Below are positions 1 through 64,000 of a stretch of DNA of 64,000 bases, piece by piece. Each line of letters opens with the position of its first letter. The stretch's first letter is position 1. The notes beneath the pieces were generated by a model. The model searched no databases and was not told the DNA's origin. It saw only the letters and a list, made by a program, of their open reading frames with translations. The translations under genes and the position numbers were made by a program. Source of the DNA: Paramacrobiotus metropolitanus (taxonomy: Eukaryota > Tardigrada > Eutardigrada > Parachela > Macrobiotidae); the NCBI RefSeq assembly GCF_019649055.1, contig NW_026570245.1, positions 372,001 through 436,000 on the forward strand. Direction: 5' to 3'.

Positions 1-698
1 GCAGTGTCATATGGGAAACAAAATGCAGACCATGCTACGAAAAAGTCAACAAAATTATGCTAATGCACGCCAGATATTGGTACAAATTCAATTAACAATA
101 AACTGCTGTAGCATTCCAACCTGCAAATCCATTAATTCGCCTTTCAGTTTTTTCTCATCCATATCCACGAGACATAACTCCCCAGCAAGTCGCTAAAACA
201 TTTTCGAAACACCAATAAAAATTCAACCTTGACACAGCTCGAGATACAACGGAAAAAATTGTTTTCTCAACTGTATAATTCAAACATGTATTTACTATTT
301 ACCAAATGTATTTACCACATGTATTGCAATTAAACATTAAAATATAAGCGTAAAAAAATTATCAGACTTACGAATATAAGCACTTAATAACGTTGTGATC
401 AGATCTAGATTAAAAGTTCCATCTGATTGGGGAAATTGGCCGGGAAAATCCCGCCAACTCCATCGTTCAGACTTACCTTATTAATAATTGAAAAGGCGAT
501 GGCCATGCCGACCTGTCACAGGCAAAAAGTAACCCGATATAAATTATCGCCATTTAAAATGCAAATGATCAGAAAACTCATTCCGGTTCCTGGCTTCACC
601 TGTCCAACGCCGACAACAGTGACTTTGCCCAGTGCATGCTCAGGCGGGGATTGCACATCCAGCAACAGCTGATCACGAATGCCTTTCCCTTCAGCCAT
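1..698 (-). CDS. LDH: L-lactate dehydrogenase, 5' exons (3' part beyond the window)
   Basis: Cytosolic NAD-dependent interconversion of pyruvate and lactate. Four coding exons in descending order: 698-600 (33 codons, ATG at 698-696), 512-477 (a 36-nt exon), 192-121, and 34-1, which is cut by the window edge. All junctions are phase 0 with GT/AG borders. Exon 1 ends in VTVVGVGQ and exon 2 opens VGMAIAF, together giving the GxGxxG dinucleotide-binding loop. Exon 3 carries CLVDMDEKKLKGELMDLQ, with the Asp that contacts NAD ribose, and exon 4 continues HGL. The DLQHG signature favours LDH over malate dehydrogenase. About 80 residues are visible of roughly 330; catalytic Arg, Asp and His residues lie outside the window. 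Fusion of the nucleotide loop depends on correct splicing of the tiny second exon. Assignment is from remembered family motifs. Confidence 0.9.
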
Positions 699-1640
699 GG
701 CTACAGCTCTGTAACAATCTTCAAGTTTACGATAAAAAACTCCGAAAAAAAGGAAAAGGCGAAGGTACAAAGAGTTTATAAGGATGAGTTTATGCTCGAT
801 TAGCGAAGTTGTTACTTACTAAAATAAAGGGATGAAAATTGTGGACTGTCAAGAGTGTCGACTCACAACTGTTTGGCTTTTTTCCGGCACGCACGCTCGA
901 CCGGCGGTACGTCTCGACGTCTCGTACGGGTGCTGCGTAGTGCGTACAATCAGTTAAAAGTTTCATCTGGACGTACGTCAGCCGTAACCTGGCGACTTCC
1001 GGTTGGTGTAGCGAAGGGCTCATCACAGCATTCAGCAAAACATGGGAAAACGTACAGAATTCCCGAAAAAAGATACTTAACCCAGCACAGTAAATGTACA
1101 GATCAATACTCAAAAACAAATACAATAAACTCAAATGTCTCATGAGATCGACAATTTCACAATAAAATTTTGGATCAAACGACAGGCGAGAATGATTAAA
1201 AATTAGCGTGCTAGATTATATAATAATTATATAGATACAAGTACAACTACACACAATTCCCCAAATTTCGGTTACTGCCAGTGCCTTTACGTTGAATTAC
1301 GATGCCCAAGAATTCTGAGAACACAAATACTTCCGCATTTTTTTATTAATATTACGGTAAGAACACAAGTTAAGCTTAAGACAGTATTAAACTATGCATG
1401 CAGCTGTATAATGCTTTGTAATCACGAAATGCAATATTAGTTAACTTTTCTTATTAATTTTTTATAATTGAAAGAACATGCGTACTCTATAAGAACTGGT
1501 ATGGTGATTACGCGTGAAGTTTTCATAAAGCCTGAAAGTATAATTATTTATTGAATGCAACCGGGGTAAGCCACTGGACAAGCTGCTTGTATAAACGGTC
1601 AGGAATTATTTTCTTGCAGTGGAATTAATTGATCATATGA
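699..1640. other. Divergent intergenic region between LDH (-) and the C2HC gene (+)
   Basis: This is the shared 5' flank of two divergently transcribed genes. I see no convincing coding exon. A GC-richer patch near 850-1030 may be promoter or 5' UTR of LDH. A possible 5' UTR intron of the downstream gene runs from the GTAAG at 1566 to the TTGCAG ending at 1619, just upstream of the start at 1641. Confidence 0.4.
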
Positions 1641-2968
<1,328 letters not shown>

Positions 2969-3511
2969 TACCCAGATATTTAAAAATCGAAAACTTAATC
3001 TGAGAATTGTACCTAGGCTAGAATGGTCCTAACTCCTAGATACTATCATCCTAGGTGAAACTCCACATCTATGTAAAAAAGGTTTAAAATTGGTAAGTAA
3101 TTTTCAACAGCGTGCAGAGTATGCTTGTACAGAGTTGTACTGAATGAATTACTTCTACAGGACTTCGACACTACTGCAGTACATTAAGATACCAAACACA
3201 GTCCGGCGGCGAATAATCACGGCATGTCAAAAAAAGTTTATTTTAAAAACAGTCCAATAACAACAAAGTATATCGCCCATATATTCATTTATACTGACGT
3301 GAGAACAAAGCACCAATCAACAAAATCCAAGAAAAAATGTACACACTGATTTGCAGTCAAGTTTGCAGTAGCACTAACTGATAACGAAGAACCTTCGGTT
3401 TCGCCTGCGAACAACAGTGATATTTCTAGATTTGGAGCAGGTGTATCGATGACAAGCTGTTCACATTCACTGATGAAGTGCGCAACAGCTATTTTCCGGT
3501 GCGACATCACA
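2969..3511. other. Convergent intergenic spacer
   Basis: This spacer lies between the C2HC gene (+) and the transposase gene (-). No exon is recognised; it probably holds the two 3' UTRs. A minus-strand AATAAA for the transposase is at 3242-3237. Confidence 0.4.
3237..3242 (-). terminator. Candidate poly(A) signal of the transposase gene
   Basis: A minus-strand AATAAA (TTTATT on plus) lies 270 bases beyond the transposase stop codon. It is followed by AT-rich sequence. Confidence 0.4.
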
Positions 3512-5789
3512 TCAGTCTTCTGCTTGGGCAATGGCAAACGCTATGATTCTGTCGACTGCGGCTTCAGTCAAAAAAGGAATTTTCTGCAAATGACGACGCG
3601 CTCCTTCTAGTTCAGCGGCATACACTTTGGCCACATCGATGGTCACGTCCGAGAGAAATTGACTAGGAGTTGGCTCCGGATAGGCTCGACCGGCTACATC
3701 CAGATCAAACGGATAAATTCCACAAGAAACAAATCCCGAAACAACATTCTTCGCCATATTCAAGTCATTCCATTTCTTTACAATATGACTGGCGAAATTC
3801 TGTCTGTTGACCTACGACAAAATTGACGTTTCGTAAATGATAAGACTTACACCGTAACAAAATTTAAATCCCATCAGGAGCATACAAATCAAATAATCAG
3901 AAAGTAACGGACAACTACTTTGCTGTACTCGTATCAATTAAAAGTCAATTTAGCAGACTGGAATCAAACCTCTTCCATAGAAGTCGGCGACAGCTGCCGT
4001 AAGTAGTCCTTCCAGTAATTTTTAACAGGGCCGCACATTTTGAGATCCCTTGGTCGCAGCTTCCCTGCCTGGCCCGAAGGAAGTGTAACGATGCTGATGT
4101 GTTTTCCCGACTTCACACACTCCGCCAGGAACTCCAGACTGAACATATGGGAGCTATGTCCGTCGAGGAAAACAACATTCTGAAAAAAAGCAGCAACAAC
4201 CAAATTATAATTCAAGCTCATATCTATAAATCGTAATTAAAAACAAAGTGATCGTTCGCTAATTACAACAGTTCTCGATTTCGACAAATAACACCGTACC
4301 TTCGCCGATGTCATTCGGGGGATGATTTTCTCTCTGACATAAGTGGAGAAGGTGGCATCATCCATCACGTTCAACGGTTCACAAACGTTATTATGCTTGT
4401 TGTTGGTCCCGGGGGAATTAGACGCATGGACAGATTTTCCATCGAAAAGGATCAAAGGCCGCACAATTTCTCCGGCAGCATTCCCTCCCGAAAGCACGGT
4501 TATCAAATCACGGTCACAGCCATCGCAGTAAGAAAGAACCTGTAGAGGCTGAACACCCTCACTGGCATACACGGATATCGCTCCATCTGCAACCTCAAAC
4601 GCCGACTCGTCGAAATTCCAGATGCCGGCTGGATCATCCAGCAGTCCATCATGATGCAATGCCGTCAGCCGTTGTATCCACCCCTCCCGATTCGCCACGG
4701 TCCATTCTTTCGTTTTCTTCTTTTTGGACAGATCAGGCTTAATTCGCTGGGCCAGCCTGGGATGCCTTTCAAGGAATTTTCGGTACCAGAATTTGGTGAA
4801 GAGTTTACGATGCTCTGGCACGTCTGTACGAAGCAGAAAACTGTTCCGAAAATAGAAAAACTAGGATTTGCATACTCGAACACATTATGAAAACACTGGA
4901 GACGTCTGCTCAAACAAAACAAGTACTTCAATTTTATTTTTATCTATCTTTCATTCTTTCTATTTATTATCATGTCGAGAATTTAATGCCACGCGAAACT
5001 GACAACAATCTAAAATGCGTTTATTCTGAAACCCGAAACAGTGCATGCATTAACTCGCAATAATAATACTTAATCAAAACAGGTTTAACTAGTACTTCGC
5101 ACTCATCGCAGTATTAATTTTAAATACGGCAAAACAGCAAAACACTTTAAAACAGCAAAAGTTGTCTTTTAAATTGTACATTCAAATTATCATACTTTAT
5201 AGATATTCAGACGGCTTGATATAGGAAACGTATGGGCCTACTATGGGGATCGTCACAATAACAAAAACATAACTGTCATACTTGAAGTTTGAACTTCGTA
5301 GTTCGTACCTTTAGATTTGGCCAGCAATGGAACAATCCGCTGCAAAATTCGACGGTCCAATGGCAAACCATTTTCGGCACATTTCAACAGCAGACTTTCT
5401 ATGTAATTTTCTTCCGCGTCCGTGAACTTCCTTTTATGAGCTCCTAGCGTCCCTCGTTGGATCCCTTTCAGCTTTTCCCACAGCGTGGTGTATGGAACGT
5501 GGTATCGTTTGGCAGCTGCGTACTGCGAGAGGTTGCCTGATTCGACGGCTTGTATCGCCAGTGCCATACGATCGCTGACTTCTTGTGGCAAAAAATTATC
5601 ACTGCTGGATTCTTCCGCGCTAAGCGGTAAGCCTGAAATCTCTTTGGTGCGCGTACGCGGAGTGTCGATTCGGGATGAAGAAAATAAACTGGCAGGGAGG
5701 CTCAAGTCACTGCTGAGGTCTCCGCCATCACTCGCAATCGCAGAGGAAGAATATTCCTCTGCGAAACCTGGTGATTCCATTTGCTCCAT
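3512..5789 (-). CDS. pogo/Tigger-type DDE transposase (HTH_psq + DDE_1), intact and spliced
   Basis: Predicted 500-residue transposase or transposase-derived protein of the pogo branch of Tc1/mariner (CENP-B/Jerky/Tigger relatives). Exons: 5789-5309, 4823-4300, 4179-3970 and 3799-3512 (stop 3514-3512). Phases 1, 0, 0 close with no disruption. N-terminal acidic/Ser-rich tail, then a helix-turn-helix at about residues 70-110 (SQYAAAKRYHVPYTTLWEKL, psq-like). A basic segment follows, then the catalytic core: first Asp in IWNFDES (about D232), second in VFLDGHSSH (about D341), third in LRPRDLKMCGPVK (about D380). All three family-typical acidic positions are present. ATG 5789 opens the frame. I found no terminal inverted repeats or TA duplication, so it may be domesticated or an element with ends I could not recognise. 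It could also be described as a Jerky-like gene. Confidence 0.85.
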
Positions 5790-6798
5790 TATTACAAAGT
5801 GGCGAAGGCAGTGCCATAAACAGTGATCTCAATTACTGTCTTCGGAAAACACTCTGGTTTCGCGCAAAAAGCAAAGACAACGGAAAGCACAAAGCGTAAC
5901 TCATCATAACTGAAAAGTGAAAACGTAGCTGCAGCGGAAAAACATTCTTTGAACGCGCTCTCATGCTGCCATCCCTGGGTGGCTGCCACTGGGTAGTTGT
6001 ATAATTTGTATTGCACAGGCACGGCCAAAGTTGCCGCCAAACCAAAGTATTTTTCTTTCTAATGGAAAGTAAGAAAACCACTGTTGTTCATTTTTCTGCT
6101 ATTAAATAAGTCATCTAAAATAGTTTGTTTCGAATATGCCAGTATATCAAATTGTTGCGAAAACATGTCAAAGTATTAAATCGCAGTTCGAATGCGATGC
6201 TCTTATAGGTCTTTAAGTATACTCGTACGATTTGCCGTAGAAAAAATCGATGACTTTATACAGATTGCAAACCAGCAAGCAACGTGACCAAACAAACATT
6301 TTAATTAAAAGGGCAGTGATCATTGGTTACAGTTCACCCCAGACAGCATTAATAATAATCCAAGAAAAACCATCCCAAAAACTCTTTAGAAATCCAATCA
6401 ATTCCAGCAGAAAAAAACCATCCAACACACACAGCTCCAATAAAAACCAAATACGGAACAAAGGATTATTTTTCTCCAGGAAAACTTCAAACAAAACAAA
6501 ACAAAAAATAGTTTTAATAAAATCAAAAATTAATTAAAAAATCCAATACACATATCCCGGACCAACCACGCGAAATAATCAGTCTTTGCACAAAATACAC
6601 GGAAAGATCGCGCATACCATCCACACTCTTCTGCCCGTTGTCTTCCCAATCTGGATTCTGTACAAACTCGTCTATCCATATTTTCCATACAAATCACGAA
6701 AATCCATCCATGAAACCATAACGGTGCGAAAGAACGCCTTCCACATTAACCGGGTATCAATGGAAAAATCAAAGAACGCTGGCACAGCTGTCGTCTTT
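5790..6798. other. Region between transposase 5' end and AF10 3' end
   Basis: Tail-to-head spacing of two minus-strand genes. The AT-rich segment 6240-6780 is most simply the AF10 3' UTR. No coding exon is recognised; the 82-95 codon ORFs here have low-complexity composition. Confidence 0.35.
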
Positions 6799-9700
6799 TC
6801 AACTGGTTTCGCGCGCTTCGTATTCGCGTTTCATACTGCTATGCGGGTGCTGTGATCCACTGTTGTGGCTGCCGTCCTCAGGAGGATACCGCGTTGTTGG
6901 CGTGTGCATCCTGCCAAGTCCTGTGTAATCTACGGAACCACCAAAGCAAATTACAGTTTATGATTAAAATACCACTTAATGTAAAATTCAATTTCATTCG
7001 AATCACACGTATCAATCGTATAAAATTACCTGAAATATTTTGTGCCGGAATGAAACCACCCATTCCCGGGGCTCCATACAGGGCGGGCGGAAAGAAAGCC
7101 TGGCCAGGCATCATAGCCATCAAACGTTGAGGATCCTGGAAAGAGAAAATTGTTATTACTATGCAGAGCGTACGGCTGTTTATCGAGATTTTATCTATCT
7201 GTACATAAATGCTAATCTGACCACTGACTACAGTAACGAATTAATTTTCTTACCATTTGCATCGGATAAAACTGCTGCCCTGGCAGCAGAAACTGCGTCC
7301 CAGCCACATTGGGCATCAGCAGCTGCGGTGTGGAGGCCACCGGCGCCGGCGTCGATATTACGCCCGACGGTATCCCGTCCATGCCCTCCAGATGAGCATA
7401 ATGACCCCGCCGATTGGACGACGAGGACGAGGAAGCGTTGGACGGAGGCTGCCCGGGATAGCCGTTGGTCATTGCGTAGCTAGTTGCCGTGTCCCGCTGT
7501 TCCTTCTCCCTTTCGCGTTCCCTCTCACTGGTCCTCGAGCGGGGATAGGGTTTCGGTGTCTGGGAGGGGGACGACGCCGTTTGTAGGTGGGCGTTGGGAG
7601 GGTGCGGGTAGAGTGGGACGGACGACGGCGGCGGGGGAAGGGAGGAGGCGCTAGTGGCAGTTTGGGCGCGACTCTCGGGACGGGATGAGTCACGGGAAGA
7701 ACGATGTACGGGATCACGGGCGGCTGGCTCGTGAAGACGAGCTAAAAGGCCATCCGAAGCGCTCTCATGTGGTGGTCCTAAACAAAACCCCAATTTATTG
7801 AAGTCTGAGCAAAAACAAGCGTTATCAGCATCTAAAATTTAGAAACTTTAAAGTAGGAGGAATGCTCCATGAGAAATGAAACGAAATCACAACAAAATCC
7901 AATTAGGCGTTTCACTAAATCTGGGAATTATTTAATCAACATCCCAAGGTGCTCTGTAGATCACATCAATTATTCGACATATCGTCAGATGTTCTTGCGT
8001 ACAATATTAGATTAAAGTCATCGAACCACTTACCCCGTCGCTGCGTGTTACTGGCCGCCTCATCGTGCGGCTCCAGCACACTCAATAACCGCGCCACCTC
8101 TTCGGGCATGGTTGGCTGCACCACGGATAGGCCCCCGCCATCCGCTGCCACATGTTTCTCTGTTAGGCTTCGCAAAGCTTGCACTTGTGTTAGGTAGAAG
8201 GCTTTTAGTCCTTCCAGTTGACCAACTTTTTCCTTCAACATATTTAATTCCTTCTGCATCCGAAAGAATCCGTCAAGCGTGGTGGCGACTATAATGCGAA
8301 CGTTGTATCTTACGGAATTTCGAAGCTAACGCATAAACATTTAGTTAGGTAACTATGCCTTTTTGCAACTGGATCTAGTTTACTCAACTATATTATGCAA
8401 TTTACAGCACGTACAGTTAATTAAGCCACACCACGGCAAAGAAAGACAATCATAAACAATATTTACGATCCAATAAAATCAGTTCTGCCAAATGCCCTCC
8501 GGTGTGAAATATCACAAATGGCTGAACGGCAGACAGCTTACCGGTTGGATGAATAGCCGCTCCGGTTTGATGCGCCGCTGTCGTGCCAAAGGTCGACAGG
8601 GCCATCATCAGCGTATCGAAGGCCTGCGCGGCACTGCAATTATCCAACCCATAGTAAGCAGGTTAAATGCGTAATCGTCGGCATAATCACTGAATGAAGA
8701 GACGATGAAAAAAACCAGTCATGCAACTAACACAGCATCACTCACGTTGCATCCATCTCTTCGTCGGGCGGGGCGGCTGTGGAGGCGTTAGGACCGGTGC
8801 CGTTCACGTAGCCGTTGCTCTTTCGGCCCATTTCGGTTTTAGCCGGGACAGGTGTGGAGAGGTGTGTTTCTTCCGGCTGGCTAGGATCTGTAATATAAAT
8901 CATTCAGATCCACGTCAGCAAAAATGTGAAACAAACACATACAAAAATTATAGATATTTAAATACTGTTCATTATGCGCTTTAATTTAATGATCCCTCCC
9001 CAAAAGATGCTCTAAGTTCCGATTCAAAGTCGGTACAGGATTCAAAGGTACAGGATTCAAAGTTAAAAAACAACTCTGAAATCCCCGGCTGAGAAATTAA
9101 AATAGAGGATAACCCTTGTGAACTGTCAGAAGTCGGCGAATTTCCCAGCAATAAAAACCAATGTACAAGTTGTACCGTAAGAAGATAATTTAGATTCCTG
9201 CCACTAATTGTTTATTTTCAATATTCAATGGTTTACGTAAGAGCGGTAAGACCTACCATTTTCGTAATGCAAAACAAAATTATTCATTCGAAACATATCC
9301 TACATTAATTATAAGCAGATGAAAGCGAACCGAACAACCGTAGAATTCTTAATAAACCAGTCAATCATTCCATGCAAAGAAAGCTTCCAAAACCGACTTT
9401 CAGCGAAACAAAAACCCCCAATGCCAACGAACTCCCATTAGACGAGACCAACTGATTTCCACCTGCAGCCATTCAATCGAACGCATCGCGCGCTATCTCA
9501 ATAATTCAACCTCGCTTTCATCTGCGGTTCACCTTACATGCCATCCGCCCCCGGATCTTTTCGCGAAAATACCACCGCACAGAACAAGAGACAAATGAGC
9601 AAAATTGGCATTAACACAGACACATTGTCTGACAGGTAAACATCAGAGCCAATCATGTCAGCCGATTACACAATAAACATCCCCGAAAATAAAAACGAAA

Positions 9701-12700
9701 CACTTGCAGTCTTCCCATAAACCAATCACTTACTGGCTTTCGTCGCGGAATGTACAGCACGCGAAGGGCGCTCATCCTGGGATTTCCGCTTAGATTTGGA
9801 GCCGCCGCTGGAGGGCGCTTGTGCCGTGGTAAGGGCAAGAGGCTGGTTGTTCATCACTGGTATTTCCGGACCGCTCTGATTGGTTCTATAATCGAGACAA
9901 GATTTCATTACAGCTGGCGATCAAAGGTTAAAACCATTGCGCTTTCCCAGTTAAGCGACACATTCCTCAAATAACGAATGCCGGATGTGTTTCAAAATAT
10001 CAGATTTATCGAACTCGTCTAAACTGCAAAAACTATGGTGACGTTCGCTTGTCTCTGAAATCAAATCTTACAGAGCGGTATGTAAATAACAGTTTAGGAA
10101 ATTACCAAAAAACAGATCCGCATATTCTAGATAGTCTATAGGAAAAAACTTACAGGTAATGCTGCACTTTCTCCACAGCAGTCCGATGCCGATCGTCATG
10201 CACCCTTGCCACGTTAATCATCTTTGGCGAGACAGGCTTCTCCGTTCTGGAAAACGGCGAAGAGGAATTTCCACCCTGACTATTTCGTTCCATATCCACT
10301 GGAGTGCCCCTGGGTGGCGTCGATTGTACACCACCTATTTGCATTTTCTGCGAATTCATTGTTGCCATCATCTGCTGCTGATGCTGCATGAACATCTCCG
10401 ACTGCGGCGACGGATGTCCACTCGGCTGGCCACTAACCGGGGACAAATTCGTATTCGCTAGCAGGTCCTTAATCGTGGCTGTATTCCCTGCCCGTCTCGG
10501 ATCGGTTTTGCTTTCCTTGGCGGCCTTCTTGGGTTTCTTCTGGCCTCCAGAATCCCCACCCGGTGAGGGTGCCATTCCCTTATCGTCCGGTATATACGGC
10601 GGCCGGACACCGGTGGTAAAAGGCATAACCACCGGCGGTAGTGTTGTCGTGCTGGTGGTGGCGCGCTCTATCGTCCGCTCAATCAGCGAACTAATGGTCA
10701 ACGTCTCACTGTCCAGTATCGACGGCGTTAGCGGTCGTTTCCGGGGAAGAGGCATATTGGCCACCAGCGGGGGCGGCGTCCCGGTGCTCATCATTTTCAC
10801 ATGCTGCATCATCTCCGGCGCTTTACCCACGAGCATTGGTGGTCGGGAGAGATCATACTGGACGGGCATATCCGCAAAGGGATTAGCCACCTGATACCGA
10901 GCACCCGAGTCATTTGGCATCGGAGGCGGATGTGTCGGGTTCATGGGCGCATAGGGGAATGTTATCTGGGGCGGTTGTGAGGGCGACGCGGCCACGGGTG
11001 ACGGTGCGGGATTGACCATAATGCCCGCATTGTCCATCCTAGCCATTAAGGACTTTTTATGGGGCTTCCGGATGGCCTGCTTCTCTTCGACCACCACCGG
11101 CTGCAACTCCGAGACGGTGGTCTGAATACCGCTGTCCGCGCTCTCCGTGGTACCCGAAGAACCCACGGAGGCCGTGGATTTGATGGAGGAAGAACGCTGA
11201 TTGTCCACGGACGTGTTGCTGGCGCTGTTATCCACAACTGGGATGCTGTTTGAAGGCGGATCCGTCGTCGACGGAGGAGGTTGCGGGGACTTTTCGGGAT
11301 TGTTCGGCGTAGAGTATCCGGAACTGGACGAGGCGCGTTCGCAGCCGGGCTCGGATATGCGGGGGTAAGCGGGTATCTTTCGATAGCGATCCCCAGCAAT
11401 GGTCTGAAAATGCGTGGATGTCAGTTAGCATGATAAGATAAGTACTGTTTTACTACACTGCGAATAAATTAATGTATTGTAATGTATTTAACATTTTTAA
11501 TAAAATCAACTGATCGGATTAGAATGCCATTAAATTATAAAAAAACGGCCAAAAGCAAATCACTAAGTTACGCGCCAGAAGAAATACAAATCAGCTTTTA
11601 CTGAACAGGTAACAACAAAATTACCTCAATCAAATCGTCAACAACTACACTGTCAGAGAACACCAAACTATCAGAAACACCTTGTCTGTATTCACTCACG
11701 TACACAACTTAACAACGCACGCAATTTGCACTTACTCCACTTTCCTCTGGTGGAATGTGTTCGCCGCAGAAGCCCGAATAAACAACCTGCTGCTTGTTAT
11801 TCTTCTTGGTAATCTCACACAGTAATCCTTTCTTCTGCGCACTATGAAAATCGATCAAGACCGACAGATAATTAGCCATTACCCAATTTGATAGATCGTC
11901 GTCGTAACAACAAAGTCCAACGTAGATGTCTGATGGCTATCGCCTGTACAAAACTAAACCCTTACCAAGTCACGTGAAACGCCTTACGACAGCCGTTCTT
12001 CTCACAAACAGCACTCGCACCGGCTGATGCGTCGTTTTTCGACGATTCCTCCAGACAAATGTAGCAAGTCTATAAAAAAATTTCCATTGTAAGCCAGAGT
12101 CATGATGCCATCCGCTCTGGTAACACACATTATCAAGTTACAAGAGCAATCATTTGTGTTTCGAATAACAAGAAAATTACCAGGAAACATCCACGTTTGA
12201 TTAATTATTCACGAACGCCCAGATATTTTATATAGCGCCGAACAACCCGTACAGTAAAATCAAAAACACAAACATCACAAATTAATCTCATTCCTATTTG
12301 AACGAGCCTATGGGCTTAATTAAAGAAGCTGCCCCAAACAGCATGAAAATAAAAGGGAACATCATGTGAAATAATTATGGGAATATAACTGGGTCTAGTA
12401 AATTTATACCCACCCGTTGAAAAATTTCCCTGGGTAAGGTTGTTGTTACAATAGGTTCCATAACATCCGTATCCCCAAACGTCGCTTCCTTGATATACAA
12501 CGCACAAATCACATGGGCCCACTTTCCCGATGCGGTAGGTTTGAAAGCGCCCTCTTTAGATGGACACAGTTCGCAGTTCTACAACAGATGATCCTGACTA
12601 TCCAGAAATAATCGAAGCTTTAATGAAGTAGAAAGCCATAAACTAGCGCGAAAGCGTCAGCAGCAACATTGTTATCTCAATTAGGTAATAATCCGTAACC

Positions 12701-15700
12701 ACCGCTGTGCCGAAGAGTATCCGAATATTCCAGCAGTAGTACCGTATGATAATCAAACACAAGCACGTTAGCACATCACAGAAAATAGTCCGGTAGTCAG
12801 CCGTCGTACTCGCAACGAACGCGAAAACAAAATATAAAAAGCAACAAATCCACACGCCAACCCAGTTAACATCAAAATGGACTTTCTCTCCGCTACAAAC
12901 CCTGCCAGATTATTTTTACTACAGAAAGTATCAGGGTTATCAAACCCATCATTGCCAGCGCGACTGGAAGTTCTGTGCCTAGTGCCTACTCTCGCAGTTG
13001 GCCAGAACTTTATGTGGACCAACACACCCGCAACATGTGTTAAAAATAAACGGCAATTATCTAACAACCATAAATACACTAATTTTAACCGCTGTGCGGA
13101 ATTCTTCTGATCAAACTACTGTTGAGGATTATCGGGGCAATAAAAATTACGAAGCGGCACGAAGGTCCACTGAGAAAATTACAACAAGCAAAAATCGATC
13201 ACTTAAACGTGCACACACAATCCGGCGAAACAGCAGTATTAGTGTCGAGAAAAAAAGAAAGCATACACTGACACAACAGTGCTTCCCGTCATTCCCGGCT
13301 AATACTACTACCAGCCGCGTAAATCGGCGGTGTTCGTTGATCCTAATTCCTTTTCTCGCCCTTGTCACATGAGCCCTGCTAATGTTATTAGGGAATTTGC
13401 GAGAGCTTCTCAAGTTCAAACACAAACTCAAATTCAGGTTCCAGACTTGAATTTGAAGTTGAGTTGTAGTCTGAACTTGTGCATTCCTGATTTTGCGAAC
13501 ACCAAACTAAATTTTAAGTTAACCATTCTTAGTAACCTCAGCCCGCAAGCGGTAGTAATGTTGCCTTGCAAGAGAAAGCACCGAAGGTTTCCGGGCTGCT
13601 TTAGTCCATTCTTCAGTATTTAAAAACAAATCACGCAACAAGTTAAACGGAAAAGAAATCTCAGAGTGTTTTCTGATATCAAGAGAGAGGGAATTAGTGG
13701 TCAGTGAAGCTTTTTATTAGCGAATGAATTTTACCATAGCACTCTATGAAATGCTCATGCGGACTACCCCGTCGTCCGTAGAGATTCTATGATAAATTCC
13801 ACTTGGCCTGCGAGCATTTTTTGTGCATAAAACCAGACTCCCATAGGATCAAAAAAATTGTTGGAATTTCTTCTTTCTTTCGACATTCAATGTAGGGCTT
13901 AAATAAAAGTAAATGTCGCGTAACGATTCAAAAATCAACAGTGGCAGCGATAAGCCAAGTAGGTAGCTGCCGACGCCAGAGGCTGGTAGAGACAGCGTTG
14001 ACGAGAAAAACCATGCCGTCGGTGCTGCCCGTAGATTATTTATAGGAGTCGAACTACTTTGAACCAAACTTGTAAACAAGCAGCAAAGTAACAGAAAAAT
14101 GTTTTTCCTTTTTAAAACTTGCTAGAGTTCAAGTTCTTGATCCAGCGGTTAACAAACTGCAGGCATTCGAAAGTTACCCAAGTTGGAGGGCCCTCCAACT
14201 TGAGCTGAAACTTGCACAAGTTGCGTTTTGCAAGTTCAAACTCATGTTTCGGCGGGCCAAAGCCTAGCGTGTATTACTTTTTTGACTTGAACTTGAGTTT
14301 GAGCTTGAAGTTGAAGCGGTTTCGCAAATTCACAAGTATGATTACTCTTCCATCTTCGCCTAAGAGACGCCTATAATTACACTCCCAAAGACATTGCCAC
14401 AACAGGATGCAACTGTCGCGCCTGCTTGGCTTGCCAATCAGGGACTGTGTCGTCCACACCACGCAATCCAGGTGCTGTTTCCTCTGGTTCACGTCCCTGC
14501 GGGCTGCTGTGTGGGATCGTAATGCCACCGCGCTGAATGGCAAACATAAGGGCAACTCTATCTGGATCAGCACTCTTATGCAATCACTGGAGCCTTTGTA
14601 ATTAGCTTCTCCGAAAACTACGTGCCAGCCGCAAGTAATCAATATTATTAATTCCGAAATCCTCTGTTCCGCGGCAGTTTAATCTGCCAGACCGATACAG
14701 TAGCTGGCGTTTATCCAGGTGTACAGCAATGACTATTTCTCGTAACTAGAGTAATATCCTGGGAAAATTCTCATGGATCATGGTAAATTCAGATTTTCTT
14801 CTATACATTAACGCGGGTAACGGGAAATTCTTAGGTAAACACCGGTGAAGATAAAAGATACGGCATCACACTTTCAATGAGCACACAACAATTAAAATCG
14901 CAGACTTACTATCTCAGTGAAAAATTGAAACCATTTGGTTTATAACGTATATAACTATATTTCTAACCACGAAATAAAACGTGGAAAATTTTTACCAGAA
15001 CCGGAAAAACGTGTCAAATAGATTGAGCACCAAGATAGTACTTTACAGCAATTAATCTTTTCAAAGAACAGTTGCACGCCCCATTATTACGCATCTGCCT
15101 TCATTATCAATTCCGCTTCGGCATTGGTCACTCATTATCGATTCCGAGTGAATAAGTGATTCACCAAATAATTAAGTCCGTTGGCGCTGGTCAGAAAACA
15201 GGTCGGTTAACAACGGCAGCCAACGTGACAAGCAGCAGCAGCTGTGTTGTTTTTTTACCCCTCCACACTCTCCGAAATGCCGCTCTTCTTCAGCAGCGAG
15301 AGAGAGAGAGACAAGACACAGCGCCGAACACCAACGTACAGAAATATATTTTTAAACCTACTGACAAACAGCTGCGACTGCTGATTTCGCCTGGCGATGG
15401 CCGAGGGAAAAAATCACTTCAAGATTTAATCAAGCATTCACAAGGCCAGTATCTACGCATGGCCGCATCGCTCGAACCGAAAAGCGCGAAACAACACTAC
15501 ACACAACACGCACAACACACCACAGCCAACCTGCCAATGACCAACGAGAGCCCTCAATCAAAAACGCTTTACACTCGACGCGCGCACACACTCCGCGCTC
15601 TCTTTCGCTCACCAACTACCTGACAGGGAACAAAACCGCACTGCCGGATTCTAGGTCAAATCTGGCATCTCAAAGCTTCGCAGTCAATCCATTCACAGCA

Positions 15701-16571
15701 TGTGTGTCGAAAAAAATTTCTCCGAACCACTCTTCGCAGAAGCCGTTCTAAAACCCTTAACCGCAACTGTTCTTTTTGTAAGTGTCGACGGAGCACACCG
15801 TACACCTAATCGCTGACAACACTGAAAACATGCGATACTCAGCAAAGCAAAACTACAGAAGCTCTCAAAATTCAAATCTCCGCCGACTTCAATTTATATT
15901 CAAAACAATTTTATTTTTAGTATTATATTTGCTGAAGATTTGATTTATTCAGTCATTTCAGTGCTATTTTCATATCTACTGTATGTTATGCAAAACCATG
16001 TTCTTATAATGCAGAACTATCTATTACACTACGGTTGAAACAGTGATTAAAAAAACAATATTAAATTATTGAAAACACCTAAATGCAGCAAAGGATGATT
16101 TCCAATTTGTTGACAAAGCTGGGTTAAATGTACCTAAATGCTATTGTCATTAATTTTGTCCGCACAATTTGCAAGTACCACACACACCCCAGTTTTTTAT
16201 ATATCGCCCACAACCCACACAGCAAGATGCATTCCAATCAATCAAGCATTTAAGCGGCACGTATTGGGAAAATGATTATCGTACGGTTCGTACCATGAAA
16301 CAGCAAAAACGCCAATACACAAACATATTTCCCCAACCACCGCTTTTTACCCATATTTTACGATGTCGCTTATCAAATAGCACTTAAAAGCACATCCACA
16401 GCTAACTTCACCAGTTAGTGCACGCCTAAACTGCGTTGCCAGCACTTACCACAGTCGGGGAACCCGCGTCAGCATTGGAGGAACTCGACGAACCCACAGC
16501 CGTATTCCGCAAGTATGCGCACTTGGAACAAAACCAGTCTCCTGTGGGAATGGCCCGAATTCCATAGCATG
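6799..16571 (-). CDS. MLLT10: AF10/AF17 homologue (PHD-zinc knuckle-ePHD, leucine zipper), 5' incomplete
   Basis: Chromatin protein that in other animals reads unmodified H3K27 through its PZP module and recruits DOT1L through its leucine zipper. Twelve phase-consistent exons: 16571-16450, 12578-12414, 12069-11966, 11841-11736, 11403-10154, 9885-9734, 8887-8746, 8633-8542, 8288-8034, 7777-7254, 7135-7030 and 6920-6799 (stop 6801-6799), about 1046 codons. The first holds the second half of PHD1 ([17 protein letters not shown]), then [48 protein letters not shown] and the closing GFCGEH. The 1250-nt exon is disordered, Pro/Ser/Thr-rich, with a [11 protein letters not shown] nuclear-localisation-like patch. 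Exon 8288-8034 carries the heptad region [18 protein letters not shown]. The first half of PHD1 and the start codon were not found; they must lie upstream of 16571 or outside the window. Confidence 0.88.
13393..14331. mobile_element. Inverted-repeat element (non-autonomous DNA transposon candidate) in AF10 intron
   Basis: The left end reads GAATTTGCGAGAGCTTCTC and continues into repeated TTCAAxx units. The reverse complement of the right end reads GAATTTGCGAAACCGCTTC, also followed by TTCAA-type units. Both subterminal regions (13410-13470 and 14110-14320) are packed with CAAGTTCAA/TTGAACTTG motifs in opposite orientation. The element is about 0.94 kb with no transposase frame and lies inside the 3.9-kb intron 12579-16449. 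A target-site duplication is not obvious. The family is unassigned; a MITE-like element is the best description. Confidence 0.6.
14180..14201. repeat. 22-bp perfect palindrome
   Basis: AAGTTGGAGGG followed directly by its reverse complement. It sits inside the inverted-repeat element among further CAAGTT motifs. Confidence 0.9.
15150..15720. promoter_or_regulatory. GC-richer, simple-repeat-containing block in the large AF10 intron
   Basis: This block contains CAGCAG and GAGAGAGAGAGAGA runs and CpG-bearing sequence flanked by AT-rich intron. It might be an internal promoter for a short AF10 isoform, or simply structured intron. No exon can be assigned, and the ORFs on either strand show no recognisable protein. 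Confidence 0.2.
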
Positions 16572-16786
16572 CTGTACAGAAAAAGCAACAAAAAGTTCGT
16601 TAGTAACTTTGCCAATTTTCACGGCTGTGCAGTCGTCTGCCAAGCACACATGAGCCAGCGGACTTTATTGAGTAGCTTTATCGAAAATCGGACAGAAAGC
16701 ACTTTACCCTTTCAACTCGCACCAGCCAGCTCACATTGTGAGATGTACGTGTCTGTGCTAAATTTACAACAATTCTGCTTACTCCA

Positions 16787-17131
16787 ATGCAAAGGTTGAT
16801 ATCGGGCAGATTCTTCTGCCAAAAAGTCTTCGAAATTTTCAAAGAATATGTACGGCACCTTGATACGCCGTACGCTGATACAGCCGCCGGCCACGAATTC
16901 CCTGTGTACGGCTATACAATATCCATTCAAATTAACCGGTACATGGTCGGCGACACGAGCGTCCTAACTGAACTGACCAGAATTCTAAATCCAGCTGATT
17001 ACGATCGATACGATCCCGGATTTAACCTCGTATCTGTGCATGCGAACAAAAATGACAACCAGCGTTCCAATCTTTACAACAGAATGAAAAGGATACGGTC
17101 ATTGGCATGGCCATTCAAACGGTTATCTTAG
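16787..17131 (+). CDS. Unassigned 114-codon ORF
   Basis: ATG at 16787, TAG at 17129-17131. The translation begins MQRLISGRFFCQKVFEIF and contains EFPVYGYTISIQINRY and NPADYDRYDPGFNL. The opposite strand over 16967-16793 is also open and exon-like, with an acceptor TTAG ending at 16968 and a donor GTAAGC at 16792, encoding VRRIKVPYIFFENFEDFL and SARYQPLHW. Both cannot be assumed real. The minus reading lies upstream of AF10 on the same strand, but it lacks the missing PHD cysteines. It faintly recalls the DBF4 motif-M pattern. I do not recognise either product. Confidence 0.25.
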   Translation: MQRLISGRFFCQKVFEIFKEYVRHLDTPYADTAAGHEFPVYGYTISIQINRYMVGDTSVLTELTRILNPADYDRYDPGFNLVSVHANKNDNQRSNLYNRMKRIRSLAWPFKRLS

Positions 17132-17170
17132 CGGAAAATCAAGAAATGCTGCAGTAGAAGTATAGACTTT

Positions 17171-17497
17171 TCAGATGGCACGGAGCAACAGACGCGAGAC
17201 AACTGCCATCCGCTCACTTGCCAATGCTGGCGTTATGCCAGAATGAATTAAAAAATTGCGGTAAAAAATCGCGGACAAATTCGTACTGCACAAAAACCCG
17301 ATGACGCATCCCGGCTGTACGAGTGAGGGCCATTTTGCGTAATCGACATTTATCAATGGATTTTCATTCAAGTTGTACGCACTAATTAGAATGATATTAA
17401 CGAACGCCATAAAGCATATCAAATAAAACTGCATACAAGCACTTCCACAGAAAATCGATCGCGCAATGCGCCGCAATCTATCCGCATTTGGCAACAT
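17171..17497 (-). CDS. Unassigned 108-codon ORF with one hydrophobic segment
   Basis: ATG at 17497-17495, TGA at 17173-17171. A basic N-terminus (RLRRIAR) precedes a hydrophobic stretch FYLICFMAFVNIILIS, reminiscent of a type II membrane anchor; a second hydrophobic stretch GCVIGFLC follows. No family is recognised and no splice partners are established. It could be the first exon of a Golgi-type enzyme or a chance frame. Confidence 0.25.
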   Translation of the reverse strand: MLPNADRLRRIARSIFCGSACMQFYLICFMAFVNIILISAYNLNENPLINVDYAKWPSLVQPGCVIGFLCSTNLSAIFYRNFLIHSGITPALASERMAVVSRLLLRAI

Positions 17498-20400
17498 TCG
17501 ACGCTACTGGGCTCAAACGTTCGAACTCTTCATTAAAACTTGAAAACTTAATGGTAAGCTGATCTACATAAGTTATAAGTCACCCACCTGTTATCGCAGC
17601 ATTAGCACAATGTTATCAAAATGATTAAATGAGTAATAAAATTACCGCTAATACATCGGTAACATGCATTCGAATGTCGAAAGTCCACTGGCGTAATAAA
17701 TTTAATTACCTAAAATACTTATTTTCTATAAGAAATTTTCGTGTTTCTCATACGGAATAAGTACACAATCTGCAATCTGGATCCCAATGGGGCGCTCGAG
17801 CGAAATACAGATTAAATTTAGGTTTTTACCGCCAGCGAGCGTTTTACGAGAAAAACCATCTGATATCAAATCACGAAGGCAGTATGGTGCCAGCGGTTTC
17901 GGTTCGGTAACAGTTCATGGCGGCCAGGCTGAATGGAACAGGCCAAATAACAGCTGCCGGCTGCCCAATGTCCATACTCCATGGTACGGTAAAACGGTTG
18001 CCGCTTCAAGTGAAGACGGTCCTACGGCCTACCGCCACGATTTAATGCCACGCCCCCCAAGGAAACTCGCACCGTCAGGCGTAACGCTTCAAACCTCAGC
18101 ATCTTCACATCGAAAAAACTGACCACTTCCGCCGTAGTGCAGAGTGACTGCAGACTGCATCTTCATAAACGAAAGTAAACGAAACAAAATCGGAGGTACG
18201 CAAAACTGCAAATTTAAAACAGATTGCAACATATCACTAGTATATTTCAGCAATTCATAAATTACGGAAACTTTTCTGCCGTATCACAGTCAGATTTTCG
18301 ATAGCGATTTGCTATTTTTCTTTTAAACCATAATTTGATACTAAATGCATTTGTATGCGCAGATACTGCGCCAAATTCAAAAAATAAACATTTTTCACGT
18401 ACAGGCTACGTACACAGTAAGGCGTGTGAAAGTATATCAATTCTCCCTTGTTTCTTATAAAAGTCTGTAACCCGTATAAATTTGTGACTTATGGCGTTAC
18501 GGGCATCGGTAGTCGGTACTGCTGTAACAGTGCTGTTACACAATTTAAACGTGTTGTCACTTGTGCGACGTCTAGAATCTCCATCCCCTCGTCTGAGTAT
18601 CATTTCCTTTTTCCGCGCCGCGTGAGTCGCGCCACAAAAGCGGCCTACATTCCATCGATTAGCAAAGTGAGATGCGTGATAACACAGTTTTTAAGTCGGG
18701 AGGAATCAGGACAACGGGGTGGAATATTAAATGGAATTTTTGCTCTACTCTATCAGCATCTAAAATAACATGTCAAATTCTAATGCAATTTAACGGCTCC
18801 ATCAGGATTTAGATGCTGTCAGTCGCCCGTAAAATAACAATCCCAAAACTAAGAATATATTTCATGACTTCTTGCTTTAAATTTACGAAGTTTAAAATTT
18901 CGGATATGCCTAACAAGAAATTACTATGCACCAGACAAGGTTATTATCGACAAAATTTTTATGAAATGCGTGAATCCCAATTCATTTAAAACGCAAGAAA
19001 TGTGATACGAGTAGATAGGCATAGCTTGTTTTATTAAAAATTAGATCGTAGTAAAAAATGGAACAGCATCAAATAAGTACTGTACTAAGATAACTGCAAA
19101 TTATTATTATTAATAACAAACTAATAACCATTCGAAGTAGGCATGGATTCAAATATTTAACGATAAAGTGCTAATTAAACCGGTAGTGCCAGTGACGGCA
19201 CAGAAAAGCAAAAGCGATGTATGTACATTGTACAACTTTACGCATGCAGGATAATTAATGGAAAACTGCTTCCACAAAAGGGAAAACAAAAAGGAAACAC
19301 CAAATATAAAAAAAAAGCAAGAATAACTGCGTACGATATACGGTGTTTACAGTTTGTAGCTGTACATTAAATTTCCCGGTCAGGCAGTATCGATCCTGCC
19401 GACAAAGCGGTGCAGGCGTTATCATAAAAATTGATCGGCAACGTCCCAACGTTATCGATCGGCACAGCCGTACAGTGCACCGCGACCTCACAATGAGCAC
19501 TACTCCACATTACATAAAAAATAGTCGTGCAAAATTCAAACATTCATATTTATCGAACAATTACTTACAGGCAACGCGTGCCAAGAGTTGACTGGTTCTT
19601 TTTAAAATTGCCACTCAACACGCCTGGTTTTAACCGGCAGAGAGATCTAGAGAGGCACCTACAGACAGAAAGAGCGAGAGACAGAGAGAAAGAACACCAT
19701 CAGCAATTTTCACTCGGAAAAGAAAACGCAGAAATTCAAATCGCAGCAATGGCTGTTTAAACAGAGCCAATGAACTTTAGCAATAAATGTTGGCCCGGAA
19801 ACGACGGTGTGCGCGGGTTAGGAAAACCGACTGTTTAGTGCTTATCGTCAGAAAAACGGCTCCTGCTTCATGTGTGCATGTTGTGGTGTGACAATAATCA
19901 GGGGCGGGATCTGTCCAGATAAACAAAATATGGGAACAACATAGCAGAGCGATTTTTTTCTTGTCTGACAACCGAACGGTCGATTTATCACCGCGTGATC
20001 CCGGCAAAAAATGCGCACACAATGTTTTCCTACAGGCAAAATTGTAAGAAAGCGATGACGAAACCGGACTTTCGGCTTTTAAATAGCAAAAGGCAGAAAG
20101 ACACACCAACTACTTTAATACTCACTTTTTCTCTTTTAAAGCGATTAATTGTGGGGCCAAAAAAATTTACCGCAAACTGCCATAAACTTGTTTTACATGA
20201 TTTAGTAAAACCAACTAATAACAAATTAATGACAATTCCGTGTATTTGAATCTGGAAAACTTCCAAGCTTTACTATAAACAATTCAACAGCCATTCTTCA
20301 CAATTTATGATTCGTCAATAGTGCCTACAGTCACTAAATACACTGCGGTATCGTTTATATATGCTGTACATTATTAACCAACAAGTGCCATTATCAAAAC

Positions 20401-20536
20401 TAGAAGTATTAAAAATAAATAAAAACTGTTAAAAACCAATTACGGCATTTATATGATCATCCGGGCGTTGAAACAATAAAGGAAGGCTTCAACTTCAGCC
20501 TTAAAACAACAAAAATAAAATCTTTACCGGCAGTTT

Positions 20537-20767
20537 CTATCTTTTGTCCTCCACAATAGTCAATGAGTAAACAAGCAATTGCGCAGCCAAACCATACAAT
20601 TTCTGACTAATCAGCAGTAGCTCGACCCAGCCGAGGGCCCACGAGGTCACCTTGAGGAGAAAATTAGCCATCAACAAAACCGCTTCCGTTTCGTTTCGCA
20701 TGCACAGCGCTAGGCGTTTGAATAGCGTTGAATCAAACATTTTTCTATTATTGTTCTTATCGGACAT
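20537..20767 (-). CDS. Possible small membrane protein, 76 codons
   Basis: ATG at 20767-20765, TAG at 20539-20537. The middle and C-terminal half is hydrophobic and Leu-rich (LLMANFLLKV, GWVELLLISQKLYGLAAQLL). A GTAAAG donor-like site at about 20528 could extend it in another frame. No family is recognised. Codon composition is less AT-biased than the surrounding DNA, which is the only support beyond openness. Confidence 0.25.
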   Translation of the reverse strand: MSDKNNNRKMFDSTLFKRLALCMRNETEAVLLMANFLLKVTSWALGWVELLLISQKLYGLAAQLLVYSLTIVEDKR

Positions 20768-21849
20768 TTACAACCTTTAGCCTCTCTCCCCTTGGCTGAT
20801 CGCGTTGACCACTTTTTAATCAATACAACACAACAAGGTGTTATGAGACCAACAGCATCGATAACACACTTCCAATATTTTAATTGTGCAATCAGGTAGC
20901 TTTTTAGTGCAGAATTTACGTTGCAATCAGGGGATGTTTACTTCAAACATCGTTAATTGTTTAATACTCTGGTACAAAATATTTTTAGCCTCACGTGAGA
21001 ACTGGAGAAACATTCAACAAAAACGACCTCTGTTCGGTGAAATCAAAAGTCACCATATTCCCCATGCAAATTTTCGATAAGCTAATACCAAGAAAAATGA
21101 CTCTGAGCTGCCAGCGATCAATTAGTCATTAAAATGGTACTGTAGTTTGTCTTGAGCGTAAATCGGTAAGTAAAACGATTAACCAAACGGCTTTTTAGTT
21201 ATCTTTTTTTCAATACTATCTGTATATACTTTAACTCGTAGGATTCACAACGTTAAATCTACAGTATTAAAGTGTACCAGCAGTATTAAACTGTAACAGC
21301 ACACAAAAAAGAAAATACTCTGCTTTGTAAAAATTTAAGGTTATACGTTTACAACCAGCAGAATATCTAAACATGTTAACGTTAAAATTACCTACTGTCT
21401 GTAAATTACCTACTTACGTTATGCAGTTGTTTAATTAGTTTGAGACTTTGTGAGTGACTTCCTGTCGGCATTTATGTGGGATCAAGAATAAAGGTACTAT
21501 ACTTTCTTGATTAATACGATAATTTGTTAACACCTAGCCGACCGAAACCTTACAACGCAAAACACTCGAATGTCACGAAAAAGATCAGTTATGTTATACT
21601 TCGTCGGCAGAAAACAGAGTTCCATGACAACCTAGTTCACATCGTTTTGCGGATATTATACCGTATCAAAAAAACCATACACAAATTTTTGCGTGGCTAA
21701 ACACCGGTTAGATAAGACTTATTTAACGGGCCCCTATTACGTGGCCTAATATTATTGTTGAAGTATTTATATGTGAATTCCAAATATACGTCTATTCTCT
21801 ATTTGCCTCTATATAAAGTTATAAACTGATGTAATAAAATCTAATAAGA

Positions 21850-21960
21850 CACGCCGCGATGGAGAACATTTTTGCGGTTCCGTTGCGCATCGATCGAGCC
21901 AGTTGTTGCTGGCTGCACTCGCAGCGTCGAGCGCGAGGCATCGACATTAAAGTACATTGA
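21850..21960. other. Isolated GC-rich island, possible ncRNA or small exon
   Basis: About 110 bases with markedly higher GC than the kilobases on either side. It contains clustered short complementary words (GTCGAGCGCGAGGCATCGAC region). A 33-codon plus-strand frame opens at 21859 (MENIFAVPLRIDRASCCW) and a minus-strand frame is also open. It is not recognisable as tRNA, 5S, 5.8S or a spliceosomal RNA by eye. Confidence 0.25.
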
Positions 21961-24429
21961 GGTCATTCAACAATACTTGAAAGTATAAACCGAAAAAACC
22001 TTCCAACTGGTCGGATTACCTCGAACGAACTTGAGCTACTGGCCATGCAGTGCAGACCTTTTAATCGAGCTGCACACAAAAGAAACCAACAGGTTTTCCT
22101 GAAGAATCGAGAAAAAAACCAAATATAATGACGTACAGACCTTTTTATTCCCATGCATTTCCGCAACTCATCAACAGATGTGCCGCGCAGGCGCCCAACC
22201 AAGCACATGGAAAAAGCTCAACTTTCACATAATTTAATAACCACACGTTTACTTTTTCGTGCTCCGGACAAATTCTGAATATCAAGCTATCTCGAAGCAT
22301 TTCCCCGGCACTCACACAAACTGCAAAATACTGTGCTGTATTAGTACAGTACTAAAAATTAATCATAAATAGGCGCGCACGCTAATTCTGTAATAAAATA
22401 ACAATTAATTAACAATAAACTCTCCAATGTTATGAAAATTATCATCTTAACAAAAACTACAAATAACTAAGAAAATATACCAAACTAGGCGTTGACAGAC
22501 CGCACTGCAGCAGAAGTTTTTATATTAAAAATTATTTTAAGCACATCAGCAGTAACAAACGCAACTCATGCGATAAAAGAAAATTCAGAATAATTATGTA
22601 CATTGATTACGCGAAAAATCCACTTCATGATTTCCACAACTTCACAGCAGTGTCAGTTACTCTAACCATAAACTGCAGTGTATAGCTTTTTTAACCGTGC
22701 ATACCTTATTAATCTGATATTCCGATGCAACAAAAAGGCACAAGCCAGCACTATTAAACAAAATTATTATGATCTTTGACAAGTCAATCAGGGCATCACT
22801 TACAAAAAAAACCCGTAAATTTTTATTGAATGCGTAAATCTATTATATCGGTTTATATTGTAGCCTGTTGTTTAGTAAGTTCCCTGCGGTATTTTGAATC
22901 TTAATTATCAAATTTTAGTGCGCAATCCGGCATTTACTAATAAGCGCTTAATTGTTCGACTGCAAATGCAGTCGTCTTCAAATTTCTTCAAAAGAAACCA
23001 AATAAATTCATAGGAATATACCTATATTCCCAACACACCATCAAGATTTTTTAACTACTGTGGGAGTATATTTTTCACATGTTATAATTTGATAACAATA
23101 AATAATTCTGTAATACGGGTAGCATTCTTTTCAACTTATTGTAATTAAACAGTCAAAAAGATTTATTCATCGTTCGCTAGAGCCTTTCACGTAGGCCGCA
23201 TTTTATATTGTGCACAAGATTAAACAAGAACACCTTTTAATCGAATTGTAACTCCTGATTCTAATAGAGTAATTCAAAAATCGACTTGGAAGGTGGGCGC
23301 GGTTTGCTTAAGTAATTCAGCGACTTTTACGTAACGTAACTCCTGACACATTATTAGAACTCGCCACACCCAAAAACAGGACCAAAATGCAAATTCTTAG
23401 CCGGTGCCAGTGCGTCTCTTGACTCTTTCAAAGAAAACCACAGCCGGTGGTTAATAAGAAAAAGCATTTTCACTAAAATTTTATTTAGAATGTAATGGTT
23501 TCTTGCATAAATTAAACAATAACAGCTAATTGTAAGAAACAGCGCAGTCCGACAGTCGTAAACTTATAATATTTCAAGTACAGTACTCGTATTTCAACTT
23601 GTACATGCATCGAAATTAAATTATTACAGTACATACAAATTCAATTAGTAAACAGACAGGTGTATAAATCACGCACTCAAACTCTACATAATTTCAAATT
23701 ATCGCTAACTGTAGGATTCAAAATCCGTTTAATTAACTCTTTAATAATTAATAATTCTCGATTCCAGAAAATCTTGAACTAATTGTAAAATTAAGTACCT
23801 TTATGTACACAGACGTTACAGCCTTTTCCGTCACAATAAACGAGAGGATTATCTTCTGTTCCTGTATCATCCGCACAAACACAACAGCCTTCCATGCTCT
23901 CCAAAATACAACTGACCGCTGTTGCCAAATTGCTCATAAACGTCGTCCTTTAACGACCGAGAGCAGAGCGGATCGACTGAAAGCAAATCACTCAATGATA
24001 AATCCAGCTAAAACTTAAAAACATTCGAATGTTCCACAGCTGATCTTGCGCATCATCCCGCAAAACAAGATTAAAACAATCGTATAAAAATAAATATTCG
24101 TAAATGTTTAATATTGGCAATATTAATAGACTGAAAATAAATATATCACAAAATCCAATAATTGCAATGATCAGAAGTTATCGCTTGATAAGGCCGAACG
24201 GGAGGCGGAAATGAAGTCTGCGGATTGATAAATGCTACGCACTGCTCTATCGGCGTTCGTTCGCCTTTAAGACACAAGAGTGCAATAGAGACAAAAAGCG
24301 TGCTCTGAAGAGAATTGACAGAAAAGGAAATAAAAAGTAAAAGCCACCACGTTGCAGTTTGTTGCAGCGTGTTTTTCCGCTAGAGAAAAATTGCACTATT
24401 CGTACAGCCGTATTGGCCATATAGGACGA

Positions 24430-24895
24430 TCGTCGATGTGTAAGTGCACATGTGTGCACGTAGAGCTTGTTCAACCGGACCCGTAGGAAAAAATTGGCAA
24501 ACAAGACCATTCGGCAGCTTACACTTTGTGCACGGTAGAAATTTAGGTCTCCAGCGTTTTGTCGCTGATTCGCTTGTTTTTGGCGAGTGGCACCGCAGAG
24601 TTCGCCAACATACGCCGCGTAGGCGGAACCGATTAACCGAACAGCGATGATCCATAAGGCAACGCCTTGGTGTTAAGGTTAAACGGCTTGAAGTCGTAGA
24701 CATAAGCGCCAAGTTTACGGCTTTGCCTTCAGTCTCGTAACGCCTCGAGGCTCCTTAGGCTTTTCGCACTTGGACGAGAAGCCCTATATAACAGACCACG
24801 AGACGCTACTGCAAAAATAAAGTGGCCATCGGTTATTTTTCGTGTGAGTCTAAATACGTACCGGAACCGGCTGCAGTAGGGCCGCTGTACAATGT
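24430..24895 (+). mobile_element. LTR-like segment (weak)
   Basis: A TATATAA box at 24785-24791 is followed 25 bases later by AATAAA at 24816-24821, within a GC-richer block bounded by TGT near 24438 and TACA near 24889. Promoter and poly(A) signal this close together is typical of a retrotransposon LTR. No second LTR, primer-binding site, target duplication or gag/pol frame was found, so at best it is a solo LTR. An ordinary short promoter is an alternative. Confidence 0.2.
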
Positions 24896-27800
24896 TGAAT
24901 GTACGTAAGAAAGCAGTCTATCCCACATTTATCCCATCATTTAATTTAATTTAACCATAAAATTAGGAATCTGCAATTTGTAATCTGTCTTCATCCATTT
25001 CGCTACGGCTAAGTGCATCGGCTTCACGCTATCTTCCCAGTTCTCTTTGGCTAGAGTAAGTGCTAGTGGGATACATGCTATTTGCTGGAAAATTAATGCT
25101 ACCTGCTTGAAAATTGTTGAATATGCAAGTCGTCTTTATAAAAACATAAATTGGAATCACGACCTATTGTTTGTTATAATTATCGAATACATGCCGGTCC
25201 GGCTTGGAACATGGCGTGCGCCTTCACCAGACCTTCCAGTTTTGATAACTGTATGGAATAGATCTTTTCCAGCTGAATTTCGCTGCTTCTTTATCAATCA
25301 GAAATCAGAGAGGAAGATACGGCTGGAGATTCGTTGCGCGATATAAAAGGTGGCATATTATAAAGGTACTCGTACTGGTCGAAAGGGCGTACTGGTCGAA
25401 AGGGAGATTTACGTAGGTACCCCCGTACCGGTGCGATACAGTATACGCACGTCCTCACGGACAGTCTGGCAAACGATCAAACATGACCACAGACGGCACC
25501 GTTCCCAGAATTCCGATTTGCCTTTAAATTTCGGAATATGGTTTTTTCGATTTTACACAGCCGTCTCGAACTCGCAGGATATCCAGAGCCGATCAGTTGC
25601 GCACTGTCTTCCAGATTTCTCTGTGTTATTGCACTATTGGTTACATATTTTTTCTTGCCGGCCCGTATGATATTAATTTTCAGAATCGCATGCCATAGCC
25701 GAAATCAAAAACAGTGTCGACACTAGTTTTTTTTTAATTTGTAGGTGCGGAATGTGGTTTTTTTAACAGACCAGAAGAACGACCGGAAGAACTCGTGTCC
25801 CTTTTCCTCGTGTCTCGTGTCCCTATGTCGAGCTTGCGCGATATCGCTTTCGAACGAAGTTACGCCAATTATCGACATACGATTTTATCCGTAAAGCGGA
25901 ATGCTCGATCTGAAAAGTTGTCAACATCGTGGAGCAAAAAGAGGAAAAAATTCGATAGAATGAGACGGGTGTTTGCAAAGCTAGGTAAGTACTGAGCGTA
26001 GATTTTATAACATTTTTTAATGACCTTTGCAATAAACCGAAAGTAGTCAACGAAATGTGCAGTACCAGTGATTTTTTTAAACTTACTGGTGTTAATAATT
26101 AATACTTCCCATATTTTCTGGAGCCTGAAATAAATCTGAAACCACGAAATAATGCATGTGTGGATATTTATACGTATTCTTACAGTTTTTAGCAGTAGAG
26201 CTTTTGGTATAAAGTATCATTGCTGAGTGTCTATGCATTTATATATTTTTCGGATACGAGTTGCATGGTTCCGGGTTTTGGAGGGGAATCCAGGGTGAAA
26301 CGAGAACCTGGTATGTGTCGGGAAAACTGTTCGTTTCCTGTTTTTCGTAGTACCAAGGTAGGAAGCCGTGTACGACTGCTAAATGGTGCCCAGATTTCTT
26401 ATAAGCAATTCTGCCTCGAGGAAATGCTTCTGATCAAGACATATCAAGACATGCTTTCGGAAACTTCGGTGAACGACAGTCCTTTTTGCAAAGATACTGT
26501 ATGTGGCTGAAGAAAAAATTTTATGTCTACGCGGGACTCTGAAGACTTCCCGAAATCACTGCGTGTATCGTCGGTTTTTGCGTTTTACGGGTTTCGGCAG
26601 TGGTAACATTCTACTAGTGTACAATAAGTGCTTATCGTCAGTAAATTTTTGAATTAAAATCATTCACATTGTTCACACGGCTTAAAAATCGCTTGCTTGC
26701 CGGCTAATTTTGGTACTTAATTATCGGTGCACGAAGTACTGATAAAGTTTTAAGCAGATCGTCGTGCGGCTAATTAATAAGTATGTTCCGGGCCGGAAGT
26801 TCCGGCAAACATTATCTTGGTAATTTTGGTAACTACAAAACGTTAACTTGCGCATCTTATACGCTGCAAGTGTTCATTCCAAATTTCCAGTGGTTCCTTG
26901 TTTTGACGATGTCTAATACAGGAATGCATAAATTTTACTGTACATATTCGATTACTTGTAGTTACAGACTTACAGTGTACAATACATAAGCACCTACAAG
27001 TAGAAATGTACATGCTTGCATGATTCTCTCGTATTATGCGCGGTGAGCTTTTGTGCTTTGACTGAAAATAATTTCGCTCTGATACTCAGGAAAAAAGTAC
27101 ACCGAACTCGAAAACAGCCAAATCGAGCCACTTTATATATGTGGCAAATTTTTACCTTTTAACCAAAATTTTATACTTCTATACAACTAATACAAGGCAA
27201 TGTTGCATTTGCTTTCATTTATTCGATCTCGTACCGACGACGTGCGTTAGTGAAAATATTAATTTTGCAATCAGCATATTATAAGATTTTGTTTGTTCCT
27301 TCTGAATGCCGTTTTACACTTCTGTCAATTAACTGCATTATCGCCAGAACATACGTGGATTTTTTAAACTATTATTAGTATCTGTTCAACCTGTAAACTA
27401 CTTGTATATATGTAATTATAGTAGATGTAAACTATGAAATTACGAGTACTATGAGTATGACTCGCATCCACTAGTTGCTAGCTACACTGAAAGTTCAAAC
27501 ATTTTATATCTGTAGTACTTTTTGCAGCGAAATAAAATAATTACAGAGTGACGTAAGTCGTAAAGCGAATAGCATTATCTGATGTGATTATCGCTAATGT
27601 ATTTATAGTGTATAATTTGTCACCGATTTCTTTTCTGTGAAAAAATTCAGAAAATTGAAAAGCGAATGTTGCAATTGCACGGTTAACATGATGCTCAGCA
27701 TGCACAAGGTTATAAAATTTCCACCTATCCGTTGCTGAAAGCTCTTTTTCTGGGTTTAGAGTGCTAGTGTATAAACACTGCGAATGGAACGGGACGCTTG

Positions 27801-28837
27801 GCTACAAAGAACAATTGCCATGGCGTGCTATGCACCCGGCGGTCCCGTTCGGTATTCGTATTTCCTGTCCGTGCGCGCGGGCGGAAGAAGCAGCGCCTAT
27901 GAATGGACAATTGGGGGAGCCCCGATCGTTTGGCGGCAAAGACGGGGAAGATGTGCGTGGAAAGAAAAATTAGGCTATTCATGGTTAAAAATTCATTCGA
28001 CTGGCCCGGGCTATGCCGGGTATGTATGGTGATTGATTGCTCTGTATTCTCCCGCGCGCAGTCCCTTCATTCTTATCCCGATGAGCAGTGTAATGGAGAC
28101 AGAAACTCAGGGCAAAAAATCCGCCAACATCCCCGCCAGCTAAGGAAGCGCATACGCACAAAAGCGCCGCGCGTCTTTGTGGAAACATTAATATATTAGA
28201 TAAAAATACATATAACATAATATCATCCGACTATTGATTTATCGATGTATTGTTGGGCGCGCGTGGCCGGCCAGGCGAATCCCAGATGAGTATCGCACTA
28301 ATCGTCTCTGCAGCTTATAGGCAGTCGTCGATGTAGTTTTCCCATCGTGGATGTGTGCGTGTGTGTCTGTTGCTCGGCGCGCACTTTTACTCTCCTCCTC
28401 TTTTTTTCCTGATTGATTCGCGCTCGACGTTTTTGTCGCGCCATCTCACACGTTTGCCGGGAGGAGAGAGTGTGGAGAAATTCATAACAGCATCAGGAGA
28501 AAAATATATACGATATGCAAGGCATCACTTTTTCCCGACATATTTTCCCATTTAAGAGCCCTGAATGTGTGGGCCCGCGGGCGCCGCGACACATATTGGA
28601 GTTTACGCGCTGCTTGCCGGAAGAAAAGCCAATTGGGACCGCGCGCGATAATTAGATTGTGGTTGTTAGTGACTTTGTGTTATTTCACATAACGTATAAA
28701 CGGCGCACACACCGCATCTTGGGGTCGTCTTACCTGGTCCGTTGATTAAGATCATGCCGTGGTGTGATCGATTTTTCTCCATGTTTTACGCATCGCGGCC
28801 AGGCCAGGTCGCACTGTTACACTACGGTTGATATGGC

Positions 28838-31800
28838 ATGATGAAAGTTACCGTGACTGTGATATTGTTCACGTTGGCCTGGTTCGGGCCGCTAGCCGAT
28901 GGAGAGTTATTCGGCTCGTCACCGGAAGAGGCCGCTACCAAGGGGACCCTCTCTGGAGATGTCCAGAACTGGGCGACGCTCATACAGAATTACATTCTCG
29001 AGGTAAGTTGACCCGGTGACCTTTGTGTTACTTGTGTTACATAAGAGGGACGTGCTAAAACGTGCTTTCCGTGTGGTTCCTCAATTTTCTCTTCACGGTT
29101 TATTGTGTAACATTCAAGTATACTGATGTGGTTAAGAGCCTTTTGGAGCTGACAAGTGAGTTGATCAGCTTCGTGGTTTTTGGTAGGTTTTTTGTGAACA
29201 TGAGCTTCAGAATGGAATATGTCTTTTTCGGTATTTCTTTTAATCAAGCTCTAAGCAAAATGTTGCCTTAATCAACTCTGCCTGAAGTAGACCAAGTTTT
29301 GCTTGCTCTTGTCAAAATTAATGTAAGTAAGGCAATTTTTGTCATCAGTTTATCCGTAAGCCATGATTATTCCGATTATTGTACGGTACTATGATCGGTA
29401 GCTGAATTCATCGCGACGCAGGTTCATAATCAGCAATACGAACAAATGTAGTTTTGTAGATGCAGGGAGATTTGCTGTTCCATGGATTTGCTGTTTTTGC
29501 TTCGGACTTCTGGTTATTACTAAATTAAATTTTGGGCATGCAGATCTATGGAAGTGACGCTGTATATAATTAACGTAAAGTTTTGCCGTTACGCTTGCGG
29601 CTTGCATGGTTTCAGATTTCCCTACTACTACTTGCCCTTAAGTAAGCACTTGCGGAGTAAAGAACTATAAAGAACTATTCGTTTTGAAAAACATTTGTAA
29701 TAAACAAATTTATCTGTCATTGTTAAGCTAATACAATTTGTTGTTAATAGTGCCATGCGCGTAGGCGACAAACTCCATATTCGCAGTATTTCAAACAGAA
29801 AATTTTTCAGATTTCATTTGATTACGTATAAGGTTACTGTACTGTGTACAGATACATATTATTTTATCGGTTAGTGCGCATTTTACCTTCGCCTGTTTTT
29901 GCAAAAATATTCGAAAAGTTTTGTTAACACAGTATTACTCAAAAAGAATAAATCAATATGGACTGACTTGGACTGACAATGCAGATTCTGCACATTCATA
30001 GAATGAATAGAGATTGTTCTCTATTCGATTGTACGCGCGTTAACTGTCAGAGGAACTGATTGCCGTTTACAAATTAATGTTAATGGTAGCCCGTCGGAAC
30101 TTCCGGCGCGGGATGCATGCATGTTAACAGGGTCCCGAAGAGCGCGATCGTTAGACATTGACTGGATTTTTTAATCAAGTGTACTCAGCCGGGGCGTTTG
30201 TGAGGCGCAGCCGTTTGGTGGAATGGATGGCATCGTTAAACTTACACCTCTCTTATGTATATCATTGCAGCTGGCCAATTTGGGCATCGGTCGCGATAAG
30301 ACCCAGGCCCTGTTCGATTCGGCCAACTACACATTCGAGCAGAAGGACGGCGATTCCCTGATGAACAACGTGGAGACCAGCTTAAAGGATTATCTCCGCC
30401 GGAAAGAAGTGGCAGCCAAGGTGCGCAATATGTGCCGGCGTATTAATGCTAGAGGAAATGAGAAAATGTGCCCTTTTCGATCTGACGACACATTGGCATA
30501 TATAGTACACACACTCGCACTCATCTGATCGCTGAGATGAAATGGCGTTTTTCATTTCCGTAGCGGATTGCCAGCCACGCCATTAAGCTGCACGATGACT
30601 ATCTGCGCTCCAAGTTCGAGAACACCACCATCCGCTACAAACGCTTACGGGATATGCCGTTGAATTTATATCGTGACTCCGACATACCGCATACCGTATT
30701 ACCCAAAAAGATCAGTCCGTAAGTAGTCGTCGGGAAACGGTTGTTATGTGTCGATAATAACGGTCATCATGGGTGCGATCGATGCCGTGTACACCGGGGC
30801 GATTACGACCGCGCCGGCAGACAAAATGTTATGTAGGAAACGGGAGAAATTGCCGGTTGTTACCACCATATCGGTTCCGATGTAAATGTTTTGTATTGGT
30901 CATGACGATATATAGACAAGGGAGAGCCGTTGCTCCCTCTCTCTGCTGTTCGATTGTCCGCGCTGAGAATCTCTCGATTAGCTTAATTAACTAATTCACT
31001 TGTTGTTTGTAGTTATTTCAAACAGGAAGTCAATCACGATTACAGCACTGTTAAGATCCCCGACCAAGTCCCTCGAGATAGCGAGGAAATCATCGATGCC
31101 GTCTATTACAGTGTTGAGCTGGATGGGGTGTTCCGGCAGAATCGCAAATCTGATCAATTTATACGGTAACATAATCACACTAGCTGTGGAAATGCCATTC
31201 TTTTTTAGCATCTGGTAATAAAAGAAATATCTGCAAAATAAACTGGACAAAGCTGGAATGAAATGAGTACTTTTTGAAAATATACTTAGCACACTTTATT
31301 TATGTAACTTTGTATTGGCCAGTGCAAAGGGTTAAATGCAACTATGTACGGGTTAAATGCAACTTACAAGAGAAGTGTAGTGCAGTGGTGATTGTATGTA
31401 CAGTATCTACTGGAGATAGTTCGTTGTTCAGCACTTTGGTAGTGTGCATACGTAGGTCCACCTTTGTAGTGATCATGTCGGTATATTGATCTTTATATTG
31501 TTTTGGGAAATTAATGCACATTTTTGCCAGCCGCACTTTACTTTCTTTTATTGTGCTAAGGCTAAGCATCTGCAAGCTTGAGGTTTGCATTTTGCAGCAT
31601 CTCGTCAATCTGTTAAGTTTTCAGTTTTATAAATGTTGTCGGCCGAAAATGTTGAATATTTTTGCATTATTTACACCTTTAATAAAATATGTTGCTAACC
31701 TGACATACTGAGTTGTCTAACATTGCAATATTTAGAATTGTTTGATTCCTGGGAATGACCCTGTTATGTGAAATCTTGCAGATGGCAGTATTTCGGTACG

Positions 31801-34800
31801 AACGTGGGCTTGATCCGATTATATCCCGGTCGCGAATGGGATACGAATTTTGCGGGATTTTATAACGATTATGATCCAAGAATTCGTCCATGGTAAGTTG
31901 GGTAGTTGCCGCCTCCCGGTAATATGCACCATAATAATATAAGAAGTACGCCAAGCAGAGCGTGAGTGTTTAGTCAATAAACCGGCGTCGACAATTCCAT
32001 TTGCTTAATATACTACGCCGATATATCTGCATCGGCCTGGTTTGAGCGCCTAAAAAGGAGGCAAATTAGAAGCAGCCGGTAATTGATTATCAATACTTTA
32101 CACGACACCGACTGTCGGCATCCATAGTTATCCCGTTGCTAACTTCCCAACGCTACGCGTCGCGTATTTTCATCAAACTCCGCTCCGGTCTAATGGTATC
32201 GTTTTTCCTTGGTGCGCAGCAGCAGCCCAGTTTTTTCGCTGACACAAGTGATTAAGTTGAAAGCTGGAAAAAATGTCTGTTGGGAATTTGAGGTGAACAG
32301 TGCGTGTGCTGATGAGAGCACTCCCGGGTGGATTGGGGGCATTACAGCGACGTTACAGGAGAGGAGAAATGGAGGAAATGTTGACCTTTGGGGTATAGAC
32401 GTGCGGATAAATTTACCCGAGGTAGAAAATGTTTGTAGGCCGCTGGCGGTTATATGTGAACGGCAATATGATCCAATAAAACCGATTACGCTCCATGTTA
32501 TAATCGGCCTGCCGCTCGGGATGCCTGCTGAATATATAATGTGACAGATCCGGTTAAAGTCAATTTTTATCTGTTTATACACTGTCATAGCCATTTGGAT
32601 GGCGTATAAACGGACTCACAACATGCAGGCTATTCATTCAGAAGAATTTCTTATTATGCAAACGAGGCATATAGACTTGAACTGAAATATTCTTATGTTG
32701 ATTTTTACTCTACGGAAATGTAGAAGTGTATAGGGTACACATGCAACCAAAAGAAAGTTTTTGTTAGTAATTGATGATTATTTAATTGCCATTGGCCCTT
32801 CATTGATGATCTTTTAATTGCAATAAAATTGATTAAATTTTGAGTCGGCTTAAATTAAGCTAGATGAACATATACTAAAAACGAGTGGATATTTTTTAAA
32901 AATTGTGCTTTAGGAAAGGATAGAGTGGTCTGCGATACTGAATTTTTTACTCGTTGCTTTCTGTTGAAATAAACGCTTGCGCGTGGTTGCTTAATAACAA
33001 TGCCGGTTTGGTGAAATCTCGTAGCTTTTGTTTACTTTGTTTACGTACTTCTGGAAAACTACAGTCTTTATGGATTATTGACGTTTAACCCGGACGGCAT
33101 GGAATAAAATGCAAATTATGTTGTGTTGATCAAACAAGGCAGCGTTTTTGATAGACAGGAATAAAATGGGATAAGTGCCCTTTTGCATGAGCAGTTCGGT
33201 TAGTGGCATATCGTGAGAGCTTATCAACTGGAGTTGCGTAACGTTTTTGAGGCGACGCGTCTATATCCACTTTTTTATTGCTTCACTGGTCTGCAACGAA
33301 ATTAATGACGCATTTTCTTCATTCCAAGCACACAATTTTTGATGACAACCTACAATTCTATTCCCGATAATGACCCATACAAGTCATCATATATTGATTT
33401 TGGAAACCATTTCTTGGGATTTGAAGTATTGGCGGATGCTATATGCAGTCCAGATTTACTATTCAGCTTAATTTGTGATTGCTTGTACTAATTATGATAA
33501 ATTAATGAACCACTGGTGGAATGGAAAAATACAGATTTATTTTAACATTAATAGTTTCAACGGTTTTATTAAAACATGCAATTATTCAGACGCAGTTGAA
33601 TTCTTTCTAGTGCCACTTCGCTACGTCGAGGTCTGACTTTCTTAAATGAATGACGACTGACGAATATAATATCGTACATATCGCTTATACCATTAGCTTC
33701 CAATAATTCTGTGCATTTAATTGTGTACTTTTGCATTATCCTAAAAGTGGTTATGTAACTCAGGAGACCTTATTTTGTGTAACAACCAAAATTGGCGTCC
33801 CAATGCGTGATGATTTGGTTTTTAATTTTGGCATGCACATAGTTATTTTTACATGAGGCGTTTTTATAGATATTTGAGGGCACAGGCACTCTGGTTACGA
33901 TTTGGTGAGAAATACCTGGATATAAATTTGACACCATTATTATTAAAGTGGCGGTTAAACTAGAACTTAGCTGATCCATGTATTGTGCATGAATAACTGT
34001 CCATAAATATTGTCATTCATAAAGATGCGTAATGCGTTCTGGTTTTTGTGCAGGTATATTGCTGCCACAAGCGGACCGAAAGACGTTGTGATAGTTCTGG
34101 ACTGCAGGTAAAAAGCACGGCTGTCAGTTTCCCCATTTTACCGGTTTTCTAATCAGGTAGAAAGTGTATTATTTCACTGACATAAAAATCAATACCGCTG
34201 GCCAAGTTTACCACATCCGGCGTTGAGACGATGTGTGAGAGAATGCCGCTGAACGGGGGCAATTTTCCTTTTTAAAGCATTGCAGCGCGGCTTGATGCTG
34301 CCGGCAGTGGCTCCAGTGGAGTGACCTTTTTATCTTCCATTTTACAGTGCCTCAATGATCGGACAAAAATTCGATATTGCCAAATCAGTGGCGGTGACTG
34401 TGATTAACACATTAACCAAGCAAGGTATGTGTGCGATGGAAAAGTGCTGCACAGTATTTGTTATTCGAGTACCATTTACCGGCAAACAAACCGGCCATTT
34501 TCTGCAGATGCTGTTAATATTGTTTGCGCAAGGGAAAGCTATTGGGATTCAGTGGGAACGTGAGTAATTCTGGCTTTATGTTGGCATGCTTGAATGGAAT
34601 TATTTAGCACGCACATACTGGCGGCTATGGCCATTGACATATACGCTTATATATATCCAGGGAAAATGTGTTTTTCAAAAATCGATTTTCTTCCATCAGC
34701 GGCAGCAGGCAGTTTGGCCGCGCTTAACGGCGTAATATTATTGATGGGGGTGTGTTGTGTATTAAAAAGTTGTCTTGTTGATTGTTAGATGGCATAAGTT

Positions 34801-37800
34801 TAATTCCAAAGTGCTGGGCTGCCAAAAAACCTCCCTCGTACCCGCCACCAATGCTCACAGGAAGGATCTGATAGAAAAGGTCACCGCCCTGCAGGCTGGC
34901 GGGACAAGTGAACTTGAGTGAGTTTTTCTCATGATTAGCGCAATTGCGAACCAGTTCTAATTAATCGTCAAATTTGCCTCGAAATGACTAAACCGAAATT
35001 ACAGATGATAGATGTGGCAAATCCATGTTAAATGGTGCGAGAGTATTTGATAAAACAATGAATGTTTTCATTTTTTACTGAAAATTGCCAACACTGTTAA
35101 AAAAAAACGGTGCGTCGTACCACCAGCAAATTACGAATATTCTACGTATCTACGGTGATTAGCCAACTAAGAAATTCTCTTAATGATAATAATATTGTTT
35201 TCAGAATTGGTTTCCGAACGGCTTTTGAGCTTCTCAAGTCGCCTGGACGGGCGCAGTGCCAAAGTATTATTGTTTTTGTGACCGATGGAAAAGGTACGAT
35301 ACATCAGACGTCGGCGAAATAGTGGCAATTTTATAAATGCCGTATATATTTTTAGACATTGATAACGAAGAAGTACGATGTGCGCCGGGATATTACACAC
35401 GTTCAGGCTGTAAGAAATTTATTTGGAAATGTAGAATGTTGCCGGAATATTTAAATTTGGATAATATGCAGATGTTCCGGGTCCGGTGTGCCGTTATAAT
35501 TGGACCAAAGTGTGGGATCTTGCCAAAGAACAAAACCAGCTGATTACACCAAGGGTACGTGCGACAATGAAATACTGATGGCAACATTGTAGGAAAATCT
35601 CTTGCAGTACACAAGGACAAAGCAATAAAATATTGTAAAAACTTTGAAAGAAATAATATATACACGAAGACAGTGAAAAACCTGAACCTAATTTTTTCGG
35701 AATTTTTAGTACTGCTTGTAAAACTACCCTGTTAAAACTGGAATACAGTGTATAATGTCGTTGTAGGCACGGATTTTCAGTTTTTTGACTGTTGATGAGG
35801 GCGAAGTCTTTCCCGGGAATCTGTCGTGCTCCAATAATGGTGTGATGGTGCGCCTGACAGATGGGGAAGATCTGATCAACAACATGAAACCGTACTTCAC
35901 GTATCTGGCTCAGCGCACCATGGACTGGCCGGGATTGTGGACTGCTCCGTATCTGGACGCTTGGGGATTGGGGGTGGCCATAACGTATGCGGTGCCGGCT
36001 GTCAGCAAAATAACGGGAAAGTAAGAAAAAATCGTAGTGCGACGTGTCAAACCTAATACAGATGCCATCACTGATAATTATGACAAGAACACAAAATTCC
36101 AATGGACGACCATTTACGCTATGAAGGAATGCTCAAAACTTTTAAATTTTTTTGGCATCAGTTTGCACAACAGATCAACAGTTTTGTAAATGATTTAGAT
36201 TTACTTGGCTTTTCAGTACTAGTACACTTCTGTTAAATGAAAGTGATTAATCAGTTGACAAACGTATTGTACGATAAAAGGCTGTTGCTGTCGGTTTTCT
36301 GAGTTTGTGTAAGATACTGTATATACTCGTACGATTCGTACGTCTATGCTATACGAGAAAAAAACGATTATTTTATAATAATCTGCGTCATTTTGTATAG
36401 AACTATCGGTGTTGCCGGTGTGGATGCAACTTTAGAAGAAATTGAGCATTTTCTCATACGTTATCAATGGGGTTCCGTCTATACTTTTATCATTAACCGG
36501 GAAGGAGAAACCATTCTACATCCCAAACTGAAACAAAGCAGTACAGTAAGTTCATGAAAATTTGATAATAATCACGCCTTTTACAATTTTTTCATGTATT
36601 CGCAGCTACTTGAAGATCCCATCTTTATCGGTATTGACCAGCTGGAACAGGATAAAGACCACAAACCAGAGGCTTTCAGCACCGTGGAACGTGCCATGCG
36701 TAATCTGGAGAAAGGACGACAGACTATTTTCAGGGTAAGTTTAAAAAGGTTTTAATCATACGAGTCCGCTCTGCAAAATTAAATGTCAAAATTTGTAGAA
36801 TAATGAAAATGTGACGTATTATTACGCGAGTGCCGGGGATGAGTACAGTTTTGCCTTTGTTCTCGCCAATTCCGACATGGTCTTCCGGCGTGCTCAGGAA
36901 CCGCTGGACGATCGGCAGAATACGCAGAGCTACTGGAATCTGCTGATTGAGTACAATACCACCCACGCACGAACCCAGATCAAAGGTCAGTGTGCACCTT
37001 TCCCTGCCAAATTCAATTTATTATGAAAGTATTAATACAAAATAGGAAAATTTATAAAAAAGTAATTACATTTATGTTGAATAAATTAATATGATCCTTT
37101 TTGGCCTTATTATAGATCCTGTATATGAGATTCTGGATGTGCGGTACAACGACACCAAGTATCCGCAGTTAACCATTTCCTACCGGCACTCCAGTATTTT
37201 CTTTGCTCCGAAATGCCACTGTGATCCTAACAAGTATTTCTTTGATGACCATCTCCATACGAAAACAGTGGATGCTCATAAATATATTAACGAGTGAGTA
37301 TAAGCCGCGTCAAAACTTTAGCCAAGTTTAAATTAGATATTAATTTTTTTGTAATTTTCCAGAGATGAACCGGATTCCGGGTGTGATGGTGGCGGTCAGT
37401 ATGAAAAGGGGCTACGGTAAGGTCACAGACGATTGATAATCAAGTCGGTAAACAACCCGCCAAGTATGTAATGTTTGGAATAATTTAAGCGGGACAATTT
37501 TATATTCAGCCGGCAGCGAATTCTGTTGTATTAGCAAGTGTGCGTCGTTATTGTTCAGGGCCGACGTGAAGATTACCCAGCCGATCGAAACCTACTGGAA
37601 AGGTCGTGATTTCGAGTGGATCGATCAGATAAAGTGGACATATGTAGGGATGCGCTCGGGAGTTTTCCGCACTTATCCCGGACATCGCAGCACGCGTCTC
37701 TACGATCCTACCACGTAAGGGCACTTCCTGTTGTGAACATTGTCGGAAAACATGTTAAATGGGCAACACATCGCTAACTTTGACAGTATCCCAGGCTTCT

Positions 37801-40365
37801 ACTGGCGGCAAGAGTATTGGGATAATTTTTAGTACTTAAATCGATGGAACGTGCTGGTTACACGTTTGCATTTGCATTTAAAAAATAAGTCAGAATTCTG
37901 GAAATAATCCTATGCCTAGCCAGTTACTATTTTTTCTTGGCACGGTTTTGTTGGTCGGTTGACACCTACTGCATACAGTAACGCTGAAGATGACAGCGAA
38001 TAATATTATTTTGCAAAAAGAATTTGGTTTCGGCTGGAAAAGCTGAGTAGACTACCAGTGCCTTCATGGAACTAATTTCATCACAAACTTACGATCGACC
38101 GACTGATGCCATTGCACTACATTCGCTACATCCACTGCAGTTTTCTTCTGGCAACAGCAATGCTCTCTCCATTTCTTGATACATATATGCATTTTATATG
38201 CGATTTACGTTCCTGTTTCTATGTGACACACCTACATAATTTCCGCTTCTGTGAACATGCAGCCAAAGTCTTAAAGAGCATTTTGGTTTCTAGCCGTGCA
38301 TGGTTTAAACGGGCAAAGAATGCCCCGCGGAAGACAGTGATTTCCAATGCCTACATGGACTCAGCCGGTGTGGGCAAGATCATCACCATCTCGCAGGCGG
38401 TCTTCGAGGGTCTGCCGTTAAAACGGCAAGCGGAATGCCTTAAGAGAAATCCTACTGGTCCATGGGAAGGCGGCTGTGAATGTACCCAGGATAAGGATTG
38501 CATTTCTGGTATATTTCCCTCTTGTACCCATGATATCGGAAGTATCTGCAACGGTGATTGTTTTCCAGAACGTTGTTACATGAGTCAAGCTCCGGCCTTT
38601 GCGAACGACGAGCATGCCCGGTGCGCCACGGAGCGTGTGGAAGCGGTGACAAGTTTAGATATGCTGTTTAAGGACTTTTTCGACCAGACTGTGAATATAA
38701 TGCAGTCGACCGATCCGGCTCCGGCAAAAGGTTGCGGTAAGTTAATTATTTTTAATTACGTATCCAAAATCAATATATATAAAAATTTTGTTCTCATTTA
38801 CATTGCGTGTTGAATCTGACTATGCTTGTAGACATGAAATATACCTGTCCAAATATGAAAGAGATGTGTCAGACCCGGTGTTACCTGTTTGATAACGAAG
38901 GATTCATCCTGACGGACGCTGATTTTGTCAACGCCAGCAGTTTGGATGAAAGTATGTTGCCGAAACCTCTACTTTCCCTTAATAATTTCCCTTAATAATT
39001 TTCTCTTCTACTTTCCCTTAATAATTTCTTCACTTTCTTTCAGAAAAATATCGGGAAGTGTCCTTAGGCAAAAAAGAGGGTGAAATCATGAAGGAACTGG
39101 TGTATTTGCATAAATTATTTGTCCGCAAAGAACAAGTGGACTTCCAAGGTACAATTCGTTGTGCATCGGCGATGTGCAAGATATGTTTGAGAAACGAGCG
39201 TCCTTTTCGACAGGCACTTGCACTATTACCGCGTACACGCCAAAGGTCACGTTGTCGGGTATCCCCATGATCCCGGAGGAGCAAGATGACTATTATAAGT
39301 TCAAGGGTCCCATTCCAGCTTTTTCCAATAGTTATGGGTGTATTCAGGATGTGGTTAATTACTGGGCTAATGAGACCGTGCTGGGCGAGACGGGAATGAT
39401 TACTGGAAATATATCCGGTAAGATGGTTGAACGACATTCCTAATTCGTGTTACTCGAAGGAATTCTGTTAGTTGTACTTACCTTCAAGCACATCTTATAT
39501 TCGGTGAAGTATTCTATAACGGCCATAAATTAAGCGACAAAAGTTGTGTTGACGGTATTAAAAACGTACTGGTAGCAAGTATTACGAGTGCTTTGAACAT
39601 TAGTACGAGTAGTATCGTAGTTTGGTGGCTGCATTATCTCCGGATCCACATTTGACCAGAGCAATGTCAATTGAGTTTAAACTTATCGTTAACATTAATA
39701 TGCATACCAAAGTTATGGCGTGTATGCAATTGGAAAAATGGATGTTTTTAAAAAAATTGTTTTTATAGCAGCGACGACATATGGTTACGACAAATATGAA
39801 TACAGAAGCCAGAAGACATTGTCAGTTTTTTAAAGCACAGAAAGCGTTTCATGCTCTGCGTTTGACGCGCTATAATATAAGTTCACTTACAACTTACAGC
39901 GAATTTCGAAAATGTAGGAAATGTTGTGCGTTTGCATTATTCACTATACATACGTCTGTACGTCGTGACGGTTCTGTTACTTATATCAATTCCGCGGTGA
40001 TTCTTTTAGGTCCGTGCATGTCTGGCTTCTACTACGTCACGGCACTTCCCAAAACCAATTTATTCCTCCTGGTCATCGAAAACTGGAAGCGGGAACGCGG
40101 TCAGAAACCGTACAATTTCAACTGCAAAATCACCCAGAGCCTGGTGACATCCGGTGCATTTCGCATCATCAACGGGACGTGCAGCGCCAAGGAGGGCGGG
40201 GATGGCCAGCGCAAGACCAAATGTCCTCTTATGCGCAATGAATCACTCATTAACGTCACGTGTGATTATAATACCGCGATGCAGGCGGTGCATCGAGATT
40301 TTTATTATTCATTGCCGGTTGTACTAATAGTTACACTAATGATTTTCTTCTTGAACCCGCCTTAA
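28838..40365 (+). CDS. CACNA2D: Voltage-gated calcium channel alpha2-delta subunit, complete (24 exons, 1200 aa)
   Basis: Extracellular auxiliary subunit that promotes surface trafficking and gating of Cav1/Cav2 channels. Exons: 28838-29002, 30271-30420, 30564-30718, 31013-31165, 31782-31892, 34054-34107, 34348-34424, 34508-34559, 34789-34917, 35205-35293, 35356-35409, 35472-35554, 35767-36020, 36401-36545, 36606-36734, 36799-36985, 37116-37293, 37363-37416, 37559-37714, 38294-38736, 38832-38951, 39044-39148, 39214-39417 and 40010-40365. The summed CDS is 3603 nt with every phase closing. Signal peptide MMKVTVTVILFTLAWFGPLA. N-terminal region resembles VWA_N; the VWA domain has an intact MIDAS at D261 (VIVLDCSASM) and FVTDGK. 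Cache-type region includes YTFIINREGETILHPKL; the VGCC_alpha2 region follows. A Cys-rich stretch at about 835-880 and a hydrophobic C-terminus (VVLIVTLMIFFL) suggest a GPI signal or membrane anchor. Confidence 0.95.
32211..32544 (+). other. Orphan ORF inside intron 5 of the alpha2-delta gene
   Basis: A 110-codon open frame lies in the 2.16-kb intron 31893-34053. It is preceded by a pyrimidine tract and CAG (acceptor-like, ending 32219) and ends TGA at 32542-32544. The translation includes LKAGKNVCWEFEV, PGWIGGITATLQERR and DLWGIDVRINLPEVE, which looks protein-like rather than low complexity. The minus strand is also open over 32190-32594. I do not recognise the product. It might be an alternative terminal exon, a nested gene or a captured fragment. 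Confidence 0.3.
38968..39028. repeat. Small imperfect tandem duplication in alpha2-delta intron 21
   Basis: The unit CTACTTTCCCTTAATAATTT occurs at 38969-38988 and again around 39008-39027, with a partial TCCCTTAATAATTT between. It lies just upstream of the acceptor at 39043, so it forms part of the polypyrimidine region. Confidence 0.75.
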
Positions 40366-40430
40366 ACGCATTGCATGAATTTTGTCTTTTTTTAAATTAA
40401 TGCATCTGGATGTGACTGAGAAATTATAAA

Positions 40431-40436
40431 ATTAAA
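40431..40436 (+). terminator. Candidate variant poly(A) signal of the alpha2-delta gene
   Basis: ATTAAA lies 66 bases after the alpha2-delta stop, in the 319-bp convergent spacer shared with PPT1. No canonical AATAAA is nearer on this strand. Confidence 0.35.
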
Positions 40437-40576
40437 CACTTATACATTGAATATCAGGTGGCCATTTCAGTTTGCGATTTGGACTGGCATCGTGGTATGC
40501 AGAATAACGGTTTATGTAGAAAAATGCTTTTCTTTTTAACCCATATCGTGCTCTATAATTTACAGTTTGCAACACA

Positions 40577-40582
40577 TTTATT
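40577..40582 (-). terminator. Candidate poly(A) signal of PPT1
   Basis: A minus-strand AATAAA lies 103 bases past the PPT1 stop, within the convergent spacer with the alpha2-delta gene. Confidence 0.5.
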
Positions 40583-40684
40583 AACGCAAATATCTTATTA
40601 AATTACATACTTGACCATTTTGTTGACATGGTCACAGCAACATGAACGATTCATCATTGCAAATTATTAGAAACACCCAAGTTT

Positions 40685-43150
40685 TTACGTTAGGAATGGT
40701 GCTACAATATTGTCTAGAAACCATTGGGTTGTAAATTGCAAATGGTCGCCATCTGTTTCAATAAATCGCAGCTTTTTCGCGGCATCCATGGCTTTTAATC
40801 CCAACCAATCCTAGAAAAACAAATGGTTTAGTAGCCGGACGGCAGGTGTCTATATTGTAAAAACATGTGTAACTATCATGTCACCATTAATTCGTGTAAC
40901 AGAATATGTTTTTAAGTTTTCCAGGTTTTTACCTCCTGATATATGGTCGAATTCTGCAGCGAGCATATTGTGCTGACTTGTCCTGGACAGTAATATCCAA
41001 ACCACTGCAAAACGGCAATATCTTTATTTATTATGCAAATTAATTTTACATTATAAAACAGTAGAGATACACAGTTTATGCAGTTTATAATGACCTGCCA
41101 AAAAATGCTTTCTTGAATAATTTGTTTCGAAATTTCAGATAACTGGCATAATTTAGGCAACTTCACTTTACCTCACTGTCTTTTGGAACCACCATGGTAT
41201 CCTTGGAAAATTTCACCTACATAGAATTTCCTTGGCATTTCCGAAAAATGGTAAGCAATGGTGGTAATAATTTTGGTAAGCTAAGCTTAGTATGTATTGA
41301 CGTACATCAAAATGAAACTCTATGTCAGTGCAGAGCTTACCATAACGAAATTCCTTAGTTTCTGAAGGTTTTCTTTATACTGAGGATTTTTTGTGACTTC
41401 GTTGTTGATATCGGCTAAAAACAAGCTCTTCTTCCGGTAGACATCTTCTTTGAGAGTGTCATGCCAGTACTGCGCTTGCACTAATCTGTAATATTTTTAG
41501 GTTTTTTTATAAAGTATGCTCTGAATGCATAAAACGTCTGGAAGCGAACATATTAATTAAAACTCCAAACCTGCCTTTGTTGCACATAACTGCAAAAGAA
41601 CCGCACTGTTATTATCGATCAAATAAATTATAAAAGAATGCAGTAATTATATTACTCGGTATAAGCTCCCATGTCTAATAACTTCCGCATAAGATTGCAG
41701 ATTGCGGTACTGCCCGGACAACGAGGCATACCTAAACATGGATTAATTAAGAAGTACTGCTATCGCTATACAAAAATACAGCATTTAATATAAATAAGTT
41801 GCTAATAAGTTGATATTGTTTTTTTGGCAAAAACGCGCATGCCGAACCCACCGAAAACCCCTTGGTGCTGTCCGCCCATGGATACCAGATTCAGCATAGG
41901 TGGATCCGGACATCGTTGAGCCACAGCTCGCCTAAATCATTTTTTAATAAGTTTGCCACGTAAAAAAATGAATCGACGGTAAAGTGGCATGATCATAATT
42001 ATGACGCTGATGTACGTTCGATGCAAATCAAAATTAACTACTTCGGGCTGATTTATTACTTCATCCGCCAGTGTAATTGTTGTCCACCACACTACGATAT
42101 TGCTATACAACTCCTAATTTTATATGCACATAATTTATTACAAAGTAGTACTCTGTAGTAGCTAGTGCTAGTTGTGAACTGGCATCGCTAGCTGCCGTTT
42201 TATAATATTATATGTATTCGAAATTTAATCGGAATCAAGCATGACAGTTGTTAAGCACCGTATTATAAAATAATTGAAAAGATTGCGAATGCGTGCGAAG
42301 CGCACCGGCAATTTTTCCGAATGGGATATTTACCGCTGAAGGAAGACTTCCAAAACCGGACAACGCGACAAATAAAGTGCTAACTCACAGAAATTGTCCT
42401 CCTTGACTGAATCCGATAGCATGGTATCCATTTTTCAGTTCCGGTGTCGCCGACAGATTCTTGCACACTGTATCCACTTGCTTATTAACCGCTTGAAAGT
42501 AGGAGTTTTCACGGTCCTAACAGGAAGCACAACAATAAGAAACACACGAAAATATTTTTAATAGCATATAAAAATTCATATTAATCCTTGAGCAATCAAC
42601 GTTGGTCAAAGCGAATTTATCTATGGTGCATACTGCATGATAGTCGCATAATTACTTCAGTTCAATTTGAGCACTGGTGACTGACCTGATCTTCAGATGT
42701 GCCGATTTCGATGGAGTGCACATATACGCCGCTGATATTAGCTTGTAGGAGTTTAGCTATCCCGCCAATGCCTTTCGCGCAACAGGTGTCTCCTACGGAA
42801 ATTAACAAATTTAGTTTACCAAAATTTGTTCACCGTGATATTATCAATGTTAAGAAATAATTTGGTATGTTAAGAATGATTAACATGAATTATTCAAATT
42901 TTCTACAAAAATTATCAATGCTTATATAGTCAGCATATGTGTCCAACTTGCAATTTTTTCCCGAATACAGTACATTGCTACTGCCGTTTTCGAAGATGTC
43001 GGTCGCTGCAAATAACTGAGATGCTTCAACTTTACCCATTCCATGCCACATAACAATCGGAGTTGGTCCATTATTGTGATTCCGTAAAATAACGGCACTG
43101 ACTACCGTTAATAAAAGCGGGAGCCAGATCAACTTTCCCAAGATTGCCAT
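40685..43150 (-). CDS. PPT1: Palmitoyl-protein thioesterase 1, complete (302 aa)
   Basis: Lysosomal alpha/beta hydrolase that removes thioester-linked fatty acids from cysteines during protein breakdown. Exons: 43150-43036, 42792-42686, 42516-42389, 41931-41852, 41731-41656, 41589-41575, 41485-41341, 41216-41172, 41004-40933 and 40810-40685; total 909 nt, phases closed. Signal peptide ([14 protein letters not shown]), then [13 protein letters not shown]. Catalytic Ser is in GFSQGGQF, Asp in the FSKDTMVVP segment, His in TDGDHLQ, so the triad is complete. Length matches vertebrate PPT1 (about 306). The sixth exon is only 15 nt and needs a GC donor (AAAG|GCAGGT). The nearby GT donor four bases later would shift the frame, whereas the GC choice restores the conserved [10 protein letters not shown] join. 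The ATG is the first methionine before the signal peptide. Confidence 0.97.
41571..41589 (-). other. 15-nt micro-exon with non-canonical GC donor
   Basis: Within PPT1, exon 41589-41575 is followed by GC at 41574-41573. Use of the adjacent GT at 41570-41569 would give a 19-nt exon and a premature stop in the next exon. The GC donor yields a perfectly family-like protein join. Confidence 0.75.
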
Positions 43151-44636
43151 GGTCTTGGATGGGATGTTCCGGAGTGGATAGAAAAACACCGAGGCTGCAG
43201 GGATCAGTTATATGAACTGCAGCGCTGATACTGCGTATTTAATCAATATCTCACACGGTTTGAACAGGTGATAATTTTTATCTTGTGCATGCTGTTCACG
43301 TTTTTGTTTATTGACTGAATGTCACGCTTATCTCGGCTTTGTATCATTCAGTTCGCAATCTGACAGAACAGAATTCTACGCATACTCATAGGTCATGTTA
43401 GTTTAACACCGTATAATAAAGCTCCTCTTTGATAACACCATAATCACTGATCTAGCTTTGACTGATGGAATTTGATACCTGCCATGCAGCTGCACCGTAC
43501 GTACTTGTAATTACACATGCAAAAACGATGTTGATTTTGCGATTAATTTTTGACGTACGACTACAGCACAGGTACTTTATAATGTCAGTTTTCTTATATT
43601 ATATGTTAGTTGGAACCTCGAAAAAGCGGCCACTTTGTTGTCGAAAAAGCGGCCACTTTGTTGTCGTCCTGATATCAGGACGTCCTGATATCAGGACGTA
43701 CGATGTTAATTATCTGGACCCGAGTAAATACAAATTTGTATTAATGTTTAATATTATGAGCTGTGAGCCCGATTACCGATTTCAATCAACCTCTGCACCC
43801 CAAAAACATGTACCTTGTATGATATTTTTAGAACTGCAGCAATATATATGGCTACAAGTGCAGAATAATATGATGGGCACACTACCGCAGAGAAATTGCG
43901 GACGATAAGCCGAAATGGGATGTAAATGTCCAGATGTTCAAGACAAATTGACCGGCATCCAGACAGTTTCGCTGTACCGAGAGTAAAACACCGACAACAG
44001 CCGAAACTCGACAGGCACAGGGTAAAAAGTTTTAATGCTTGTCTCCAAATAATAATTAAATCTGATAAAATCGCACCGCTTTAATTAAAGATTTTACTTT
44101 GAGGTCCTGCATTCAGAGGTAAATTAAGTTTTAATTACAGGGCTAAAATTTGCATGCGCAACCTTGGGCGCATGCATATTAAGCAGTGTGCCGTGTGCCC
44201 GGAATTTTGAAGCCCACTGCACTGAGCTAAAAATGTACCAAAAGCAAAGAACAATATTTTAATAAATGAATCTAGAATTTCGAAAAGGTCATGAGTAAAA
44301 CATGGAAAACTTCTGCCCTTGTTCTCTGATCGAATAATGTACTACAGTGTGCAGCAAACCATAAACTACGGTACTCATATTCTTTCCGAATAAACATTTT
44401 CTTCTCCTTTCCATGAAATGGGAAATCGGCCCACTTCGACGTACGGAACACGGTAATAAATGTCTGTGCTTTCATGTAAACTTTTGGCAATCATACGAAA
44501 AGAGATAATTATCGAAATTCCGAGCCAGCAATAATTTTATAAAACTCGGCCGTCTAGCTAATATCCACCCTCAGTGCGCTTGTCTTCCGCTCGGTTTAAT
44601 CAGTTTACCGGTAGTGTTAAGCAACTTCCGCTAACC
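43151..44636. other. Divergent intergenic region PPT1 (-) / secreted-protein gene (+)
   Basis: This contains the promoters of two divergent genes. A 147-codon ORF at 43465-43908 spans local tandem repeats and has no recognisable domain, so I do not call it a gene. The repeat cluster at 43619-43700 is listed separately. A repeated GCATGCGCA/GCGCATGC word pair is at 44153-44177. Confidence 0.4.
43619..43699. repeat. Tandem 23-bp duplication followed by duplicated 18-bp palindrome
   Basis: TCGAAAAAGCGGCCACTTTG plus TTG occurs at 43619-43641 and identically at 43642-43664. Immediately after, the palindrome CGTCCTGATATCAGGACG occurs twice, sharing its central CG (about 43665-43698). Exact identity of both duplications suggests a recent replication slip. 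Confidence 0.9.
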
Positions 44637-46541
44637 ATGCTGCGATTATTAGCGCTGTGTTCCTTTGTCGCCCTCGTAAGTTCTCGCAGGATTTTTAATG
44701 CTATTTTGTTTCATTATCGTGCTTCAGAATTGTGATGTATGCAATTTGCAGAATTGTAATGCACATACAAAAAATTTTATTTAGTTGTAACATTGTAAAA
44801 TTTTACTAATTAATTTCTGAGCATATACGTATCCAGCCGGTATCGCAATGCAAAATTAAGGAAATGTCGCATAATAAACTGGATATTTGTACTAACGTAA
44901 ATTAATAATCCGAACAGGTGGCGTGCGATGGCACCAGAGTGGAATTTTTGCTGTCAGATTTGAAGAATGACCACGGAATTCTCACTACCGGCAAACGCTG
45001 TGATGGACGCGGAAGTACTCGCAAATGTGATACCGTCATTACTGCCTCCATTGATACGTATGTTTTGCTAACATTATGTGCATGCTAATATTTTGGATTT
45101 TATACACTGAACTACGGAAACTTTTTTTATTTCAGTGCAAACAAATAATTATATAAGGCACTAATCGCATCCTGTAAATTATTTTAAGTAACAAACGAAC
45201 TGACAAGAAATAATCAAAAATGCAAACAGTAAATATTAATATTTTGGTATGGCCATAAGGATAATCATAAAGCAGGGCACAAAAAGGTCATATTGCAGTT
45301 TACTTTTTAGAGGTGTTACGAAGAATAGTCGTTTGAGCCGGCGCGATATTTATAGAAAACCTTTTTAATTTTACCCGCCAACAGTGCTACTGACAACCTG
45401 AGATATAGTCAAAAGCTACGATGCTTGGTAAAACTTAAAAATATTCGTTAAACAGGTTTTTGTTGTTTTAGTGATACTCCATCTAAAGCTTGGCCTGGAT
45501 ACAAGCCCACCAGTCAGTGGACGAAAGTTTTGGAGGCTGACGAGCGCGAAAGGTGAGTTGTTCCCATAAAGGTGATCTACTCAATCATAAAATGTAATGA
45601 GCACAAAGTATAAAATAGTTGTTAAAAGGTAACCATTACTTTAGTTTTTGCAGAACGTTTACGTGTTAGAAGCTGTGTGTTGTTTCTTTCAATTGATGGT
45701 TGTATTACTTAGAAAGTAGCTGTGCCGGAAATATTGTTACATTTCTCTTTATACACAGCATGGCCGTGAACAAAATCATCTCCAAGGATATTTGTGGATC
45801 ATCTTCCAGCCGTCGCAGTTTCGATGTAGGTCGAAGTTTTTGTAAACCAAAGTAGTAACAACAGATACAGGCTCGCTTCACTCGTCCGTTTGCTTTTATT
45901 TCGGCCGCATGTAATCGATCTGTGAACAGCTGACTAAATGATTTGTCTGCCGGTGTAGCGTGCCAATTTGCGCGTACTGGTGGCTGATAAGGATCCCGGC
46001 AACAAGTTCTCCCCCATTGAACAGTTCGAATGCATGAGCGGACGGGAGGTAGCCACACGCCGCGGCTCCTCCGACTGGTCGCCGGTGCAGCCGTGCAAAG
46101 CCAAATTCAATCCCGACAAAGTCAAGTATGTCTCAAAGCTATTTATTCTTATTACTTGTACAGTGTGGATGATAATAATACTTATATCTATACAAGTTAC
46201 GTACAACTATTCCCATTTAGTCAAACTTTCCTTCCTGTTACTTGCATAGTGGCATTTAATTTATCGATCCAAGATGTCGATTTCCAAAGTTAGCGCTACA
46301 CAATTAACGAATGCCGGCGAAATAGTATGATCATTTTACTTGATAAAATAAAAACGATCTTAGTATTTTTTATGCTAAAACACCTAACGTTGGTGCTAAT
46401 CTAACGGTAGTATTAATTGCGCTTTACTGTTATTGCAGACTTAATTATCAGTGGCGCGCTTATCCGATTTCCAACTCGGAATGCAACCAGCCTGTTGGAG
46501 ATGACAAACCATCTTACGGTCGTCGTACTTATTACAACTAA
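44637..46541 (+). CDS. Small secreted cysteine-containing protein (198 aa)
   Basis: Exons: 44637-44675, 44918-45057, 45472-45552, 45759-45825, 45959-46125 and 46439-46541 (TAA 46539-46541). The 597-nt CDS is fully phase-consistent. Signal peptide MLRLLALCSFVALVAC; cleavage probably near the first exon junction. The mature protein begins about DGTRVEFLLSDLKNDHG and contains paired cysteines (KRCDGRG, TRKCDTV, KDICGSS, FECMSG, VQPCKAK, NSECNQ). The N-terminal pattern (hydrophobic beta-strand, Leu-x-Asp-Leu-x-Asn, Gly, Cys-Asp) vaguely resembles the MNNL region of Notch ligands, but there is no DSL or EGF domain. The C-terminus is Tyr/Arg-rich (YGRRTYYN). No assigned function; an extracellular signalling or matrix protein is inference. 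Exon structure and signal peptide make it a credible gene. Confidence 0.75.
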
Positions 46542-46691
46542 AAAAATTAACACTTTTATCGACTAAACGGTTCGAAACGTACTTGTAATATGCCGAGGTC
46601 ACCAAAAATCGAGGAAACAAACGCCGACATTTTTAAACAGTCTACAAAATTTGTGTGCAGTGGTCACAAAACAATGACTTCGATCACGGGA

Positions 46692-46697
46692 AATAAA
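46692..46697 (+). terminator. Candidate poly(A) signal of the secreted-protein gene
   Basis: AATAAA lies 151 bases past the stop codon at 46541. Confidence 0.45.
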
Positions 46698-47359
46698 TGA
46701 GTACGTTTTCAAATGCTGATAGATAACTTTATTTGTAAAATTAATAATAGTACCTCTATTGTACAGCTACTTACTGTCTACTCAGTAACCCATCCCTGCA
46801 CCACACATGTAGTCGCCAGAAGTAGGCAGCATCAATACGCACGAGTTTTGACTAAATTGCGTTGGTTCCATCGTGACCACACATTTGCAATGGCTTTGAA
46901 GAACCGGAATATACATTTATCCTTGAGCGCATATACGAGTATATGCGTACAAATGTTTCGAACACACAAAGCACATTAAAAGAATCAAATTTCAAGTGCG
47001 CGGGACTACAGTCGCATCATTCCATGATCCACGGTTCCATTGCTGTTAACGTTGACCATGTAGTAATCTTGGCGGAAACAAGTCCACGACGTCGTAACCA
47101 AAACAATGACCAATACGACGAACGCCCCACCGGCCTCCATTTTTCTTTGAACCAAACTAAATTAAATTTCACACCGGCGTTATTGATGACGGAGGCTGGT
47201 GCTCTTTAGCAGAATTCATTTTAGACATTAATGATACAGCAATATGTAAATGCCTTAATTATGCGTAGGTATATGCATGCATACAAAGTACAGGAGATAC
47301 AGCCGTAAATGTTTTACTAGTAAGTAGTCCTGTGCTTTATAAGTGTACTCATATGTAGA
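46698..47359. other. Intergenic, no gene seen
   Basis: AT-rich sequence with two overlapping 88-codon ORFs that lack recognisable features. It is bounded to the right by the mariner-like element. Confidence 0.35.
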
Positions 47360-48312
47360 TACGAGGGTCACTCGGAAAGTAATGATAACTATCGCACGAT
47401 TTTTTATTGCATCAGCGCTTTCCTCGTATTTTCTCAAAACAATGTCCCTTAATCTCTATACAACGTAAACAGCTAAACAGCCACTCATCAAACGCTTTCG
47501 AAAAGAAATTAGGCGGTATCTTAGAGATCGGTGTACTGATATTTTCTTCCAGTTCTTCATCATTTTCAAACTTTTTGCCACGCAACAATTTTTTCAAGCC
47601 AGGAAATATTTCGAACAGATAAAGGACTAAGGTAACCTAAGAAAAATAATGTGGAACGATACTTTTACTCCAGGCCGAGAAAAAAAAATAAAGCAATGAC
47701 GGAGTGCTTATCTGTGGATTTTCGCGATATTGCACCACACGGGTGATACCGTGTCAAAAACCATTTTCTTCTGCTTTATCAGTAAGAAGCTGCAGCACAC
47801 CCTCGACACCTTTCCTTCCATAATGCTTAGACCCTCTGCTATTGCTTCGGGGTCGGAAATGAATACTTCCCGATCAGGGTTTCGACTATGAGGACTTTTC
47901 GAAAGTGAAAACGCAAAAAACATTCCAAAATTTGAGCACCGTTGTCAAAACGGATTTCTCGGTGCGAGTTCGCTGGAACCAGCTGGCAACATCAGCAAAG
48001 AATGGTCCTTATTAAGGCAACAGAACAGGCAATGCAGCATGAAAAAATTCTACACTTCTCTCTGCAAATCAATTTTTCAAAATAATATCATGAAAACTGG
48101 CCAGTAATTAAGGCAACGTTTTCAGTGATCAGTGAAAAATCAGCGCTACCCAGCCATGTTCAGAGTCTTGCAAACCGCCAACCTTAGGCGGTATGGCCAC
48201 GGCCATTGCCCTATGATCTAGTTATGAATGCTACAGTTTTTAAAAAATTAGTGCATAATTTTATGATTACTAACTGATACTGATTATCATTACTTTCCGA
48301 GTAGCCCTCGTA
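47360..48312 (-). mobile_element. Degraded mariner-like element with TA-flanked TIRs
   Basis: Terminal inverted repeats of about 29 bp begin TACGAGGG at 47360 and end CCCTCGTA at 48312. The inner parts read CTCGGAAAGTAATGATAA on both ends, with two mismatches overall (GGTCACT versus GGCTACT), and TA dinucleotides flank both sides. This matches the TACGAGGG...AAAGTAATG style of mariner ends. On the minus strand at 47597-47412 a frame reads KKFENDEELEEN and continues to a WLF...C motif, resembling the C-terminal part of mariner transposases. No complete D,D34D core is readable. At about 0.95 kb it is shorter than the usual 1.3 kb, so it is internally deleted and decayed, though the TIRs remain well preserved. 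Confidence 0.8.
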
Positions 48313-48660
48313 TATTGGTATATTTTTAATAAAATACGCAATTACGCATCCTGATTTCGGTATCTTACATGTAGTACTAAAATAATGTAAAAGTCACTGC
48401 GTAATCACAAGTTGTTAATGTTCACTATTTTAATAAAAGTTAGAGATGTGTGGTAAATACGTACATAGCGCGATGCAGAAACACGTAATTGATAATATGC
48501 CATCCCATAACCAATGCAATGCCGGAAAACTCTCTGAACAGATATTAAAAATTAATCAAACAGCATAAGAAGCAGAAAACAGAAATAGTGTGTTGTGTTA
48601 AGCAAAAGGTCTTACATGAGATATATTTGCTTTTAATAATTCCTCTGCCAGCTTTATTTC

Positions 48661-49701
48661 TTATTTGAGTACAGACCTTCCATACTCCATTAATAATGCC
48701 TTGGATGCACTACTTCTGTGCTCCACAAATTCTCCGATTACATAACCGAGAACACCCAGGCAGAACAGCAGATGCATGGATCGTAAAAGAAATCCGCACA
48801 CCGTTTCTGTGTACGGTAAGTACAATTCATTAATTTAGAACTGTATACTGTATTATAATTTTGCAATTTTCAAATTTTCTGTTGGGCGTATTGACATCAT
48901 TCGCTAAATAAATCCATTATTCAACAACTGCAAATTCTCATATGAGGCACTATAAATAACAGTAAAAACTGGAAAACATTCCCCAAAATTTAATTTTCTG
49001 TTTGTTAACCTTTTGGTTGTAAGTTTGAATCTGTCTTACGATTAATTTCTCGATACAGACAACTAAGCAAGCAAATATGCTAAAATTTATTCCTACTGTT
49101 TATGGTTACCGAGAATTCTGGGTGAAACCATTTCTTGGAAGCACAACAGGCACGGGAATCCATAGATGGGCTGTTGAAATATTGTTTAATACGTATCACA
49201 TGACAATTACAATGAAGAAAGGTTATCATTATGTTACTAGTTACTGACTTATGTGAGAGATTTTTTTGTAAACCGCTTAAATAAATTATATGCTCCACAT
49301 CTGAAAAAACATTAATTTTCGGTTACTTACCACCCAGATGTATGGATCCGGATCGTTGAACTACACGACACAAATTACATATCAAACGTAAAAACTGCCA
49401 TGATTATATAACGCGCCCCGATATGACATAAGCGGACGCATTAAACGCCACCCATAGACATTTATTTAAATGTACATATTACGGGAATTGGGTGTACCTG
49501 CACTACCGCGCATAAAGCGAACAGCATCATCATGCCTAAATTAATCCCAACCCGCATCCGCACACCTAACCGATCTGTATCCGACATGGCCAACTGCTCC
49601 GGGCTAGACGCCGCGATATCCCATTGGTATGCGCGGTTATCGGAGAACTTCTGCCCGGATAAGTACAGAAATTTCTGAAACGCTGAGCAGCCGCTCGCCA
49701 T
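48661..49701 (-). CDS. TMEM220: TMEM220-like multi-pass membrane protein (146 aa)
   Basis: Exons: 49701-49498, 49360-49331, 49170-49110 and 48806-48661 (TAA 48663-48661); phases 0, 0, 1 close. A 50-residue hydrophilic N-terminus precedes the first membrane segment (INLGMMMLFALCAVVQ). Exon 2 adds FNDPDPYIWV, the acidic-aromatic loop typical of TMEM220, where it follows a membrane helix. Further hydrophobic segments are PIYGFPCLLCF and MHLLFCLGVLGYVIG. Human TMEM220 is similar in size with comparable segments; its function is poorly known. The third exon is the least certain, as its family similarity is weak and it rests on phase and splice sites. The start ATG is the first in a long open first exon. 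Confidence 0.78.
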
Positions 49702-50410
49702 CGTTGTCGCGACGGAAAAGATAACTACTGTATATGGAGGAAGTGCTCGGAATGTTTAGAATAATCTTATTGTTAGTTAATATGATGTGGTGAACATTAC
49801 GAATGCACAAGAGTGAAATATTTGCGCAAAAACATGCGCCCTTTAAATACTTGTGCGGCTGTACATAAAATTATATGCGCCGTGTTTTCGCCAAACCGGC
49901 AACAGATGTGGTCGTGTTGTTGGATAGAAAAACAGGAAAACGGAAGTGCCAAGCAGCGACAAGTTTGGCCGGATGTGCCGATCACAACTTTATTAACTTT
50001 ATATACGCGTCGGGATAAAATTAAAGCAGTCCTGGACAGCAAAGCAGAATTACCCTTGACTCATGCATACCACATGCTCATTAATGACATGCAGTCAAAT
50101 CGATAGCGCTTCGCAAATGTGCATAATTAGTCGCCGCCATGGCATGTTCCATTAGGGAAGCGAAAAGGAACACCTTATGTCAATGCGCCGCATGTTGACG
50201 GTAGCTGTCACATATTCAAATTAAACAGATCAATATATAATATGCTAGCGATTAATTGTACGTGTAACAGGAAGTATTGCACTCAAATACGACTGGTAAA
50301 ATCACAACAACAGCAAACAAACGGATACACAGACAGAACATTTAAAGGTCACTCATCCACAGTCCGCACCTTTTCGCCGGCAAGAATAAATACCTCCGCC
50401 GCAGATCTAT

Positions 50411-50668
50411 TTATGTTGCGTTGTTGACGAGGCTCCTGGAGTAAGAATCCGGAAGGATAAGATAGCCACCGTAGCGCGAAGGACGCAGATAGTTCTGCAG
50501 TAATGCATCCAACCCGGAACCGGCTTCTTTCGCCTCCATGGCTTCGTACTGCTGACGCTTACCGGGACGCCATTGTCGGCTGAACTGGAACTGCTGGGCG
50601 GATGCTGACAGAAATACTCCGATTAAGCACATCACGGATATAACGCAGACAATACTGGTATTCTTCAT
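50411..50668 (-). CDS. Crz: Corazonin-like prepropeptide (85 aa)
   Basis: Single coding exon, ATG 50668-50666, TAA 50413-50411. Signal peptide MKNTSIVCVISVMCLIGVFL then SASA; cleavage after Ala24 would release QQFQFSRQWRP followed by GKR, which supplies the C-terminal amide and dibasic cleavage. The predicted peptide pQ-QFQFSRQWRP-amide aligns position for position with arthropod corazonin (pQTFQYSRGWTN-amide): shared Q1, F3, Q4, aromatic 5, S6, R7 and W9, and the same 11-residue length. AKH peptides are shorter and lack the FQ-aromatic-SR pattern, and GnRH differs more. The rest (about 47 residues) is a precursor-associated peptide ending in VNNAT. A CCACAG acceptor about 22 bases upstream of the ATG hints at a 5' UTR intron. 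The Arg-Pro ending is unusual for corazonins. Confidence 0.85.
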   Translation of the reverse strand: MKNTSIVCVISVMCLIGVFLSASAQQFQFSRQWRPGKRQQYEAMEAKEAGSGLDALLQNYLRPSRYGGYLILPDSYSRSLVNNAT

Positions 50669-52941
50669 CCTTGAGAAAAAGGTATTTTCACTGTGGAGAA
50701 ACCGAAATACACTGCTCGAGGTCAGATAGTGGAAGGAAATTTGGATCCGTTGAAGAGTGAAATCACGGCAAATGTACGCGTGTCGCTTGGATTTATATAC
50801 TTACCCTGCTCGCGTCTGCAGAACGGTAAATACCTGTGCCAAATATTATTCCTTAACGGACTGTTGTTCCAGATTCCCTAAAGTGTAGTGCAGGGCACCA
50901 AATGATACGTTTGCTGAGAAAATGGGGTGTCATTAGGAAGCTGTATAACGGTAAAGCGCACGGGATCCACGGTACCGGTAAATTGTCACAATCCATGTTT
51001 ATCGGTGTAATCTGATACTCGCGTGTCATTTAACGACCTATGACTTTGACGCACAATACCGTACGGCATAACAACAACTTTTGTTCCAAGTCAGTTTACC
51101 TTGAACTACGAACTGAATTACTGGCTCGACCATGTCTGGACAAATCCAATCAAAAGTTACAATTTTTCTTTAGGGATGCATTCTTAGTTTTATATCGCAT
51201 GCCAGATATTAATTGGTAATTACAGCCTTAGTGGGACAATGACCTTTAAGCGACGCAGCGGCGCAAAAACAAACCACGCATTCATTTCTCATTACGGCTA
51301 CAATACGTACATAAGTAATGGACGAACTAATTGCAAGAATTTATAAGTTCCGATTTATTACGAAATAAGCATACGAGCAGCTTCTGGAAAAGTTGGTGCA
51401 GAAAGCCGCGCCACCGCTTAGAAGTTAACACTCCATATCGTTTATGCGTTCACTTTATTTGTAGAACCTTGCGTGTACTGTAATATGCGTGTACTGTAAT
51501 TGTGGGTCGTCGTATTTTAACTCCAGTCACGTCTAGTGCTTATGATCATGATCGTCTGTCCTTAATTTATGGCTTGCAGTTGCAGTTAAAATACCTTGCA
51601 CCATGTACGTCGCCAATATTAGGCACATTTTTATGATAACCGGAAATATATTACGATTGCTTAGATTTTGAGCATTATGGCTAATACTCCTTTAAAGACT
51701 AGTAAAATTCCGCTTTTCGCTCATAAAAGCAATACTGGCGCGAGTTTCCTGTAACCTTTGCTATGCATTACGAGCAGAATAGATGGTAATCGGTCATTAC
51801 TTAAACTGGAAGTGAAAACGCTCCTTTCCGCTTAGCCGCCCAGCAAGTGCAATATATTGTACTGCTGGCAGTATCCATCAATGTAACAAGGAGGTGAATT
51901 CGCGAGACATTATTAAAAATGATTCAACAAAACTAAAGGCAAACGAAAGGGTAGTGGATAAACAAAATCAAGATAACAATTATAAAGTCAGACGCAGTAA
52001 ACGGTTACTTTTAGGTTAAAAGTTTTAGCAACCACTACAGTCTCCCGCGTTCTACAGTACTAGTACTCCTAGCTGGCAGCGTAGGGTTTCTTAACGCTGC
52101 GCATTATTAAATTTGAAACTGTAGTACATGTGTGCGAGTACTAGAGTACTGATTCACATTACACGGTTTCGTGCCTGCTAGATCTGTAACCAGTAAATTT
52201 ATGTACGACAGTACGAGTACAAAGAAATCATGACAAAAAAACTTTGATTCGAACTGAGAAAACAAGGAAATATATGCAAAAGGCGATATGACACGATAAG
52301 AAGCGGCAAGGAAGATTGGCTTCTCAAAACTCAGACCAGTCAGCAAATAAAGCGCAAACCAGCAAATAAAGCAGATGCTGGTATCCCTGGTATGAACCAT
52401 TAAGCGGTGTAATTAAACGCGAAAGCTCATCCAGCATTGTTTTATTTAATCATTTGTATTATTACCAGAAATACGCGTTTTAGCGTATTTTTGCCATCAT
52501 CTTTTTGCCATCAAACCATCTTTTTGCTACGACAGTACGCAAAAACCGGAATAGTGTTCCGCACCTATAAACGATAATGATCACATTATCACATATGACA
52601 TCATTAAATTTCATTCCTACTGTAATCAACCGGACGATGTGCATTTCTTGACCTGCGTATCTTATCTCCCTGCTAAGCTTGATAACAGCATTTAACAGTA
52701 CTGTACTACAATTTAAGACGCCAAACCTTAAGCGCTACCGATTCAGTGATATCGCATTTAGGTGCAGTCTTAATCGTAACTACACAATTAGATCGTACGT
52801 AAACAGATGTTTTACATACTATATTATAATATTGCATCGTTCATGAACAACGTTCACAGTTCACACTGTTTTCTTTAATTCTTTAAAGTACCTTTTATTC
52901 CAGTGTGCGTTTTCTGATACCCGACAAGCATTTGTGACATC
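50669..52941. other. Intergenic, no gene seen
   Basis: Contains the presumptive corazonin promoter (near 50.7-51.1 kb) and the 5' flank of the first F-box gene. ORFs such as the 97-codon minus-strand frame at 52107-52400 are hydrophobic but carry no recognisable motif and have no splice support. Confidence 0.35.
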
Positions 52942-54275
52942 ATGTTCCGACAAAGCCGACATGATTCGTTAAACGATTTTTTTGTCGTGGAAACCGAAGG
53001 ACCAGACGGTTTGTTCTATCATGGAACGGTGGTGGATGCCGACGAAAACGATATCCTGCTTGTTGACCACCACTTGCCAAACGTGCCTCCGATTATGACA
53101 CTTTGTTCTCTCGCATTTAAGTGTGATCCCCGAGATTTCCTCACCAGCACTACGGACACTTTGGACGCTGTAGACGCTTTTATCATAACACAGCTATGCG
53201 AAGATATGCCGTGGGTGTGGTATCCCGGTAGGTTGTTGGCAGTGAATTGGCCGGCGTTTGCTGTTGTTAAGACCGAAATCTTTGGCGAGCAAAAGATGCG
53301 TGTTGTTCCCTGTGATCATGTCCGTCTGGCCAACCATCCACGAATTCCAGTTATACAGTGCTTCACTTATGTGAAAGCATCCTTTCTTCTCCCGCAGTCA
53401 ACGCTTTTTCGGCAAACTGAGGAGTTTATGAAGTTGTGGAACAATTATTTCGACAAGGAACGAAGCAAACAAGGGAAAGCCGTTGCAGTCGCCGATGGAC
53501 AGGTCATATGCTTAGGAAGCCAGTACTGGATAGACAAAGTCAAAGCACGGATAGCATGTAATGTAGGTTTCACAACCGAAATAATTTTTCACCAAGCAAT
53601 ATATAAGGATGGTGATCTTGTCCTGACGTAGGCGTTACGTTGTTCTAGGATAAGTACGGCGGGCGTTTACTGGAAACCCTTATGGTGGACGCCGAAACTA
53701 ATGTATGGCGTCAGAAGCAAGTACCCCTGGACCAGGCAACGTCACTAATGATGGATACAACCCCCGAATGCAAATCCCTTACCGAGTATCCACCAGATAG
53801 GAACATTATCAACACCTTGCCAGATGCAGTTCTGGGAAAAATCTTTGCCTTTGTGGATGTATGTGAGCAATCACGCATTCGTAGGGTGTGCCGGTTGTGG
53901 AGCAGACTCCTGCCGCTGTGCACCACCCTGAATCCGCAATCATTAGCTTTTTGTGTTAACGGGCCGCGATTTCCAGGAGACACCGATCGGATATTGAAAT
54001 TTGCATCTTGTTTGTGTCAGTATTATTCGGAACAGGTGAACGACATTGTTTTATTGGGCAATGCTAGTGATGGCGGGGCGTTTAACGATTTTATACAGGT
54101 TTTGGTGACAATGCAGGGAGTTTTGAAAAGGCCTCCGCTCAGACGACTGATAGTGTCTACAGTTGACCTTTCAAATAATACTACCTCAAACGGTGTACTA
54201 GTGAATAGCCTTCTTTTAGCAGCACACCCGTGTTCTCATTTGGGATGCGAAGAATTCATCATTGATTGTGGGTAA
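52942..54275 (+). CDS. F-box protein with N-terminal beta-rich module, tandem copy 1
   Basis: ATG 52942. Exon 1 runs 52942-53562 and exon 2 runs 53649-54275 (TAA), joined across an 86-nt intron in phase 0; about 415 residues. Residues 1-207 form an unrecognised module: VETEGPDGLFYHGTVVDADE, later PWVWYPGRLLAV and MRVVPCDHVRLA. The two similar GLFYxGTVVD / WYPGRLLAV units look like a pair of small beta-barrels (Tudor/Agenet-like, my inference). Then an F-box at about residues 245-285 (NTLPDAVLGKIFAFVDV...RIRRVCRLWSRLLPL), which would recruit Skp1 for ubiquitin ligation, and an LRR-poor C-terminal region (VLKRPPLRRLIVSTVDL). Compared with copy 3 the C-terminus stops about 60 residues early (...FIIDCG), which may be a truncation or a missed exon after the GTAAAC at 54270. 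Confidence 0.65.
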
Positions 54276-55206
54276 ACCAGATCTGCGGATGCATCGGACC
54301 AGTGTAATGCCAATTGTTCTAATTACTTGCGCTTTGAGGCTTGAATATTTTGTGATACTGTCATACTGCGAGTCTGCGACACTTTGTCATCTTAACCTCT
54401 GCTCTTATAATAGCATTCCAAATTTTGTATGCACGCATCCACGTTGTCGAGCGCGTATTGTATAGCTATGAACCCGTCGCTGTGTGAATAGAAGTAAGTA
54501 AAAGATGCATAGTATCATAATATAATGCGGATGTACAGTTATTTTGTTAACTTATTAGTAAATTTGAGTAAGTGAAGAATTGGTGGTTGTTTAGCGCATC
54601 TACGAGCCGTGTATAGATTGCCTCATTACGAAGAGTCAGACATCTTTCTCTGTTGGCTGGTATACGGCCCGTGTTATTTGTTATTTGTTATTGTGTTATT
54701 GTTAGTGTTATTGTTATTGTGTTATTTGTTAGGAACCACAGAAAAACGGCTCAGGTTTTACTCAACGGTTAGCCTCGCAATGGGTTAACAAATTTCGACG
54801 GTGAAAACTCTGTGTAAACTGAGGAGCCTCGATAACCGCTTCCCATATCTGTAAAGTGGCTAGCCATGAAAATCACAGGTTACACAGTACGTACTCGTAT
54901 ATTGCAAAAAGACTACAAATACATTTTAATGACGCACATTATAGTGTTCTCTACTTTGTTATCTTATCAATGCGTTCTCGAGAAGCTACACAACCTAAAT
55001 AAATACACAAAACCTGAAATCTTTCGGCATTGGGCGCAAAACCAATAAAGTTCTTCGTGCAATTTTCAGAATGATCTTAAACTGCTGACAAACTGCAAAA
55101 ATTGTTGCCCTTGCAATAGTTAGATTTGTGCTGTAGCACGATTGCTCTTATTACCAACGCTTATTCAGTATCAAAATCTGATTGTCTTGATTTTTTCAAA
55201 CCTGAC
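54276..55206. other. Spacer between F-box copies 1 and 2
   Basis: AT-rich, with a simple repeat at 54671-54731. The 60-67 codon ORFs show no family features. The promoter of copy 2 would lie here. Confidence 0.35.
54671..54731. repeat. TTATTGTG-type simple repeat
   Basis: Irregular tandem array of GTTATT, TGTTATT and GTGTTATT units, about 60 bp. Confidence 0.85.
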
Positions 55207-57091
55207 ATGTTCTCTCAAAAGCACGATTATTTTTCGGTGGAGACCGAAGGTCCGGATGGGCTCTTCTGTGAAGGAACGGTCATCGATGTTGACGACTTTG
55301 GTGTTCTACTAATTGACCAGCACATTCCCAATACTCCACCCGTTTGGACACCCTACTGGCAAGCGTTCCAGCGTCATAATTATGCAGAGGAGTTGTGGGC
55401 ACTTCTCTCCCATAAGCAGCTTTCTCTACCAACAAGCGTACTCGTCAAAACACAGCTGAGCAACGATAGGCCCTGGGTATGGCTTCCGGGTGAACTTCTG
55501 GCGTTTTACTTTATTGCTGTTGTGAAGATCGATGTCTTTGGGGAGAAAATTCATGTTGTACCTTATGATCACGTTTGTTTGGCCAGCCAGATGCGTAACC
55601 TAGTTATGCCGAATTTCCATTATATCAAAATGTGCTTTGATCTTCCGCAGTTGTTTTCCTTCTGTACTACTGAAGAGTTCATAGCATTGTGGAATAGACA
55701 TTTTCCCATGGATTCCTTCAAGAAAGGGAAAGCAGTTGCTTTTGTTGATAACAGGGTGGTGTGTTTGGGAAATAACGACTGGATCAGAAACATCAAAGAA
55801 ATATTATGGACTAGCGTAAGCCCTGTAATCTCCGCGCAGCCGCGTCGGTCCTTAAAAAGCGTCAATAACTAATACTGTGACCTTTAGGAACAATGTCAGT
55901 GAGACAGTAACTTGGCGTACACTCTTACAGTACTTGTTTCGAAATAAACTTGGGAGTTAGAAGTGCAGTAATGATGTTTTTACAATTAGGATGACGGTCC
56001 GGATCGATTAATTGAAAGCCTGATGTGTACATACCAACGAAATAAAGAGCCCACACCACCAGCATCTCCAGGTCAAGCCCAAGTGGAATGTAACACAAAA
56101 ATCAATAAGTGCTGTAATAGCTAAACAAATGTTTTGCTAGGTGTCCTGCTTGAAAGAAATCCCGCGTTTTTGGATGTGAAGGCCGAACCCAACTTTATGA
56201 GGACCCACCACCTTACAACGTTATAAATACCTTGCCGGATGCCCTGCTGGCCAGAATCTTCGCGTTTTTTGACTTGCAGGAATAGTCTCGAATTCGTAAT
56301 GTGTGTCAGTTGTGGAGCAAACTGCTGCCACTTAATATGACCCTCAAACCGCAATCCATATGGCTTCGCATTAATCAGCCGTCGGACGGAAATCTTCAGT
56401 ACATTTTCGAGCTCGCATCTTGTCTGAATGAGCATTATACAGATCGTGTTAATACCATTATACTGTCTGGAGATCTTTTGGACGGCGGTTTTCATCGGAT
56501 AGCAGCAGCATTGACAACTATGCAGGCGGCCTTAAAGGACGACCCCCTCTGGCGCAACTGCAAGTGTCCGATGTTGCGTTCCCTTATTTCAGTAGAACTC
56601 GTCGATTCCTTGCGAATGGATTTCACAAGTGTTTTGTGTCAGCAAACAAGCCATGCAGGAAGCTCGTCTTCGACAATGTAATCATGCCGCTGTTCTCTGA
56701 TTGCGAAAAAGAGCGGTTGGGTAAATGGAGCGTCAGGATACACGGTGTAGTCGATGTGTCGGCTGCTGACTACGAGTGTCGGTTATGGGATCTGGTGGAA
56801 ACGGCCATAAATGTGGATGCAGAGCGACAGGATATTACAAAATTGCACCATTGGGTCCGGGTTGCGTACTTCTATAGAGAAAACGGTTATCCATCCCGTT
56901 TCCGCTGCCTAGAATCGGTATGTAAAGTACAGGAATACCTCACACTTCTGTCCAGCGCATGCCACATTGCAGTTATTAGACCCTTTCGATGCCTGTCTTT
57001 TTGTATCATGGACCGTGCTGGAAAAGTTGAAGTAATATTTTTCAATTTCAAATATCATACTTGTATAGATATTTTATGTCAGCGCGGATAA
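55207..57091 (+). pseudogene. F-box family tandem copy 2, disrupted
   Basis: The N-terminal module is open from ATG 55207 (MFSQKHDYFSVETEGPDGLF) to a donor at 55816 in the same phase and place as copy 1. In the second part the frame is lost between LLERNPAFLDVKAEPNF (about 56140-56200) and PPYNVINTLPDALLARIFAF (about 56210). A TAG at 56284 replaces the CAA of the EQSRIRR segment of copy 1, and another frameshift near 56550 separates ALKDDPLW from the continuation PCRKLVFDNVIMPLFSDCE. The C-terminal tail aligns with copy 3 and is longer than copy 1. At least one nonsense codon and two frame breaks in the F-box half make the full product impossible. The intact first exon could still yield a module-only protein. 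Confidence 0.75.
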
Positions 57092-58391
57092 GGACAGCAA
57101 AAACAGCGTTTATTTACTGTCTGGGTTTCTTGTTAGACCCTAATACATATTATACATGTAAGGGACTACAAGGGTGAAGGGAGTGACAACAACAACAAAA
57201 ATGTAATTCACATGCTTTTATTAAAAATACAAGAAAATATGAAGAGCCAAAAGTGATAAAGGTCACCAATTTAATATCATATTTTTTACAGATAATTAGG
57301 TTTTACCAAAATATGGATCCACGCCCACTCGCTTGCCATCTATACCTCCCCGACGATGCAACTCGTGTGCCTGATGTACTTGACCATCTACATAGTCTCA
57401 ACAAGCTCACCTTATTCGCGATGACGGCGTTGTCGGAAATTATGGAATAAGACCATATATACAAATTTGAAACTGCCATTGATTCGTTTAGTAATTTCTG
57501 GTGACCACGTGCACACGACATGCCGGCCAATAGGATTATATGAACTGTCACTGCACTAATGGAACCATGCTCGCCGGGAACTTTTGTTTTTGTTTGGGTT
57601 TCCTTTTTAATTTTGCATTTTCAATAGACTGTGGCGAAGTATAAAAGCGGTTACCGTTCACTTCGGCCGTTTTCATTTCGGCTTTCGGCTTTCATTTCAT
57701 TTCGATTTTGGCCAAACGTAACTTCGTCCATGTTAAATTTCGACTGACACACTTCCCTTAATCCACTGTATCAAGCGCTTGTCGGTTTTAAGAGTTTTAT
57801 TTTAAACCGTACAATTACGTTGTCAACACCATATTTTATTGTGCTAAGAAAAGCCGGTTAAAAATGATGTCATGCAGCATGATGTCATCAGTAGTATGAT
57901 TCAGAATTTGTGTCAATGATATGAGCACTTCAGTAAAGAGCACATATGCAGAGGTTCATTTTTGCTTAGCCTTACACGATGAATAAACCTATCTGTTTTC
58001 TTATCGATTGGTGCAGTGCGTTTTCATCGTTTGTCTACGATTACTCAAGGATAATTAAATTTTGCCGTGTTCGTATTAAAGCGTTGGCAGTACACCCCAA
58101 TCCATCAAAGCGTATCTCTTCGACCAACAGATTACGCTAGGAAGCAACAGGAAGCAATACTGTGCATATCGGTTGGGGGTGGGCAGCAGTGCAGCAATAA
58201 ATCAGCAGACAACGCCGGAAGTCTGGATGAGCACGCCCGAAGTCTGACGCTCTGATCCTTCGAGCACTCGTTTGACTGACAGGTAACACCTAACCAACGT
58301 GCACGTCCTCGGACGCCAGTAGTGCGGTAGTCTGTAGATGTGAAACGTTTCTATTTTGCAGGGAGATTTTTGACTAATCACGGAAACAGGA
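57092..58391. other. Spacer between F-box copies 2 and 3
   Basis: No N-terminal module is found upstream of copy 3. There is a short TTTCGGC/TTTCATTTC-rich tract at 57663-57710. Possible 5' UTR sequence of copy 3 with an acceptor TTTTGCAG ends at 58361. Confidence 0.35.
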
Positions 58392-59159
58392 GTGACAACA
58401 TGCACCGTTTATCTTCCGGAAGCAGCCCAGGTGGACGACGATTGCCATCAGTACGATGTGGAATGTCCTGCGAACATATTACCGCAACACTTCAGCACCA
58501 TGCCGGTCGACGTTCTGTACGACATCTTCTCCATGTTGGATATCTTTCAGCAAATAAAGATCCGTAAAGTCTGTCGATTTTACAGCGCTTTTCTTCCACT
58601 ATGTGAAACTTTCCGGCACCGATCGCTGTATATTCATTTAAACGAAGCACGATTTCCCCGTGATACTGAGCATGTGCGGGAGTTCGTACACTGTCTGAAT
58701 GACTACTACGGTGACCGAGTGGACACGGTTCTTTTATCTGGTCAGCTCGATGACAATGTACTCACTGCGTTCAGCACCATGATAATGGTTCTTAAGCGGT
58801 CACCCATCAAAAGACTGATTTTGTCAAATGTCGACGTTCGTCTACGTGCACCATCCACAGCGATACATGACTGGTTCCCTCAACGCTTCGTGAAGTTCGT
58901 GGGACAAATGCATTCGGCATGCAGCAAGCTGATTTTCCGACGAGTGACCTTTACTTTACTGTCTAATAATCATCACGAGAGCAACGTGGATATGGATAGC
59001 AAGGTTTTGCGAATAGTTGGAGAAGTTGGGGTTTGCGCTCCTGCAGGGTACGAAAAGCGGCTTTTTGAGCTTGCAGAGGATGCTATAAAACAGTTCCATA
59101 TGGAGCGTTCGAAGCAACCAAATGCCGATGACCAACGGGAAACAGCTGCAGCCGGATAA
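58392..59159 (+). CDS. F-box protein, tandem copy 3 (no N-terminal module)
   Basis: Open frame to TAA at 59157-59159, up to 255 codons. The first ATG in this frame is about 58501 (MPVDVLYDIFSMLD), directly at the F-box; the GTG at 58392 follows a possible acceptor (AAACAG ending 58389), so an upstream exon with the true start is possible. F-box: MPVDVLYDIFSML...IKIRKVCRFYSAFLPL. Then the family C-terminal region with ARFPRDTEHVREFVHCLNDY, RSPIKRLILSNVDV and a tail ending in ADDQRETAAAG. This copy has the longest intact C-terminus but no upstream beta-rich module, so it either lost it or is spliced to a distant exon. Likely role: a substrate adaptor of a Skp1-cullin ubiquitin ligase, by family inference only. 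Confidence 0.6.
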   Translation: MTTCTVYLPEAAQVDDDCHQYDVECPANILPQHFSTMPVDVLYDIFSMLDIFQQIKIRKVCRFYSAFLPLCETFRHRSLYIHLNEARFPRDTEHVREFVHCLNDYYGDRVDTVLLSGQLDDNVLTAFSTMIMVLKRSPIKRLILSNVDVRLRAPSTAIHDWFPQRFVKFVGQMHSACSKLIFRRVTFTLLSNNHHESNVDMDSKVLRIVGEVGVCAPAGYEKRLFELAEDAIKQFHMERSKQPNADDQRETAAAG

Positions 59160-59332
59160 TTGCTGTTCATAATTTTGCTTTGTTCTGAAGGCTAGCTGTG
59201 ATTTAATGCGCCAAGCGGTGGCGGTGGCAGCAGTAAATGAATTATGCAATTTTTAATATAATGATAATTATTGTAATAGCCCCGTCATTACTCCCATGTG
59301 AACTGTTTGTTGTAACTTCAGCAGAAAGCAGA

Positions 59333-59338
59333 AATAAA
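59333..59338 (+). terminator. Candidate poly(A) signal of F-box copy 3
   Basis: AATAAA lies 174 bases after the stop at 59159. Confidence 0.45.
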
Positions 59339-59557
59339 AAGTTGATAACTTAATTCAATCAATATTTACGATATTATCCCAATGGTAAATGCAGGTTGCT
59401 GAATTATGTTGCACTGTGTACTCTGTACAGCGCTAGCGTACATCAAACTTATATCGGCAACTTAGTCTAATAATAAATGACAATAATACTGTATTTCAGT
59501 TTGAATGCTCGGTACTCAGTCGGCAGCACGATTTAGTTATTCCGCCGTTCGCACCGC

Positions 59558-61419
59558 ATGCACTCACACTGCACTAGCAGACGTGAAAATTTGTTGCTTA
59601 CGGTAAACTTGTTCAGTTGTGGCGCCATGAACACTCACGGTCCCACATATTCGCTACTTTCCGTTTTTCTTTTGACCTTGAATTCTGATCAGACAGAATG
59701 TACTCATGATTCCTCAACCAAAAAGAAAGTCACTACGGCAAAGGAACGGGTCTATAACATCTTGAAAGCAGTGTACTGGATAATTGTATGCTTCTTTACC
59801 TTGGTAATGATTCGCAGTTTTAGTCAAACGATCGATACGTTTACCAAGTTCATTTTAAACGGCAAATATGTTATTAAGCAAACCGTCGCTATTGTCGTTA
59901 TTGGGATGTTTGCCAGACAAAGACGGAATTTTCACACAGTTTGCACTACGGAGCATTCGTTCATCGTTACAGCTGAGCAGCTCCCAAACACCACTTTCGA
60001 CTATTCTACCATTCTGCAGAAGATAAAAAGATTCGAACGCTTGTTTTTATTTGGCACAGCAATTCTGCATGTGACAGTCTACGTAGCGGGTTGTGTGGAC
60101 TACGCCATCGCTCTGCAGTATCAAGTGTGGAGTCCTGCGAAATTTGTCACCGATTTACCACTAATTCTGCCCTTTTGGGCGTGGCAAGTAGCCACGTTCC
60201 CTCTAACAAGTTTCGTGTGCTTGGTTGCAGAATTGGTCATAATTCTTTTCTGTCTCAAACTTCATTCAGTAAACTCCATCATCACCAATCTCAGTTCTGC
60301 GATTGAGGCTAAAGGTCATGTTTGGAATGCGGCTTTTAATGGCAAACAAGACAACGACATCCGGCGGTTTCACCGTTTTGTAACTGCATTGCGCGCCTGT
60401 TGCGATTCTGTGGAACAGACTTTCTCAACAATTCTTTTCCTCTTCATAGGCGCTAATGGTGCCGTTATCTTAGGGTTTTTCCAAGGCTTCACCATACAAC
60501 AACCAAGCGCAATGCTCGTCGTGATAAATGTTGGGTCGTTTGCCTGGAATTTGGCACAAATCATTGTGCCGATTGTGTTTGCCATCAAGACTCAAGATCA
60601 GGTAGGTTTCGGGTGGCAGTACCCGAAGTTTATGTAAAATTTACAACTATTCGCTTTTCTTTCTCATCCCTTTCGGTTAACCGCCTTAATGTGCAGTATT
60701 GTACTTATTACGTTGTACAATACGTCGTATATACAATATTTTATTAAATAACGACTGCAGAGTAAAACTACTTCGTTGTAATACAGCAGTTTTTCTGAAT
60801 TGCGAGTGGATAAACACCAGCATAAAGGTACTTATTGAAAGCATCAGAAAGTTCACAATTAAAGGCAGCGGCTAGCGAATCCACAGATACGGGTATACGA
60901 AAACAGCACTGCAGTATCGTAATTTAATGCACGCCAGTCAATAATGTCATATAAACGCAGCGTTAAGGCAATGCCACTGCCCACATTACATTTCTATCAA
61001 AATATTTGTCTGCAGGTAGCCAGTCTTGTAAACACGTTGCGAGAACAGCTGGAAATGGATCCAAATGGGAGTCCCTTGGAGGCTTACGCGATGAGGAACA
61101 TGGATAATTTGAAGCACACATTGACTTTACTGTCTATATCGCCTATACGCCTAACGGCGGGAGCTGTTCTTTACCTTGACCGTGGATTGATGCTTGCGGT
61201 ATAAAATTATCTACAGATATCTAAAAACGTTATTCATAATCGGAATCGTTGGATGTCTTCTTTACCTGGTTAGTTACAAAGATAAGCGGCCTTGTATTGC
61301 AGCTATTTGGATGCTTTGCGACGTACGTCCTGGTTATCCGCGACCTTCTTAACGGAGAAATCACGCAAACAATGCTGTCCAACCAGAGCGTAATTGAAGA
61401 ATTTGAAATGATGGAATAA
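59558..61419 (+). CDS. Gustatory-receptor-like seven-transmembrane protein (447 aa)
   Basis: Exons: 59558-60601, 61016-61198 and 61303-61419 (TAA 61417-61419); both introns are phase 0. Multiple hydrophobic segments: VYWIIVCFFTLVMI, IVVIGMF, LFGTAILHVTVYVAG, ATFPLTSFVCLVAELVIILF, TILFLFIGANGAVILGFF and VINVGSFAWNLAQIIVPIVF. The last two exons encode LLSISPIRLTAGAVLYLDRG, then LMLALFGCFATYVLV, which match the conserved C-terminal signature region of insect-type gustatory/odorant receptor (Gr/GRL) proteins: an S-P-...-T-A-G patch before TM7, then T-Y-lV. These are ligand-gated channels with intracellular N-terminus. ATG 59558 is the first; M24 (59627) is an alternative. The C-terminal tail after TM7 is longer and more acidic (EEFEMME) than in most insect Grs. 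Confidence 0.75.
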
Positions 61420-61726
61420 GACATTAAAACTGGTTAGTATTCGTGGATATGCAAATATGAGTGCGATTTAACCTGCATGGTCCATCAGTTGCTCCTTAAA
61501 ACTGTCGCAACTTGTTAATCTATCACGCTTTTCATCACTGGATATTCGTCCTATCTTAAATTTTTCCACAAAATGTTTATTTCAAAGCTTGAATGTTTGT
61601 ATTTTCTAGCCAACCAAAAAATGCTGTGTCAGTTGAATCTGGACGGATTATGTACACTTCGAAACCCCACTGCTTTGCAATTGTAGTATAAGTATTATTT
61701 ATATGTCTACTCGCACCTTTTCTGTA

Positions 61727-61732
61727 AATAAA
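61727..61732 (+). terminator. Candidate poly(A) signal of the Gr-like gene
   Basis: AATAAA lies 308 bases past the Gr-like stop codon, in the spacer before the convergent GPCR gene ends. Confidence 0.35.
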
Positions 61733-61946
61733 TTTTTGTTTTGCGCTTTGTCTTTTTGTACCTGGGGATTGATTGTTAACAATTTCGCGAAAACGGTAAC
61801 TTTACAACATTAATACTGTTAAGCATGCGGTTATGGTGAGCAGATCAGTTTTACTTAAAATACTGAAGCACAAAGTATCTCCTGTACGATAAAAAGTCTT
61901 TTTGCCGCCAAAATGAATTGTGCAATTGAAATGTGCCATTAATACT

Positions 61947-64000
61947 CTAGTATAAACCATTCTGATAGACAGACGTATACACGACGGTATCATCAACATC
62001 GTTACTAGCCTTCTTAATTAAAGTTTTCCGATACAAAATGTCCCCGTCTTCGGCACAATGCCGATGCATCCGCCGATTGTGAGTCCCGCGAGATAATCTG
62101 GCGTTCTGGCGTCGTATCCCTTGTGACATGTGGAAGGCTCCATAGATGACAGGGTTCAGCACGGAACTGGTCATACCTAGTAGCGCCAAACACCAAATTA
62201 ATCATCCACCACAGAGAAGAGTTTAACACGAAACTGCATTGTGCGCAGTTCCACGAAAATGGTCTTCAGGCAACGTACCGAAGCAGAAGATGTACTGGAA
62301 CATATCCAGCGCTTCGTTGCTGGATTCCTTTAACCAAAACTCCACAACAATGTAGTACAGTAAAGAAATGTAGTAAGGAACTGCAAGAAAATGGTACATT
62401 AAAACAATGCTGCTGGTGACCTTTGACAACCCGCATAGCTTACGCCAACAAATTAAGAATGTGAGGATGACCAGTATCGACACCCATAAGGACTTCATCG
62501 TAGCCTTCCGCATTAAGGCCTGACGTTTGGAGTTGGATAAGCTGGCATTGGTGTGCGTAGATTTCGTTGAAGACATGCGATTGGATTGCATGATTGGCTG
62601 CGTCAGTCCTACCAATATGCACATTTAGTTAAAATGTAACAAACTCAAATGTAATACTTTGCAACGCCAGCTACCGTATATGCAAACTCGCAGTTACGAA
62701 AACTGAACGAAGTGCCGCATTCATTAACTGCATGAAAAAGGTGTGGCAGTTTTACAACAGAGTTTATTGGAATACGCCCGTACATTCAACCCACTACGAC
62801 GCGTAACTGATTACCATAATATTCTCTTATTACTTCGTTGAAATGAATCGCCGAAGCAGAAAGCTGTCGTCTTTGATTACGGAATTATCCTTCTCTCTTG
62901 CAAGATCGAATCATCTGCGTACATATATTTTTGTCATTCGACACCTTTGTTATGGTATAGTGTGGAAATTAGTGGAGCCTTGATATGCGGAGCAGCGGAA
63001 GTAACGATCGGCTTGGTGATTGAGCCACTCGGTACTTTGAGGTCGTACAAGTGCGTATCCAATTAGAAAACGTGAGCGATCCTCATTCACGATCGTATCG
63101 CCTGATTGGTCGCCACGCGGTCGTTACTTGCTGAATGAATGAACGGCCACGACAAATTACGTTATGCCGCTTACGTCGGCTGGTAATGCTTGGAAGTTTT
63201 TGCCCTTTTCCGTTCAATAATTATTATTCTTTACCTGATCATGATGCAACGATAGAACTACTGCACCGGCTGTGCTAATAATTTCTATGATGCTGATTTC
63301 TTTACGGTTATAATCACGCTATTTGTTAGTACAGAGACACACAGAACCTTCTTCGGAATTTTCCGCCAGGATTGGTTGGGAATGGGAAAATATTTTTCAC
63401 ACGTTTTTCTAATGGACGATCAGCTTGTATTTCAAAGTAATCGTGCATGTGATGCAGTACCCACGGTTTATTCGCTGAAATCCAGCGCGAATGCATCGCA
63501 TAGAAGTATTGATGATTCCGTGGATTACGTAATTACCGTTCGCCGGTAGCAGTTACAACCAACAAGAATCCGATCACTTAATTACGAGTATAAAGCAAAC
63601 ATGTTTTGATGGTGTAATACGACAATGGCTGTACTGTTACTGTACAGACACAGTTTAAATAGTAACACGTTTGCTAACTATGCTTCAGTGTGATTTTATG
63701 ACCGTGAAACTACCCGCAGGAAGTAAAGCAATTCATGAGATGCATCAATGCACATACACATGATCAAATATACATGTATTATGTAGAATAGCCTCTTTTA
63801 TTGAAAAATAATTTTCTTGAAAAATCTGTGGCACTTGTTGCATTTTTAATGCGCTTACCAGCATTTGGTCCCGTGCTCGTCGATGCAAATTTTAGCTTGA
63901 GTACGATAAGGAAATAGCTAATAAAAATGACCATCAAGGGTACAGCAAACATGGCGGAAAAGGTGAACAAGATGTATGCCGGCTCCTGCCAGTATGTTGT
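61947..64000 (-). CDS. Rhodopsin-class peptide GPCR of GnRH/AKH/corazonin type, 3' part
   Basis: Four exons, the first cut by the window edge: 64000-63859, 62608-62444, 62380-62279 and 62176-61947 (TAG 61949-61947); phases 1, 1, 1 close. The visible part runs from extracellular loop 2 to the C-terminus. TM5: YILFTFSAMFAVPLMVIFIS, preceded by TYWQEPA. The third intracellular loop is Ser/Thr/Asn-rich. TM6 is SILVILTFLICW joined by splicing to LPYYISLLYYIVVEFW, giving the CWxPYY motif. TM7 holds SSVLNPVIYGAFH, the NPxxYG form shared by GnRH, AKH and corazonin receptors. The C-tail has several Ser/Thr and Tyr sites. WQE before TM5 also occurs in AKH-type receptors. TM1-TM4 lie outside, so the subfamily is not certain; vasopressin-like or another peptide receptor remains possible. 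Confidence 0.8.
62609..63858 (-). other. 1.25-kb intron of the GPCR gene
   Basis: Noncoding interval between the TM5 and TM6 exons. No ORF or element is recognised inside it. Confidence 0.6.

Follow-up and report, generated by a model that had tools for sequence, protein, structure and literature searches.

Three tandem copies of related sequence lie between positions 52942 and 59159 of the window, the 64,000-nucleotide stretch of Paramacrobiotus metropolitanus DNA analyzed here. What is the N-terminal module of these copies, is it joined to the F-box downstream in one gene, and what might such a protein do?

Organization of the tandem copies

The features discussed below are as follows (positions in the window).

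52942–53562, + strand: copy 1 exon 1, FMRP-N-terminal-like module, 207 aa, open from the ATG at 52942
52975–53127, + strand: copy 1 Tudor1-like unit; Tudor_FRX1 best-ranked in Pfam, E 0.078, sub-threshold
53170–53349, + strand: copy 1 Tudor2/Agenet-like unit (PWVWYPG ... VVPCDHV); predicted strand order, pLDDT ~49–64
53350–53562, + strand: copy 1 KH0-like unit, part 5' of the intron; predicted strand-helix-strand-strand-helix order
53563–53648, + strand: copy 1 intron, 86 nt, GT-AG, phase 0; copy 2 intron has the same position and phase
53649–54275, + strand: copy 1 exon 2, with KH0-like end, linker, F-box, short C-terminal region and stop; start homologous to copy 2
53814–53909, + strand: copy 1 F-box; PF00646 E 1.9e-6, above cut-off
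55207–55815, + strand: copy 2 exon 1, module, 203 aa, open; 47% identity to copy 1
55816–55989, + strand: copy 2 intron, 174 nt, GT-AG, phase 0; acceptor 55990 ranked first of 25 AGs
55990–56124, + strand: copy 2 exon-2 start, homologous to the copy 1 exon-2 start, then an in-frame stop
56193–56555, + strand: copy 2 F-box remains, with TAG at 56283–56285; tblastn E 7e-34 to the copy 1 F-box part
56531–57088, + strand: copy 2 C-terminal region, read in a different frame after a frameshift near 56531–56555
58500–59159, + strand: copy 3, F-box protein without the module, 219 aa from the first in-frame ATG; PF00646

A sequence-only reading of this locus had proposed an N-terminal module of roughly 200 residues common to copies 1 and 2, and this was confirmed: the two modules (203–207 residues, 47% identical) aligned with a Smith-Waterman score of 421 (maximum of 500 shuffles, 61). 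Identity at the three codon positions was 0.65/0.66/0.47 and dN/dS (NG86, copy 1 versus copy 2) was 0.463/1.429, or ~0.32; purifying constraint acts between the two modules. A run of 207 codons without a stop has a chance probability of ~2e-6 at the local base composition. Rather than two units the module has three, and it apparently continues beyond the intron into the opening residues of exon 2. An origin of these units by repetition was rejected, because unit pairs within a copy aligned no better than shuffles (P 0.12–0.49); across copies, two unit pairs reached P 0.04.

After splicing, the copy 1 protein has 415 aa. The copy 3 ORF is open from 58374, and its first in-frame ATG, at 58500, falls at the F-box itself. 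At the C-terminal end, copy 1 stops ~60 residues short of copy 3 in the alignment, and the open frame of copy 2 outruns the copy 1 end by more than copy 3 does. The family probably arose by local duplication; copy 2 has retained the module beside a broken F-box half, and copy 3 is an F-box-only relative. The family had also been called expanding; the tandem copies are there, but expansion would have to be read from only three of them, one broken.

Resemblance of the module to FMRP/FXR proteins

The module had been regarded as unplaceable in any known family. When the predicted structure of the copy 1 module was compared with PDB using Foldseek, ranks 1–9 were all FMRP, FXR1 or FXR2. The best match is the N-terminal domain of this family, and with it a third unit, KH0-like, joins the two Tudor- or Agenet-like barrels already suspected. 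There were 701 matches; the six at E ≤0.001 were all FMRP, the best with E 7.7e-5 over 214 columns. These six rows were long enough to take in KH0 and had 15–16% identity, with an rmsd of 20–22 Å and a TM-score of 0.25–0.27, presumably because the domains of the model are packed otherwise than in FMRP. Model confidence was low (mean pLDDT 46 and 49), the Tudor1 stretch of copy 1 being lowest (28–38); the Tudor2-like unit of copy 1 was predicted in the order strand-strand-strand-strand-turn-strand. The copy 2 model gave no Foldseek row at E ≤0.001 and no FMRP/FXR among the best 50 of 256 rows; its top row was PilQ secretin (E 0.073), with single Tudor and KH domains lower down among unrelated chains. 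A viral fold library yielded no match to the copy 1 model at E ≤0.001. The two barrels are supported by the model and Foldseek, at low model confidence, and by the sequence tests against FMRP.

In these sequence tests the likeness was greatest for Tudor1. Against an FMRP family profile, the copy 1 unit had a Z of 9.4, with 0 of 300 shuffles as good. In Pfam, Tudor_FRX1 (PF18336) was its top family (E 0.078; 13.4 bits versus a cut-off of 25.9), followed by Tudor_2 (E 0.09); for copy 2 Tudor1, Pfam preferred BPL_C, and PF18336 was not among the matches listed. Neither PF05641 (Tudor2/Agenet) nor PF17904 (KH0) matched in the module. With hhalign, a four-sequence FMRP/FXR profile scored 30.7, versus at most 22.1 for 200 column shuffles and 17.7 for a reversed control, in an alignment of 28 columns within Tudor1 only and at a probability of only 25%; against FMRP alone, 1 of 200 shuffles scored higher.

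When Tudor1 was omitted (copy 1 residues 63–232 versus FMRP 54–207), global alignment to four sequences beat every one of 300 shuffles and 75 rotations, whichever of the two gap settings was used, and alignment to PDB-checked FMRP alone beat 295 or 298 of 300 shuffles and all 75 rotations. In this alignment the rest of the module is collinear with FMRP. In an earlier anchored test that still included the end of Tudor1, 1 of 300 shuffles was as good, and against FMRP alone 3–4 of 300 shuffles and 6–8 of 88 rotations were. Taken singly, Tudor2 and KH0 did not beat shuffles in local alignment; globally, Tudor2 was equaled against FMRP Tudor2 by 0–1 of 300 shuffles but by 2–3 of 27 rotations, and KH0 by 10–50 of 300 shuffles, which is not clearly significant. 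A profile test against FMRP gave 77 of 400 shuffles as good in semi-global mode and 0 of 400 in local mode, and pairwise comparisons gave 12–93 of 1000 for copy 2 versus FMRP/FXR and 33 of 1000 for copy 1 versus fly FMR1. In hmmsearch of 1312 window ORFs with a four-sequence FMRP profile, copy 1 came second (E 0.54) after a short, unrelated ORF (E 0.099), and copy 2 was not among the best ten.

Profile searches of PDB with Tudor1 returned three matches, one of them the FXR2 Tudor, with two unrelated chains ranked higher; FMRP was not found with the whole-module profile at E 10, nor with the Tudor2 and KH0 profiles. The whole-module matches (RGS3, dUTPase and a proton-gated channel) were regarded as chance or repeat artefacts, and so were matches of the KH0 part to designed SAKe proteins, which reached E 3e-6 although no single stretch passed. 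The likeness to the FMRP N-terminus is strong for Tudor1 and moderate for the rest combined. Since an F-box stands where KH1-KH2 and RGG follow the N-terminal domain in FMRP, we liken only the module to FMRP and do not file the protein as a member of that family.

The module had further been proposed to read a ligand. In the available part of PMC5430443, the putative methyl pocket of FMRP is probed at F32 and Y96. The residue opposite F32 is Asp in both copies, and the one opposite Y96 in copy 1 is Thr (an ungapped, alignment-dependent assignment); reading of a methyl-type ligand was therefore not borne out, and a methyl-reader function was marked down. The same portion of that paper reports that FMRP 1–200 with either pocket residue altered retained FXR1 binding (PMC5430443). 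As the two putative pocket residues are not conserved here, the module more probably binds proteins without using the pocket than reads methyl groups.

An unlikely alternative places the module in another Royal-family branch (SGF29, Spindlin or plant tandem Agenet type), as a tandem Tudor/Agenet reader fused to an F-box, in which case the likeness to FMRP would be one of fold only and the ligands would be methylated or RGG-type. TDRD1, SETDB1, Spindlin, SGF29 and tandem Agenet proteins of plants did appear in Foldseek, as did AGDP1 and ADCP1, together with unrelated chains, but below the nine FMRP/FXR rows, the first six of which are long enough to span the KH0 part. Similarly, Tudor_2 lies close to Tudor_FRX1 in Pfam, and Agenet is among the domains of soybean F-box proteins in the accessible part of PMC5412402, whereas the sequence tests fit FMRP/FXR, the sole Tudor family compared in this way, and the F32/Y96 pocket residues are absent.

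F-box halves and the state of the locus

The F-box half was correctly assigned to copies 1 and 3 and to the remains of copy 2: tblastn supports the homology, and PF00646 exceeds its cut-off of 20.5 bits in copy 1 (28.0 bits, E 1.9e-6) and copy 3 (21.0 bits, E 3.1e-4). An F-box profile search of PDB gave a weak match to a chain of 1fs1 (E 0.9). No module was found 5' of copy 3 by relaxed tblastn of 56810–58500 (best match E 1.2).

In copy 2, the F-box half carries both the in-frame TAG and the frameshift listed above. It is doubtful, however, that the whole locus is decaying, with every copy a relic of an F-box family and none an active adaptor now. Although copy 1 is truncated relative to copy 3, and copy 3 has no module and starts right at its F-box, copy 1 reads through 415 codons around a clean intron, copy 2 retains 203 open codons in its module, and the dN/dS between the modules is low (~0.32).

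Scans for relatives gave 25 pattern matches in viral contigs and 69 in genome contigs, none confirmed; no relative turned up in tblastn of 72,556 plasmid records either, as would be expected of a eukaryotic family. NCBIfam had no match at E 0.1, and Rfam and tRNA scans of the whole window had none. Zinc-finger, GPCR-like and pogo-type pieces nearby are consistent with an invertebrate animal. Similar-looking proteins presumably occur in tardigrade proteomes. Among the papers listed in the literature searches (mostly non-subscription, tardigrade papers included), none showed a fusion of an F-box with an FMRP-type, Tudor or Agenet module, and the term F-box occurs 0 times in the tardigrade genome paper PMC5531438.

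Joining of the two halves in one gene

The 86-nt intron proposed for copy 1 has GT-AG ends and exactly that length, and its position and phase match those of the copy 2 intron. Exon 2 starts with a peptide common to copies 1 and 2 (DDGPDRLIESLMCT versus DKYGGRLLETLMVD), and in copy 1 this start is in one reading frame with the F-box. The score of acceptor 55990 was reached at only 2 of 3197 + strand AG sites, which include the copy 1 acceptor by construction. The common intron position and phase, together with the same exon-2 peptide in both copies, argue from sequence that module and F-box form one gene, as had been claimed. Two neighboring genes joined on paper only are very improbable: copy 2 does have an intact module beside a broken F-box half, but the shared intron, the shared peptide behind an acceptor ranked first of 25 and, in copy 1, the single frame that runs on into the F-box all oppose such a split.

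Proposed function of copy 1

We favor, with a probability of about 0.55, the reading of copy 1 as an SCF adaptor that uses a strongly diverged FMRP-type N-terminal module (Tudor1-Tudor2-KH0) as its bait. Its F-box, located 3' of the bait, would bind Skp1. The bait would most likely act through pocket-independent protein contacts, for example with the endogenous FMRP/FXR-type protein or with proteins that partner the N-terminal domain, and the F-box would bring the bait-bound proteins to Cul1 for ubiquitination. Selection of ubiquitination targets, as had been suggested, may reasonably be expected from the F-box; Skp1 binding, like the ligand class, substrate and expression of the copy 1 product, is inferred.

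A more specific proposal, which we consider improbable, is that these are lineage-specific SCF adaptors that captured an FMRP/FXR module as a decoy, marking FMRP/FXR or granule partners for degradation. Such a decoy could provide built-in control over fragile-X-type translation granules, and copy 2 might persist as a bait-only competitor.

If the adaptor reading is true, an interaction module of fragile-X type has been put to new use in a ubiquitin-ligase adaptor. This would tie FMRP-type complexes to protein destruction in a concrete, testable way within an animal lineage, and would be an example of F-box families gaining new baits N-terminally. Even with another function, an FMRP-type N-terminal module without KH1-KH2 would inform on how this module works alone.

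Comparison with known systems

The N-terminal domain of FMRP, FXR1 and FXR2 (PDB 4qvz, 4qw2, 4ova, 3o8v, 3h8z) has the unit order and spacing proposed for the module, with the sequence likeness greatest in Tudor1. GxxG is absent from the KH0-like unit by eye and from KH0 according to the available part of PMC9603430. The two differ in what follows, KH1-KH2-RGG in FMRP/FXR and an F-box here, in the F32/Y96 positions, which are not conserved in the module, and in overall sequence (15–16% identity in the six best Foldseek rows).

Plant F-box/Agenet proteins are not known to have a KH0 unit. These have both domains in one protein family list, in the part of PMC5412402 at hand, and differ in being of plant lineage; they are likened to copy 1 by description only.

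An F-box protein is tied to an FXR N-terminal region in SCF-Fbxo4, which is reported to recognize Fxr1 via residues 173–192, FMRP having co-purified through its partner Fxr1 (PMC5688124, available in part). There, however, Fbxo4 is a separate protein and Fxr1 its substrate, whereas here the FXR-like part lies inside the adaptor. L3MBTL3 with CRL4-DCAF5 is similar in that a methyl-binding protein hands its target to a cullin ligase, and differs in consisting of separate proteins, in using another cullin and in the methyl reading reported for it (PMC5915600, in its accessible part), which is unsupported here.

Finally, the FTH/FBA2 F-box families of Caenorhabditis share with this locus species-specific tandem duplication, and they are described, in the portion of PMC8665587 available, as having diverging substrate regions and an F-box under purifying selection. 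Their substrate region lies C-terminal of the F-box, whereas the putative bait described here is N-terminal and of another fold.

Gene structure of the three copies

The window reads as eukaryotic, with introns and animal-type genes. Three related genes or gene remains, numbered in order, lie at 52942-59159 on the + strand:

52942-53562, + strand: copy 1 exon 1, 207 codons
53563-53648, + strand: copy 1 intron, 86 nt, GT-AG
53649-54275, + strand: copy 1 exon 2, carrying the F-box
55207-55815, + strand: copy 2 exon 1, 203 aa, counterpart of copy 1 exon 1 (47% identical)
58374-59159, + strand: copy 3, ORF of an F-box protein, first in-frame ATG at 58500

After splicing, the copy 1 product has 415 aa. 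The 86-nt intron proposed in the sequence-only reading is credible, as it has GT-AG ends and copy 2 contains an intron (174 nt) of equal position and phase. Among the 25 AG sites in 55830-56250, the copy 2 acceptor before 55990 scored 23 against the start of copy 1 exon 2 (next best, 2), and only 2 of the 3197 + strand AG sites of the window reach this score, copy 1's own site being counted by construction. Thus, the same short peptide opens exon 2 of copies 1 and 2, and its frame continues into the F-box in copy 1, which supports a single gene for module and F-box. The F-box half of copy 2 has a stop codon at 56283-56285 and a frame change near 56531-56555. We could not detect remains of the N-terminal module of copies 1 and 2 upstream of copy 3 (best match E 1.2).

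The copy 1 stop codon overlaps GTAAAC (54262-54285), a possible splice donor, and therefore the C-terminus may run on into an unseen exon; a tblastn search downstream of copy 1 for an exon homologous to the copy 3 protein found none at E 1. Upstream of copy 3, inspection by eye revealed two possible elements of this gene: a TATAAAA-like box (57640-57646) as a candidate promoter, and a GT-AG stretch of 79 nt (58283-58361) that may be an intron in the 5' untranslated region.

Several other features were observed in the window:

1838-2602, + strand: ORF containing two zinc-finger stretches of the C2HC type (zf-C2HC_2, E 3.3e-18)
3515-5828, - strand: pieces resembling a pogo/Tigger-type transposase
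5253-5789, - strand: ORF with HTH_psq (Pfam E 2.9e-10)
3515-4821, - strand: more transposase-like pieces by eye; 4237-4821 and 3515-3811 have no Pfam match
59558-60637, + strand: 359-aa single-exon ORF directly after copy 3, with several hydrophobic stretches; by eye it resembles an orphan multi-pass membrane protein, and its only Pfam match is sub-threshold (Nodulin_late, E 0.026)
61950-64000, - strand: fragments that may belong to a rhodopsin-type receptor gene; 63782-64000 matches 7tm_1 below the cut-off (E 4.4e-4), and 61950-62201 and 62226-62624 are receptor-like by eye, with no Pfam match at E 0.01

Similarity and constraint among the copies

The modules of copies 1 and 2 align with a score of 421 (at most 61 in 500 shuffles); they differ most frequently at third codon positions, and dN/dS is about 0.32. 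Copies 1 and 3 each have an F-box that scores above its Pfam cut-off. Identity of the F-box parts is 53% over 106 codons (copies 1-2) and 42% over 118 codons (copies 1-3), with third positions again the most divergent; NG86 synonymous rates were >2 or incalculable, so no dN/dS ratio is quoted.

Identity of the N-terminal module

The sequence-only reading could not place the module in a known family, whereas the copy 1 model and sequence tests point to a probable remote relative of the FMRP/FXR N-terminal domain. This domain is made up of Tudor1, Tudor2 and KH0, as described in an excerpt of PMC9603430. AlphaFold2, given only the two window sequences, produced weak models (mean pLDDT 46 and 49). 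The predicted structure search suggested in that reading led to FMRP/FXR for copy 1, but not for copy 2. For copy 1, the nine best of 701 PDB matches were all FMRP/FXR N-terminal domains, and FMRP accounted for each of the six with E of 0.001 or less; the top match reached E 7.7e-5 across 214 columns, with an rmsd of about 21 A. This low-confidence model has two strand-rich units, the second with five predicted strands, the last of them set off by a short turn, followed by strand-helix-strand-strand-helix; the predicted order would be that of the FMRP domain. For copy 2, none of 256 matches had E of 0.001 or less, PilQ secretin was on top, and the best 50 contained single Tudor and KH domains mixed with unrelated entries and no FMRP/FXR.

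Sequence comparisons used a profile of FMRP, FXR1, FXR2 and fly FMR1; PDB chains served to verify FMRP over the whole length used and FXR1 in part. With hhalign, the module scored 30.7 (probability 25%, aligned over Tudor1 only); none of 200 column shuffles went above 22.1, and reversing the module gave 17.7. Against FMRP alone the module scored 26.0, equalled by 1 of 200 shuffles. The copy 1 Tudor1 unit alone gave Z 9.4, with 0 of 300 shuffles as good. Local alignments were not significant for Tudor2 (21/300 shuffles as good with the laxer gap cost, 104/300 with the stricter) or KH0 (107/300 and 91/300). Aligned globally, the module minus Tudor1 exceeded 300/300 shuffles and 75/75 rotations at both gap settings, and, against PDB-checked FMRP alone, 295/300 and 298/300 shuffles and 75/75 rotations. 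When the units were aligned globally one by one, 0-1 of 300 shuffles did as well as Tudor2, but so did 2-3 of 27 rotations; for KH0, the counts were 10-50 of 300 shuffles and 0-5 of 38 rotations. Pairwise, shuffles as good per 1000 for FMRP, FXR1, FXR2 and fly FMR1 were 2, 1, 0 and 33 with copy 1 residues 1-207, and 25, 21, 12 and 93 with copy 2.

In unbiased Pfam searches, both below the cut-off, the Tudor1 unit of copy 1 had Tudor_FRX1 on top (E 0.078) and that of copy 2 had BPL_C (E 0.0081). FXR2 was the third of 3 PDB matches to the Tudor1 unit profile (E 1.3), and FMRP was absent from PDB profile searches with the whole module, Tudor2 and KH0. When the FMRP profile was run with hmmsearch over 1312 window ORFs, copy 1 ranked second (E 0.54), below an unrelated ORF, and copy 2 was absent from the best 10. 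We read these results as a real but remote relationship to FMRP, well supported for the Tudor1 unit and likely for the whole module.

Possible function and comparison with known systems

F-box proteins carry substrates to Skp1-Cul1 ligases. The most economical candidate mechanism is an adaptor whose FMRP-like module serves as bait near the ligase, where it would keep FMRP/FXR-type proteins or their partners close; beyond the domain assignment, we infer every step. According to an excerpt of PMC5430443, FMRP 1-200 pulled down FXR1 even with the putative pocket residue F32 or Y96 changed, which suggests that the FMRP module can work without a methyl pocket. F32 aligns with Asp in both copies, and Y96 with Thr in copy 1. 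Parts of PMC5688124 describe residues 173-192 in the N-terminal region of Fxr1 as the recognition site of SCF-Fbxo4, with FMRP accompanying via its partner Fxr1.

A fusion of an F-box with an FMRP-type N-terminal module was not found in the literature, among the matches listed. Copy 1 falls outside the FMRP family, since the F-box stands in place of KH1, KH2 and RGG. In other animals, F-box families enlarge through tandem duplication (excerpt of PMC8665587), and, for soybean F-box proteins, Agenet is one of the domains listed (excerpt of PMC5412402). The F-box biology here is ordinary; it is the bait that is unusual.
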